From Polytrichum commune (lineage: Eukaryota; Streptophyta; Polytrichopsida; Polytrichales; Polytrichaceae): a stretch of 64,000 nt of DNA. Shown here piece after piece: positions 1 through 64,000 of this stretch; position 1 is the stretch's first letter, and the number at the start of each line of letters is the position of its first letter. The translations under genes and the position numbers were made by a program. The stretch is taken from the NCBI GenBank assembly GCA_950295325.1, contig OX485806.1, forward strand, positions 57,841,169 to 57,905,168, given 5' to 3'. A model generated the notes under the pieces. That model saw only the letters and a list, made by a program, of their open reading frames with translations. It was not told where the DNA came from and searched no databases.

Positions 1-308
1 TTGAAAGCATGAATGAATACCTACATTATCTGTGCTTTATTCTCATGGAAAGGTTGGTAAACCATGTTCTTGTGATTGATTTTTGGACTTCTCTACAGTA
101 TCCACACATATTTCCATAAAGTGGCTTACATTGCATACATTGAGTATGTGTAGTTTTCATTGGTGGTCCTTTTATTGCATTAGGAATAGTTGCATTATTT
201 CTAACTATTGGTTTCGGAATGTTGCTTGTAGAGCTTTTGTGCCCATCTCCTATTTAACACATCAGTACAGGATGTATATACTGTTAATGAGCCGTTTGAA
301 TTTCTGAG

Positions 309-1130
309 GCGCAGTTGTTTGAGCTACTGTCCGTGCCAGATTTTCCAGGCGACAAACGAAACTTTCTGGAACATCTTATTCTGCAGGTGATGTGTTAAGA
401 TCTTTCTTGCTTTTCTGAATTGTTAAACCTGAAATGCTCTACCTTTCTCGAGCAGCTGTTGTAAACAGGATGCAAGAATATTGAGGAGTGCAACGCTCAC
501 TGATTTCACCAATGTAGAATCCAGTTTTTGACTAGCCTGGATTCAACTGCCTGCCCGTTTTTGACTAGCCTGCCAGTGTTTCAAAAGGACACTTGATAAA
601 CATTCCAAGGAACCTATTCAAGGAAGCCCTAGGTTCTTCTATCCTCGTTTAGTAGGGTAGAAAACACCTAAGGATATTTGTAGGGCATTGAATGACCTCA
701 AGCTGGGGGTGCAGAGGGGGCTAGAGGTGAGGTGGCAACAAAGGGTTGCATGCAACTTGCTTGAAGGAAAGCTAAAGACTGTCTAGTGTTTATATGTGAG
801 GTCAGTAAACCCAGGTTTAGATGGTAAGGATGGGTCTAGAAGGGGCTACAAAGTATACCATTCAGGTTTCTAATTTGATTGGTCATTTGAATGCAAACCT
901 GGGGTTTGTGCTCTGGATTTCAACTTTCTAACCCAAAACTACGACTCAGACTTGTCTGTAGTTTTGGTTATGTCATGCATAATTCATTTTGTACTATCTA
1001 CTGGTGCTAAATGACTTGATTCCATTGGCAGGCTCGACATTATAACAAATCAGCTCTGGAAATGAAACTGGTAGACTACTGCAACAAAGAAGTGAGCCTG
1101 CAGCCGGATATTACTGATCTCCGTGTGTAA
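309..1130 (+). CDS. 3' end of a spliced gene, function not recognised (two exons)
   Basis: Two exons join cleanly. The first, 309-386, encodes 26 residues (starting AQLFELLSVPDF). It is preceded by an AG and followed by a GTGATG donor. The second, 1032-1130, follows TTGGCAG and encodes 32 residues (starting ARHYNKSALEMK) before a TAA. Both sides of the intron (387-1031) are phase 0, so the frame continues through the splice. The peptide is mixed and helix-like, without the decay seen elsewhere in this window. Upstream exons are not identified. A second frame over 271-390 is also open, so the exact 5' exon boundary is uncertain. I do not recognise the family. It could be a host gene or a captured fragment. 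Confidence 0.4.
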
Positions 1131-2400
1131 GCTTCTTGAGGTCCTGGATGGCATCATAAGATACGGTGTTATTCCCTTCGATCTCAAAGTTTGTATCAAT
1201 TCATTTGAGATCGTTTTGAAAGAGACTTTCCCTTAGCCCTATCACGGTAGTGAATATTACTGGGGAATATGTTGGATCCCAGTTCTGGTGCACATAAGAC
1301 AGACTAATTAGTTTATATTCATAAGGTTATTTTGGCATCAGTTTTTGACGATTTGAAGATTCCTGTCTCTAAAAAGGACATCAAAGGGCCTAAGGACGAA
1401 ATACTTACGGATTTAGAAGTTTCTATTGACCATGAAGGTTCATTTTAGATATGCCCTGTTCCCTCCACATTTCTTATGGAACTAACAACTGATCATATCT
1501 TATCTTAACCTCTTCAGTGGCTGGCCAAAGTTGAGTTTCCGCATACTGGAGTGTTGTATCAGAGCTTTGAGCTGTGAGTTTGTTGTTGAGGTTTTTTAGT
1601 ACTGGAGTAGGTACCTCATTGTTTGAGAACGCTTGCGATTCTTCTGAGAATGGCAGAAGAGCACAAGATATCATGTCTATTTCTCATGGATAAAGATGAC
1701 AGTTAGGCAGCAACCTCGAATCATTAGATCTTATGAGGTTGAGCAGATGCATTTTTTTTCTCGAAGTAGGAAATCACAAGCCTTGGCGAAGTTTTGAAAA
1801 CTCCAGTAAGTGGAAATTATGTGAGCACTTGCAGGTGTAACCCCTTGTATAACGGAAGTATTAGTGAGTTACACAGGTAGCAAAGGGGTGCATGGCCAAG
1901 TTACTATTGTACTTGTCAAATCACACCCTGCACTTCACCCTTCTAGAGAGGCCGGGTCCTACAAGTGCTTCCAATCTAACCTTAAGTGAATATCAAGGAC
2001 AACCCCTCTTAATTGTAGGTCCTTGGTAAACCAGAGAGGGATTTTGCTAGCATTTTGCGAGTTCAGTAGGAAGTCTGAAAGTCAGTGGTGGCACCTTTCA
2101 CAAGTATTTAGACACCCACTATAATTTAGACACATCATGAAAATGTTGGTCAATGAAAATTTTTATGTCCTGCATGTGTGTTGAATGAACACTTCAAATG
2201 TTTCACCCCTGATGTATTAGCGAACTTAGTTTCCAATGATCTGTAAATGTTTCTATAGACTGTTGTGCAATCAGAATTAAAGTTCACTCAATTTCTGGTG
2301 ATTTTCCAAAAGTGAGAAAACACTGACCCAAACAGTGGTCAAGAAATCCACGCTATATTGGTTAGTTTATGGCAGACAGTGATGCATGTAAGTAATCTGT
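1131..2400. other. Non-coding stretch, nothing identified
   Basis: Only short open frames with no family resemblance are present. I see no repeat array, LTR end or RNA gene. It probably contains the 3' UTR and downstream DNA of the gene ending at 1130. Confidence 0.4.
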
Positions 2401-2564
2401 TCTATTTCTGAGGGGGTGCCCTTTTATTGGGCGGACGCTAAACACCCCCCCACGAACTTCTAGGGATTCTCTCTGACAGCGACAGGGCTGCCCGTAAACA
2501 TACGTCAGCAACGCAAAACTTTCTTGTCCACATAACTTTCACGTCCATAGACATCCGCATCGAA

Positions 2565-2840
2565 GGCAGTCATGCAGTCCCGCAGATCTTGTCCCACAGT
2601 CCCACAGAACATGTCCTACAGATCTTGAACTACATATCCTTGTACCACAGAACATCTCCTACATATCTTGTACCACATAACATGTCCTACAGATCTTGTC
2701 CCACACATCCTGTCCTACAATTCGTGTCCTACGGGTAATGTACTACATATATTGTAGCACATACCAATTACAACATAGCGTATTATTTAAATGTTGTTCT
2801 ACATTTCTTGTAGAACACATACTGTCCTGCAGATCCGATA
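2565..2840. repeat. Degenerate short tandem repeats, subterminal in the MULE
   Basis: A 20-25 bp motif around CCTACAGATCTTGT(C/A)CCACA recurs about ten times with variation. Single related copies occur downstream of the transposase (for example GTCCTACAG near 6710 and GTCCTACAA near 7190). Subterminal repeats of this kind are common in plant DNA transposons; a role as transposase binding sites is inference. Confidence 0.45.
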
Positions 2841-3301
2841 TTTTCGGATCTAGGGTTTGGGGGCGCTCGAAGCCAGACCACACAGTTCTTCGAACCCAAT
2901 GCACACAATTCTCCGCATGTCGTGTGCTATGTGTCACATGTGTTTAGGGGTTGTAATCTGTATGTTTCATTTTCAGTTCTTTGCACTATTTTTTCCAGTT
3001 CTTGTTGCTGGAAGTAGTTCTTGGACGAATGCCATGGTTTACCGACATGTGAGGTAGCTGGTTTAGAGTACTGCTGCGGTCTTCATCGCTGCTTTCACCT
3101 CCATTGGAAGGACATAGATTTTGAGGTTTATTCCATCATCATAGTCGCCTCCATGGAGATTGCCTCCACAAATAATGTCCTGCATATGGCGAACGCACAT
3201 ATTGTCAGCTCTTATCTTGAATCCATTCCAGAGTCAGATGACGAACTCGTTCATTTTTCTCCTGCAACATTTTGTGCAAAGCAGGCTGATCTAATTTTTC
3301 G

Positions 3302-6300
3302 TTGAGAGAGAAAGTTCAAAATCCCCCTCCAGGCGTATTTGCCATGGACAACTTGGTGTGGACCAGCCACGTTACGCACAGCCAGGGTTTACACAAAACA
3401 TCTATGCTAGCAGTCATATTGTGGGATAGACTTCAGGATTTCATTCAAGGCGAGCAACAACATCCTCATTTTCCCTGCAAATTCACAAAGGAAATCGTAC
3501 GTGTTAACCTGCCAAATTCCTTGCGAACACCTCGTGCACTTGTTTTGAGGTTTGACATACTGCATACTCTGAAATTGGACCCAAATTCGTTGTTCTTCAT
3601 GTTCTGCTTGTGATAATGTGACAATAATGCAATTACCTTTAATGTTTATGGGTTTATACAATGAAGGTTTAAGGTGAACACTGCACTTACGGATCAGTAT
3701 GGTGCATCAATTTCATGTCCTTCACCTCCTGGATATTGCTCTTACTGAAGATATTCATGCAGCCAAATATCTTCAATGTGTTGTGCAATGCCCTGAGCAT
3801 GTGTGTTCTGCATTGAACATTACAGGCAATTGAGTTTACATGAACCAGTTCCAACATATACCAGTATACCAATCCACATCTATTATCATGAATGTTATTA
3901 TACCCTAGCCATTCCAGATACAGGTGCAACTTTGGCCCTGAAGATAAGTCTTCTGTAGTGGCACATGATATGCAAGCTCTACTGAAATCAACCAAAAAAA
4001 AAACAAGTAGAAGATTTGCAGAAAAAAAAGCGAGGGAAGAAGGTCGTATTGGAATATGAGTCTTTCCCTATGACCAAATCAACCCGTCCAAAGGCAACGC
4101 GCATTGGCAAAACATTAGCAGGCAACTCCGTGAAGCGAGGGTGCCAACGTTGCTTTGTTGCGAAGAAGCCATACCTGGACCACTCGTTGTGTTTGCTCAT
4201 TTACGAACATGCAGAACACTTGAATGCCGCTGGAGAACACTGTCATGGCACCATGGTCAGTGGCTTTAGATATGCACTTGGTTTAGGGATATAAGAGGAA
4301 ATGAAACTAAATATCGCTCAAATGCATGCCTATGGGTTATCACCTGCCCAAATCATGCAGCAACACACCAAAGAGGTTCGGGAGTTGGCCGCATCCAACG
4401 GGTTGGTCACCTGCGACACATTCTTGTTGCCGTCGGATGTTAGGAACATTTGCCATAAGAGGGCGGAAGAATTGTGGGAGAAACATCCATCTGACCCCGT
4501 CAGCGTCCGTATGTGGGCAAATGAGAATCTAGAAAACTTGTTCTACTACCAAGAGCACTCCCTAATGGACCTCAATTCACAATCACAAGATGACTCACCT
4601 TTCACCATAGGCATTCAAACTGAATGGCAACTAGAGATGATGGAAAAATTCGGCCACAACAGCGCTCTATCCATTAATGCCACATTTGGCACCAGCCAAA
4701 CTCGGGTGCGATTGAAATCTATGTCCTTCATCCTTGAACATGTGTTCTTCACTGTCATTGACTCATGCTAATATGTTCACATGTTGTATCCTGTCAGTCT
4801 GTCTATGAATTATTGTTTCATCATGCTTGGCCCCTATTCTAACTATACTGGTGCAAGTTATCTGCAGTACCCACTCTATACTGTCATGGTGTTCGACGAT
4901 TGGAGAAATGGCATACCTGTTGCTTTCTTCGTCATATCACAGACACGTGAACAAGACCTCCGCCCAGTTTTTTTGGCTCTACATCACAAGGTTCAAGGCA
5001 TTAAATCAGATTGGAATCCATCTTCTATTATCGTTGACAATGCACAGGCAGAAACTAATACATTGGGGTAAGCTATTTGCACATGTTCTTCCCACCTGTT
5101 TAATTGTATATTCACCTCAATATTTGTGTCCTTCATAGGCAGAAAACAATCATACAATGTCATGCAAATAGTATTAGTGGAACACAACAAATTTATAGAG
5201 TGACATACTTGTTCTTCACTTCGTGTCCTGCATCTCACGCCATCTTCTGTTCCGTGTTGCCTGTGCAGCATGGTGTGGCCGGATGCCAAAAATTTTCTCT
5301 GTCTATGGCACGTCAGGAAGGCATGGGCAGAGAATGCAGTGAAGAAAATATCAAATGCTAAAGAACGCACCAATGTTCTTGAAATGCTTGGTGACATAAT
5401 GTATGGACAAAGTTGCAAAGTTGATGATGATCATGTGGACTGGGCCCTGCACCAACTCGACAAGGTATCATTGTCTCGTCCATAGGCAACCTCCTTTATG
5501 TGATACATGAATGAAGTTTGGCGACCAAAGACCACAATGTGGTGTGTTGGAGCCCGACGGATACCATATGCATGACAGAACACAAACGCTGGTATTGAGT
5601 CCTACCATACCAACTTGAAGAGTGTTCTGCATTCTGCCAAGGAGAGGTTTGTGGGTAGGCGTATGGACTGGCTTATCTATCATCTAATATGTGATGTTTT
5701 GACTCACTATTGGTACATTGTCCAGTGCAAAGCATATGGATTCATACGCAACAAGAAACAGGAGGGCATTGTTGCATCGGCAATTATAAGAGCGAACGAC
5801 ATACTTGACACGAACGTCTTGATTTGCATGGACGAAGATGTAGCATATGTTGGGTTTGTAAACAACCGCCCGAAGGTGTGGACCATCAAATGTACAGACT
5901 CCGAATGGGCACAATTCGACTGCCCCGTCGCCATGGAGGGCATGATTTGCAAACATACCGTCAAAGTGTTCAAGATACTCCACCCTGGTGTTGATGACGG
6001 TGTCATAGTTCGTGAGGCGGGTACAAAACATGGAACACAACGCTCCACTCCAATGGCACATGCCTATTCGAGGATGTCGCAACAAACTACTCGACTCCAT
6101 GTTCCGTCTGACGTGGGGAGCCCTTTCGTCGTCGAGCGTGTGGTGCAGGAAAATGTTATTAATATGGACGTTGATGAAGAACACACTCCTCTACCTCATC
6201 TAGAGTCTATCTTTGTTGAATCAGAGCACCCCTCATAGTTCTCATCCCAGTCTACACATGTAAAGTCCTGCACCCCCCTGCCCCTTTCCCAGGAAAGTTC

Positions 6301-6574
6301 TTCACATGGAGCTCTGACCGCAAACGCAGACGACATATTCTCCTCAATTTCACGGAAGGCCGAGCAACATCCAGTTCTTCAAGATCACTTGATTGCCGGC
6401 CTTAAGGAAATTCGTGGCAAGCAAGACCAACTCATAGCTAGAGGTGTCACAAAGGTGTCGTCGACCCCTACGCCAACTTCATTCCCAGAAAGAACAGGTG
6501 ACAACTCTTTAAAACGCCGCCGAAGTTTTCTAGAATTTCCTACGCCGAGGAATAGGCTATCCTTTGCGAGATGA
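3302..6574 (+). pseudogene. MULE (mudrA-like) transposase with SWIM zinc finger, inactivated
   Basis: Pieces in order: an N-terminal part (3302-3613, with ILWDRLQDFIQGEQ and HFPCKF); a Cys/His-rich zinc-binding part (about 4016-4290, GCQRCF then HCHG); the DDE core (4301-5480, motifs GIQTEWQLEMM, VFDDWRNGIPVAF, IIVDNAQAE and FLCLWHVRKAW); and an exon with IESYH, expected to carry the catalytic Glu, that continues to the SWIM region and a basic tail ending at 6574. Exon joins are visible, for example a GTAAGC donor near 5069 and a CAG acceptor near 5269. Damage: in-frame stops near 4292, 5570 and 6236. The first catalytic Asp reads Asn (SINATFG where the family has DATFG), and the first SWIM Cys reads Phe (QFDCPVA, later ICKH). 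The element cannot make an active transposase from this copy. The N-terminal limit and the 3613-4016 gap (probably intron) are uncertain. Confidence 0.8.
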
Positions 6575-7750
6575 GTCCCTTGATTCATTTTATTCAAACA
6601 ATTATGTTCCTCTATACACCTGCAAACATGTCCAACGTTCCCTACATCTCAGATACTACAACGATCCACAAGAGTCGTAGTGTCCTTTCTATATTCTGTA
6701 GTTATATTATGTCCTACAGAATCAGTCCATCGTGTTTAGAACTGTTAATCATTCTGTCCTGCTATTATATACTGTATCATTTTATTATTATTGCAAGTAA
6801 TATCATTTTACAAACGTTGTTCTACCACGTAAGCTGATAGCCCAATGTTCTGCATTATCTGAAACCATATTGTACATGATATGTTTGTTTGTGTACTATT
6901 ATGTCCTGTCTATGCAGGATTAAAAACCTATTCCTAGGTTGTGGAGATTGTAGGTTTTCACAAAGTATTATAGCAGCTCATAAACTGACTTTTCGACAGT
7001 GATTTTACAAAATTGTTGTGTCTTTAAAAATATAATATACATGATAAGGGTGATGTACGCTTACAAGGTGTTGCACAGCTCCGCGCCCAACCATTCAACT
7101 ACATCGCCTACATGTTGTTGCTAATATATTGGATACCTTGCACACAAAATTATCGTCAATAGTTTCTTTCATACTATCACAGAGTCCTACAAAGTTCCAT
7201 AGAGCTATAGTGCCATAGTGTTCTGCAAAAATGACCAAACACATCCACTATACAATGATTTACAAAATTTTAGGGTCCTTTAATACATTACTTACTGTGT
7301 GCAGTAAAGCGTCATGTGTCCTTCAGGAATGTCAATGGTCTTCACCACCAATTTTGTCTACACTTTCACTCCTTGCAACCTTTCGGGTCTTCGCAATATC
7401 GTCTATATAAGAACATTTAATATACTATGCATACCAAGACTCACATTTCATAACACATAAAACTATACAGAACATGCTGCAAAGCACAACAAATCCTCCC
7501 ACCCTTCCCCTCCCATCCAAGTGCAACAAATACCCATTCATTCTTACCCATGTGAAATGATAATTCTTTATATAAAAAAAGGTGCGCATGAATGCAGTAC
7601 AAGTGGTATTTTGACCATGTTGTGTTCTATGTGCCATGAACTGGGCGTCCACAAAAACTTTGAGATTGTACACTGAAGAAAATTTTGCCTGTATTTTACA
7701 ACATGTTACACATGTTACAAATACACCCTATTTTTTGTCCTCTAACTGGA
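6575..7750. other. Non-coding AT-rich interval of the MULE
   Basis: It lies between the transposase stop and the solo LTR. No coherent frame is seen. Short CCTACA-type motifs resembling those near the left end are scattered through it. Before the LTR inserted, the last part would have been the 3' continuation of the Ulp1-like gene on the minus strand. Confidence 0.4.
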
Positions 7751-7755
7751 GAGGT

Positions 7756-9244
7756 TGTGAGGCCAAACCACCCACCCTTAAGCGTCCTAGTCCGGGTGAG
7801 GGAATGGGGATCACATTCATGTTTACATAACTCCCTTTTCCTAACTTCGTAAAAATCCATCACATTTCCCATCAATCACTGCACACCAATCCATTCCACG
7901 ATAATATTACAAGCGTTGACAAACGCTCTTCTCTATTATCACAATCATAACACACCCTATTGCGACCCCCACATTACTCACATCCAAATTCAACCGCTAA
8001 TCCTACCATCCAATACCTTGTGTTCTCCTAGCTTGCTAATGAACTAATTATCTAAATTAAAATTAGGTCATAACCTACTTAACTAACTAACACCTAGTCT
8101 AGTGTAACACTACGGCTTCCCCCCTTATATCACCTCGGTCCTTCAAACAGTTGCCCTTCAAACCAGCATTAAGCTCACATTACTGCTCGAATTCAGCCCT
8201 GTAGCACCCGGCAGCTGCCCTTCAAACCAGCATTAAGCTCACATTGCTGTCTGAATTCGGCTCTGTAGCCTCAGTAACTGCCCTTCAACCAGCATTAAGC
8301 TCACACCCTTCAAACCAACATTAAGCTCACATTGCTGTCCGAATTCGGCTCTGTAGCCTCGGCATCTACCCTTCAAACCAGCATTCAGCTCGCACTGCCA
8401 CCAGAATTCAGCTCTGTAGCACTCGGCAGCTGCCCTTCAAACCAGCATTCAGCTCGCACCCTTCAAACCAGCATTCAGCTCGCACCCTTCAAACCAACAT
8501 TAAGCTCACATTGCTGCCCGAATTGAGCCTGTGGCCTCGGCAGCTACCCTTCAAACCAGCATTCTGCTCGCACTGCCACCAGAATTCAACTCTGTAGCAC
8601 TCGGTAGCTGCCCTTCAGACCAGCATTAAGCTCACACCCTTCAAACCAACATTAAGCTCGCATCCTTCAAACCAGCATTCAGCTCACATTGCTGTCCAAA
8701 TTCGGCTCTGTAGCCTCGACAGCTGCCTTCAACCACCATTCAGCTCGCACTGCCACCAGAATTCAGCTTTGTAGCACTCGGCAGCTGCCCTTCAAACCAG
8801 CATTCTCCTTCGGAAGCAAGGGAAGGGGGAGAAGAGAGAGAGAGGAAGAGGGGAGAGAGGAGAAGAGAGGAAGAGAGTGAGAGGAGAGGAGTGAAGGAAG
8901 GTGCACCCAAAGCCACACACCCCCTAACCTTACCCAACTAAAATTAGATCAAGCCTATCCACTAAACCCTCCACCCCTAAAGCAACAAGGGAAGGCCTCA
9001 AATCAAACAATTAAACCCAAGGCCCTTCCCCTTTCTTAACACACACACTTAACTTAATTCAACCAACCCATTAATGCCGCTAAGCTCCTAATTAACCACA
9101 CAAAATAGGCTTAAGGCCTAAAACATAACTCCACACCAAGCCTCACTCTTTTTATGTTTTTTTTTGTTTCAATAACGACTTCAAATGTAATTCTAAGTAA
9201 ATTCTAAACATAAAACAAATATGAGCAACCATTTTGGGCTCATA
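7756..9244 (-). mobile_element. Solo LTR of the element-E retrotransposon family
   Basis: The sequence is the reverse complement of the LTRs at 50114-51583 and 58723-60292. It begins TGTGAGGCCAAACCACC and ends ATTTTGGGCTCATA, matching the reversed ends of those LTRs, including the block CACCCTTAAGCGTCCTAGTC. It is flanked by a perfect 5-bp target duplication, GAGGT, at 7751-7755 and 9245-9249. No internal sequence is present. It is therefore a solo LTR left by LTR-LTR recombination. Its terminal base differs (TA instead of CA at the right end). It carries an internal minisatellite (8150-8815). Confidence 0.88.
8150..8815. repeat. Minisatellite inside the solo LTR
   Basis: Units built from CCTTCAAACCAGCATTAAGC plus (C)TCACATTGCTG and GAATTC(A/G)GCTCTGTAGC recur about ten times with length variants. 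The core resembles, on the other strand, the GCTGGTTTGAAG unit that is amplified in the 3' LTR of element E (59520-59660). The same LTR segment seems prone to expansion in both copies. A purine-rich GA run follows at 8810-8890. Confidence 0.7.
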
Positions 9245-10376
9245 GAGGTCGAACCTTCACCCTCACTCGGCGATGCCGTTTGGCTGCGGGTCTTCTGCGT
9301 GCACGAGGTTGTTCTGCAGTATGCATTACAACTTTGACATTCCAGTCGGTCGCATTGTGTAGTCCTCTCTCGATCATATCAATCACTGCATTCCTAATGA
9401 CTTTTCTCGTATGCAATGCCTTTGTCCTACTATAATTCAATGCAAATCCCTGCAAGAAAATGTACACCGTCAAAATATGTATTGAAGAACATAACAAAAC
9501 TCCTCGTTAAGCGATACACACTACTAAGCGTAGGCTCTATGACTATGTTTCAATAAAATTAGAGGTCTATGTACGATTTACCTCACACAGTGTGTGGGGT
9601 CTATCTCTCACTGTCTTTGTGTACTCCATAATGTCCTTCAACATGTAGAACCCGCAGGCCCAACTTGAATTTTGTTGGGGCACATTAGCTTGTATCCAGA
9701 CATGTGATGAGTGTACCCCAACCCACATGTCAGCGTCATCTGTAAAGCCTCTCCATGCAGCCCACAACTTCGCGAGGCTCACACGAAAGTCTGTGTCGGA
9801 ATGGAACCCTGCGTCGACCAAGGAATCAAAATGATAAAACCCAAGCTTCCCTACTACGTAGAGGCTCCAGTGTTTTCCACATGTGTAAGGAATTAATAGA
9901 GTGTTAAATTCTTGCGAAGGGAGAGCCCCATACTTGTCGTGTATGAACCCTATATAGCCCTCTAAACTGTCATGTCCTTCATCTCTCAAATGCGCATGGA
10001 GTAGAGGACCAAGATAAGGACAAATGACATAACACTTCAAATTCTCAACCTGGGGATTGAGCCACGATCTAATCCATTCCATCGTGTAGTTACTTAACTC
10101 CCCATAATTTTGAATCAATGGTTTCAAATCTTCCTCCCATTGCAAACTCAAATTATCACCACGATACGTAAATTCAAAGCTTCGGATTTTCTTCCCACCT
10201 GCGTCAGCAAAGATGGTGTTCACAAGTTCTTCAAGTCTGCAGAACATAAATGTACATGTCAGACTCTATTGTCAACATTTATGGACATGTAGACTTTTAT
10301 GTTCTGCACTATAAATATAGTAGAATACTCACCGTCCATCAGATTTTTGTGTAGTCCTTCCCAACACGTCATCCAT
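9240..10376 (-). pseudogene. Ulp1-like (C48) cysteine peptidase carried by the MULE, 3' truncated
   Basis: Three exons on the minus strand: 10376-10333 (from an ATG, MDDVLGRTT), 10236-9582, and 9450-9240. Donors (GTGAGT, GTAAAT) and acceptors (CTGCAG, TTGCAG) fit, and the frames join. The peptidase triad is visible: His in CGKHWSLYVV, Asp in YHFDSL, and Cys in SSWACGFYML preceded by Gln in NVPQQ. ULP-like enzymes cleave SUMO-type conjugates; ULP genes carried by plant MULEs are a known class of unknown role. The C-terminal exon is Arg/Lys-rich (RRRPAAKRHRRVRVKV). Its reading frame now stops at a TGA created by the solo LTR at 9244. Without the insertion the frame would have continued for roughly 17 more residues. 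The catalytic domain itself is intact, so a truncated product is possible. Confidence 0.8.
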
Positions 10377-10409
10377 GGTTGTGTCCCGCACATGATGGCC
10401 GCTAGAGTT

Positions 10410-11695
10410 CAATTGCAAGAAAGAAGGGCGTGATGTCAAGGCAATTGAAATTGAGGTTATGGTAGTGGTCTAAACATCTTATCGGAGCACACCATGAAGA
10501 GGTTGGGTTTTAGTCTTACGGGTCCATCACCTTTCATCATCAACATGGCGAACCAAACTCCGGCCATGCCTTTGGGAATGATTAAGGATTGTAGGATTAG
10601 CACTGGAGGGGAAGAATATGTAGTCACTTTTCATGTCATCAAGATGCACTCCAACAAAGATATATTCCCTATTTTGCTAGGTAGGCCATGGTTGAGAATG
10701 TCGGAGGCTATTGTAGAGTGGGGGGGAGCCAAGCCTTCCATTACTTATGGTCCTAAGGATAATAGGGTCAAGGTTTCCATAAGGTCATTAGATGGTTGGG
10801 TGAGAAAGGAGGTCTCCTCATCCTCGGAGGATGAAATTGATGATAAGGGAGATGACATGGACCTTGAGGCATTGGTAGGAGTGGTCCACCTGGGTGGTCA
10901 TGGGAAGGTCGTAGATTCAGGATTGGGTGGTTTAGGTCCTAGTTTCTATAATTATGGGGATGATGGGGAGTATGCCCAATGGTTGAGGGATTATCTGGAG
11001 TCGGAGTTTGATGTAATGGTGACGTCTCACCATGCATATTTGAACGATGGGGTTATTAGTTCTAGGGGCGAGGAATATTCCTTGTTGGAACTATGTGAAG
11101 TACTTACCGAGGAGAAGTGGATTTTAGGGGGATTGACACCTTGGGTAGAGAGTATGGAAGAGAGTGACGTTAGTTTAATACATATAAATGAGACTCAGAA
11201 TGAGGAGGCTATTATGGAAGTGGAGAAGTTGGAGGAGCCACTGCACTTCAAGACTACATCGACGGGAATAATGATTGGGCAGAATGTCAAGGATTATCCT
11301 AAGGTTCTTCCGGATTGGTATAAGAACAAGGATGAACAAATTCATGTGTTGGAAGCGGATTGAAAATATGTGGATGTGACAACAAAGAATGGGGAGGTTA
11401 GACAAATGAAGATGGGGTCTAAGTTGGACGAGAGGGAGATCAAGCAATATAGCGAGTTGGTGGATGAATTTAGTGACACCTTTGTTTGGTCGTATGATGA
11501 GCTCAAAGGGATTCCTAGAGAGATGGTGGAGCATTGCATTCCTTTTATTCCGGGTGCTAGGCCAATTAGGCAAAATGAGAGAAGAATGAACCCACAATTA
11601 CAATTGTTGGTTAAGGGAGAGTTAGAGAGATTGTTGAAAGCCGGGTTTATTAAGCCGGTGGAGATTACGGATTGGATCTTTCCGATGGTATTGGA
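10410..11695 (+). pseudogene. Truncated Ty3/gypsy pol fragment (protease to start of RT)
   Basis: This is a close relative of element E. It carries the protease C-part (GPSPFIINMANQ, ILLGRPWLR), the linker (YNYGDDGEYAQWLRDY, LTEEKWILGGLTPWV) and the start of RT (IPREMVEHCIPF, GFIKPVEITDW). It stops just before the RT catalytic region. Compared with 54900-55010, a deletion near 10450 removes the LVDGGS active-site segment of the protease. A stop at 11361 separates the two frames (10494-11363 and 11370-11759). The RT breaks off at about 11695, where an unrelated sequence starting TGTGGTACTTTTGG begins. The left junction with the MULE is near 10405. Confidence 0.8.
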
Positions 11696-14505
11696 TGTGG
11701 TACTTTTGGGCCACCCCCTTTCGAGGGAGCCTAAAAGTATCACACAAGCCCTTCGGTGAAGGTGGCCTGCATTTGCAGGCGCCCAAGCCGAACCCGGATG
11801 ATAGGTGTATAACGTGAGTAGTTAGATTTTTAAGGGAGATTAAATATGCGTCGTAGTACCTCCGGAGGTTAGGCCTTAGTTTTTTACTAGTGTGGCTTTA
11901 AACTCCACTAACCAATTTCATATCTAGTTCTAACCTTAACCTACAACCTATTCTACGCGCAGACGCACCAGCCTTGAAACCAAGGCAATCCTAATTTGTG
12001 AATTGAGATGGTTCTGATATACCCAACCGGGTGTGACTCATACCACCCTAACTCAACGAACGGAATAACGACAATTTGATGGACCATTCAATTCTTCCTA
12101 TTTCTTTATTTAGTTCTATTTAGTTTTCTAAGCGGGGGAACTTGGCCTAAGTCCCACCCTTCACACAAATTCCTTCTTAATTACTTACTTTTGATTGCAC
12201 GTCCTAACTCACTACATTAACATATTAGGCATCACCCCTTACCTCGGGTCTCTTGCCAACAAGGGTTTACGATTTATTTTGTATGTTTTGATTGTTAAAT
12301 GTGTTTACACTGGATAGACCACGAAATGCAACTCAATGGGACCAGGGTGACGGGCGACCTGTAGGTTCAACCTGTTGCGCAATCTTCATAAATTGGGGCC
12401 ATTACTCCCAATCTATGGGGCCAACAACATAATAGTGGATTCGCAGGTCATTAACCCCACCTTTCCACCAACAACATTCAGAGTGGTCGTGTCGGTGATT
12501 AATCCGACTTACCACACACGAAACTTGCTAATAAATGAAGCTACTACCACAAAACATACCAAGGGCCCCGAAAACAATGGAATTGGGTACTCCCTTGGCG
12601 GTCAAGTGGTCAAGCCACTTGACCTTACGAGATAGGTGAGTGGGTTTAGAGATGCGTACCTTAGCCGTGCTCCCTCCAATCCTAAATGGAAGGCTTAAGG
12701 TTAGTTAATTTACCTCAATTTTCCTCGGTTGATTTGGGCTTGATGTAGGCCGAGCCGCTACCTCCTTCCTTGCTTCACTTTCCGAGCGTCGACCTTGCCT
12801 CCTTCTTTGTAACTAGTTTGGTAGTAAGCGTACCTTAGTTAACAATTAAAATATAAAGTGTTATTCTGCCCTGTAATTTAATCCTAAGCATAATATTTAT
12901 ACTTAGTGCACCAAATTATCTTTCCAATGATCTAAAAATCACTCTAATCGGATAAGAAATGCAAAAGTTATGAGGGTTGGAAGTGTGAGGTCGATTCAAC
13001 CGACCCTTCCAACCCACCTATCTACCTTCTAACTTCAAAAATTCATAGCACCTTCCTTACTAATTGGATCTAGGCTTTCCTTATACTATTGGAAAGCTAT
13101 GAACAAGCTCTAACTAGAAAAATTATGACATCAGCAGGTTAAGCTAATAAAAATTCAGCAGACTCCTTGTAACACAGCAGTCAATCAAGAAGACTTAAAC
13201 TATGTATTTCACCTTCAACAATTCATATCTAATTCAAATCTTATTCAAATCAAACGTTCTATATGACCCTGGAGAGATATTAAAAAGATGTATTTGATAA
13301 AAATATGTGATTAGAAAGGTAAGCCGAAGTGAACCCAGCAGGTCCTCTGTAATGCAGCAGTCAACCAAAAGTTCTCAAACTATGTGTCCCATCTTGCATA
13401 ATTCATATCTGATTCAAATCATGCTCAAATCAAATGTTCTAAGCCATTTTGGAAAGCTACACAAAAGTTCTATTTGGGAAAAATATAATTTCTTGGAATT
13501 AAAATTCCTATTGGGCTCGCAGGTCTGATCCAGCAGCCGCTACCCACAAGACCACCCAGTTTTTCTACTCCATCTTTGAAAATCCATAACTAATTGTCAT
13601 CTCAACCAAATCACAAATGGGAAACGGCTATGGATAGCTATATGAAATCTCTCTAAGAGAAAAATGATAAGTATCTTGTTCTAGCTTTTGAACTAAGCCT
13701 TCAGGGCATTGGCAGATGAGGTCTATAATGCCTCTACTCAAAACTCTACCATCCAACCTACCTCTACAAAAGAAGGAATAATTTTGTTGGTGTGTTAATA
13801 AACACACAACCTAACTAGGAGAGAGAGAGTAGAGGAGGTTCTCAAGCCTTTCTTCTAGACCATTGAGAATACATGCTAAAGGATTTTTTCCTAACTACAT
13901 TGAAGCAGGGCTTCGCCCAAAAACTAGAGAAAGAGAGAGAGCTACAAGGTGGAAGGAGGGGTTTTTAAACCCTCTCACAAAAGGGTTGGACCCTTCCTCC
14001 ACCGGATCCATTTTTCAAACCCTTTCCCGAAATTTTGGCTCGGGGGTTTTCCCGGTTGAGGTTGCCACCCTCTCGCCGAGGTGGCTCCGACAAAAAACCT
14101 TTAGAAATCTTTCTAATTTTTCCGCCATCGAGTTGGCAAGGGGGCAAGTGGGCAAGTATCCCCCTTGCTCTCTTTCTTTTTTGTCTTCAAAAGTCTTCAA
14201 GCCGATTTTATCTTCTTACGTAAAACACCTCCAATAGCCTTGTGTGCCTCACACTAACTAATAAACTAACACTTGCTTAGCTAGCATCTACTAATATTTG
14301 CTTAGCTAGTTGTTTTTACTAGCTAGCACATTTTTTCTACTTTGCTATCTTCTAGCACTACTTAGTTTCATTTTGACCTTCCTTCTTCTAGGCTAAATGC
14401 TAAATGAACTAATTTTTCCTAAATTCCCTATCAATTCTAACTTTTAATGCTAACATTCTAACTAAAAGTGATCCCGCAGAGTGGTGGACCACTCAAAGGG
14501 TTCAC
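11696..14505. other. Non-coding retroelement debris, possibly a long LTR
   Basis: There is no supported coding sequence. It begins with TG directly at the break in the Ty3 fragment, which would fit the start of an LTR inserted there. It contains the 180-bp tandem repeats at 12960-13690 and a GCTAGC-rich segment (14260-14340). I could not find a matching second LTR or a target duplication, so its class is unresolved. Confidence 0.35.
12960..13690. repeat. About four degenerate 180-bp tandem repeats
   Basis: Anchors of the type AATTCATATCTAATTCAAATC (or close variants) fall at about 13042, 13221, 13401 and 13582, a period of 179-181 bp. Each unit also has a GGAAAGCTA-type segment and a CAGCAG-type segment. 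Similarity between units is moderate. Confidence 0.65.
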
Positions 14506-14506
14506 A

Positions 14507-17500
14507 TAAGTCCGGATCCCTTCCGGATCTCACCCAATCCTCCCAGCGACTATCCCACCTAGACATTACTCAAGCATCCAGATCAGTGAGGTTTCCCTCC
14601 CACTACACCCAGAGAGGATATGCAAGGCAATAACCAGATCGGATCCGGGTCTCTTCTCCCATGTCCTATCCGGAACTCCTATCCCTCATGCTCTCTCTTT
14701 CCTCCGCTAACGATCTCCGGATCATTCGTATACAAAATCAACCAAGGGAAGTCAAGGAGTGAGAAATCAAGGAATTTATTAGAGTAGGAGCAATCAAAAT
14801 ACAACAATGGAGAAGGAACCCTTCTCCAACTCCTTATTCAGCCTTAAATAGGGGCCCAAAATCCCTAAACTGAGGGCGGCGGCCCAGGCGACCGCCGTTA
14901 CGAAAAACCCTAACTGCAACCATTCTCCCGGATTTCCCGGATCAAGATCCGGATTTTCCGCTGACAGAACCCGAGGGAGAATTTTATTCCTCATCTTCAA
15001 AAACTCCTAAGTCCTATCTTCCTACCTCTATTCTGCCTAACTGATATAACTATCATCCTGACCTAAGAAGAGCGGTGCTTCTTCTGAGCCGCTCCCTCCT
15101 TCGACCGACTGCCTAGCCCACTGACGGCGGATGAGCCGCCTCCCGGCGACGCCTTCTGCAACCGCGTGAGCATCCTCCTCATGTTCGGAGAAGGGGCAAT
15201 CTCATCCTCCGAGTCCGCTGTTCACTCGGTCCGCAGTGTTCCGGTCCCTGGTGTTCCGGAAACTGTACTCCCCTTCCGGATGCTCCGGACCGGAGAAGGA
15301 TCACTTCCGATGCACTGTTCCGGATTCTGCCCGCCCGAGATCGAGGCAGTCCGCGGATCCCTGTTGGAGGCCGCCCTTGAGGGTGGCGGAGGGAATGGGC
15401 TAACCATTTAGCAGTCCGGCAGAGACGACGGCGAGGCTTGGGCCATGAGGGCCTTACCCCTACTCGGAGTTGCCTCTCGATCCAAAGTCTGGTGCCTTAT
15501 CGGCGTCCTAGCCCTGTCCGGAATCCGGGATCGATCCGAGGTCCGCGGAACAGGGGACTGGCCTCGTCCGCCTCTAACAGACCCGGTACTCTTCCTCCTC
15601 ACCTGGGGAGAACGGATCCTTTCCGGAGCTCTCCCGGAACTAGCAGGCCGAGAGCCGCCTTCCTGCTGGCTGGGTCCTGCAGACGTTGGCGGGTTCTGAA
15701 CCAGGGCGACTTCACCAACTACCTCGTAGAGGGTTCCGGTTGGTGACCCAGGCGGACCCGGATAGAGTACCCGCCGGGGTGTTCCGCTTGGCGGAACCAC
15801 CTTCTGGATTTCCGCCAGGAGATCCTTCATCGTCCGTGAGTACTTCACGAGGATGGGGAGGGTCTGCCTGGCGGAAGCGGGTTCTCCGGACTCCATCATC
15901 CGGTCGTAGAGATGCGCCTTGTTGATGATCTCTACCGGATGCCCCACCAGCTCCCGGATCCGGCTGAAGACCACTGCCTGCTCCGCGTGGTACTTCCAGA
16001 TTTCTTCGCTCTTCTAACTCAGCTCCTGAGTCATGGCCGCTACCTGCGCGGTCAGGTGAGCATTCTCCGTCTTGGCCTACTCGAGTTCCTTCCTGTCCGC
16101 CCTCTTGGCCAACTCCCGGAGGATATTTTCGGGTCCGCAGTCGTCCAGGGCCTGGTTCGCTCCTCGGACGATGTGTTCCAGCCGGTAATACTGGTTCTGC
16201 AGGTCCTCCATCCCCTCCTGGACCCGCTTGAAAGGATTTTCCGGAAAGTCCTAAGCAGATAGATCCACATTCCGCCACGTGGTCTCCCGGCTGGGGCCAG
16301 CTTCCGGATGATAATGAGGGGGAGGAGAGATTGGCCTCTGGAGGGGTGGCGGGCTTCCGGAATGATGGGGTCGCTGGAAGTCTCCGTCTTGAGGTCTCCA
16401 GCTTCCGGATGGAGCTTGTAGGTGACCTCGTCCGCCGCTATCGTCAGCAGGTCCTCCTCTTCGGCCGTGATGCAGTCGGAATGCTGATAGAGGTGCAGAA
16501 TGAAGGGGGAGAGGAAGGAGGGTTTCCGGCCTATATGGGGGAGGGCCCACCCTACTATCTCTTGAATGATCAGCCCCCAATTCATTGGCCGGACTCCGGA
16601 CATAGCTCCGAACAGGGTATTAGCCATGGTAAGGCTAATCCGCTTTGGCTTGTCCGGTTTTAGGATGGGCAGGAGGAACTCTAACACCCTCCTCTCTCTC
16701 AGATTCCGGCAGTTCCCGGGGTGAAAGCCGTCCTTCGGATCTGCGTCCCCTCTAAATTTACCAGCGAATAAACCATCGCGGCGGCCGGCCCATCCTTCCA
16801 TAATTCCCCTCGGAAATCCGTAGACCCTATTCCATACATCCGGAGTCCAACTATCCGGATCCCTCCTCTTGGTTCCTAACCACCGGTTCCCTCTCTCGAA
16901 CTTGAATTCCCGGAGAGTGTCTTCCGCTCGGAGGTTCCAGGGTTTGGCGACCAATCCCGCGCAACCCATAACCCGGAGATCCTCCGCTAGCTCTTGCAAC
17001 TCCCCGTCCTCCCTCGGAATTGCAGGGATGAGGGCTTTGAGCGGGACCGGGATGGGTTCCATCCTGTCCTCCTCCTGTGCTTCCGACATTTTTCCTCTCT
17101 TCTCTATCCGTCTCAACTGCGGAAACTCTCTCCCCTCCGGATTCCCTCTCTTCCGCCTAATTGCTACAGAATCCCGGCAAGCCAACTACCGGTGACTGGA
17201 AAGTGCGGAGTCCCAACAATCCAACTGCTGGCGGCTCGGAAAAAAACAACCTCACCACTCGTTCTCTCAACAATTTGCCTCTCGTGAACAGGAAAAAAAA
17301 GTGGGAGGGAGAAGGAAGGGACCCTTAAGTATCCTTCCTCCTTCTTTCTTCCCTTATTACCGTTTGGTTTAACGGAAAACGGTTGCCTAACTGTTTTCCG
17401 ACAGTTTTCCCCCAACCGTCATAAATCCGTTGTAACCGCCACTTCCGGACCGTTGGCTAATCTTGGCGCAACCGTTACTTGGTCCGGACCAGCGGTTCGG

Positions 17501-17699
17501 GCCATGATTAAACGGTCCCCCTCTTCCAATTTGACAAACCGGTAATAATTTTTTTTTTAACCTTTTTATCGCGCAAGGCGGTTTTAGAATGCCCTATTTC
17601 CTAGTACAATTATTTTATCATAAGTGACCCTATTATCCTCATATAAGTAGGGTAAAATACGGAAAGTAAATCCATATTTCCGTATTTCCGTATTTCCGT
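14507..17699 (-). mobile_element. Left copy of a gag-like non-autonomous element (arm of a long inverted repeat)
   Basis: On the minus strand this matches 19799-22966 across its whole length, including non-coding flanks. Shared features are the terminal AATACGG triplets (17670-17699), a (C/T)TTAAG segment upstream of the ORF, the gag-like frame, and a downstream region with AGCGGAGGA and TCCGGA motifs. The outer end at 14507 falls within AAGTCCGGATCC. The right copy continues about 790 bp further, so this copy is truncated or diverges there. No target duplication was found. Confidence 0.75.
15100..17089 (-). pseudogene. Gag-like / putative plant transposon protein, left copy
   Basis: The frame starts at an ATG at 17089 (MSEAQEEDRM). 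The N-terminal half has conserved blocks such as DPDSWTPDVWNRVYGFPRG, NCRNLRERRVLEFLLP and RISLTMANTLFGAMSG. It resembles gag-like 'putative plant transposon protein' domains; that resemblance is by eye. A coiled-coil segment follows (REL.KR.DR-type heptads), then a Ser/Pro/Arg-rich C-terminal half. Damage: a frameshift near 16350, a stop near 16255, an in-frame TAG near 16016 (shared with the right copy) and a stop at about 15408. At the 20905 position of the right copy, this copy has a sense codon (Trp). Confidence 0.65.
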
Positions 17700-17702
17700 C
17701 GA

Positions 17703-18620
17703 ATTTGGACTCCCACAGTAGCCTTAAGCCGAGGCCAAGTATTTTGTACCTTGAGGCTCAAAAGAATGGGAGAAATGTCTCATGCGTTGACAAGGAGGCT
17801 ACCACTCTTGAGCCCAAAACTCACAAGGGAGTTGGGGCTTGCCGATTGATAGAATGGACAAGCCCACCAAGGTGTGGTTTGGAAAGGACGAATCGCATGA
17901 AACAAAGGAGGCGGCAATGCATGTGACCTTTCAATGTGGGACATTGGATTTTTGTCAAAATTTCACACCATGTGAAATAGATGAAATGCATGTCATTGTG
18001 GAGGTCATCTTCTTTGAAACTTGCATGATAGATGTGAGGTGCAAGCCGGTGTGCTTGCGGTGCATTATGATGTGTCATAATGGCAAAAAGTTGAAGTTCA
18101 AATTGACAAGGTCTCCTATGGTAGGAGGACCCAAGTCGAATTTGGTCTTAATGGACCAAATGAAAAATAAAAAACATAATAGTCATGGTTCAATTGGAGC
18201 AACTCCAAGGAACTCATGGGGAGGCTAGGAAAGATGCGCCTCCCCTAAACCATATTGGTGGGATGTTGGTGAGATACAAGGATGTATTCACCAATGTGTT
18301 ACTCAACGAGAGATTGAGTTCTTGAGGTATGTGGTGACAAAGGAAGTTGGTGGACGAACATGAAAAATATCAAGGCAATCCAAGAGGAGAATTGGCCCTT
18401 GACTCAAGAAAAGGGCTAAGGTCATTTGTTGGCCTAGCCAACTACTACCACCACTTCATTCGAGATTTTTCTAAGGTTGCTAGGACCTTAGTCAACTTGT
18501 TGGAAAAATGGCTATCCCAAGAGTGGGATGAGTCTTGTCACCAAGCCTTTGGGGACCTCAAAATCAAGTGCATACAATTAGTCAAGCTATCTCTCACTCC
18601 ACCAAGGGAGAATCCAAGAG
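17703..18620 (+). pseudogene. Ty3/gypsy fragment D: protease piece joined to RT thumb
   Basis: 17839-18228 carries a protease-region block (HVTFQCGTLDFCQNFTPCEI, then a PMVGGPKSNLVLMDQM-like end). 18300-18600 carries the RT-RNase H connection (RSFVGLANYYHHFIRDFSKV and HQAFGDLK). The RT palm and fingers between them are missing, so the fragment has a large internal deletion. It lies in the spacer of the long inverted repeat. It is cut at 18620 by the LTR of element C. Confidence 0.75.
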
Positions 18621-18956
18621 TGTAAGTAGAGGGAAAATAACTCAATATTTATTGCAAAATTTTGCAATCTACACCTCACACAAGCTCTCTCCACACACTA
18701 ACTCACAAGACTTGATTTGGCAAGAATGCCAAGGAGGAGGCTCCTCACTTAGGAGCCTCACTTTCCAAAACTAAGGTTCATCCATCCAACTCTAAATGAA
18801 TGAAGCCCAACGAATAAGGTGTGGCCGCCGACGCCGCATACAGTGACAGCTGTCGTGTAAATATCGATCGTGTGTCACTGCAGCTCGAGTACCAACCACC
18901 ACTAACAAACAACACTAAAACATAGCAATGTCACACATGAACAACACATCTCGACA
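18621..18956 (-). repeat. 336-bp 3' LTR of Ty3 element C
   Basis: On the minus strand the segment begins TGTCGAGATGTG and ends CTACTTACA (TG...CA). Immediately upstream in the element's sense is a purine tract, AAGGGGGGCA (plus strand 18957-18966), as expected for the polypurine tract before a 3' LTR. The second LTR is not present because the 5' part of element C is truncated at 25580. The outer edge at 18621 is inferred from the TG...CA rule only. Confidence 0.55.
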
Positions 18957-18966
18957 TGCCCCCCTT

Positions 18967-19798
18967 AGCTGACTATGGAGTCCCGCCAAGCAGCTAGGAC
19001 CAACGCCAATCCAAGGGTATGGATAATGACGGATTGTTCCGCAACCAACTAGCATGGCGAACGTCATCCCAAGGAACTGTAGGCTGGGTGCAACGTGAGC
19101 CCCATCCTTAATCGCCTCTGATGGTTGGCCATCAGATTACACAAAATTAATTTCACCGCCTCATGTCGATTGCGTCTCTAAGCCATAACTCCTCATCTTC
19201 CATTTGGGCAGGCACAATATGACGAAAACCACACATGATCATTAACTACGATTGGTGGGAGCACCAAGTACCGAAGATCCACGACAGCGAGGACAACTCC
19301 ACTGTCCAAATGGTAGAGAAGTCTAGGGTGGCCTCAAGCATGCCATGTGCCAACCACATTGACACTGATCACACAAGAGCATAGTAGCCGCTCATTTCTT
19401 CTCTCCACATACAAAACATGGAAGACCCTCTGGCACGACGGCCAGTTCAGGATGAACTGTACCCTCAATGGGTAGATGACATGGGGCACAGTTTTTGGAA
19501 TGCTTGCCACATTCCCTGCCATCCTTGCCTTCCAGCAACAACAAACCACTCGGCAACACCTCCTTCACCCGAAGGATAGTGCGCCCCGCCCTGACATCCA
19601 ATGTCGTAGGCGCCTCACGTTGGAGATAAACATAATCCCCTTGCCGAAATCTCCGCAACTGAGGTCGGTAAGCACCACTGCGAATGCGTGCATAACGCAA
19701 TGTATCACGGTGCTGAGCAATGGCCAAATTCTCCATGGCCATAGGCATGGCTCTCTGGAAGAATTGAGCCCGCTCCTTGTGGGAGCCCAATATTCTAC
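18967..19798 (-). pseudogene. C-terminal part of element C integrase
   Basis: The minus-strand frame (19853-19392, element sequence from 19798) carries MPMAMENLAIAQHRDTLRYA, FRQGDYVYLQRE and LRVKEVLPSGLLLLEGKDGR. These are typical of the post-core region of Ty3/gypsy integrases. It continues the integrase at 23757-24407 across the insertion 19799-23754. The last motif includes CFVCG. The stretch 18967-19390 shows no clear frame and is probably the element's 3' non-coding DNA. Confidence 0.75.
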
Positions 19799-20393
19799 GA
19801 AAATACGGAAATACGGAAATACGGATCCATTTTCTATATTTTACCCTGCTCATATAGGGATAATAGGGTCTCTTAGGTTAAAATTAAATATACTAGGCAA
19901 TAAGGCGTTATAAATCCGCCTCGCACGATAAAAATGACAAAAGGGGTATTATTACCGGTCCGGCAAATTGGACTAGGGGGGACCGTTTGATCAATGGTCC
20001 GGACCGCTGGTACGGATCTAGTAACGGTTACGCCAAGATTAACCAACGGTCCGGAAGTGGCGGTTACAACAGACTTATGACGGTTGGGGGAAAATCCTCG
20101 AAAAACGGTTGGCAACCGTTTTCTGTTAAACACTAACGGTTACAGGGGGAAGGATATTTAAGGGTCCCTTCCTTCTCCTCCCCACTTTTTGCAAGAAGAA
20201 AAAAATTGTTGAGAAAACGAGTGGTGAAGCTGTTCTTTTTTCCGAGCCGCCAGCAGTTGGATTGCTGGGACTCCGTAATTTCCAGTCACCGGCAGTTGGC
20301 TTGCCGGGACTCCGTAGCAGTTGAGCGGAAGAGAGGGAATCCGGAGGGGAGAGAATTTCCGTGGTTGAGACCGAAGTTGGGAGAAGTAGGAAA

Positions 20394-22430
20394 ATGCCGG
20401 AAGCACATGAAAAGGATCGGAGGGAACCCATCCCGGTTCCGCTCAAAGCCCTCATCCCTGCAATTGCGAGGGAGGACGGGGAGCTGCAGGAGCTAGCGGA
20501 GGATCTCCGGGTTATGGGTTGCGCGGGGTTGCTCGCCAAACCCTGGAACCTTCGAGCGGAAGATACCCTCCGGGAGTTCAATTTCGAGAGAGGTAATCAG
20601 TGGCTAAGGACCAAGAGGAGGGATCCGGATAGTTGGACTCCGGATGTTTGGAATAGGGTCTACGGGTTTCCGAGGGGAATTGCAGAGGGATGGGCCGGCT
20701 GTCGCGATGGCCTGTTTGCCGGAAAGTTTAAGGGGGACGCGGACCCGAAGGACGGCTTCCACCCCGGGAACTGCCGGAACCTTAGAGAGCGGAGAGTATT
20801 AGAGTTCCTCCTGCCCATCCTTAACCCGGACAAGCCTAAGCGGATTAGCCTTACCATGGCTAACACCCTGTTTGGTGCAATGTCCGGAGTCCGGCCCGTG
20901 AATTAGGGGTTGATAATTCACGAAATAATAGGGCGGGCCCTTCCCAATGTAGGCCGGAAACCCTCCTTCCTCTCCCCCTTCATTCTGCACCTCTATCAGC
21001 ACTTTGACTGCATCACGGCCGAGGAGGAGGACCTGCTGACGATCACGGCGGACAAGGTCACCTACAGGCTCCATCCGGAAGCCGGAGACCTCAAGACGGA
21101 AACTTCCAGCGACCCCATCATTCCGGAAGCACCTCCCTCTTCACCCGGATGCCCGCCGCCGACCCTCCAGAGGCCAATATCTCCTCCCCCTAATCATCAT
21201 CCGGAACCCGGACCCAGCCGGGAGACCACTTGGCGGAATGTGGATCTCTTTGCTTGGGACTTTCCAGAAAATCCCTTCAAGCAGGTCCAGGAGGGGATGG
21301 AGGATCTACAGAACCAATACGACCGGCTGGAACACATCGTCCGAGGAGCAAACCAGGCCCTGGACGACTGCGGACCCGAAAATATTCTCCGGGAGTTGGC
21401 AAAGAGGGCGGACAGGAAGGAGCTCGAGCAAGCTAAGACGGAGAATGCTCACCTCACCGCGCAGGTAGCGGCCATGACTCAGGAGCTGAGTTAGAAAAGC
21501 GAGGAGATCCAGAAGTACCACGCGGAGCAGGCAGTGGTCTTCAGCCGGATCCGGGAGCTGGTGGGGCATCCGGCAGAGATCGTCAACAAGGCGCATCTCT
21601 ACGACCGGATGATGGAGTCCGGAAAACCCGCTTCCGCCAGGCAGACCCTCCCCATCCTCGTGAAATACTCACGGATGATGAAGGATCTCCTGGTGGAAAT
21701 CCAGAAGGTGGTTCCGCCAAGTGGAACACCCCGGCGGGTACTCTATCCGGGTCCACCTAGGTCACCAACCGGAACCCTCTACAAGGTGGTTGGTGAAGTC
21801 GCCCTAGTCCAGAATCCGCCAACGTCTACAGGACCCAGCCAGCAGGGAGGCGACTCTCAGCCTGCTAGTTCCGGAAGAGCTCCGGAAAGGATCCACTCTC
21901 CCCAGGTGAGGCGGAAGAGCACCGGGTCTGTTAGATCCGGACGAGGCCTGTCCCCTCTCCCGCGGACCTCGGATCGGTCCCGGATTTCGGACAGAGATAG
22001 GACGCCGATAAGGCACCAGACTTCGGATCGAGAGGCAACTCCGAGTAGGGGTAAGGCCCTTATGACCCAAGCCTCGCCATCGTCTCCTTCGGACTGCCAA
22101 ATGGTGAGCCCATTCCCTCCGCCACCCTCAAGGGCGGCTTCCAATAGGGATCCACGGACTGCCTCGATCTCGGGCGGACAGAATCCAGAACAGCGCACCG
22201 AAAGCGATCCTTCCCCGATCCGGAGCGTCCGGAAGGGAAATACAGTTTTCGAAACACCGTGGACCGAAGGAGCAGCGGACTCGGAGGATGAGATCGCCCC
22301 TTCTCCGAACATGAGGAGGATGCTTACACGGCTACAGAAGGCCTCGCCGGGAGGGGGTTCATCCGCCGTCAGTGGACTCGGCACCCATTCGAAGGAGGGA
22401 GCAGCTCTGAAAAAACACCGCTCTTCTTAG
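20394..22430 (+). pseudogene. Gag-like / putative plant transposon protein, right copy
   Basis: The frame starts at the ATG at 20394 (MPEAHEKDRREP) and matches the left copy closely. Order: conserved globular N-half to about 21120; a Pro-rich linker; a coiled-coil region (MEDLQNQYDRLEHIVRG, REL.KRADRKELEQ); and a Ser/Pro/Arg-rich tail with a nuclear-targeting-like KKHRSS end. Two in-frame TAG codons interrupt it: one near 20904 (Trp in the left copy) and one near 21492 after AAMTQELS, present in both copies. Without them it would be about 680 residues. GC content is clearly higher than in the neighbouring Ty3 sequence. Confidence 0.7.
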
Positions 22431-22859
22431 CTTAGGATGTTAGTTAGATTAGTTAGGCAGAATAGAGGTAGGAAGATAGGACTTAGAAGTTTTTGAAGAT
22501 GAGGAATAAAATTCTCCCTTGGGTTTTGTCAGCGGAAAATCCGGGAGGTCGGAAGCAGTTAGGGTTTTCTTAGCGGCGGCCGCCTGGGCCGCCGCCCTCA
22601 GGTTAGGGATTTTGGGCCTCTACTGAAGGCTGAATAAGGAGTTGGGGAAGGGTTCCTTCTCCATTGTTGTATTTTGATTACTCCTACTCTAATAAATTCT
22701 TTGATCTCTCACTCCTTGACTGTCCTTGCTTGATTTTGCGTACAAATGATTTTGAGATTGTTAGCGGAGGAGAGAGAGCATGAGGGGATAGGAGTTCCGG
22801 ATAGGGCATAGGAGACCCGGATCAGAACTAGTTATTGCCTTGCGGATCCTCTTTGTGTG

Positions 22860-23420
22860 TAGTGGGAGGGAAACCTCACTATTCCGGATGGTTGAATAAC
22901 GTCTAGGTGGGATAGTCGCTGGGAGGATTGGGTGAGATCCGGAAGGGATCCGGACTTACGCCAATCCGATCTTCTGAAGAGGTCCCACCGCCCTTAGACT
23001 GACCAATCCGAAAAGTGGTACGGATCGCCCAGTTAGCTCAGATTGAGTAGAGTCCAAGGTACTGGTAGCCGGATCGATCCGTCGGAAGGAGGCGGGAAGG
23101 ACCGGAACAGTTAGGATTCCGGGTCGGAGGCCATCTCCGGAGAGTAGTGGGGAGGATACCTCATTGTTCCGGATGTCTGGGTAACGTCTAGGTGAGATAG
23201 CCGTGGGGAGGACTGGGTAAAGATCCGGAAGGGATCCGGACTTGCGCCAATCTGATCTTCTGAAGAGGTCTCACCGCTTGTGGACGGGACAATCCGGAAA
23301 GTGGTACGGATCACCCACTTATCCTGTCGAGTCAGATCTCCGGGTGGAATTTGCAATACTCCGATCGTTGTAGCCCTAAGACATAACCCGGATCTCCCTG
23401 TGTAACCTGCCAATCCGGAT
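22860..23420. repeat. Tandem duplication (about 285 bp) in the 3' part of the right copy
   Basis: The block starting ACCTCACTATTCCGGATG at about 22872 recurs as ACCTCATTGTTCCGGATG at about 23157. In both it is followed by AACGTCTAGGTG, GATCCGGAAGGGATCCGGAC and CCAAT(C/T)(C/T)GATCTTCTGAAG. The region is dense in the palindromic word TCCGGA. Confidence 0.65.
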
Positions 23421-23756
23421 TGGTTGTGAGGGAATTTCCGGATCCTAACCTTATAAAGGACGCCTTCACCGGAAGAAACCACCTATTCTAGAGGGTAGAA
23501 CGTAGAGGGATAAATCTGGATCATAGGGGTGAGTAAGTATTATAATTAGGACCTAGAGATACAATCCGGAAAGGCAAATTCCGGGGGTTTCCGGAAATTC
23601 GGCTAAGGAGTGGAAAATAGGTGAGTACGGGGAGTTCCCAACCTCCTACACTTCACAGAATCCCTGGACGATACTAGGGTCATCCGGACAAAACCGGATT
23701 AGGCACTTAAAAACGCCAATCCGGATATTTTGGTGTTCGTGTGTCCCCACACTCCT

Positions 23757-24790
23757 ACAAACACTCTGCCCAAATGTTTGGGTCATCCAAGTCCACAACA
23801 GGAGCTAACTTTTCCCAAATAGAACTCGGGAGAATAGGCTCACGTCCATACAATAACTAATACAGGCTGTAGGATGCCAAAGAGGCATGCCTACTAAATC
23901 GATAGCCCATAGCAATCCAAGGCAACATAAGGTCCTAATCTCGGTGGTTTCCCCGAAGTAATCCATACTTCCTCAAGCGACGCTTGGTTGTCTGAACAAC
24001 CCGTTCAGCCAAACCATCTGCCTCCGGATGATCCCGAGAGGTAGTACGGTGATCTATGAGCGCCTTAGTGCACAACTCCTCAAAAGCACCAAGGAACTCC
24101 CTCCCTTGGCCGTCAACACCTCAGCCGGCGCTCCAAAACGTGTTAACACACGATCCAAAAAGGCGGCCGCGGCCAACTGTGCAGAGTTTTGGGGTAAAGC
24201 AACAAGCTCAATCCACTTGCTAAAATGCTCCACCATCACCAAAACATACTTTGCTCCACGTGGTGTAACCACCAGCGGCCCTGCAAAGTCCAGCGACCAA
24301 CGGTAGCCCAATCCCATGATATGTAAGGGTTGTAACTGAGGTGATAAGGTGTTAAGGCTAGACCTGACCCGGTCACAGACTTCACACCTCCCGACATAGG
24401 CAGCCACCTACTGATACATGCCAGTCCACCAATATTGGCCACGCAACATCGAATGTGTCCTGCGTATGCCAAAATGGCCAAGTTCCTCGTGCACTTGTCG
24501 CACCAAGGAGGCCCTCTGATCCGGCCTAGGAACAATACGCCTTGTTCCATCCGGCCACAATCGAAATAACAAACCGTTCTCCCAACGAAACCTTGTTATT
24601 CGATGTCCAATCCTATCCCTTTCCATTGCCGAAATAGACAAAGGAAAGGTACCCTGTTGAAGCTTATGCAATACGGGAAGATCCTCCCATATATCCGGAA
24701 TAGCTTGAGACCGATCAGTCTCATCATCCGAGCCCAGTATCGGAATCTCAACAGATGCACCAGAAAATAAAGTAAGGTAAGCAGCCGCGT
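23757..24790 (-). pseudogene. Element C integrase: HHCC zinc-binding and DDE core
   Basis: In the element's sense (24790 down): HEELGHFGIRRTHSMLRGQYWW then CEVCDR gives the His/His/Cys/Cys zinc site. The core follows with RWSLDFAGPL (first Asp) and EADGLAERVV (the Glu). The second Asp region reads LTAKGG, where the family has an LTDQG-type motif; a one-base loss there shifts the frame. In-frame TAG codons lie at 24408 and further down (HRD*DLM, SLY*LLY). The piece ends at the insertion point of the right gag-like copy. Confidence 0.8.
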
Positions 24791-25286
24791 CCCAGGGAGT
24801 GCACTATTCAAGTACTGTATTTATACACGTGGGTGCACAAAAGGGGTATTATTTAAAACAAGCATGTACAAAATGTACGTACAAGAGACATATTGCTATT
24901 AAGCAAGAAGTAGATATACATGAGGCTATAGAAAAATATGTGTAAAGTACGCATTTACGCGTTTACGCGTTCAAGTTAGACCTGGACCAAGAATCATGTG
25001 TTTTTTCATCCACTAAGTAACGACTTTATAACTAAAAATCCATGATTTGATATTATACATATAATAGGGCCATATTTTTGCATTTCCAAACATTTGTACA
25101 CATGTTATATACAATTTCTGTATTTGTTTTTTGACCCTTGTGTATGTATGGAAATGTATTTTGAAGCAATGAGTTTTGTAAGTATATTGCTTGATTTTAG
25201 CAAAAATAAAATGTATACAGGGGTATTTTAATAAGGGGCATGCACGCACGTGATGCTTGGTTTTAATGAATAGTGCACACCCTGGG
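24791..25286. mobile_element. 496-bp hAT-like MITE
   Basis: Terminal inverted repeats: CCCAGGGAGTGCACTATTC at the left and, reversed, CCCAGGGTGTGCACTATTC at the right (one mismatch). It is flanked by a perfect 8-bp target duplication, AGCCGCGT, at 24783-24790 and 25287-25294. The interior is AT-rich and has no credible gene. An 8-bp duplication is the hallmark of the hAT superfamily. It sits between the RNase H and integrase parts of element C and breaks that frame. Confidence 0.9.
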
Positions 25287-25294
25287 AGCCGCGT

Positions 25295-25580
25295 GCCAAC
25301 CTGGAACCGCCTCTCGATCACAATCTCCATGTCACCTGGCCCCGAAGGACTTAGATTGCGTGAGAGTCCATCTGCATCCAAGTTGGTAATCCCAGCACAG
25401 TGTACCACCTCAAAGTCATACTCCTGGAGCAATAAAGCCCACATGGCAAGCTTGCCAGTAAACTTATCCGACTCCATGAGCCACCGTAACGACTGATGGT
25501 CAGTCACTAAAGTAAAGTGCTGACCATAAAGATACAGCCGAAAATGGGCAATAGCCCATACCGCCGCCAATGCTTCTCTG
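25295..25580 (-). pseudogene. RNase H remnant of element C
   Basis: The frame reads ALAAVWAIAHFRLYLYGQ, LVTDHQSLRWLM and LLLQEYDFEVVHCAG, then DADGLSRNLS. It is the C-terminal half of a Ty3-type RNase H and the tether to integrase. It begins abruptly at 25580, where the HHCC array of element B ends. Everything 5' of this point in element C is missing. Confidence 0.8.
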
Positions 25581-27953
25581 AATTAAATGCGTCACATCTG
25601 AAGACATGGTTGGCCACCAATATGGGCTTTTGTGTACTTGCGTGAGTACCTATTTTCTCGTAAAGTGTGGTACTTGGTATTCATGTATCTGTTTTATCCA
25701 ATTCAATGCTTCCTCTCTTGTCACGCACATTTTTACTTCCTCATTAGGTAACCGATATTTCAAACCATCATCGGTTATGAAATAAGTATCGACGTCGGGG
25801 CTGAGTAATCCCAACTCTTCATGTGTGCCAATACGGTTCAACTCCTCAAAGCTCTTTAGTCGTTGTGTGATCGGTTGTCTCCAATCTGGCTCCGGTGTTG
25901 GTTTTGGTGAAGATAAGTTTTGACTTTCCTTGGGGTGTATCTCCGGTGTCTCCGTTTCTCTACAGGTTTTGCAGTATCTTTATTGATTGCACACGTCATT
26001 TCCCCATGTTGGCCACCAGTACGTCCCTGTGGCCACGGCCTTCCATGTTTCTATGGCAACCAAGTGGGGTCCGCTTTCCCCATGGGTATCGGCTAGGTAC
26101 CTGGGAACTTGAGCCTCAGGTATACAGATTTGGTTACTCTTTCCTCCTTTGCGTATCCGTTGTAATGTGCCGTTGGTGAACACAAAATACTTATGGCTTT
26201 GCTCTACCGCCCTTTTCACTTCTGGTGGTAAGGTTTGGTCGAAGATTTTCCTGCATATCAGGTATTCCAAGTAGGGACGTCTCCAATCTAGGTTCTTTTT
26301 ACCTAGAAGTGTTTGTGTTTCCTTCTCTTTTGCAAGTTGTGTTTGGTTGCTACATACCGGACATTTCCAATTGCACAAGTTTTTAATGTCGGCTCCGCAC
26401 GTGGGCCACCAGTATGGTCCAAACATGACTAGGTGCCACATTGTCTCTATGCCAAGATGTTTGTCTGATTCAGTAATATGTAGTTCCTTTAAGTATTCGT
26501 CGATTTCTCGCCTGGCAATACATATTTTAAGGTCTCCATCCGAGAATATCTTTTTTTGTTTTCTTTCTTCAATGAAATATTTCTGGTTTTGTCGAGTTAT
26601 CTTTTTGTGTTGATTCTTCGAGATGTGGGGTCCTTTCAAGTACCCGTATGTGAGGTATTCTATAAGTAATCTCCTCCAATCCTTGTTGTCATGGGCTTGT
26701 ACGATGACGGACCCGCAAATTATGTTATGGAGCAGGCCTTCAAATCTTCTTCGACAAGACGGGCAATCGTACATAATGTAGATTTGTATGTCGCACAGCC
26801 CCATCGTGGGCCACCACCGATTCCCTTGCGAGCATCGAAGCCAAGTTTGTTGATCGTCCAAGTGTCTTTGCTGGTGTACGTGCATTTTCCCTATCCAATG
26901 CTTTATTTGGTAACCAGCAATGCAGATTCTAGCCATTCCATTTTTTTCCAGTTTTCGAAGTTTTCCTTTCTCCAAAGTGAAAATTTTGCTCTCTCGTATG
27001 GTTTCCCGCTGCCCTCTTTGAGTCTCCATGTCCATTTTGAATCTTCCATGCGCCAGATATTCGACTAGAGATGTTCTCCAATCGTTAAAGGTCTCTTTAT
27101 ATGGTATAATGTCCGCCCCGTTACCCGGTTCCGAAGAGCTTGCTTCTATGGGTAACTCTTCTCCCTGTTCTTCGCACTCGGTGCATAGTGTGATGAGTAG
27201 TGAGACATCTTCCGCGATAGTTGGCCACCAATACGACCCTTGTACAACTAATTTCTTGGTGGCATTTATTGAAAGATGTTGATTTTCTCGTATATGGAGG
27301 GTCTTGATGTAACTCCTCACATATCTTCCAGGCATATATTTCTTTGTAATGCCGTTATAAAACATGCGATGTAACTCTCCTTCAATGAGTATGAAAAATT
27401 TGCTTCGGTACACTACCAATTTTCTCTCTTCTTTGGGTAGGGAACTCATCCAGGGGGTTCCGTGTGTTAGACAAGTTAGATGTTGGACATATGGTGTTGT
27501 CCAATCCGATTATGTTTTTCCTGTCATGTTTTCTTACGCTTCCAAAGGTTGGACAGGGAATGGATCGTCGTCGTCCTCGGAATCTTGTGGGGTAATGTTC
27601 CCGGTTTCGTTTCCTTGGTCAACAACCTTACATATTGGACATTCTTGACAGTATTCCAGTACGTCTCTTCGTCGGGTGGGCCACCAATATGGTGTACGTA
27701 GTATGTAATGCCATGTTGAAGTTAGATTGTAGTGTATCCCATTTTGCTCATGGGCTTCGCTTATGACTTCTTTAATGATGTCCCCGGCTATACACTCATG
27801 TATCTTGCTGGAGATATTGACTTGCTTGAGCTTTTCATCGTCTAGGACGAATGGCTCATTTAGTTGCCTCATCCTGTTTTGTTCTTGTGGGGTGGCCAGA
27901 GCTGACAACAACCTCCCGTGGGTAAGATACTCAATGAAAGGCGCTCGCCAATC
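25581..27953 (-). pseudogene. Array of six integrase HHCC-type modules in element B
   Basis: Six copies of a 130-150 residue module follow RNase H in one reading frame. Starts (Asp of DW) lie at 27953, 27506, 27083, 26681, 26288 and 25886, spaced 447, 423, 402, 393 and 402 bp. Each has DWxxPxxEYL-type opening, a variable linker, an (I/M)C(I/V)A-type strand in most copies, an H-x4-6-H pair, a (P/S/T)YWWPT-type motif and usually a C-x2-C. Module 1 has H/H and CPIC; module 2 CTEC; module 3 CPSC with NRWWPT; module 4 CPVC; module 5 CKTC after a stop; module 6 is cut off after SPYWWPTMSSD. Element E has one such module (57410-57740) before its DDE core. Four in-frame stops (about 27534, 27507, 25980, 25665) but no frameshift. 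No DDE core follows before truncation at 25581. Confidence 0.85.
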
Positions 27954-28469
27954 TTCAAATGGTTGTACGTGTACCATAAAGAGGCTGGCGTCCGGAAACT
28001 GATCTTGTACTCCCGAGGGGTCTTCTCCGCTCTCTATCCTTGATAGGTGGTCAACCATTACATGGTTTCTACCGGGTTTGTAAACGACTTCGAAGTCGTA
28101 TTCTTGGAGTAAAAACATCCATCTTGCAATGCGCCCGGACACCACTGGTCGATTGACCAAGTATATCAGGGCTTGATGGTCCACGTAGAAAACGAAATGG
28201 TTCGCCAGTAGATAATGATTGAATTTGCCCACTGAGTAGATCATCGCTAGGGCTTCACCCTCCGTTGTACTGTAGTTCTTCTCCGCATTGTTTAAGAGTC
28301 GACTTGCGTAATGAATTGGAGAATCTCTATCTCCATGTATGTTTTGAGCCAAAACGGCTCCAATCGCGATGTTTGACACATCGCAGTGTACGTGGAACTC
28401 CATGGTCCAATTGGAAGTTACCAAAATGGGAGTGGTCGTTAACATTTTCTTCACTTCTTCAAAAGCCTC
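27954..28469 (-). pseudogene. RNase H of element B
   Basis: The frame carries VHCDVSNIAIGAVLAQ (Asp), TTEGEALAMIY (Glu) and FYVDHQALIYL (Asp), then the tether VVYKPGRNHVMVDHLSRI. Length and order are normal for Ty3/gypsy. It runs in the same frame as the RT upstream and the HHCC array downstream; the only break on the RT side is a TAG at 28470. Confidence 0.88.
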
Positions 28470-29637
28470 CTAACACGATTTGGTCCAAAGATATTTTTCT
28501 CCTTTCTTGAGTAATAAGTATAAAGGCCGAGTGATCTCAACGTACATCCATATGAATTTTCGATGGTATGTAGCTTGTCCCAGGAAACTCCGAATTCCTC
28601 GTACAATGGTTGGTGGAGGTAATCCCTTTATGATTTCCACCTTCTTCGGATCCAGCAACAATCCTTCCTTGCATACCACGTGCCCTAAGAGTCTCTCTGA
28701 ATTGACACAGAAGAAACATTTAATGAGACATTTTTCCAAATGTTCAATGTGGTCTTCCTTGGTTCCATACACCGTGAAATCATCTAAAAACACCTTCATG
28801 AATTTGTCGAGGTAATCGGCAAATATCTTCATCATGCCTCTTTGGAAGGTGGCTGGTGCACACATCAATCCAAAGGGCATTACCCTGTACGCGAATGCTC
28901 CGTACTCGGTAATGAAAGAAGTCTTCAGCTGATCTTCTAAGGCGATCATGATTTGGTTGTAGCTGCTGTACCCGTCCATCAACGTGTACATTTCGTGTCC
29001 TGCAACTGTTTCCAAGATCGATTCCGTAAATGGTAATAGAAAAGGGTCCACCTTCGTGACTGCATTCAATTTTCGGTAGTCGACGCACACTCGCAGTCTC
29101 CCATTCTTCTTGGGTACAATCACGATTGGTGACAACCATTCGGTTTTATCCACGGGTTATATGAATCCCGCTTCCAAGTACTTGTTTATTTATTCTTTCA
29201 CCATGGCTGCGTAATTGGGGTTCATCCTATAACGCATTTGTTGTACCGGCTTGGCTTCCGACTGTAGCTCAATCTTATGCTCGCATACATGAGGGGGTAT
29301 GCCCTTCATGTCTTTATATGTGAAAGCAAACACATCCTTGAATTTTAGGAGTAGCTCTTTCACCTTTGCTTCGTAATCTCCCAAGTCTTTCGCGATTTTG
29401 ACTAACTTAGGCTCCTCCGGAGTTCCTAAGTTTAAATTCTTCACCAAGGCTTCATCTTCAACTGTCCATCCTGCTATTTACTTCCCTTTGACGGCTTCTG
29501 AGGCAGGGGTGCGATCTACCGCGATATTCCCTTCTTTTACTTTGTAAAACTGGCTTGGATACAGCGGTTTCTCCTCCATGGCTTCTTGCTCCTTCTTAGT
29601 TGCTTTTCATTTTCGAGTTTTCTCGGGTTTATTTTTT
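28470..29637 (-). pseudogene. Reverse transcriptase of element B, Athila-like
   Basis: In sense: a lead-in (EGNIAVDRTPASEAVKGK, then FKDVFAFTYKDMKGIP), the fingers (WLSPIVIVPKKNGRLRVC, VDYRKLNAVTKVDPF), YTLMDGYSSYNQI, MPFGLMCAPATFQR, the catalytic FLDDFTVYG and the thumb (SFLGQATYHRKFI). An F(L/V/M)DDF catalytic box followed by a VYG-type segment is typical of the Athila/Tat side of plant Ty3 elements. Stops occur at about 29480, 29190, 29157 and 28470, all in one frame. The 5' edge at 29640 runs directly into the 139-bp satellite. Confidence 0.88.
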
Positions 29638-29639
29638 TG

Positions 29640-30700
29640 TGCTTGAACATTTCAATCAAAATATGGCCCTTCAAAGCCTTACTCCTTGACCCTCTCGGAT
29701 CCAAGAGGGTCCTACCCCAGCCCATACACAACAAGGCCGAAACATAAACCATATCAAACATACACTTAAACATACATGCCTCAAATCATTTCAATCAAAA
29801 TCAGGCCATTCATAGCCCTGCTCCTTGACCCTCTCGGATCCGAGAGGGTCCTAACCCATCCCATACATAACTAGGCCGACACAGAAAATATATCAAACAT
29901 ACACTTAAACATACATGCCTTGAACATTTCAATCAAAATCTGGTCCTTCAAAGCCCTACTCCTTGACCCTCTCGGATCCGAGAGGGTCCTACCCCAGCCC
30001 ATACACAACAAGGCCGAAACATAAAACATATCAAACATACACTTAAACATACATGCCTCAAATCATTTCAATCAAAATCACGCCCTTCAGAGCACTACCC
30101 AATGACCCTCTCGGATCCGAGAGTGTCCTACCCCAGCCCATACATAACTAGGCCGACATAAAAATTATATCAAACATACACAGAAACATACATGCCTCAA
30201 ATCATTTCAATCAAAATTTGGCCATTCATAGCCCTATTCCTTGACCCTCTTGGATCCGAGAGGGTCCTACCCCAACCCATACACAACAAAGCCGAAACAT
30301 AAAACATATCAAACATACACTTAAACATACATGCCTTAAATCATTTCAATCAAAATCTGGCCTTTCAAAGCACTACCTGATGATCCTCTCGGATCGGAGA
30401 GGGTCCCACCCTTGGCCATACACAACAAGGCCAAAACCAAAAACATATCAAACATACACTTAAACATTCATGCCTCAAATCATTTCAATCGGAATCTAGC
30501 CCTCCAAAGCTCTTCTCCTTGACCCTCTCCGATCCGAGAGGGTCCTACCCAGCCATACACAACAAGGCCGAAATCGAGAACATATCTAACATACAATTAA
30601 ACATACATGCCTCAAATCATTTCAATCAAAATGTGGCCATTAGGAGGAGACATCAATGACCCTCTCGGATCCGAGAGGGTCCTATTCCTAACATATAAGG
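29640..30700 (-). repeat. 139-bp palindromic satellite, block 1 (inside element B)
   Basis: Eight head-to-tail units. Each has a 24-bp perfect or near-perfect palindrome made of GACCCTCTCGGA and its reverse complement. Palindromes start at 29688, 29827, 29965, 30104, 30243, 30382, 30521 and 30658, so the period is 137-139 bp. The rest of the unit (TTTCAATCAAAATCTGGCC, ACAAGGCCGAAACAT, AAACATACATGCCTC) is also conserved. Relative to blocks 2 and 3 this block is inverted. It abuts the RT frame at 29640. Confidence 0.92.
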
Positions 30701-31020
30701 AATATGTAGTTCACAGCATTCACCTCCATTTCTGGTCTCTTGCCCGCCTCCCAATACCTAGCCGAGCTTGTCCACACGAGCTTCTGAATTCAAAACCCTA
30801 ACCTTCAATTGAAAAACTAGTCCTCATGGCCTACCCGGTCCTCATGGCCGACTAACTATAAGCCGTAATGGCATAGACAAGTGAACCCTTGCTACACATA
30901 TATGCCTCACAACATTCACCTCAACAACTATGCCGAGCTACACCACACAAGTGATATGTATTCAATTCATAAACCCTATACCTCAATTCAGAAACTATTC
31001 CTTATGGCCTAGCCGGCACT
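30701..31020. other. Non-coding spacer beside satellite block 1
   Basis: No gene is seen. It holds weakly repeated phrases (CATGGCC, CTAGCCG, CATTCACCTC) that link the 139-bp satellite to the 96-bp repeats. It probably belongs to the non-coding part of element B. Confidence 0.35.
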
Positions 31021-31380
31021 ATGAACCGAACTAGTGCACCCAAGTTTACCTTATCTACTCGTACAACGTACACTACCTTCAATTCAAAATGTAGTCCTTA
31101 TGTCCGTTCCGGCACTATCAACCGAACTAGTGCCCCCAAGTTTTCCCTATCTACTCATACAACATACACTACCTTCAATTCAATATCTAGTCCTTATGTC
31201 CTTTCCGACACTATGAACCGAACTAGTGGACACAATTTTTCCCTATCTACTCATACAACGTACACTACCTTCAATTCAATATCTAGTCCTTAGGTCCTTT
31301 CCGGCACTATAAACCGTACTAATGGACACAATTGAACATATACAACCTTGAATTCACAATGTAGTCCTCAAGCCCTCAAT
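31021..31380. repeat. 96-bp tandem repeats, about four units
   Basis: AACCGAACTAGTG-type anchors start at 31024, 31120, 31216 and 31312 (as AACCGTACTAATG), an exact 96-bp period. Each unit contains ACACTACCTTCAATTCA and AGTCCTTATGTCC. Because 96 is a multiple of three, a plus-strand frame (31021-31293) stays open through three units; I do not regard it as a gene. Confidence 0.85.
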
Positions 31381-31384
31381 GAAA

Positions 31385-31408
31385 GACCCTCTCGGATCCG
31401 AGAGGGTC
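31385..31408. other. Isolated 24-bp palindrome outside the satellite
   Basis: A perfect copy of the satellite palindrome (GACCCTCTCGGA plus its reverse complement) lies just beyond the 96-bp repeats. The rest of the 139-bp unit is not recognisable around it. Confidence 0.9.
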
Positions 31409-32561
31409 TTTCTCTATTCCATAACGAACTAAGGTCTTTCCTATAATGCAGGCAGGTGGGTGTCAATCCCACTCAAGGCTCCTTCTTATTTCCTTATCCC
31501 TTTCCATATATTGCTTGTCCTATTCTTTGCAAGTTCTCTCCTATATTTAGAGAATTGAAATTACTATTTCATATTCCCATAAACCTAAATCTTGAAGTAC
31601 CCCTTGTGCATATAAGCTTACGACAAACTAACGGCATTCATCGAATTCTCCCTTCTCTCCTTGCGGGACCCGCTCTAATTTGAATTGTTCGGATGCTCGC
31701 TCTCTGCCATAGATGGTGTTTGTGAACCACTGTCCTCCACTTCTTCGTCTATCGACCGCAGATTCAACCCTCCCTTGTCCCCTCTACACGTATTTTGCGA
31801 GTCTGATGGGGTCCCTCTTCCTTCTATGCACGTTTCCTCCTTCTTCTTTAGTTCTCTCCGTCTCCTCTGTTTTGAAGTGCTCAAAACTCGTCCCTCCCTT
31901 TATCTTCTTTCGCTCCTTTCCTGGATCGATTGTGGAGACTGTATTTTGGTCTGGTTCCTTCATGTGTGCGTTCCAGCTCCCCTCTCTTCCTCTCTTTTGT
32001 GCTCGCTACCATCTGGGCATCCCTTTACTTCTCTCACTAAATGACCCTTCCCCGACCTTCTCTTACCTTTATAGTACCACTGTTCAAAGTTTAGGGTTTA
32101 CAATTCTATGTTAGCCTTGCCTCGTTTTCCTTATTTGGATTTTTCTATTATTCGTCCCTGTCTTTGTCCATGGCTCCTCATCCACAACTCCATGTGTGTC
32201 GGAGATGGTTGAGCTCCGTGCCACTGGCGTAGGGATCCCCTTTCTTTTCCCCATAGATGCGAAGAGATTTGCATCTGTTTCTTCCCTAGACCTTAGTATC
32301 AAGTTTTTATTGCAAAACACTACAATATGGATCGAGCGCGAGATTTGTGATACTGCTACTTCTCTTTTGTCATTGACCATGCGTGAGAATCCTAGGGTTG
32401 CCGACAGCGGATCGTCAATGTGGGAACTTTGCGCTGGTAAATACAGGGTGTACGGACTCCCATGTCCTTGCACGAATGTATCCACGGATATCCGTACCCC
32501 TCCCCATTCCTCTGCTTCCACTTTCAATACTCCTCCTTTGGCTAAGTTAAGATTGAACCCG

Positions 32562-35500
32562 GTACGCACATTGTCATATATCTTTCTGATTCCTCCGACG
32601 GTGATGACCCCCCCGTTTCCACTCCCATTCACAAGCCATCCCCATCCTCCGTCCGTTCCACCTTTGTTACCCCGCCACCTCCGTCTCTTCTTCCTCCCTT
32701 TCCAGGCAAACCCCCAAATTTCATTCTTCAATGTCTACGTTCTCTTGCTTCCATGCCCGGTAGGAAGAACATCCTCAAGAAGCTGGATTATGACACCTTA
32801 CAAATTGAAGAGGTGAATTTCCTGCCGCCTCGCTTTGATGGTGATATTATGTTTGTCCTGCCCCCACTTGGTGTCTCTTCCTCTCATAAGAAGGCCCAAT
32901 CCATGGACGGCATGGACAAATGCTATGACGGCCATGTTTGGACTAAGACCCAGACCACCAATATCACCAATGACATTGGCCTTGCTTTTCGCTCTTCCAG
33001 TTGTGTTGGCCACCTCCAATGCCAAAATCCTCAGTGCGATTACCTACAACGTGCTCATCGGACTTCCCCGGTCAATGATACTGATTTCGACGGATTCACC
33101 AAGGAGCCCATCCCCGTTGGTGGACCCTTGCCTTTGGGATCCACTCTAATGTGCCGGGTATCTAAGGAGCCTCCCAAATGCATTGCACCATGTCCTGCCA
33201 AAATCTTCTACGTCCACGGCAAAGGCACCACTCAGCGTGCATGTATTCATCTGGGCAACCATCATCATCCCGTCAAGGTTGGCAATTGCAGAGATAGCCA
33301 ACAACGCATCAACGCCCTCATCGAGGAGCACGTTGAGCGAACGCCCCAAGCCACTCATAGCAAAATCGTCCTTGAAGCCAACAAGGACCTTGTGGGTGAG
33401 TTCCTCCTCCGCAATGATACTGATCCTCATCAACTCCTTTCCTTGGAAGAACTTGAGCCCGTTTTTTATCGTTGCAAGGAGTTGCATTCCTCCCACCTCG
33501 GTAACAAGGTTACCACTTTCAAATACTTACGTAGATTGGGGGTTATGGATGGCATCGCCAAGCTTCGAGGTGTCAGCACCTGGGCCTATGTCCAGTGGAA
33601 TCAATTCCCAGGCCAAGGTGACGCTACGGACAAGGTTTTCGTTTTCAAGATGTCCGAGGTCGACTTGGGGTCGACTTGGTTAAGCGCATGCAACCTGGCA
33701 ATGATCTCGAGCATGCTTGGATCATGTCCGACCATGTCAAACGCGTCGCCAATTGGACCACCATGGCCTGCCACGTATACGACGGTACCTACCAGCGCGT
33801 CATGACCATCACTTGCTGCGACTTCCAATCCGAGGACAAGGATGCTCAAGTTTTTTTCTGGCATAACCTCAACCACGTCATGGCCCGCCATGGAATCCCC
33901 AAGCCCCACTTCAAAGGCTTCATGGCAGACAGTGCCCAAGCCAATTGGAATGCCGTGAAGATTGTTTACGGGTCCGGAGACCCAAAGGTTCCCATCGATG
34001 GGCGTGAGAGAACCTGCTACTTCCATTGGACCAAGTCTTTGGAGAAACACACCAAGCTATATATCAAGCATGACTTGCAAGACCAACACAAGCGTCTCTG
34101 CCTGCAGTATCGCCACGCACCCTCTATGGTCGAGGCGGAAACGAGGTACCTCGCCATCAAGGCCTGGTGGGCTTCGTCTAACTACACCTCCGAGGAGGGG
34201 CTGAAACACCCTCAGCTTTGGCTGGCCTTCGTTATTGACAATGGGGTGGCTTCATGGAATTGGTGCGTCTTTAGTGTTATTGCTCTTTGTTTCTGTTTTA
34301 TCTTATTTTTCAAACTTTTCTTATTTCTTGCACACCCTTTCCATTTCGCAAGAGAAAATCATGACCACTGAGGAATTTGCACAAATGCCCAATTGCAACC
34401 TTGCCAAGTCCATTCACAACAAATGGCTCCAAAGGTCCGGCAACAAAGGTGGCGATCTATACGTGGCCACTGTGGATGACTATATTCGAGCCTTCCTCCC
34501 AATTGTGGCGTACCATCAGTTTCTTAAGGGTGGCGTTGGGGGCGATGGCCCTAGCAAAGAAGAACTCAAGCTTCGTCGTGCTCAACGTACTGGTGACCCC
34601 GCTGTCCTACAAAAGGTTCTTCTCGACATGCCTGGCGGAGAGGAATTTTGCACTCGTAGTCCCCACCTTGAGGGTGCCGAGGTCTTTGGCTCCCATAAAC
34701 GTAAGCCTGACACCCCCATTGGAGCTAATGATGAAACCCACCGCCCCGACATCCTCAACTTCTCTCGTCCTCGTGTCGCTCAGAGAACCACAAGATCTAA
34801 CGCTTCACCTTTGCCTACCATCGTCGAGGAGTCTTCCCCAACATTGATCGAGGTTCCACCACCCCCTCTTACTGGATTGGATTTCTGTCATGTCACTGCC
34901 GTACAAGAATCCAATGTGGACGAGAAGCTCTGGCATATTGCTCGAGTTCCTTACAATTCCTCCAAAGCATGTTGGGCCATGCATGCTGTCACCAAGAAGA
35001 AATGCACTGCCAAAATCGTCTCCAACTCCAAAAGCACCCTTGCACCGGCATACATTGGAGTTTGGAACTATTACAAATTCACAACACCTAAGGTCGAGAA
35101 GTTTTTTTTTGCCCAGACGACATTGAACGTTGTGTCAAAGGATCCCGTCACAAATGGGTCGACAAATTCTTTGCAGACCAAGAACGACCTCCAATCCCGC
35201 CCGTGTGGCCTGTCAAAATTGGTACCAACCTCACTCGTCCGGAGATCCTTAACCTTGAGAACGCCGGCTTTCAGCTCCCTAAAAAAGAACGCATCACGCC
35301 CACTCGCCTCTTCAACACATCGGCTCCTCCACTCGACCTCTCTGGAGTAGACGTTCCTGCCAACCCAGACTCGTATCATTCTTCCAGGCAGTCCAAGACT
35401 ACGAGACGGTCTGCCACCGCACCATCAACAAAACAAATGTAGATGGTCGCATCTGCACGAGCTATGGATGGGACCATTTTGAAGGTGACCATGATTCCAC

Positions 35501-35783
35501 GCCCTGGATTTGGTTGTGTTATCATGTTGTAGTCCAAACCTGCACCTACTCAATCAATTTACCAACTCACAGTCAGTTCCTTGCCGGAGTGTAATTGCCC
35601 GGCCTTCAAGGATATGATATCAAAGTTTGGCCGTAAACGAAATTTGTTCCTGCATTGTAAGCACCTCTACTTCATATTTGTCAAGGTCTTTAATGTAGAC
35701 CCCGAAGTTGACTTGTTCATTCACGCCCCTACCTTTAGCTTCAATGAGGTCAAACTCATCCTCGAAAGGGGCCTCTCGACATA
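32562..35783 (+). pseudogene. MULE-superfamily-like transposase with SWIM finger
   Basis: A Pro/Ser-rich N-terminus (from about 32562) leads into MPGRKNILKKLDYDTL at 32753. A Cys-rich stretch (SSSCVGHLQCQNPQCDYL) follows. The core has MACHVYDGTYQRVMTIT, HFKGFMADSAQANWNAVKI and RERTCYFHWTKSLEKHTK. An intron-like gap lies near 34255-34350. The SWIM-like end (35560-35783) reads PECNCPAF...LHCKHLYFI. Damage: an 11-bp tandem duplication at about 33659-33680 shifts the frame, a shift follows the T8-9 run at 35100, and a stop lies at 35533. The core motifs fit MULE/DDE transposases; assignment to a subfamily is not possible by eye. Confidence 0.65.
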
Positions 35784-36013
35784 GTCTACTTCCTAGAATT
35801 ACCCTCATCCTAGCACTACATTTTGTTCTAATGGATGTGTTCAGTTCTAGACCGAATGTGAACTTATAATTGATTGCTATAATAAATATAATCTCAGAGA
35901 TTATTTTCATTCTCTTCAAAATTTTGTATTACAATATTCAAATGTGCCATGTGTCTATCTCCCGGTTGAACATTTCATGTTCAATTTGAAAGTGCTACCT
36001 ATGTCTATCAAAT

Positions 36014-36613
36014 CTACTTTCGTTTCGCCAACCTTCTACATGTTTCATCGTCCCTTCTTGATGGAGGTGGACCCGGTCGAAGCAAATCAATGTATGACAC
36101 CGTTTTATACCTCATTTGATCCCTCAATGGACGACGATGCGGCGACAATCCTCTCATCCTCTCGCGAAACGACAAAGACCACGAAGATTCGCCTACTACC
36201 TTCACCTCATCCTCCCCGTTCGTCGTTTTGTCTTCATTCAAATCAGCGTCTTCATTGACATCAGCGTCCTTCTCCTGCACATCCGCTCACATTTTATTTT
36301 TCTTTGCATATTGTTTCTGCTCCTCTTGCATCCTCCACCTCCAGGCTTGTGTGGACTGCAAAAATGGAGTTAGCTCGTAGTCATCACTACATTGCTTTCC
36401 AACACCTTTGTCATGTTCTGGCGATGGATTAAAAGGAACATGGGGATCTCCTAGACTCCTAATCTCCTTCTCCCATCCTAGGCCAGCGAACATGTCTCTC
36501 TCCTCTCCCATTGTGTCCTTAAACACTCTACATCCGTATTGGATACTGAATTTGAAGATAGTCTTTACAAACAATAATTGTGCGAGTCCAAGCTCTACAA
36601 TTGACTCACACAC
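36014..36613 (-). CDS. Hypothetical minus-strand frame(s) of the second MULE
   Basis: 36613-36287 encodes 108 residues with a plausible composition (EERDMFAGLGWEKEIRSLG, an acidic/basic helical end QEEQKQYAKKNKM). 36280-36014 encodes an acidic stretch (EDADLNEDKTTNGEDEV) followed by basic residues. A stop and a few bases separate them; an intron is possible. I recognise no family. The position, convergent with the transposase, mirrors the protease gene in the first MULE, but that parallel is inference. Confidence 0.25.
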
Positions 36614-37351
36614 AAGACAAATATAAAAGTGATGGAATAAAAACGAAGCAAGTTGGTCGCCATTTGTATTTTGATTGACTCATTCTTCAATTATACCAAA
36701 CTCGATAAAATCATTTTTAATTATTCTTTTTTGGAATCACCCTTGGATTAAATCATATACTTATCTATTTTATCATAATTCTTATATCATTTTTGCACTT
36801 CCCGTGTTCTAAATTTAACGACTCCATTTCAAATTCAGATCATTTTCATTTATTGTTGGACCTATCCATTCCACGGAAATAGGTCACATTTTTTATTATT
36901 TTGGCATATTCCATGAATATTCTTTGCTATTTAACCTTTTCTAAATTTAGTCTGAAAAGTTTGCTATTTTTTCTTCATCTCCGCTCTCCGCTCTCCAAAT
37001 CTCTATTCTCCGCTCTACGCTCACATAGCTGTGTCGTCCGGTTGGATATCTGACGATGACAACTCCATCGCCGTGAACAAAGGTGAATGTAACACCTTTG
37101 ACGCCAAGATATTCACCATGTCGGTCGAAGAGTTCGACGCCTCCGTGTTTGAATGTCAACCACCAACAGATTGGACAGCATCTGCCAATCCAAAAGATAG
37201 CGGCAGCCATGCTTGGCCAATCTGGTCTGCGGGACCATTGTCCCGAGCTCTCAAACTCACCACAGAATCCCATGTAGTTGGAAGTGTGGCTCTTGACACG
37301 GATTGAGCACGTGGTGGCAGAGCTCACCACCTCCCTCAAAGCTCCGAGCAT
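36614..37351. other. AT-rich then unassigned sequence between MULE and gag
   Basis: 36614-36950 is very AT-rich with no frame. 36947-37351 is open on the minus strand, directly after the gag stop (starting MLGALREVVSSATTC), and on the plus strand (37031-37306). Neither shows a retroviral-type protease motif. It may be the former gag-pol junction of element B or the MULE end. Confidence 0.3.
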
Positions 37352-39396
37352 TTAGTAATCCGGTGTGGAGGAGCTAGCCTTAGCTCCGGATGAAGCCGAA
37401 GGGGTCAAGATTTGGCCGGACAAAGCCAAACTTTTGAATTTTGCCTCCATCGCCTTCTCCCATGCGGAGAGAGGTCGTTTTTTCGGATGAAGAGTGAAAC
37501 AATGGTCCTTGGTGTGGTTTGGCTTACCACAGTGAGAACACGTCAGCTGCTTCGACAAATGCTTAGCAGTGTCCTTCGTCGGATCCTTAGCGAGAAAAAT
37601 TGTCTTCCGCCTCGGCCTTTCTGCGGTTGGGGCGTTTTTGTGCTTAAGGGGACAATCCTTCTTAGCATGGCCTGGCTCCCCTGTAAAGGGGTATGCTTCT
37701 TCCCTTGGGTAGTATTGGCTTCGGTAAGGGTATGTCGCTTCCCTCCGGTAATTGTCGTACGGGTACCGATCTCCTCTTCGATATTCCTGCCCATAATAGG
37801 GGTATTCTTCATCCCTTTGCTTATCTCTCCCTTGATAGGGGTATCTCATATCTCGCCGATTCTCCCCGAACCGCGGTCTTTCTTCATCTTTAAATCTCGG
37901 AGGCTCGGCTCCCGCCCTTCTCCGGTTGTTGTTCAATTGTGGTTGTACTTGATTCACTCCAAATCTCCTTTCTCGCCTTCTTCCATCATAAACACATTCA
38001 TTTGTATTGTGTGTAGTGCTATTGCAATTCGAACAACTCTTTAATTGGCACTCATTTGAGTAATGGCCTTTGTTGCGGCATCTCCGGCAAGTGACTCCCG
38101 TTCTAAACTTCCGAGTGCCAATGGCTAGTTCCTCTATCTCTTGTTTAAGAGCCTTTAAATCATCCTTAGTAGCATCGGCCTTCTTAGCCTTTCCCTTTTT
38201 CTTCCTTCTTCTTGCATCATCATCGAAATCGCTACTTGAATCTCCACTTGATTCGTCTTCCTTCATCCTTTCCTTCTTAGTCTTGCTCATCTCAATCTTT
38301 CGTGCCGAAGCTAGTGCTTCCTCCAAAGTATCACTTGGTAAAATGTTCACATTTTTTCGTATTCTTTCCTTAGTCCATTTATGAACCAAGTTTTTCTAAT
38401 TTGTTCTCCCGGTGCGGGTTGAATTTTAGCCGCCGCTACCATTACTCGTTCATAAAACTCTTCCACCGATTCATCTTTCTTTTGTTTAACATTTGACAAG
38501 TTGTTGATGATCTCTCCTTCCGATTTGGTTGATCGGAATCGTTGGATAAAAATTGTCTTTAAATCGTTTCAATTCAAAAAGTGATTCGCAGGAAATTGAG
38601 TTTACCATTCTAGTGTCTTTTTCTTAAGAGTCACCGGAAACAATCTTAGTTTCTCCGCATCGGTTCCTTCTTGATTGGCATGACATATATTGACATACTC
38701 TTGTATGTAAGTGTCCGGATCATCTTTTCTTTTGTATGTGGGAAGAGGTATCTTCCCTCTTCTAGGCGGGGGTGGCGCTCCTCCCGACATGGCTATAGTT
38801 CCACTTCCTCTTCCTCCTCCGGAACTTCCAATATTCGTCCCTAATGACGTTGTTCCGGATCTTGTTGTGCTATTAATCGGTACCCTATAGTCAAATAATT
38901 GCTCACTAGCCCTTACTTGTTGCAAAAATTCTTCAAATGTTTGGTTGACATGTCTTGACGTTGGTTCCTCACTTTGAGTTGTTGTTGAATTTTCGTTCTC
39001 TACTATGCTTTCTTGTGTGTCTTGATCAAAATTAATATTCCGGGGTATCCCTTCCCTAGTGTTCGTTTCGAATGTTCTTAATGGAGTGACGGTGTCTCCT
39101 TGCTCTTCTCTATTTATGTTTTCGTATTCATAGGGTGATGGTCGGTCTAGGTTATCGTTTGTTAGTGATGGGGATGGTGATCTAGATATATCAAGACCTT
39201 CGGCTCTTTGTCTTGCCCGTCTCTCATATCGTTCCGCTCTCTCTCTTCTTTGCCTCTCGGCTCTTCCTTCCTCGCTATTGGGGTTTACTCCATGTTGCAT
39301 ACGGTTAATGTGCTTACGTTCGGCCTCGGCCTCTCTCCTAGATGGCGGCGAACGACTTCGCTCCCTAGTGTCTTCCTCTTCGTCGTACATTAACAC
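37352..39396 (-). pseudogene. Gag polyprotein of element B with CCHC zinc knuckles
   Basis: The minus-strand frame starts at 39396 (MLMYDEEEDTRERSRSPP). It has an Arg/Ser-rich N-terminus, then a retrotransposon gag core (YIQEYVNICHANQEGTDAEK; near 38500, KQKKDESVEEFYERV). Zinc knuckles follow: CRRCRNKGHYSNEC, CSNCNSTTHNTNEC and CSHCGKPNHTKDHC. Tyr-rich YPY/YPYQGRDK-type repeats lie between them. A frameshift in an A-run near 38345 and stops near 38600 break it. The product would form the virus-like particle and bind element RNA. Confidence 0.82.
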
Positions 39397-39699
39397 TACT
39401 TAGCATGATCTTAGACCACCCTAGTTGGCCCTCCCGGCTTCAACTATGTGCATTCTATATTCACCCTTTCGCTAATACGGTTCTTAGGACACACTATTCT
39501 TCTTTAGTTTTCTCTTCCTCTTCGCCGTACATTAACACTACTTAGCATGATCTTAGACCACCTTAGTCGGCCCTCCCGGCTTCAACTATGTGCATCTGTA
39601 TTCATCTTTTCATTAGTACGACTCTTAGGACAAACTATCTCTTAATCTAATTTTCTCTTCCTCCCCAATGGATTCTTAAAATTTCACTCGTTAAACTTG

Positions 39700-40915
39700 A
39701 TCAACCCTCATTCATTATTTTCCAATTTCTCTAGTCCGTTGTAAAGTTTTATCATCACCCTTTCGAAGTACAAGTTGTATAATAATCCTTCTTGCGGGTA
39801 GTGGTACCCTCTATGACTTGTGGCGCCTTTTGCCCACTTCCCGATTCCAATTCTCCCGTGATTCCACACCTTTGAGAATATCTTTGCTTGTAGTTCTTCC
39901 GGTAGTTCGTAGATTCTCCTCTCAAACTCTGATCGATAAGTAAATCCGATTTGTTTCTTGATAAAGTATTTGGTTGCTTTTGTTTTATAAACTTTGTGCA
40001 TGTTTCACATCAAGTCATGGAACCTTTTTACTCCTTCATATTGAGTTAGTACCTTTTCATCCCAACTAAACTTCGGGTACTCCCAAGGCCAATGACTCAC
40101 AATTCTTTTAGTGTCAATGTCTTCTATAAGATCATCAATTACGTATACTCCTTTCACGTTTGATTTCTCAATTTTTCTCAAAATCGTTCTTTCGACATGT
40201 GAGGCTTCAAGTGGTCCGATTAATTGCTTTTCTTCGGATCCTTCTTCTAATCTTTCTCGTAAGTTATCGCGGCAATGGACGTTCTCAAACCAAGGAATCA
40301 TTGATCGTAGCCGGTACCATTACTCGTGTGTAGTATAGGTCGTAAAGGAACCCTTCTAGATTATAATGGTACCCACTTTGATTTGTTGTTCCCGGCATGC
40401 ATTCCCACAACGTATCCTTGCCTTTGTTCCACACTTTAGAAAAGATGATGGCTTGTAATTCTTCGGGTAAGTCTTTGATTCTTCTCTCAAACTCCGATTG
40501 GTACGTGAAACTAATCCACCTTTCTTCAAAACTTCTCCACGCTTGATCGATGTATACTCGGTTCATACATACCATTAAGTCAAGAAATCGTTTGGTGCTA
40601 ATTCATTCTTCCGTTTTGTTAGATTTTTTGATGTAATCGGGATATTCCCATGGCCAACTTGATATTAGTTCCTTTTGGTCGTTCACTATCTTCTCCTTTG
40701 ATTTAACGTTCCAATTTTGTTTGTCATTCATTAGAAATTTCTCCCATTGTGTGCCACAATTTGTAAAGTAGGGATTCCTTAATCTCCACTTGATAGAATT
40801 TCTCTTGAGTTTCGGTCTCCTTGAATATCGCCTCGCAAAAAGTGATGAAGTTTAATTCATTCAACGTATCACGTATCTCCCGGTCGTCTTCCGTATGTCT
40901 CTTCTCATTTGACAT
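39700..40915 (-). pseudogene. Tandem modules upstream of gag in element B, function unknown
   Basis: Between the primer-binding site and gag lie broken minus-strand frames (40915-40724, 40575-40285, 40301-40005, 40001-39708) sharing one module. Two fairly complete copies have WPWEYP, a KRF.DLM block, FTY.SEFERRI..LPEELQA, IFSKVWN, then GYHY..EG.LY.LY. A third, shorter copy (40915) has AIFKETE and LLYKLWHTM. LPEELQAKIF looks F-box-like, but the rest does not support an F-box protein. Stops (for example TGA at about 40003) show decay. Spacing of the two main copies is about 570 bp. Confidence 0.55.
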
Positions 40916-41130
40916 TCTTACTAGTAAGGCGCATTATCTCCGAATCGTGTTAAGTTCCATTTGGTAGATATGACGTTGCGGTTATCCGCTCTTCTTGGCG
41001 TAATTCTCCACGTGCTTAGTTAACGCATTCGCCAAGAACCTCCGCTTTCGTCCCTTTCACACTTAAATCACCGAGACACATTAAATCACCCTTTCACATT
41101 TAGATTACCGAAACACATTAATGGCAAGAA

Positions 41131-41148
41131 TCCCCAGCATGGTCGCCA
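41131..41148 (-). promoter_or_regulatory. Primer-binding site of element B
   Basis: In the element's sense, TGGCGACCATGCTGGGGA begins three to four bases after the LTR end. Position and the TGGCG...GGGGA form agree with primer-binding sites of plant Athila/Tat-like elements. The tRNA was not identified. Confidence 0.6.
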
Positions 41149-41151
41149 AAA

Positions 41152-44100
41152 TGATGCACCCCGTGGGTCGTTCCCTTGCAATTTAGCTCAAGAAAACTCA
41201 CGGTGAGACATCACGTAAATTTATATTCGCTTGAGAACTACCGTGCCTCATTAATATGTTCGGTCTCGAATTAATAATCCCTCTCTTCTTCTTATGATAT
41301 GAATATAATTATTGGAGTGAACACAATCTCATTATCTTAATTCTTACTCTCAATGTAAGGCATCATTGATAATAAGAACCATTAGATTTAAAGAAATCTT
41401 CAAGAGGTGTAACAATATCCTCAATAATAATATAGTTTTCAATAAGTTATATGAATACTTAAGGTTCGTAGTTCATAAACATCAATCACACAAATGATAG
41501 TAATCTTATAATGATGAAGAAGATCTAATATTCTTGAGTCTTCCTTTTTAAGCTCAAGTGTTACTACTTATAATATTGTAACTTGACATGTATGCATATA
41601 GTAGTTTTAATCTCATGAACACATCATTGATTGTTTTGCAATGTCACGTTTAACTTCAAAGTGTTTCTTGATGACGATAGTAATTATAACTTTCTTGAGG
41701 TTTATTCAAGAGAGAGAACTCTTCTCTTTGATAGTTGATCCTTCACTCGTAATGACATCCAAGAACTTACAAAGTATCTTAAAAATACTTTTACTATAAA
41801 GTGTTTCTTGATGACGAGAAGTAAACCTTATCTCTCTTGAGTTTTGCTCAAGAGAGAGAGAGATCTTCTCTTGAATAGATAATCCTTCAAATTGTAATGA
41901 CATCCAACAACTCACAAATAAACTTAAAGAAAGAAGCTTCTATAATAATCTTTGCAAGTATTCACTCAATCAATCTTTGTTAAATCATATTTTATCAATC
42001 AATGTAAATATAAATTATAGAGTAAGTTCAATATGCATAAGTCACCTAATCGTTATCACATATACGAATTACACATATAGTTTATGTTAATGAGTTTTCT
42101 CTCAATTATCCTTTTCTCAAGAGTTTAGTATTCATCACAAAGTCTTACTCACAAATAATTGAGTTATGCATGCAATACTTGTCAATACAATCTTAATCTT
42201 CAACTCTTTATAATTATATAATTTCCTTTTGAGGAGATCAATGATAAGTTCCGCTTGAGAGAGATAATCTTATTTCCTTCACTCAAGTTGTATAAATTGA
42301 CATTTGTTTTCTCATATCAATTTCTCTCAAAGTTCCATTGATTCTCCAAAATATCTTGAGCGCTTTGTTCTCACCCTCACACTAATCTTTTGAGTTCTTT
42401 CTCAAAAGTATCTACTCTTCTCTCACTTGTCAATATCTTAAGCTACAAAGTACCATTGACGACTCGTAGTTCAATTTGAGAGAGAGAGGTAAGAGAGATC
42501 ACTCATGTTGTAGAAAAGATAAGTATATTGCAAAAAGTTCCTCGAGAGGAGAGTTACAAAAGCTTCAAGTGATTCTTGACACTCAAATTTAAGATAACTT
42601 CGTCGTATTGAAAATGAGGTGTAAGTCTCTTAATTTGCTTCCCTTAAATAGTCTTTTTTTCCTAGTCCAAAATCTATATTAAGAGTGGTTGTGATCTTCC
42701 ACTTTCCTAAACACTATCAATCTTCAATATATGTAGATGATATCTATCCTAAACGGTTATAACCGTTTTTGTCGCAACCCTTGCTAGGTCCCTTAACAAT
42801 CTTGCCAATTTTCGTTTCTAGCAAAGGTTACGAGCGCTAACCCTTCGCATTCCGCCATGCTAATGGATAGCTCCTCTTACCCCGGACCAATAGTTCATAG
42901 GAGGGAACCAACCCTCCTACTTTGCTTTCGGGACTCACCCCTTAATCGGTAACCCATTTCCCCAATGTGGACTTCCATCCATGGAAGTCCAATCCTATGT
43001 TGATCATCGCGTTGCCGGAGCAACACTACAACAACCCGAACCATACTAGGCAACTATGGCCTCACAATAGGCCAAAGCCCATGGAGGCCTTGCCGTTCGG
43101 CCTCGGGTGGGTGAGGCCACACCACCTCACCCATATAAGCCTCTAGGACTTCACGCGGGGCCCCTACCCCACCGTCAACCAACCTCTTGTCTCTCTACCA
43201 AGAGTTGGGGCCAAGTGGACATTTTCCTTTAGCTGCTGGACCTAGAACCCCCCAGCAGCTTCAGACCATCATAACTTCCTTGTATGATGTCTGATCATGA
43301 CAACCAACCACTCCATCTTCATCTACGCTTCACGTAGATGCCGATGGACTCCTCACTTGCCCCATTTGGGCAAGTATTGAGGACGTTATGCCTGTTTGAA
43401 CCTTGGCAGTCCCGGGAATCACTCCCAGGCACTGCTGTCCCGGGACAGCGCCCCACTCAAATGGCCATAACTCCTAGCTCACACCTCCGATTGAGGTGTT
43501 CTTGAGATTTCTAGAATCACCACGCCATGAGCTACGCATAACTCATGGCCTTACCCTTGTGCCTCCTAGTCTTCGTGGATGGGAGGCGTTCCCAACGCCC
43601 GGGGCCCTCACCCACACTAGGATCACTTGGGCCCTCTCACCAACGGCGCCACAAGTCCCGGGTGTCACTCCGGGGTCCCCCTTGTGCCCATGGTGTTTCG
43701 GCCACTCCTCATGGAGAGGTGCGCGACAGTTTTACTACTCTAATGTTTTTAATACCAAGATTCCACTATATTCCTCCTTGAAAGTCAATCAAATCTTTGT
43801 GCGTGATTGATTCAATTCCGATAATTGGTATTTAGTACATACTCGTAGAATGTACTCTAGTCCTATATTCTCCTTAATGTCTCCATAATACCTTTGTAGT
43901 TTAATAACCCAAAATTCTTATCATAATCATGTTTCCTCAAGATTCCATAATCATGTTCTTCGGATAGTCATTCATCCTCAAAATCCTATACTTTAATATA
44001 CCTCTATAGCCCTCTTAAGTCACCCTTAATATACCCCTAATACATCCTTAATACACCCCTTAATATGCCCCTAATATATCCCTTTAAAGTCCTTTGATCA

Positions 44101-44342
44101 AACACTAGGAAGTCCTTTGTAAGCCGCCGGGGATCCATTGCCGCGGGTAAAAGACCCTGTAACCGCGCGACTCCCTTGTAACTCCGTGACAAGGGGGCCT
44201 AAACCCGTGGCCGAGCGTCCTCTTCGACCGGGACTCCATTCTTTTCTTCCAGCGCTCTCTCTCGGTGTGGCTCTTCAATATTCGGTGTCTCCAATTTACT
44301 TGTTTAGCTCCCACCCTAAGTGCTAAGCTTTTGTACTCAACA
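41152..44342 (-). repeat. 3.2-kb LTR shared by elements A and B
   Basis: On the minus strand it begins TGTTGAGTACAAAAGC and ends GGTGCATCA (TG...CA). At its start lies a polypurine tract with the end of a coding frame (element A's 3' side). At its end lies a primer-binding site followed by gag (element B's 5' side). So a single LTR closes one element and opens the next. It contains no credible gene. A partial duplication with a period of about 141 bp occurs at 41650-41940 (AAAGTGTTTCTTGATGACGA). No second copy of the LTR is in the window for comparison, so its limits rest on the flanking signals. Confidence 0.7.
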
Positions 44343-44357
44343 TTTTACCCCCTCCCT
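44343..44357 (-). promoter_or_regulatory. Polypurine tract of element A
   Basis: In sense, AGGGAGGGGGTAAAA directly precedes the TGTTGAG start of the LTR. This is the usual plus-strand priming site of LTR retrotransposons. Confidence 0.75.
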
Positions 44358-44374
44358 AGGTTAAGATCTTGCCC

Positions 44375-44660
44375 TCAGGATCGTTTTGGGATCTTCATAC
44401 TCCCTGGATTGTATTGAGGTACATAGAGTAGCGTTCGTGCATGCGGTGTAGATATGATTCTCTGTTCCAATGTGTGTTTCCGATCTTCCAAGGCTCTTGT
44501 GATATACCCATTAAGCTGAATTCGGTGGAAAGCCTGTGGAAAAGAGTCAGGAAATTTCCTGATAAGGTCTTGGTGTTGGTGACTGGCTTCATGTAACAAT
44601 GAAGTATCCTCGCCTGCTAAGGTATCCAGTGCAGACATGAATTCCGGGAATTTTGAATCT
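44375..44660 (-). CDS. C-terminal reading frame of element A
   Basis: About 95 residues, mostly helical in look (FMSALDTLAGEDTSLLHEA, IQLNGYITRALEDRKHTLEQ), end at a TGA 18 bases before the polypurine tract region. Upstream (above about 44660) the frame is formed by satellite sequence (LLDPRGS is the palindrome read through), so the real 5' part is missing. I do not recognise the domain. Position suggests the last coding piece of the polyprotein or a separate 3' ORF, as several plant Ty3 lineages have. Confidence 0.5.
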
Positions 44661-46140
44661 GTTTTATGTTTCGGCCTTGTTGTGTATGGGCTAGGGAAGG
44701 ACCCTCTCGGATCCAAGAGGGTCATCGGGTAGTGCTATGAAGGGCCTGATTTTGATTGAAATGATTTATGGCATGTATGTTGAAGTTTATATTTCATATG
44801 TTTTTTGTTTCGGCCTAGTTATGGATGGGCTAGGGAAGGACCCTCTCGGATCCAAGAGGGTCATCGGGTAGTGCTCTGAAGGGCCTGATTTTGATTGAAA
44901 TGATTTATGGCATGTATGTTGAAGTTTATATTTCATATGTTTTCTGTTTCGGCCTAGTTATGGATGGGCTAGGGAAGGACCCTCTCGGATCCAAGAGGGT
45001 CATCGGGTAGTGCTCTGAAGGGCCTGATTTTGATTGAAATGATTTATGGCATGTATCTTGAAGTTTATATTTCATATGTTTTCTGTTTCGGCCTAGTTAT
45101 GGATGGGCTAGGGTAGGACCCTCTCGGATCCGAGAGGGTCAAGGAGTAGGGCTATGAATGGTCAAATTTTGATTGAAATGATTTGAGGCATGTATGTTTA
45201 AGTGTATGTTTGATATGTTTTATGTTTCGGCCTTGTTGTGTATGGGCTGGGGTAGGACCCTCTCGGATCCGAGAGGGTCAAGGAGTAAGGCTTTGAAGAG
45301 CCAGATTTTGATTGAAATGTTCAACGCATGTATGTTTAAGTGTATGTTTGATATATTTTCTATGTCGGCCTAGTTATGTATGGGCTGGGTTAGGACCCTC
45401 TCGGATCCGAGAGGGTCAAGGAGTAAGGCTATGAATGGCCAGATTTTGATTGAAATGATTTGAGGCATGTATGTTTAAGTGTATGTTTGATATGTTTTAT
45501 GTTTCGGCCTTGTTGTGTATGGGCTGGGGTAGGACCCTCTTGGATCCGAGAGGGTCAAGGAGTAAGGCTTTGAAGGGCCATATTTTGATTGAAATGTTCA
45601 AGCACAAAAAAATAAACCCGAGAAAACTCGAAAATGAAAAGCAACTAAGAAGGAGCAAGAAGCCATGGAGGAGAAACCGCTGTATCCAAGCCAGTTTTAC
45701 AAAGTAAAAGAAGGGAATATCGCGGTAGATCGCACCCCTGCCTCAGAAGCCGTCAAAGGGAAGTAAATAGCAGGATGGACAGTTGAAGATGAAGCCTTGG
45801 TCCGAGAGGGTCATCGGGTAGTGCTATGAAGGGCCACATTTGGATTGAAATGATATGAGGCATGTATGTTGAAGTTTATGTTTCATATGTTTTCTGTTTC
45901 GGCCTAGTTATGGATGGGCTAGGGTAGGACCCTCTCGGATTCGAGAGGGTCATGTAGTAGGGCCTTGAAAGGCCAGATTTTGATTGAAATGTTTAATGCA
46001 TGTATGTTTAAGTGTATGTTTCATATGTTTTATGTGTCGGTCTAGATATGTATTGGCTAGGGTAGGACCCTCTTGGATCCGAGAGGGTCAAGGAGTAGGG
46101 CTATGAATGGCCAGATTTTGATTGCAATGTGCAAGGCATG
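44660..46140 (+). repeat. 139-bp palindromic satellite, block 2 (inside element A)
   Basis: Palindromes start at 44700, 44839, 44978, 45117, 45256, 45394, 45533, 45928 and 46066, again at 138-139 bp except where a pol fragment (about 45598-45805) interrupts. The first three units have the imperfect right half CCAAGAGGGTC; later ones are mostly perfect. The orientation is opposite to block 1. The array is broken at about 46140 by the methyltransferase-like gene and resumes at about 50050. Confidence 0.92.
45598..45805 (+). pseudogene. Captured start of element B-type pol inside the satellite
   Basis: This segment matches the reverse complement of 29445-29645. It reads KKINPRKLENEKQLRRSKKP in one frame and, in the pol frame, FYKVKEGNIAVDRTPASEAV before the same TAA. 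The adjoining satellite unit also matches, so the two 78-residue frames spanning the junction (29537-29773 minus, 45471-45707 plus) differ at one residue (Val/Phe). It ends abruptly at GAAGCCTTG and the satellite resumes in mid-palindrome (GTCCGAGAGGGTC). Confidence 0.85.
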
Positions 46141-46149
46141 TATGAAATG

Positions 46150-49100
46150 ACATTTGGATGAGATTATGACTTCAATGTTCTCTTGCATTTGTGTAGGAAT
46201 CACAATCCATGGATCTTATTCTATGGGTGGATCCCGCAGGGGATGATCATAATGTTCAATTGGATGTTCCTTTGGTATGATTATAAGGCACTGCATCCCT
46301 CTTTGAGTTTTTCTTCGTATCCCAAACTTGGCCTCGTTTCATTGTATTTTCAATATTTTTCGCATTACCTTATGTCTTTATGGTTGCCCTTGTATAATGA
46401 TGCACCAGTTGCATCCGACTCTTTGCGTCCTCTTGATGAGTCCAACCTAGAGGAAACTGAGATCTTGATTCGGAGATCACAAAAAGAAGACTCTAATGCT
46501 GTCATTCACCAGGTTTGAATGAAACCCTTTCATAAGTCGCGTTTCTCTATCCCTTTGTGCCGTTTGCGATGTCTTCCACTAGTTCGTCCCATCAACGAGG
46601 TTGATGTCGCTCGGTTGGAAATTGAGTTCGTCATGGGTTACCGTGACAGTGACCGAGCCTTGGAAAAATGAAGCTTGAGGATTTCAAGGGCCTCATTTCG
46701 GTTGACGACTACAAGATGTGCGAGGCTAAGATGGAAAAGACTCCTACTTGGTATCCCCTCACATTGGATGTCTTCGTCAAGTTCTTGTACAAGGTAATAT
46801 TTCTCCTTACTCTAGTTTTTCCCTTTCTTATGTTTTGTGCATTAATCCTTACCCACATTTCTGTTTGTTTTAGAGAAAGATCTCGAATTCGGCGGATACT
46901 GCTACACGATTATACCGTGAGTCCACTCCCGAGGCTCTTAGATCTGCTACCGGGATTTGGGATGCTATGACAAAAGCCCAGGATAGATTGATCAAAAGTA
47001 TTCGATCTTGGAGCTTTGAGAAGTTCATCTCAGTCGCCCATAAGGACAACGGCGATGACTTCTTCCAAGAGGTACTCCCTGGACCTCTTCAATTTTTGTT
47101 TCCCTGTACCTTCATGTTTTTGTGCTTTTGCTTTATGTATATTCCCTTACATTGCACTATGCATTTTTTCAGATTGACCGTCATTTCTCCACCTTCGTCG
47201 TCCCAGATATGACTATTGAGAAACTGCAAAAGGTCGCAACTACACATGTAGATGCTTCCTTTAAGGCTAGATGGCTTCGGTGGTGGAATTCCCCCGCTGA
47301 GGTCAAAACCAAAAACAAGTTCCCATCTTCTCTTCCTCTTCGCGAGAAAACCCTCGATGACTGGCATCACAAAGCTTCTTTTTGGGCACAGGTGCTTCCA
47401 TACCTTATACTTTCTGGATTGTGATTTTGGGTTGTGATGTTGAAATATATTGCCTTCTGTGTTGGGTACTTCGTGTTTAGTTAGGCCACATTTCTGACTT
47501 CATGTTTTTCTCATCTTAGTTGGAGAAAGGGGTTGAGGATGAGATCGCCTTATTTGAAAATGAACTCTCCATCGACATTGACTGGGTTTCTACGGAAGAT
47601 CTTTTCCAACCTGCTCATTTTGTCGAGCATTGGAGGCTCATTTTGTGGGACAAGGCTTTTCGAGTGTTTTTTGATGACAAGGGAGACTTGAAATTCACCA
47701 AAGGGCGCGATCTCATGGAGTTCGAGGAAGGTCCCATAGCTATCAAGCGCGTTGCTTACCGGTATTCATTTTTGTTTTTATTATCGCGTTAATATCTTCT
47801 TCTTTTTTCAAATCCTATTCTTTGTTCTCATGTTCTGTAATGTGTAGGTACATTCACCGTGAGCGTGTTGTGAAGAATGCTCTTCCTTCTTTGTCCTTGC
47901 CGACATTCCCTAACGATTGGATCAATGACACCTCAAAGCTTTGTGTGTACACTCCCATGCAACTTGTAAAATTCCCACGCGAACATTTGGTGGCTGGTGG
48001 TTGGTACTTGGATTGCTCTCGTGGATTCGTTCCCGACGTAGAAGAACCCCTCTACAAAAGCCTCGCTTCTTCTGCCCCTGAGGTAATTGAATTGGAGGAA
48101 GAGCCGGAAGAAGATGAGAATCCCCCTCCTCCCACCATTAACAAGGAGGTTGCACCGGTGAAGGCCAAGGCCAAAGGCAAGAAAGTGGCCTCCAGTCAAG
48201 TCTCCATCCGCTCTTACACAAAGGCCTCCGTTCGGGGCACTATAACTCCAGCTACCACGGTTGTGGGAAGTCCAACGACAACTCCTTCTGCCCCTTCTCG
48301 GGACCATGTTTCGTCCCATAGCGTTGTCACCATTCCATCCGTGCCGTGAAAGAGAAAGGTTGTTGCTCCGGATATCTCCGCAATTTCTTCGGAGAAGTCG
48401 TTTTCTCTCTCTTTGATAGAGAATGTCGACATGGGGGACCTCATAGAGGATCTCATGCAGTCTAAAGTTCCCCCTTCCGCTTACCGCCGCATCCAAGAAT
48501 TTCTCACTAAGGTATGTGTAACATTATCCTGTTTACCCATTCTTTCATTATAATTCAACACTTGTTTTCTAATATTTTTCCTTGGATTTTTGCTTTCCAG
48601 GTTGGAGCGGGTCGTACTCGTCCTAATACCAAGCCTAAGGTGCACACATGGCTTGATCTATTTTTTGCAGATGTGTCTGAGAACCTCCGTGTACCGGGCA
48701 TCTCGTCATCATCGTCGGATGTTCCCCAATAGAACAAGCGGTCTTCGACTTAATTTAAGCTTTTATTTGCCTTTGCAAACGCCAACCTCCATGATGACGG
48801 CGTTCTTGTCTTTGCACACGCTGCTGATCCTCACGTGTCTAGATCCATACATGACTGGGCACATATAGAGGACTTCTACGTTGCCGAAGACACGTTCGGC
48901 ATGAATGACTTCGACCTCCAATCGCCTACTAATCCATCGGAGTTGATAATTCCTTGCTTCCCTCATTGTCTTGTATTCTTGTTTTTTTTTTCCTTGCAAT
49001 TTTCTATTCTTAATTCAAAACCTTTTCATGTCTTGCAGACTCGCAAGTTCTTCATCAAGGCTCTCGTGCGTAATGATTCTTTTTTGAATGTCCGAACCTC

Positions 49101-49882
49101 GGACTTCGAAGACATTGGTTACAATCTCAAGAGAGATGGTTGGCTCAATAGCTTCGCCGATTCGAAGAACCAGTCGCTAAGGAAGGACGACGTGCCTTGG
49201 AGAGGTGCTCGTGAAAAACGCCCCGAGTTCTTCTCCATCATTTTCTCCGCCCTCACGGACAAGGACGACATTATCATGGATTGGCAATGTGGCCTTGGTT
49301 GGTTTTTCTTCTCCTTGTTTCTCATGACTTTGTTCTTTATTATTTCTTTTTTCTTTTTTCTTGTTACATTCTCCATTCATTATCTTATGCTCACATTCTT
49401 GGATTTCGTTCTTCTAGGAGGTTCCGTCATTGCATGTCGATCCATTTAACGCCATATTGTGGCGCTTGAGTCGGATATCGATATCTTCAAGTCCATCCTC
49501 CTCCCAATGCGTGAGACTGACCAAGAACACACTTCACAGCGTGCTGCCCCAGAACGAGGATCAATTTTTCCTCCTCCTCCCCGGAAGATGGCGAAGCGCA
49601 ATTTCGATTTGCTGTGTGCGTAAGTTCGTTCTTGGCTTCTAACTTGCTTGGTTGGATTTTTGTCTTCTCCATTCCGAATGTTTGTCATGTGCTAATTTTT
49701 TTGTTGTCTCGTTCTATATTTTCAGAGTCCATATTGACAGACTGATTCTTGTCCTCAATGCGGACATGTTTGTAACCCCTTCGACGACGTTTGAGCTCCC
49801 TTCGTATGTTGCTGAAATTGCCCATATTTTAGCGGAAGCACCTTCCCCACCTCCTAGTTGCACCCGCATTTTAACAAACTAG
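46150..49882 (+). pseudogene. Spliced gene resembling a permuted N6/N4-type DNA methyltransferase
   Basis: At least nine exons; well-defined ones are 46874-47071, 47173-47391, 47520-47761, 47848-48511, 48601-about 48950, 49039-49297, 49418-49619 and 49726-49882, with GT-AG borders and agreeing phases. Earlier exons include 46197-46274 (ATG at 46209). The C-terminal exons read DGVLVFAHAAD; then RPEFFSIIFSALTDKDD, MDWQCGLGGSVIACR and, after a stop, RHIVALESDIDIFKSIL. These correspond to the 'EKP..', motif I (D-x3-G-x-G) and acidic-end strand of N6_N4-type methyltransferases in permuted order. The (D/N/S)PP(Y/W) catalytic motif is not seen. Damage: frameshift at 46664, TGA at 48347 (in a CpG context), TAG at 48730, TAA at 49447, and a lost donor near 48950. 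The N-terminal exons are unrecognised. Confidence 0.55.
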
Positions 49883-50049
49883 TTTTGGATTTCCTACACA
49901 TAGACGCCGACCAGGGCGAAGAAAGTGATAGACATGGTAGTCCAAGTTCTTGACTACGCCTCGTGCGTTTGAAACCTACATCACCTATGTATTCACTATT
50001 TTTAAGTTTTTATAATTTCATTTCCTATATTTCCATGTCCCTTGTTCAT

Positions 50050-50113
50050 ACCACATGGTTCGGCCTAACTGTGTATAATGGCCAGATCTTAATTGAAATG
50101 ATTTGAAGCATGT
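50050..50113 (+). repeat. Short satellite remnant between the two insertions
   Basis: GGTTCGGCCTAACTGTGTAT, then GGCCAGATCTTAATTGAAA and GATTTGAAGCATGT match the 139-bp unit with the palindrome deleted. It shows that the methyltransferase-like gene and element E both lie inside one original satellite array. Confidence 0.75.
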
Positions 50114-51583
50114 TGTGAGCCCAAAATGGTGCCCACATGTGTTCTTAACCCTTTGAAACTATTGGAAGTTATGTTTTGATGTTTTATGATTATTCATAAA
50201 AATATAAAAAAAGTGAGGTTTGAGTGAAGTTATGTTTAGACCTTAGGTTGATTAGAAGTTTAGCGGTGTGAACAAAGTTCCTTAGTTAGGTGAGCATAGT
50301 GTGTAGTGAACCAAAAGTGGCTCCTTGAATTAAATGTTTGAATTAGGATCTATGTTGTTGGTTTAAGAGTTGAAGGCTTAAATGATCGGATGAGAGCCTA
50401 CAAAGTAGGAAAGGATCAAAAGGTTTATCTTGAGCCTTGGGGTGCTCACCTATTCCCTTGAAGGCTTAAAGGATAGGATGAGAGTCTACAAAGTAGGAAA
50501 TGATCAAAAGGTTTATCTTGAGCCTTGGGGGTGCTCACCTACTCCTTTTCACCTCACTATATAATCTTCACTCTCCCCTCTTCTTCTCTTTCTTTCTTTT
50601 GTGCTCCTTGGCACCCAACGTGTTATGAGTATGGGTGTGTGGGAAGCAAGAAAAAAACACGTGTGTGTGCAAGGTCTCAAGGTGAAGAACCAAGACTAAT
50701 TAGCCTTGAAGTTAGTTGATACTTGGTAAGAGTAGTCTTTGGTTTGAGGCATTTAGAGCTTAGCTCGTTGTGTTCAACTTATAGAATTTAGACTTATATC
50801 ATTTAAATTTATAGTGTTTAGAATTATGACATTTAGAATTGTAGCATCTAGATTCATGTTAGATTTAAAGCATTCAACCTTGTAGGCTTTTAGGCGGAGG
50901 CCACTTAGGCTAGCTGTTGGTTTGAAGTTGGAGGCAGTCGGGCTTAGCGGCTGGGTTGAAGAGGGAGGCTAGTTAGGCCTAGCGGCTGGGTTAAGTAGAG
51001 CCAGTTAGATTTAGCGAATGGGTTAAGGAGGAATCTAGTTCCAACTAGTTGTGCACTCCCGAGTCTAAGCTAGATCGACAAGCTAAGTTACTACTAGTTA
51101 GTGAGGATGGTTAATTAGACTAATTAGTTAGGCTAGAGGGTTAGGCTAGTTGGTTTAGTGGTTGCATTATGAGATGAAGTTGGGAAGGATTTGTGAGGGA
51201 CTTGTGGAAGAGGAGGTAATGTTAAGTTATATAAGTGTTTTTCAACACTTGTATTAAAATTTATGTGCGTCATGGAATCAACACATCATAGCCTCAGCGA
51301 GGTGTCATGCACTAGTGAAGAATCGACAACCAGAACCAAAGTTGCAAGGGGGAAATCATTGAAGGCATGCGTGGAAAAGACAGTGGGGTGGACTCTGGAA
51401 AAAGCCAAGGATGTGTCTATGCACGAGGTTCACATTAATAAAATGTCATGATTTGAATTAATTTAGAAACTCATCAAGGTAGAACGTACATCTCATGTTA
51501 CCACAAGTTGTTATGTTACACATGTGATCTCCAAACCTATTACCCGGACTAGGACGCTTAAGGGTGGTAGGTTTGGCCTTACA
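50114..51583 (+). repeat. 5' LTR of element E
   Basis: 1470 bp, starting TGTGAGCCCAAAATGGTGCC and ending GGTTTGGCCTTACA. It contains one GGTTTGAAGTTGGAGGCAGT unit, against four in the 3' LTR. That accounts for the 100-bp length difference. Apart from this the LTRs look very similar. Confidence 0.93.
50372..50570 (+). promoter_or_regulatory. LTR promoter: duplicated upstream block and TATA box
   Basis: An 88-bp block (GAAGGCTTAAATGATCGGAT...) is present twice, at 50372 and 50460. It is followed by a TATATAA at 50558-50564. The 3' LTR has the same layout (blocks at about 58980 and 59068, TATATAA at 59168-59174). A TATA box in this place would start transcription of the element. An enhancer role for the duplicated block is inference. 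Confidence 0.6.
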
Positions 51584-51587
51584 TAAA

Positions 51588-51605
51588 TGGTGCGTCCGCC
51601 GGGAG
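51588..51605 (+). promoter_or_regulatory. Candidate primer-binding site of element E
   Basis: TGGTGCGTCCGCCGGGAG begins four bases after the 5' LTR. Position and the TGG...CGGGAG form fit a tRNA-primed site; the tRNA was not identified. Confidence 0.5.
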
Positions 51606-52578
51606 CGAAGCGGAAACTAGAAAGAAGACTTGGAGGCAACTAGAAGACTTGGAAGGCGATTAAGAGGACTTGTAGTTAGACATGAGTATGGAATGAGAGC
51701 TCGAGGGAGGTGAGTATTTCGTGTTTAAATTTTGATTGGGTAGTATAGTTGTTTTTTCATTGGAATGAATTGCATTTGATTTATGCAAATTCATTTATGA
51801 ATGGAGCGTGGCTAATATATATGCTAAATTCTTTTGGGATGGCATAACAAGATCACACTAATAGGATTCGAATTAGTTCACTAAGAATTAGAGAGATAAT
51901 TAAATTTTAGAAAATCCAACTTTGACATTCACCTCGGGGTGAGTCTCTAAGTTCTTAAACTAGGGGTTGTTACTTTTGAATTACGATTGCTAAGCTGGTT
52001 ATTGTATTGTATCAAACACGGTCGAGTGCGAGTGCTAACTTACAGGAGGAAGTGAATTGCTTGAGGTAAGCACATTTTTCAAAGTGAAAAGACTAATTAA
52101 TTAAGGAAGGATTTTCGTACTCGTGTTTGTCGTTATCCGTTGTAGAGGGTAATTTCCGAATCATAGCATCATGTTGAGGACAAGAGGGTGATGCCTCGGT
52201 CCTTAATGTGGTGCATGACAAAGGTCAGCCCCTCACTCTCGGTATCGTGGTTAGTGTCAATTCAAGGAATGACACGGAGGTGATTCTCCGGCTTGACTAA
52301 GAATTGACACGAACATGCATATCCCATGTTTGGGATTTTTTACTTAAGTGGGCTTGCAGGATCTCTTTCTTCACCTCCATAATTTATAAGTCACACCAAG
52401 AAAAATGATAACATTAAAGAGGGAAGTCGGTGAGGAGTGTGTTTGGTCAAGTAAGGGCTGATCGATTCTTTATGGAATGTAAGGTAAAACTCGATGTCAA
52501 AAACCAAATTTGACATTAGGATTAGAAAAACCTAAACGTAAGAAGGCATCATCTAGAATTAGCGAAGGATGAGAAGAA
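51606..52578 (+). other. Untranslated leader of element E
   Basis: No coding frame is supported between the primer-binding site and gag. Short direct repeats such as ACTTGGA(A/G)GGC are present near the start. Packaging signals would be expected here but none is recognisable. Confidence 0.5.
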
Positions 52579-54556
52579 GTGGATGTTAGAATAGAAAGTT
52601 GTTTGAACGTTGAGCCTAGATCATTGTTAGATACATTAGAATCGGAGGTTCAACTTGAGGAAGAGGTTATCTCTTCGAAGTTGAGTGGTGAAACTTCATC
52701 AAAAAATAGCGTGCTTGGGGAAGAAGTTCCAATAAACGTTGATAGGGGGTTACAAGGGAGTGCACCGGCCACCATGGATCATGATCGAGGGACGTATCCA
52801 CCACCCATACCTCCTATGCCACCCATTGATCCATTGGTTAGGCCGAGAGGCTTACCAATTGTGGTTCCACAAAACTTACAAGCGGTGGACATACCTTCCC
52901 ACCTCCCTAAGTTTTATGGAGAGTTCTCTAGGCATATGGAGAGGTACATGGAAAGGTTAGCTAACTCACTCATGACTAATCCGGGGTATTGGTTAGTATG
53001 GTTCCCCACCACTTTAGAGGGGGAGGCTTATGAGTGGTATAGGGATCATGCCCAGGGACATTTTAGAGGATGGGACCAATTACAAAGGGAATTTTTGAAT
53101 GAGTTTCGTCCTGAGGTTGGTCAAAACACGGCGTTGAGGGCATTGGCTTCGATCAAGTAAGGTAGGGAAGAGGAAATTTCGGCCTACATTAGGAGGTTTG
53201 ATTTAGTGTGTACACGATTTGTGGGAACCATGCTAAGTGATGACACACTAAGGCAATTCTTTCTTCAAGGATTCTTTAAATCGGGAACAATTAGGGGAGT
53301 TCTTGAGAGAAATCCTCACACATTGGCGGATGCCAAGCGGGCGGATAAAGAGTTTGGATAAAGATCACGAGAGATTGTGGAGAAGGGAAGATGAATTGAT
53401 GCCTCAATTCATTCTCATTCGACCTGGGGTGGTCAGGAGAAAACCGGTCAAGTATGGGAGTCAAGTTCCTTATGCTATGGTCGAAACTGGTCCACGTCCT
53501 TTAGCGGTTAGAGAACCGGCGCCACTTCTAGCATTACCGGCCCCTAGAGCGGATCCTCACCTTGAGGAAGTCAAGAGAAGGTTAGGTGCTAGTCAATTGG
53601 GATTTCAAGAGGCGATGATCAAATAAATGCAAAGCCTCACGGATCAAATGTCTTTGATGATCAAGAGTCAACAACCGCAACCCCCTCCCCCAATTGAGTC
53701 GGGTAGACATTCATCGGGTTTATGGTGCGTGGAATGTGGCCAACCGGGCCACACTCATCAATTTTGTAGAAGTGGACAAAACCGTGATCAACGAAGAAAC
53801 GGTGGTCCACCTCCACAAAATCAACGAGTCCAAGTACAACCTCAATATGGTCAAGGAAATAATAGGGGTCCTCCTCCTAGGGGTCAAGTTGGTCAAAAGA
53901 ATGAGAAGAAGGAATTCCATCCATTTTGTGGAAGGTGGCATGCCCAAGGTCAATATTGGTCCGAAGGGCAAGGTTATGGTTGTAGTAATTAATGTGGAAA
54001 TCATCATTTGGACGAATGTCGTCAACCGGACAAAGTTATTAGTGTGCCTTACCCGGTGGCCAATCCACAACAACAAGCGCGAGACAACATGATGGGAGCT
54101 AGACCACAATGTGGACCACCGAACGATCTTAAGCCACCGAACTTGTACTATGACCATGGTAATGCAAGACAAACGTTCCATCCGCTGGCGGGATTACAAA
54201 CAACAAACGGTTACATTCCAATTCAAGGTAGGCAACGAGGTCTACAAAACGTTGACAATACACGCCAAGTCCCTCCCACGGATCCGGGACCGTCTAATTC
54301 TCAAGACGTTAGATTTATTGATGGTGTGGTGGATGCTCATTATGATGACACGATTCCTCTCCCAATGGGGATTGGAGAGGAGCAAGGTCAATGGCCTCCA
54401 CACACCAATGCCATCACCTATAAATTGAGGAGTCTAGATGATGAAGTCATTCGTGAAGCACCGGCGTTGGCGGTCACAACTAGAGCTATGAGAGAGAAGG
54501 AGTGGAGGATCAAGAGGAGTATTCTTCAGACGAAAACATTGACATGTCCAAATTAG
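52579..54556 (+). pseudogene. Gag of element E
   Basis: It starts near 52579 (MDVRIESCLNVEP). The gag core has DIPSHLPKFYGEFSRHMERY, WLVWFPTTLEGEAYEWY and REFLNEFRPEVGQ, continuing in frame after a TAA at 53158 with EEEISAYIRRFDLVCTRF. A frameshift near 53340 and a stop at 53625 follow. A zinc knuckle CVECGQPGHTHQFC lies near 53735. A second Cys/His cluster (CGNHHLDEC, near 53990) follows a TAA. The tail is Pro/Gln-rich. The protein would form the particle shell and bind RNA; this copy cannot encode it intact. Confidence 0.82.
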
Positions 54557-55883
54557 ATGAGATGGATAGGGTGGCTAGGAGGGTCACTAAGGAGTTGGAA
54601 AAGGAGAATGTAATTCTCCATGATAGGAAGATGCCTAACGTCGTTTATGATTTAGAAGGCAATGATATGGAAGAATGGTAAGGACCGGACATTCCTTTGG
54701 ATGAGTTTGATGGTGTCGGCAATGCAAAAGTGGAGAAATCAAGTGGTTATGATTTGTGGGCCGACCTTAGTTCGCTCAAGGCGGATATAACCTTTGGACA
54801 ATTATTGGAAATTTCACCCGTCGCACGGAAGACTCTCAAGGATGGCATGCCCGTCAATAGGAGAATTAGAAAAGTGAAGACTAGAGTGGCCGCTAGAATT
54901 CAATCACAAGGAGGTGGAGATGTGAAGGCCATAGAGATAGATATCAACATTGTAGACAAGGTGGTCCCAAATGTGCTAGTGGATGGAGGTAGTACTTTGA
55001 ACATTTTGCCGGAACACACTATGAAGAAATTGGGTCTTGGTCTTACGGGTCCTTCGCCCTTGATTATAAACATGGCAAATCAAAGCTCAACCACACCTTT
55101 GGGAATGATTAAGGATTGTAGGATGACCACCGGGGGAGAGGAGTATTTAGTTACTTTTCATGTGATTAAGATGCATTCCAACAAGGGCTCATTCCCCATC
55201 TTGTTGGGAAGACCTTGGTTGAGAACGGCCGATGCCATAGTAGATTGGAGAGGTGCGAAGCCATCCATTACTTATGGTCTTAAGGATAATCGAGTCAAAG
55301 TGTCAATTGGGTCATTAGAAGGGTAGATGAAGAAGGAATTGTACCTACCATTGAAAGAGGAAGACCTTGACAAAATCAAGGATGAAGGAGGGGAGGCTCT
55401 AGTTGGAGTTGTTCGTCCCGGAAGTCACAACACCATCACGGACTCAGGTTCGGGAAATTTCAATCCTAGGTTCTATAATTATGGAGATAATGGGGAGTAT
55501 GCACAATGGTTAAGGGAATATCCCGAGTCGGAGTTCGATATATTGGTGACATTTCACCATCCACGTTTGAGCGACAAGAGAAGTTTGAGTGGCGGGGATT
55601 GTTCGTTGTTGAAGCCATGTGAGGTGCTCACCGAAGAGGAGTGGATTTTAGGGGGTTTGACGCCTTGGGTAGATGATGTGGATAATGGAGACGTTAATCT
55701 AGTGCACGTGGACGGGACTCAAGACGAGGATGCTATCTTGGAGGCTTCTAAATTAGAGGAACCTTTGCATTTTAGGACTACATCCACGGGGATAGTCGTT
55801 GGTCACGACATCAAGAATTATCCCGATGTGCCGGCGGATTGGTATAGAAACAAGGATGAGCAAACCCATGTGGCGGAGAAAGA
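54557..55883 (+). pseudogene. Protease region of element E
   Basis: The retropepsin active site is seen as VPNVLVDGGSTLNILPE near 54970-55010, where the family has D(T/S)G; here it reads DGG. Flap and C-terminal strand follow (GPSPLIINMANQ, ILLGRPWLRTADAIV). A linker without known domain follows (GGEALVGVVRPGS, YGDNGEYAQWLREYPESEFD, LTEEEWILGGLTPWVDD). Stops lie at about 54679 and 55324, and a frameshift near 55900 leads into RT. The pol processing peptidase cleaves the polyprotein. Confidence 0.8.
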
Positions 55884-57340
55884 TTGGCGGTATGTAGATG
55901 TGAAGTTAAAAATGGCAAGGTCCGCCAAATGAAGATGGGGTCGAAATTGGAGGAGAACGAGGTTAGGGAGTATAGCGAGTTGGTAGATGAATTTAGCAAC
56001 ACCTTCGCTTGGTCATACGATGAACTTAAGGGGATTCCTAGAGAGATGGTGGAACATCGTATTCTTTTGATTCCGGGAGCAAAGCCAATTAAACCAAAAG
56101 AAAGAAAGATGAACCCGAAATTACAATTGGTGGTTAAAGCGGAATTGGAGAGATTGTTGAACCCCGGGTTTATTAAGCCGGTGGAGATTACGGATTGGGT
56201 GTCTCCAATGGTGTTGGTGAAGAAGAAGAACGGAAAACTTAGGATGTGTGTCGATTATAGGAAATTGAACGCGTGCACACAGAAAGACCATTTTCCCTTA
56301 CCATTCATCACGTTGCTACTTGAAGAGGTGGGAAGTCACGCAAGATATACTTTCATGGATGGGTATGCGGGCTACAATCAAATTTCGATTGCCCTACAAG
56401 ATATTCATAAAATGGTTTTGACCACACCTTGGGGGATTTTTGTATGGGTCGTAATGCCATTTGGGCTATGTAATGCCCCCGCTACTTTCCAAAGATTGGT
56501 TATGTACATTTTCAATGACTTGTTGTTTAAATTCATGACCGTGTTTGTAGATGATTTTAGCACTCAAAGTAACATGAGTGAGCACTTACATTGCGTTAGG
56601 GAGGCATTAGTGAGGTGTAGAAAAATGAAGCTAGTTTTGAATCCCGATAAGACATTCTTAGGAGTCAATAGGGGAGTCTTGTTGGGCTATGTGGTTAGTG
56701 AAAAAGGAAGGGAACCGGATCCGGAAAAGGTTGTGGCCATAAGCGAGTTGGGGACTCCAACCAATTCCAAAGGGATCTGTAAATTGTTAGGGCACGTGGG
56801 GTGGTACCGGGAACTCATTCCAAATTTCTCAAAGATAGCGGTCCCTATTACACAGTTGCTCAAAAAGGATGTCAAGTTTGAATGGACGAATGCATGCCAA
56901 AGGGCTTTCGAAGAATTGAGGGATAAATTGAGCACTTATCCCATTTTGAGGCCACCCGATTGGAGTAAACCCTTCCATGTTTTTTGCGACGCTAGCAACG
57001 TGGCGGTGGGTAGCGCGCTTTGTCAATCCACGGGAGAGAAAGAAAAGGATCAACCCATTGCTTACGCTAGTAAGCAATTGACACCGGCCGAACGAAATTA
57101 CTCACCACCGAGAAGGAGTGCCTAGCAATGGTATTCTCGGTAAAAAAATTTCGACACTACCTCTTGTGTAACCCGGGGGTCTTCTTTGTGGATCACATGG
57201 CCATTAAATATTTGGTGAACAAGGCGAAGCTAAGTGGTAGATTAGCGAGGTGGGTTTTGCTATTAGAGGAATTCGATTACACGGTGGAGTATAAACCGGG
57301 CCGCATGCACTTGCAAGCCGACCATTTGTCTAGATTGTCG
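55884..57340 (+). pseudogene. Reverse transcriptase and RNase H of element E
   Basis: RT motifs in order: WVSPMVLVKKKNGKLRMCVD, YRKLNACTQKDHFPLP, YTFMDGYAGYNQI, MPFGLCNAPATFQR, catalytic FVDDF and LLGHVGWYRELIP. RNase H has VFCDASNVAVGSALCQ and VFFVDHMAIKYL, then VEYKPGRMHLQADHLSRL. One base is lost near 57105 (in NYS-CCACCGAGAAG), where RNase H's TTEKE-type Glu motif would be; the frame shifts there and resumes at 57128. Otherwise this is a well preserved RT. Confidence 0.9.
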
Positions 57341-58663
57341 GAAAAGATGGGAGAAAATACGGTGGACGATAGGCTAATGGATGATGATCTCTTTGTGGAC
57401 ACCTCAAGACCGGATTGGTACGCGGGCATCGTGGAATTCTTGACGACCCAAACATTGTCTGAGGAGTGGTCCAAAGAAGAGAGAAGGAAAATGAGGGTTA
57501 ATAGTAGACATTTCATGGTGTTGGGACATAGATTGTTTAGGAGGGGAACCGACGGCCTACTTAGGAGGTGTGTGTCCGCAACGGAGGTGCCCTCCATTTT
57601 ATTGGCATGCCACGATAGCGCATGCGGCGGGCATTTCTCAGGGCAACTTACCGACCAAAAAATACTTAGAGCCGGATACTTTTGGCCTACGTTGTTTAAA
57701 GACTCACACGATTATGTGAAAAAGTGTGATGCTTGCCAAAGGTACGCCAGAAATGATCTTAGGATGGAAATGCCACTACATGTCTCTTTACCATTAGTTT
57801 CTTTTTTTAAATGGGGAATAGATTATGTGGGACCGGTTCATCCTCATTCCTCAAGGGGGATGATTTACATCGTAGTGGCCACGGAATATTTAATAAAGTG
57901 GGCAGAGGCCAAAGCAGTCAAAACGGATACGGCCGCTCACGCGGCTACTTTCATGTATGAGAACATTATCACTAGGTTTGGATGTCCTAAAATCCTAGTT
58001 AGTGATAGAGGTACACATTTTCTGAATAATCTCATTCGCGAGATGACTAGTAGGTTTCAAATAGATCATAGGAAAACTACACCTTACTATCCGCAGACCA
58101 ATGGTCAAACGGAGCGTGTCAACGGGATTTTGGTGAGCATTCTACGCAAGACAGTTATAGACTTGAAGCGAGATTGGGACGTCAAGTTGACAGCGGTACT
58201 ATGGGCATACCGGACAACCTACAAGGTGACTACCCATGCCACACCTTTTTCATTGGTATATGGTTTGGAAGCCACACTTCCGATCGAATATGAGGTAGAA
58301 TCACTTAGGGTGGCCATAGGTTCGAGACTTACCGACAAACAATCCTTGAAGAGTAGGCTCACCGACTTGGAGGAGCTTGACGAACAAAGACGGACGGCCG
58401 CTCAACAAATCGAGGTGATTCAACGTCGAAGAAAAATCATCTTCGATAAAAGGCATAAGAAAATGGCACTTCAACCGGGAATGATGGTAATGATACAAGA
58501 CGCAAGGAAGCTTGAATTCCCTGCAAAATTTGATGCGGTGTGGTTAGGGCCTTACCTTGTGCAAGCAGTTTTTCCTAACAACTCACTCCACTTGGAGACT
58601 TTGAACGGCGGACTCTTTCCTACCCGCACTTCAGGGAGTAGATGTAAGGAATACAAAGCGTGA
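57341..58663 (+). CDS. Integrase of element E (one HHCC module plus DDE core)
   Basis: Open from 57128 to 58663. The linker-HHCC module is DWYAGIVEFL, then a basic linker, LRRCVSATEVPSILLACH, HFSG, GYFWPTLFKD and CDACQ (57413-57745). The DDE core has WGIDYVGPVH (Asp), ILVSDRGTHFLNN (Asp) and TNGQTERVNGIL (Glu). A C-terminal GPY-type segment (FDAVWLGPYLVQAVFPNN) follows, and no chromodomain. All catalytic residues are present. It would insert the cDNA. Its single module aligns with the repeated modules of elements A and B and so defines what was amplified there. Confidence 0.9.
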   Translation, partial: EKMGENTVDDRLMDDDLFVDTSRPDWYAGIVEFLTTQTLSEEWSKEERRKMRVNSRHFMVLGHRLFRRGTDGLLRRCVSATEVPSILLACHDSACGGHFSGQLTDQKILRAGYFWPTLFKDSHDYVKKCDACQRYARNDLRMEMPLHVSLPLVSFFKWGIDYVGPVHPHSSRGMIYIVVATEYLIKWAEAKAVKTDTAAHAATFMYENIITRFGCPKILVSDRGTHFLNNLIREMTSRFQIDHRKTTPYYPQTNGQTERVNGILVSILRKTVIDLKRDWDVKLTAVLWAYRTTYKVTTHATPFSLVYGLEATLPIEYEVESLRVAIGSRLTDKQSLKSRLTDLEELDEQRRTAAQQIEVIQRRRKIIFDKRHKKMALQPGMMVMIQDARKLEFPAKFDAVWLGPYLVQAVFPNNSLHLETLNGGLFPTRTSGSRCKEYKA

Positions 58664-58722
58664 GTCGGCACTTACCTTCGGAGCAAGAGATTCGGGATCT
58701 ATCCCCCGATGGTCGCCAATAA

Positions 58723-60292
58723 TGTGAGCCCAAAATTGTGCCCACATGTGTTCTTAACCCTTTGAAACTATTAAAAGTTATGTTTTGATATTTTATGATT
58801 ATTCATAAAAATATAAAAAGAGTGAGGTTTGAGTGAAGTTATGTTTAGACCTTAGGTTGATTAGAAGTTTAGCGGTGTGAAAAAAATTCCTTAGTTAGGT
58901 GATCATAGTCTGTGGTGAACCAAGGGTGGCTCTTTGAATTAAATGTTTGAATTAGGATCTATGTTGTTGGTTTAAGAGTTGAAGGCTTAAATGATAGGAT
59001 GAGAGCCTACAAAGTAGAAAATGATCAAAAGGTTTATCTTGAGCCTTGGGGGTGCTCACCTACTCCTTTGAAGGCTTAAAGGATAGGATGAGAGCCTACA
59101 AAGTAGGAAATGATCAAAAGGTTTATCTTGAGCCTTAGGGGTGCTCACCTACTCCCTTTCACCTCACTATATAATCCTCACTCTCCCGTCTTCCTCTCTC
59201 TCTTTCCTTTGTGCTCCTTGGCACCCCACGTGTTATGAGTATGGGTGTGTGGGAAGCAAGAAAAAAACACGTGTGTGTGCAAGGTCTCAAGGTGAAGAAC
59301 CAAGACTACTTAGCCTTGAAGTTAGTTGACACTTGTTTGGAGTGGTCTTTAGTTTGAGGCATTTAGAGCTTAGCTCGTTGTGTTCAACTTATAAAATTTA
59401 GACTTATATCATTTAAATTTATAGTGTTTAGAATTATGACATTTAGAATTGTAGCATCTAGATTCAGGTTAGATTTAAAGCATTCAACCTTATAGGCTTT
59501 AAGGCGGAGGCCACTTAGGCTAGCTGCTCGTTTGAAGTTGGAGGCAGTCGGCTTAGTTGTTGGTTTGAAGTTGGAGGCAGTTGGCTTAGTTGTTGGTTTG
59601 AAGTTGGAGGCAGTTGGCTTAGCTGCTGGTTTGAAGTTGGAGGCAGTTAGGCTTAGCGGCTGGATTGAAGAGGGAGGCTAGTTAGGCCTAGCGGCTGGGT
59701 TAAGTAGAGCCAGTTAGATTTAGCGAATGGGTTAAGGAGGAATCTAGTTCCAACTAGTTGTGCACTCCCGAGTCTAAGCTAGATCGACAAGCTAAGTTAC
59801 TACTAGTTAGTGAGGATGGTTAATTAGACTAATTAGTTAGGCTAGAGGGTTAGGCTAGTTGGTTTAGTGGTTGCATTATGAGATGAAGTTGGGAAGGATT
59901 TGTGAGGGACTTGTGGAAGAGGAGGTAATGTTAAGTTATATAAGTGTTTTTCAACACTTGTATTAAAACTTATGTGCGTCATGGAATCAACACATCATAG
60001 CCTCAGCGCGGTGTCATGCACTAGTGAAGAATCGACAGCCAGAACCAAAGTTACAAGGGGGAAATCATTAAAGGCATGCGTGGGAAAGGCAGTGGGGTGG
60101 ACTCTGGAAAAAGCCAAGGATGTGTCTATGCACGAGGTTCACATTAATAAAATATCATGATTTGAATTAATTTAGAAACTCATCAAGGTAGAACGTACAT
60201 CTCATGTTACCACAAGTTGTTATGTTACACATGTGATCTCCAAACCTATTACCCGGACTAGGACGCTTAAGGGTGGTAGATTTGGCCTCACA
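58723..60292 (+). repeat. 3' LTR of element E
   Basis: 1570 bp, starting TGTGAGCCCAAAATTGTGCC and ending GATTTGGCCTCACA. Four copies of a roughly 36-bp unit (GGTTTGAAGTTGGAGGCAGT...) lie at 59525-59655. The bases before it (CCCCCGATGGTCGCCAATAA) do not form an obvious polypurine tract. Confidence 0.93.
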
Positions 60293-61740
60293 CATGTATG
60301 TTTGACTGTATGTTTCATATGTTTTCTGTTCCGGCCTAGTTATATATGGGATTGGGTAGGACCCTCTCAAATCCAAGAGGGTTATCGATTATTGCTTTTA
60401 AGGGCCAGATTTTGATTTACATATCTTGAGGCATGTATGTATAAGTATAAATGTTTTGTGTTTTCTATTTCGGCCTAGTTGTGTATGGGCTAGGGTAGGA
60501 CCCTCTCGGATCCGAGAGGATCGTCGTTTATTACTTTAAAGGGCCAGATGTTTATTGAAATGTTTTAAGGTATGTATATTTAAGTATATGTTTCATATGT
60601 TTTCTGTTTCGGCCTTTTGTGTATGGGCTGGGGTAGGACCCTCTCGGATTCGAGAGGGTCATCGATTAGTGCTTTCAGGGGCCTTATTTTGATTTACATA
60701 TCTTGATGCATGTATGTATAGGTATAAATGTCTTGTGTTTTCTGTTTCGGCCTAGTTGTGTATGGGCTGGGTAGGACCCTCTCGGATCCGAGAGGGTCAT
60801 CGAGTGTGACTATGAAGGGCCAGATTTTGATTCAAATATTTTGAGGCATGTATGTAAATATATATATTTCATATGTTTTCTGTTTCGGCCTAGTTGTGTA
60901 TGGGTTGGGTAGGACCCTCTCGGATCCGAGAGGGTCATCGAGTGGGACTATGAAGGGCCAGGGTTTGATAGAAATGTTTTAAGGCATATATGATTAAGTA
61001 TATATTTCATATGTTTTCTGTTTCGGCCTTTTATGTATGGGTTGGGTAGGACCCTCTCGGATCCGAGAGGGTCATCGAGTGGGACTATGAAGTGCCAGGG
61101 TTTGATAGAAATGTTTTAAGGCATATATGATTAAGTGTATATTTCATATGTTTTCGGTTTCGGCCTAGTTATGTATGGGCTTTGGTCTATGTGTAAGCAC
61201 TAGTTTGGTTGTTAGTGTTGGGTAGGACAACTTGGGGTTCACGGGTTGAACATTTTGTTTTTTTTTAAATTTGTCATGTTAAGGGGTTGGACTAGTTAGG
61301 GACCCTCTCGGTTCCGAGAGGGTCCATCGGTTGGGGGGTTGATCCATATTTTATGCATGTGACATTATAGCCATAATGCTATATATTGCATCCAGGTCAT
61401 TATGAGGTGTACTATGTAGGATCCCCTAATTAAGTTAAGATTTAGCCCAGAAGTTGAACTAGTTGGTTGATAGGCTATACATGTAGGATGTGTGGTTGTG
61501 TGGATAGTTCCAACTACATTGTTGGTAGGATCAACTATTTTGTATCTTGGCTGGAATAAGTCACTCTCACAACCGAGAGGGTCTTAGGTTAGGAATGTAG
61601 GACCAGATTTTCCAATTTCGTTTTCAAAGCTTCCATGTGTGGATAGTTTCAATTACTTGGTTGTTAGGTTAAACTAATTTGTATTTTGGATGGAATTAGA
61701 CCCTCTCGAAACTGGGAGGGTCTTAGGCTATTAATGTAGG
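60293..61740 (+). repeat. 139-bp palindromic satellite, block 3
   Basis: Continues block 2 after element E. Palindromes start at about 60360, 60499, 60637, 60775, 60913 and 61050, then 61301 in diverged context. Two decayed forms (near 61565 and 61690) keep the half ACCCTCTCG/GAGGGTC. The unit body (GGCCAGATTTTGATT, GGCATGTATG, TTTCGGCC) fades after 61180. Orientation is the same as block 2. Confidence 0.9.
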
Positions 61741-62159
61741 CCAAGATTATGGGCATAATGATAAATATTGCATCCCCCTTCATTATATGGTGTACTAGCT
61801 AGGATCCCCTAATCAAGTTAGGATTTTCCATACTAATGTAATGCACTCAAATCAAATCAAACATCATAGCAATGATGGTCACCTCCCCTTCCACCCTTTT
61901 TACAATGGAGGACTTCCAAGCACATGCCCTTCAAAACAAATGCAATTTTTCATTGCATTCTCCTACTCCATTCTGGTGAGTGTTCGGACTCTGCCCCCTT
62001 TGAATTTTTTTTCATGTTTTTGTAGGCCAGATTTGTGGGTTTAATGCATAAGATGTAATTTAATGTTTCAGTTTTCCCTCTTGTATCCGAAAAGGTGTAT
62101 GGTATGCAAGATTGTTGGGTTTCATGCATAAGATGGAGTTTTGTGTGGGAATTTTGTGT
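61741..62159. other. Non-coding transition between two repeat arrays
   Basis: No gene is supported. It contains partial pieces of the neighbouring repeats (GGTGTACTAGCTAGGATCCCC, also near 61410) and leads into the 105-bp array. Confidence 0.4.
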
Positions 62160-63060
62160 GGCTAGTTTGCACTCCAATGTTGAATGCTTGTTTGTGTATA
62201 TAGGTTGGACTACTGTGTATGTGGTTGGATTGGACACTCTTCCTTCAAGTATTTAAGACCAGATTTTGGACTTCAATGTGTATATAGGTTGGACTTGTGT
62301 GTATGTGTATGTGGCTGGATTGGACACTCTTCCTTCAAGTATTTAGGACCAGATTTTGGACTTCAATGTTGAATGTTTGTTTGTGTATATAGGTTGGACT
62401 AGTGTGTATGTGTATGTGGCTGGATTGGACACTTTTCCTTCAAGTACTAAGGACCAGATTTTGGACTTCAATGTTGAATGTTTGTTTGTGTATATAGGTT
62501 GGACTAGTGTGTATGTGTATGTGGCTGGATTGGACACTCTTCCTTCAAGTATTTAGGACCAGATTTTGGACTTCATTGTTCAATGTTTGTTTGTGTATAT
62601 AGGTTGGACTAGTGTGTATGTGTATGTGGCTGGATTGGACACTCTTCCTTCAAGTATTTAGGACCAGATTTTGGACTTCATTGTTCAATGTTTGTTTGTG
62701 TATATAGGTTGGACTAGTGTGTATGTGTATGTGGTTGGATTGGACCCTCTTCCTTCAAGTACTTAGGACTAGATTTTGGACTTCAATGTTGAATGTTTGT
62801 TTGTATATATAGGTTGGACTTTTCTGTATGTGTATGTGGCTAGATTGGACCCTCTTCCTTGAAGTATTTAGGACCAGATTTTGGATTTTATTGTTGAATG
62901 CTTGTTTGTGTATATAGGTTGGACTATTGTGTATGTGTATGTGGCTGGATTGGACACTCTTCCTTCAAGTATTTAGGACCAGATTTGTACTTCATTGTTG
63001 ATTACTTATTTGTGTATATAGGTTGGACTAGTGTGTATGTGTATGTGGCTGGATTGGACA
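62160..63060. repeat. 105-bp tandem repeats, about nine units
   Basis: The anchor GGTTGGACT starts at 62203, 62287, 62392, 62497, 62602, 62707, 62812, 62917 and 63021: 105 bp except for one short first unit. Each unit has TGTGTATGTGGCTGGATTGG, CACTCTTCCTTCAAGTA and GACCAGATTTTGGACTTCA. Because 105 is 35 codons, frames stay open on both strands for several units. The last unit merges directly into the HHCC frame of element A. Confidence 0.92.
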
Positions 63061-63920
63061 GTCTCCGTTGATTAGTTGAAAAGGTCTACTTCTTATCGCT
63101 ATTTGTTGTCTTTGAGAAGTTGTTGCCGGTGTTGTCAATCTCCCATGCGATAAGTAGTCAATAAATGGCGTTCCCCAATCCTCTTGTGGATCGGTAGTAA
63201 TTGCTCCGCATTGTATTTTAGTTGTTGTTTTCTTCTTACATTTCGGACATTCTCCATTGATATAATGTTCCGTATCTTGTGCTATGGTAGGCCACCAATA
63301 GGGCCCGTTGAATATTTGTTGAATAGTATCGTTTGGGTTGAGGTGACAACCATTTTGCTCATGCACCCTTTTGATTAGATGTTTGATTTGGTCTTCCGCG
63401 ATACATATTTTACTTTCTCCGTGGTTGATTTCTTTTCGTAATTCTCTTTCTTCCATAAAGTAAGTTTCATATTCTTGTTCAAATAGATCTCGATCTTCGG
63501 TTCTCCCTTGGTTCAAATATTCCATTATGGGTTTTCTCCAATCTACTTTGGTTGAATCATTCCTTTGTTGAATTAGCGTAGTACCATTTCTTTGCTTGTA
63601 ATTAGAATTTTCCTTGATGAAACTTCGAATGTCGCGAGTCATGGTAGGCCACCAATATGGTCCTTGTGCCGTTTTTTTTACCATCTCTTCACATGTTTGA
63701 TGTTTCCCATGGAGTTCCTTTAAAAGCTCTAGTATCCGATTCTCTGAGATGCATTCCTTGGGTATCTCGTTGGCGACAAATCGTCTCATTAGTTTTCCAT
63801 TCATGATGGCGAAGAATTGACTTCTATTCGCAATCCGTTCATTCTCTTCTCCGGTTAAGTCATTGCTCATTACCTTTCCGAATAATAAGTATTCGAGGTA
63901 AGGTTTTCTCCAATCCGATG
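63060..63920 (-). pseudogene. HHCC-type modules of element A
   Basis: Three modules on the minus strand: the first starts at DWRKPYLEYL (63915), the second at 63543 (DWRKPIMEYLNQGR), the third at 63180 (DWGTPFIDYLSHGR). The first has GPYWWPTMTRD but its second His and C-x2-C are lost (HGKHQTCEE, NSNYKQ). The second is intact (HEQNGCH, GPYWWPTIAQD, CPKC). The third ends after about 40 residues, where the 105-bp repeat begins. Spacing is 372 and 363 bp, a little shorter than in element B. The frame is open for 280 residues without a stop. Upstream sequence leaves the window. Confidence 0.82.
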
Positions 63921-64000
63921 TAACATTTGCTTTAATATAGTCACTTCTTTATCTTTTAGATTCATCTCTTTTTGCTTTCCATTGAGTTCTAACATGCATT
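63921..64000 (-). other. Window edge, continuation of element A
   Basis: The frame of the first module continues upstream for about eight codons and then meets a TAA. The remaining bases are too few to assign. Confidence 0.4.

What the first reader, a model, noticed from the sequence alone, without database searches (positions are those of the whole stretch)
25581..27953. A retroelement with six tandem integrase zinc-binding (HHCC) modules
Seen: six copies of a 130-150 residue module (DWxxP..EYL, H/H pair, YWWPT, C-x2-C) follow RT and RNase H in one reading frame, with no frameshift over about 4 kb. The ordinary element E in the same window has exactly one such module before its DDE core. Known: the HHCC domain is normally single in Ty3 integrases. 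Inference: the module was amplified inside the element and kept its metal-binding residues in most copies (CPIC, CTEC, CPSC, CPVC), which suggests a period of selection, perhaps for multivalent nucleic-acid or protein binding. I know of no described element with this layout.
Basis: partly seen in the sequence, partly recalled or inferred. Interest (0 to 1): 0.87.

Follow-up and report, generated by a model that had tools for sequence, protein, structure and literature searches.

The report
Jumping gene with many zinc modules
A family of retrotransposons in what looks like a moss carries five, eight or eleven copies, end to end, of an integrase zinc-binding module that related elements carry once; the extra copies look old and still kept by selection, but what they do is untested.

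Summary
The window copy (minus strand) is a decayed fragment: modules M1-M5 plus most of M6, in one frame with five in-frame stops, cut off inside M6 at 25575. Elsewhere in the same genome, copies carry eight modules (M1-M8) directly before the DDE core, and another class carries eleven, in one 3716-aa gag-pol frame in the copy read. A divergent sister subfamily carries five; a fragment of it lies at 63031-63948. The modules match the extension-plus-zinc unit of foamy virus integrase. They cluster by position rather than by element, so the array was inherited, not locally duplicated. M1-M8 are all under purifying selection (dN/dS 0.07-0.26); zinc ligands are mostly kept, except in M6 and N3. 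M8 groups with single-module elements and is the most constrained, so it is probably the working integrase domain. M1-M7 most likely form a zinc-module scaffold; that step is inference. One tandem insertion has identical LTR stretches and a 5-bp target duplication, so it is recent. Relatives occur in unnamed public contigs; six literature searches aimed at the layout found none. New variant of a Ty3-type element; function open.

The parts
28473..29156 (-). Reverse transcriptase piece (stop at 28470-28472); gag and protease upstream were not sought in the window
   Evidence: Pfam RVT_1 1.1e-18; stops
28098..28469 (-). RNase H domain, upstream of module M1 in the same frame
   Evidence: Pfam RT_RNaseH 1.4e-31 (residues 22-124) and RT_RNaseH_2 3.4e-28 (1-93) of 27537-28469
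27576..27953 (-). Module M1 (extension + HHCC zinc domain, CPIC)
   Evidence: Pfam Integrase_H2C2 3.9e-10; module profile 1.3e-45
27123..27506 (-). Module M2 (CTEC)
   Evidence: module profile 6.6e-45
26685..27083 (-). Module M3 (CPSC)
   Evidence: module profile 4.1e-48
26301..26681 (-). Module M4 (CPVC)
   Evidence: module profile 1.1e-49
25986..26288 (-). Module M5, main part; its CxxC follows after an in-frame TAA at 25980-25982
   Evidence: module profile 3.8e-39
25575..25886 (-). Module M6, truncated at profile position 104 (of about 131; before CxxC) and crossed by an in-frame TAG at 25650-25652; M7, M8 and DDE core do not follow here
25016..25582 (-). Start of a different Ty3-type fragment (RNase H, then integrase-like pieces down to about 24054) that abuts the truncated M6
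   Evidence: Pfam RT_RNaseH 1.8e-16; ORFs
63031..63948 (-). Second, divergent multi-module array fragment (modules N3, N4 and the start of N5) of the five-module sister subfamily; ends at a 105-bp tandem repeat
57413..57754 (+). Single module of element E (ordinary layout; internal control)

Best explanation
The fragment belongs to a large Ty3-type LTR retrotransposon family (no chromodomain found) in which the integrase N-terminal unit (extension domain plus HHCC zinc domain, about 130 residues) was amplified between RNase H and the DDE core and then inherited as an ordered array of 5, 8 or 11 non-identical modules. SHOWN: the array, its order, its position-wise inheritance, purifying selection on M1-M8, and a recent insertion. 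INFERRED: the last module (M8/N5) does the ordinary integrase job next to the catalytic core, because it is the one related to single-module elements and the most constrained. M1-M7 (or M1-M10) act as a rod of diverged, zinc-stabilised modules that hold protein partners and/or DNA ends in the particle or integration complex, either as a long N-terminal arm of integrase or, more likely, as a protein released by the element's protease. Array length differs by a block (M1-M2-M3 once or twice; direction of change not tested), and blocks recombine between elements.
For: Eight modules in one unbroken frame in 7 of 30 loci (L012, L013, L019, L024-L027) and the eleven-module array in one frame in 3 of 30 (L022, L029, L031; the first module lies only partly inside these loci, and was seen whole for the L029 copy in L039). 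gag, RT, RNase H and rve above Pfam cut-off; CCHC and protease below it. Modules match foamy virus integrase residues 29-109 (E 1e-7) and Ty3 integrase (E 0.006). Position clustering: 0.55-0.74 identity within M1-M7 against 0.18-0.36 between positions (tree). Five-module array: N1-M1 score 247, N5-M8 406, N3-M2 130, N4-M3 145. Median dN/dS M1 0.12, M2 0.18, M3 0.19, M4 0.18, M5 0.22, M6 0.26, M7 0.18, M8 0.07; in one pair RT 0.007, DDE 0.020, M8 0.030, M1 0.074, M2-M7 0.12-0.36. Ligands kept except M6. M8/N5 group with single-module elements. Identical LTR stretches, TSD GGGAC, PBS-like site, polypurine tract. Mosaic class L037.
Against: No protein, particle or cleavage data. Net charge differs widely between modules (-8 to +8), so no single binding role is implied. 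M6 has lost ligands in a subset (15 of 24 keep each H; 20 and 15 of 24 keep the two C) and N3 of the sister family lacks the CxxC, so zinc is not essential in every module. Ligand counts and dN/dS used only complete, stop-free modules, which leans towards conservation. Many copies are broken: 18 of the 28 eight- or eleven-module loci do not hold the array in one frame. The only structure model was too poor to use (mean pLDDT 35). Release of M1-M7 as a separate protein rests only on the step in constraint between M7 and M8.
Confidence: 0.55

Rival explanations
1. The whole array stays in the mature integrase: one very long integrase whose chained extension-HHCC units replace or extend the domain-swapped N-terminal domains that other retroviruses supply from extra integrase subunits.
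For: Array and DDE core are in one frame with M8 directly before the core. In retroviral intasomes N-terminal domains are swapped between subunits and some assemblies are greater than tetramers (passages of PMC11054761).
Against: M2-M7 are far less constrained than M8 and DDE, and they have diverged strongly from one another (0.18-0.36 identity between positions), unlike repeated use of one interface.
Confidence: 0.27
2. Selfish or neutral spacer: the modules multiplied by slippage or template switching and are tolerated; apparent constraint only reflects the need to keep the frame open and soluble.
For: Module number varies (5, 8, 11) and blocks recombine; M6 and N3 tolerate ligand loss.
Against: dN/dS 0.12-0.26 in M1-M7 and conservation of HHCC and WWPT exceed what an open frame needs. 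The M1a/M1b and M3a/M3b duplicates also diverged with dN/dS 0.10 and 0.21 (M2 synonymous sites saturated).
Confidence: 0.13
3. Arms-race array: extra modules are decoys or contacts for host restriction or targeting factors, so that turnover of modules is itself selected.
For: Faster amino-acid change in M2-M7 than in M1, M8, RT or DDE; block exchange between classes.
Against: All averages are well below 1; no site-level test for positive selection was run.
Confidence: 0.05

Closest known systems
Ty3 integrase (7q5b) and foamy virus (PFV) integrase N-terminal unit
   Same: The module profile matches PFV residues 29-109 (E 1e-7) and the Ty3 polyprotein at 1074-1148 (E 0.006); M8 precedes a DDE core as usual.
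   Different: Those integrases have one such unit (general knowledge); here five, eight or eleven in series.
Phygy clade (non-chromovirus Ty3 elements of the moss Physcomitrium)
   Same: Ty3-type element without a detected chromodomain, in what looks like a moss genome.
   Different: Phygy elements are described as short, with coding sequence spanning nearly the whole internal part and an NCGN target preference (passages of PMC6317226). Here about 15 kb internal, an extra 3' ORF, and target duplication GGGAC in the one insertion read. RT phylogeny was not run.
OTA superclade (Athila, Tat, Ogre, Retand)
   Same: Large non-chromoviruses, most with extra ORFs, some with very long LTRs (passages of PMC6317226). 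The PBS-like TTT-TGGCGACC... resembles Athila/Tat sites (recalled, not tested).
   Different: No second (archaeal-type) RNase H in the pieces searched, the Tat marker. The extra ORF is in sense orientation; the antisense TRP28 ORF of Retand (passages of PMC11963269) was not sought. No multi-module integrase in the passages read.
Single-module sister elements of the same genome (L050-L054) and element E
   Same: L050-L054: DDE region 49-55% identical to the eight-module copy L012. E: one module before its core.
   Different: One module each: 5 of 5 fetched sisters, and 8 of 8 best Pfam zinc-domain loci L001-L008.

Membership tests
Ty3/gypsy LTR retrotransposon (Metaviridae) | LTRs, target site duplication, primer site and polypurine tract | tested here: met
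   LTR 2264 bp TGTAGGG...CTCGACA, TSD GGGAC, TTT-TGGCGACCATGCTGGGGAC after the LTR, GGAGGGGAGGATAAAA before it, in one tandem insertion; priming tRNA not identified
Ty3/gypsy LTR retrotransposon (Metaviridae) | gag, protease, RT, RNase H, integrase in that order | tested here: met
   two copies; protease and CCHC only below Pfam cut-off
Ty3/gypsy LTR retrotransposon (Metaviridae) | one HHCC domain per integrase (usual layout) | tested here: not met
   8 or 11 in 28 of 30 cut-out loci, 5 in the sister subfamily (4 of 4 loci)
Chromovirus | chromodomain at integrase C terminus | tested here: not met
   no chromodomain by Pfam at E up to 1 in L042:4695-6170 or L040:1340-2812
Tat clade | additional archaeal-type RNase H | tested here: not met
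   no such family by Pfam at E up to 1 in the pieces of two copies searched; the array itself and the gap between pol and the 3' ORF were not scanned with Pfam
Phygy clade | short element without extra ORFs | tested here: not met
   internal about 15 kb with a 3' ORF of 721 or more to 948 aa
Phygy, Athila or other named clade | placement in an RT tree with reference elements | not tested
   no reference RT set was at hand
Integrase extension-plus-HHCC unit (the modules) | profile similarity to solved integrase N-terminal units | tested here: met
   profile of 15 modules: PFV 1e-7, Ty3 0.0062; Pfam Integrase_H2C2 in the window modules
Integrase extension-plus-HHCC unit (the modules) | H, H, C, C metal ligands | tested here: met
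   M1-M5, M7, M8: at least 92% of the intact modules at every ligand; M6 15-20 of 24; N3 lacks the C pair
Integrase extension-plus-HHCC unit (the modules) | fold | tested here: inconclusive
   model mean pLDDT 35, not used; a second job was never accepted

The most novel reading that the evidence does not exclude
A retroelement lineage has built a new structural protein by serial amplification of its integrase N-terminal unit: M1-M7 (or M1-M10) are cut off as a separate zinc-module scaffold with position-specialised units, working beside a normal integrase that starts at M8. This would be a new kind of retroelement gene product, not just a longer integrase.
Probability: 0.4. Interest if true: 0.88.

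Novelty: new variant of a known kind. Interest (0 to 1): 0.78.

Why it matters
Integrase N-terminal domains take part in how integrase chains assemble on the element's DNA ends. A natural element that carries eight to eleven diverged copies in one polyprotein, kept by selection and recently inserted, is a ready-made case for asking what that domain can do outside a normal integrase, and how retroelements make new proteins by serial duplication. Single-module sisters plus five-, eight- and eleven-module classes in one genome give a graded natural series.

Tried and rejected
Local duplication or decay artefact: rejected, because the array is full-length in many copies and parts of it recur in unnamed public contigs. 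Assembly artefact: rejected for the same reason.

Uniform nucleic-acid-binding array: weakened by mixed charges.

Strict period-three history (5, 8, 11 by triplets): the M1-M2-M3 block that separates 8 from 11 is clear, its direction is not; a 5-to-8 triplet is only suggested by the tree and profile scores, with moderate support, so it is not claimed.

IMG/VR scan with P0007: no relative. Structure model of M2-M5: mean pLDDT 35, not used. My syn/nonsyn count for the 221-aa 5' ORF was made on unaligned codons and is void; only the alignment is used. The first comparison labelled modules by best match to eight reference pieces; the second window array and element E got labels M1, M5 and M8 there only as nearest reference, which lowers the within-position figures for M1, M5 and M8. 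The A4 alignment put modules out of register and was dropped.

dN/dS and ligand counts used only modules complete and stop-free in frame, with at least 50% identity to the reference piece, and for dN/dS pairs with dS 0.1-1.0. Broken modules, the window fragment as read from the window file and L039-L042 were dropped before the count (the same copy's intact modules entered through L009).

Full report
WHAT IS IN THE WINDOW. On the minus strand, RT (29156-28473), RNase H and a chain of modules follow one another in one frame. M1, M2, M3, M4, M5 and most of M6 are present; M6 stops at profile position 104 at 25575, and the next sequence is another Ty3-type fragment. The frame has five in-frame stops over 25575-29156, against 65 and 45 in the other frames. 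So the window holds a decayed copy that is cut inside M6; gag and protease upstream of RT were not sought here. The ordinary element E has one module. A second multi-module fragment, not in the given finding, lies at 63031-63948.

COPIES IN THE SAME GENOME. A search with the M2-M5 frame gave 102 matches (only the best candidates are scored); 30 loci were cut out. Profile scanning of these 30 gives: eight modules in 20 (L010-L020, L024-L028, L030, L036-L038), eleven in 8 (L021, L022, L029, L031-L035), the window copy truncated in its sixth, and one interrupted after M5 (L023). In seven of the eleven-module loci the first module lies only partly inside the cut-out stretch, and in L035 it lies outside; it was seen whole for one copy (L039). 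Of the 28, 18 have stops or frame breaks in the array; 7 have M1-M8 in one unbroken frame and 3 (L022, L029, L031) have the eleven-module array in one frame. The eleven-module class has an M1-M2-M3 block ahead of M1-M8. In the C6 copy, gag through integrase lie in one open frame of 3716 aa.

A DIVERGENT SUBFAMILY. Four more loci (L046-L049) each show five modules, N1-N5, before the core. Only L048 has all five in one frame; L046 has a stop in N4, and N1 is broken in L047 and L049. N1 resembles M1 (about 50%) and N5 resembles M8 (about 72%); the inner ones are about 30-40% similar to their nearest M module. N3 lacks its CxxC in the copies displayed beyond that point (window, L047, L048).

SINGLE-MODULE SISTERS. 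A search with a 290-residue piece covering the DDE core gave 135 scored matches: 66 at 68-100% identity, then a gap to 69 at 55% or less (counted from the list). Five of the second group were fetched (L050-L054), and all five have one module. The eight best Pfam zinc-domain loci (L001-L008) also have one. Not every one of the 66 or the 69 was checked for module number.

WHAT EACH MODULE IS. A profile of 15 modules matches foamy virus integrase residues 29-109 at E 1e-7 and the Ty3 polyprotein at 0.006. The paper passages describe an N-terminal extension domain before the HHCC domain in foamy virus (PMC3738965), and its presence in gamma-, epsilon- and spumaretroviruses (PMC11054761). So a module is an extension-plus-zinc unit. 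D1, W2, the two H and the WWPT block are invariant in that set.

INHERITANCE. Across P0001-P0014 and the window, modules are 0.55-0.74 identical within positions M1-M7 and 0.18-0.36 between positions (M1, M5 and M8 are lowered by rows that carry those labels only as nearest reference). A maximum-likelihood tree of 72 modules keeps each M position together; M8 and N5 fall with single-module elements (fork 87/100, drawn open) (few columns, and the tool warns of long branches that meet). Profile-profile scores agree: N1-M1 247, N5-M8 406, N3-M2 130, N4-M3 145, M6-M7 200, M8 with single-module elements 171. The array therefore predates the split of the two subfamilies, at least for M1, M2, M3 and M8. 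The a and b blocks of the eleven-module copy L029 differ (0.57-0.70 identity; dS 1.35 or more, or saturated), so that duplication is not recent either. Class L037 is a mosaic: its M2 is close to the a block (94%, dS 0.15), its M3 also (85% against 54%), its M1 is about equally far from both, and its M4-M7 are close to the eight-module copy L012 (88-98%).

SELECTION. Within-genome pairs with dS 0.1-1.0: median dN/dS M1 0.119 (136 pairs), M2 0.178 (226), M3 0.192 (79), M4 0.181 (207), M5 0.222 (170), M6 0.261 (77), M7 0.178 (48), M8 0.069 (87) (pairs are not independent, and only intact modules were used). In one pair of copies: gag 0.026, RT 0.007, RNase H 0.033, DDE 0.020, M1 0.074, M2 0.213, M3 0.356, M4 0.120, M5 0.167, M6 0.175, M7 0.184, M8 0.030, integrase C-terminal part 0.186 (many dS values are above 1 and imprecise, and the 3' ORF was saturated). 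The array is under real but looser constraint than the enzymes and M8, about like the integrase C-terminal part. N modules were not tested. Ligand counts (H, H, C, C): M1 27, 25, 27, 27 of 27; M2 26 of 26 at all four; M3 23, 24, 25, 25 of 25; M4 28, 29, 29, 27 of 29; M5 24, 24, 23, 24 of 24; M6 15, 15, 20, 15 of 24; M7 26 of 26 and M8 25 of 25 at all four.

ELEMENT ANATOMY AND AGE. On C5, two units 17,220 bp apart are 100% identical over the 4284 bp compared, from the LTR start into gag. The LTR is 2264 bp (TGTAGGG...CTCGACA), preceded by a polypurine tract and followed by TTT-TGGCGACCATGCTGGGGAC; GGGAC flanks both outer ends. The outer right LTR was compared over its last 700 bp only (100%). 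This reads as LTR-internal-LTR-internal-LTR with a 5-bp duplication: a recent insertion or tandem. One unit with two LTRs would be about 19.5 kb (spacing plus one LTR). A conserved 3' ORF (721 aa or more in one copy, 944 and 948 in two) follows pol, and in the C5 copy ends just before the LTR: 38% identical between two copies, no Pfam family above cut-off in those two, coiled-coil-like by appearance. A 221-aa ORF before gag is conserved too.

ELSEWHERE. Three protein searches returned 43 proteins; 29 of 43 hold two or more modules (6 of the other 14 are fragments that begin inside the last module or just before it). All 29 are from unnamed contigs. The three hits from named organisms (Actinidia rufa, two Chara braunii) have one module each. 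The search reaches only relatives that share short exact words with the query. The host is a land plant. Its LHCII is closest among typical-length chains to 7xqp and 8htu, which I recall as Physcomitrium; the very best row, 9vfj, is a longer chain whose source I do not know. Seven large contigs of 42-78 Mb make up nearly all of 408 Mb. A moss, perhaps of the Polytrichaceae (chromosome number recalled), fits; this is inference.

MECHANISM. M8 is the canonical integrase N-terminal unit by kinship and constraint. What M1-M7 do is not shown. Passages read describe N-terminal domains swapped between subunits, and a dimeric MLV extension-plus-zinc fragment (PMC11054761). From this I infer protein-protein scaffolding with some DNA contact. 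The step in constraint between M7 and M8 suggests a boundary, perhaps a protease cut. Mixed module charges argue against one uniform DNA-coating role.

LITERATURE. Of ten searches, six were aimed at the layout or at moss Ty3 elements (two of them, 14 and 84, returned no paper). None of their listings describes tandem integrase zinc domains. The other four were for host identity, intasomes and clade names. Only passages of PMC3738965, PMC9033089, PMC6317226, PMC11963269 and PMC11054761 were read. The library lacks most subscription papers, so absence here is not proof.

Noticed in passing
window 63031-63948 (-): Second, divergent multi-module array fragment (N3, N4, start of N5), ending in a 105-bp tandem repeat at 62277-63064.
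   Followed up: yes
window 29648-30684, 44660-45596, 45801-46144, 60293-61186: A 139-bp tandem repeat with a palindromic core GACCCTCTCGGATCCGAGAGGGTC forms four arrays in the window, two of them within about 2 kb of multi-module fragments.
   Followed up: partly
L042:384-3215 (-), L040:4836-6998 (+), L043 reverse strand 1837-4680: Conserved sense ORF of 721 or more to 948 aa between pol and the 3' LTR, coiled-coil-like, no Pfam family above cut-off in the two copies scanned.
   Followed up: partly
L039:884-1546 (+), L043 reverse strand 7044-7706: Conserved 221-aa ORF upstream of gag in two copies, part also in L041; no Pfam family for the L039 one.
   Followed up: partly
L037: Mosaic eight-module copy: M2 and M3 resemble the extra block of the eleven-module class, M4-M7 the eight-module copy L012.
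   Followed up: yes
G000:C5:1751760-1846160: Fourteen identically scoring LHCII (chlorophyll a/b-binding) matches clustered within 95 kb.
   Followed up: no
M1-M2 linker in P0005, P0008, P0010 and the window copy: Short acidic stretch (several D in a row, then P and LEA) between M1 and M2 recurs across copies; possible hinge or cut region.
   Followed up: no
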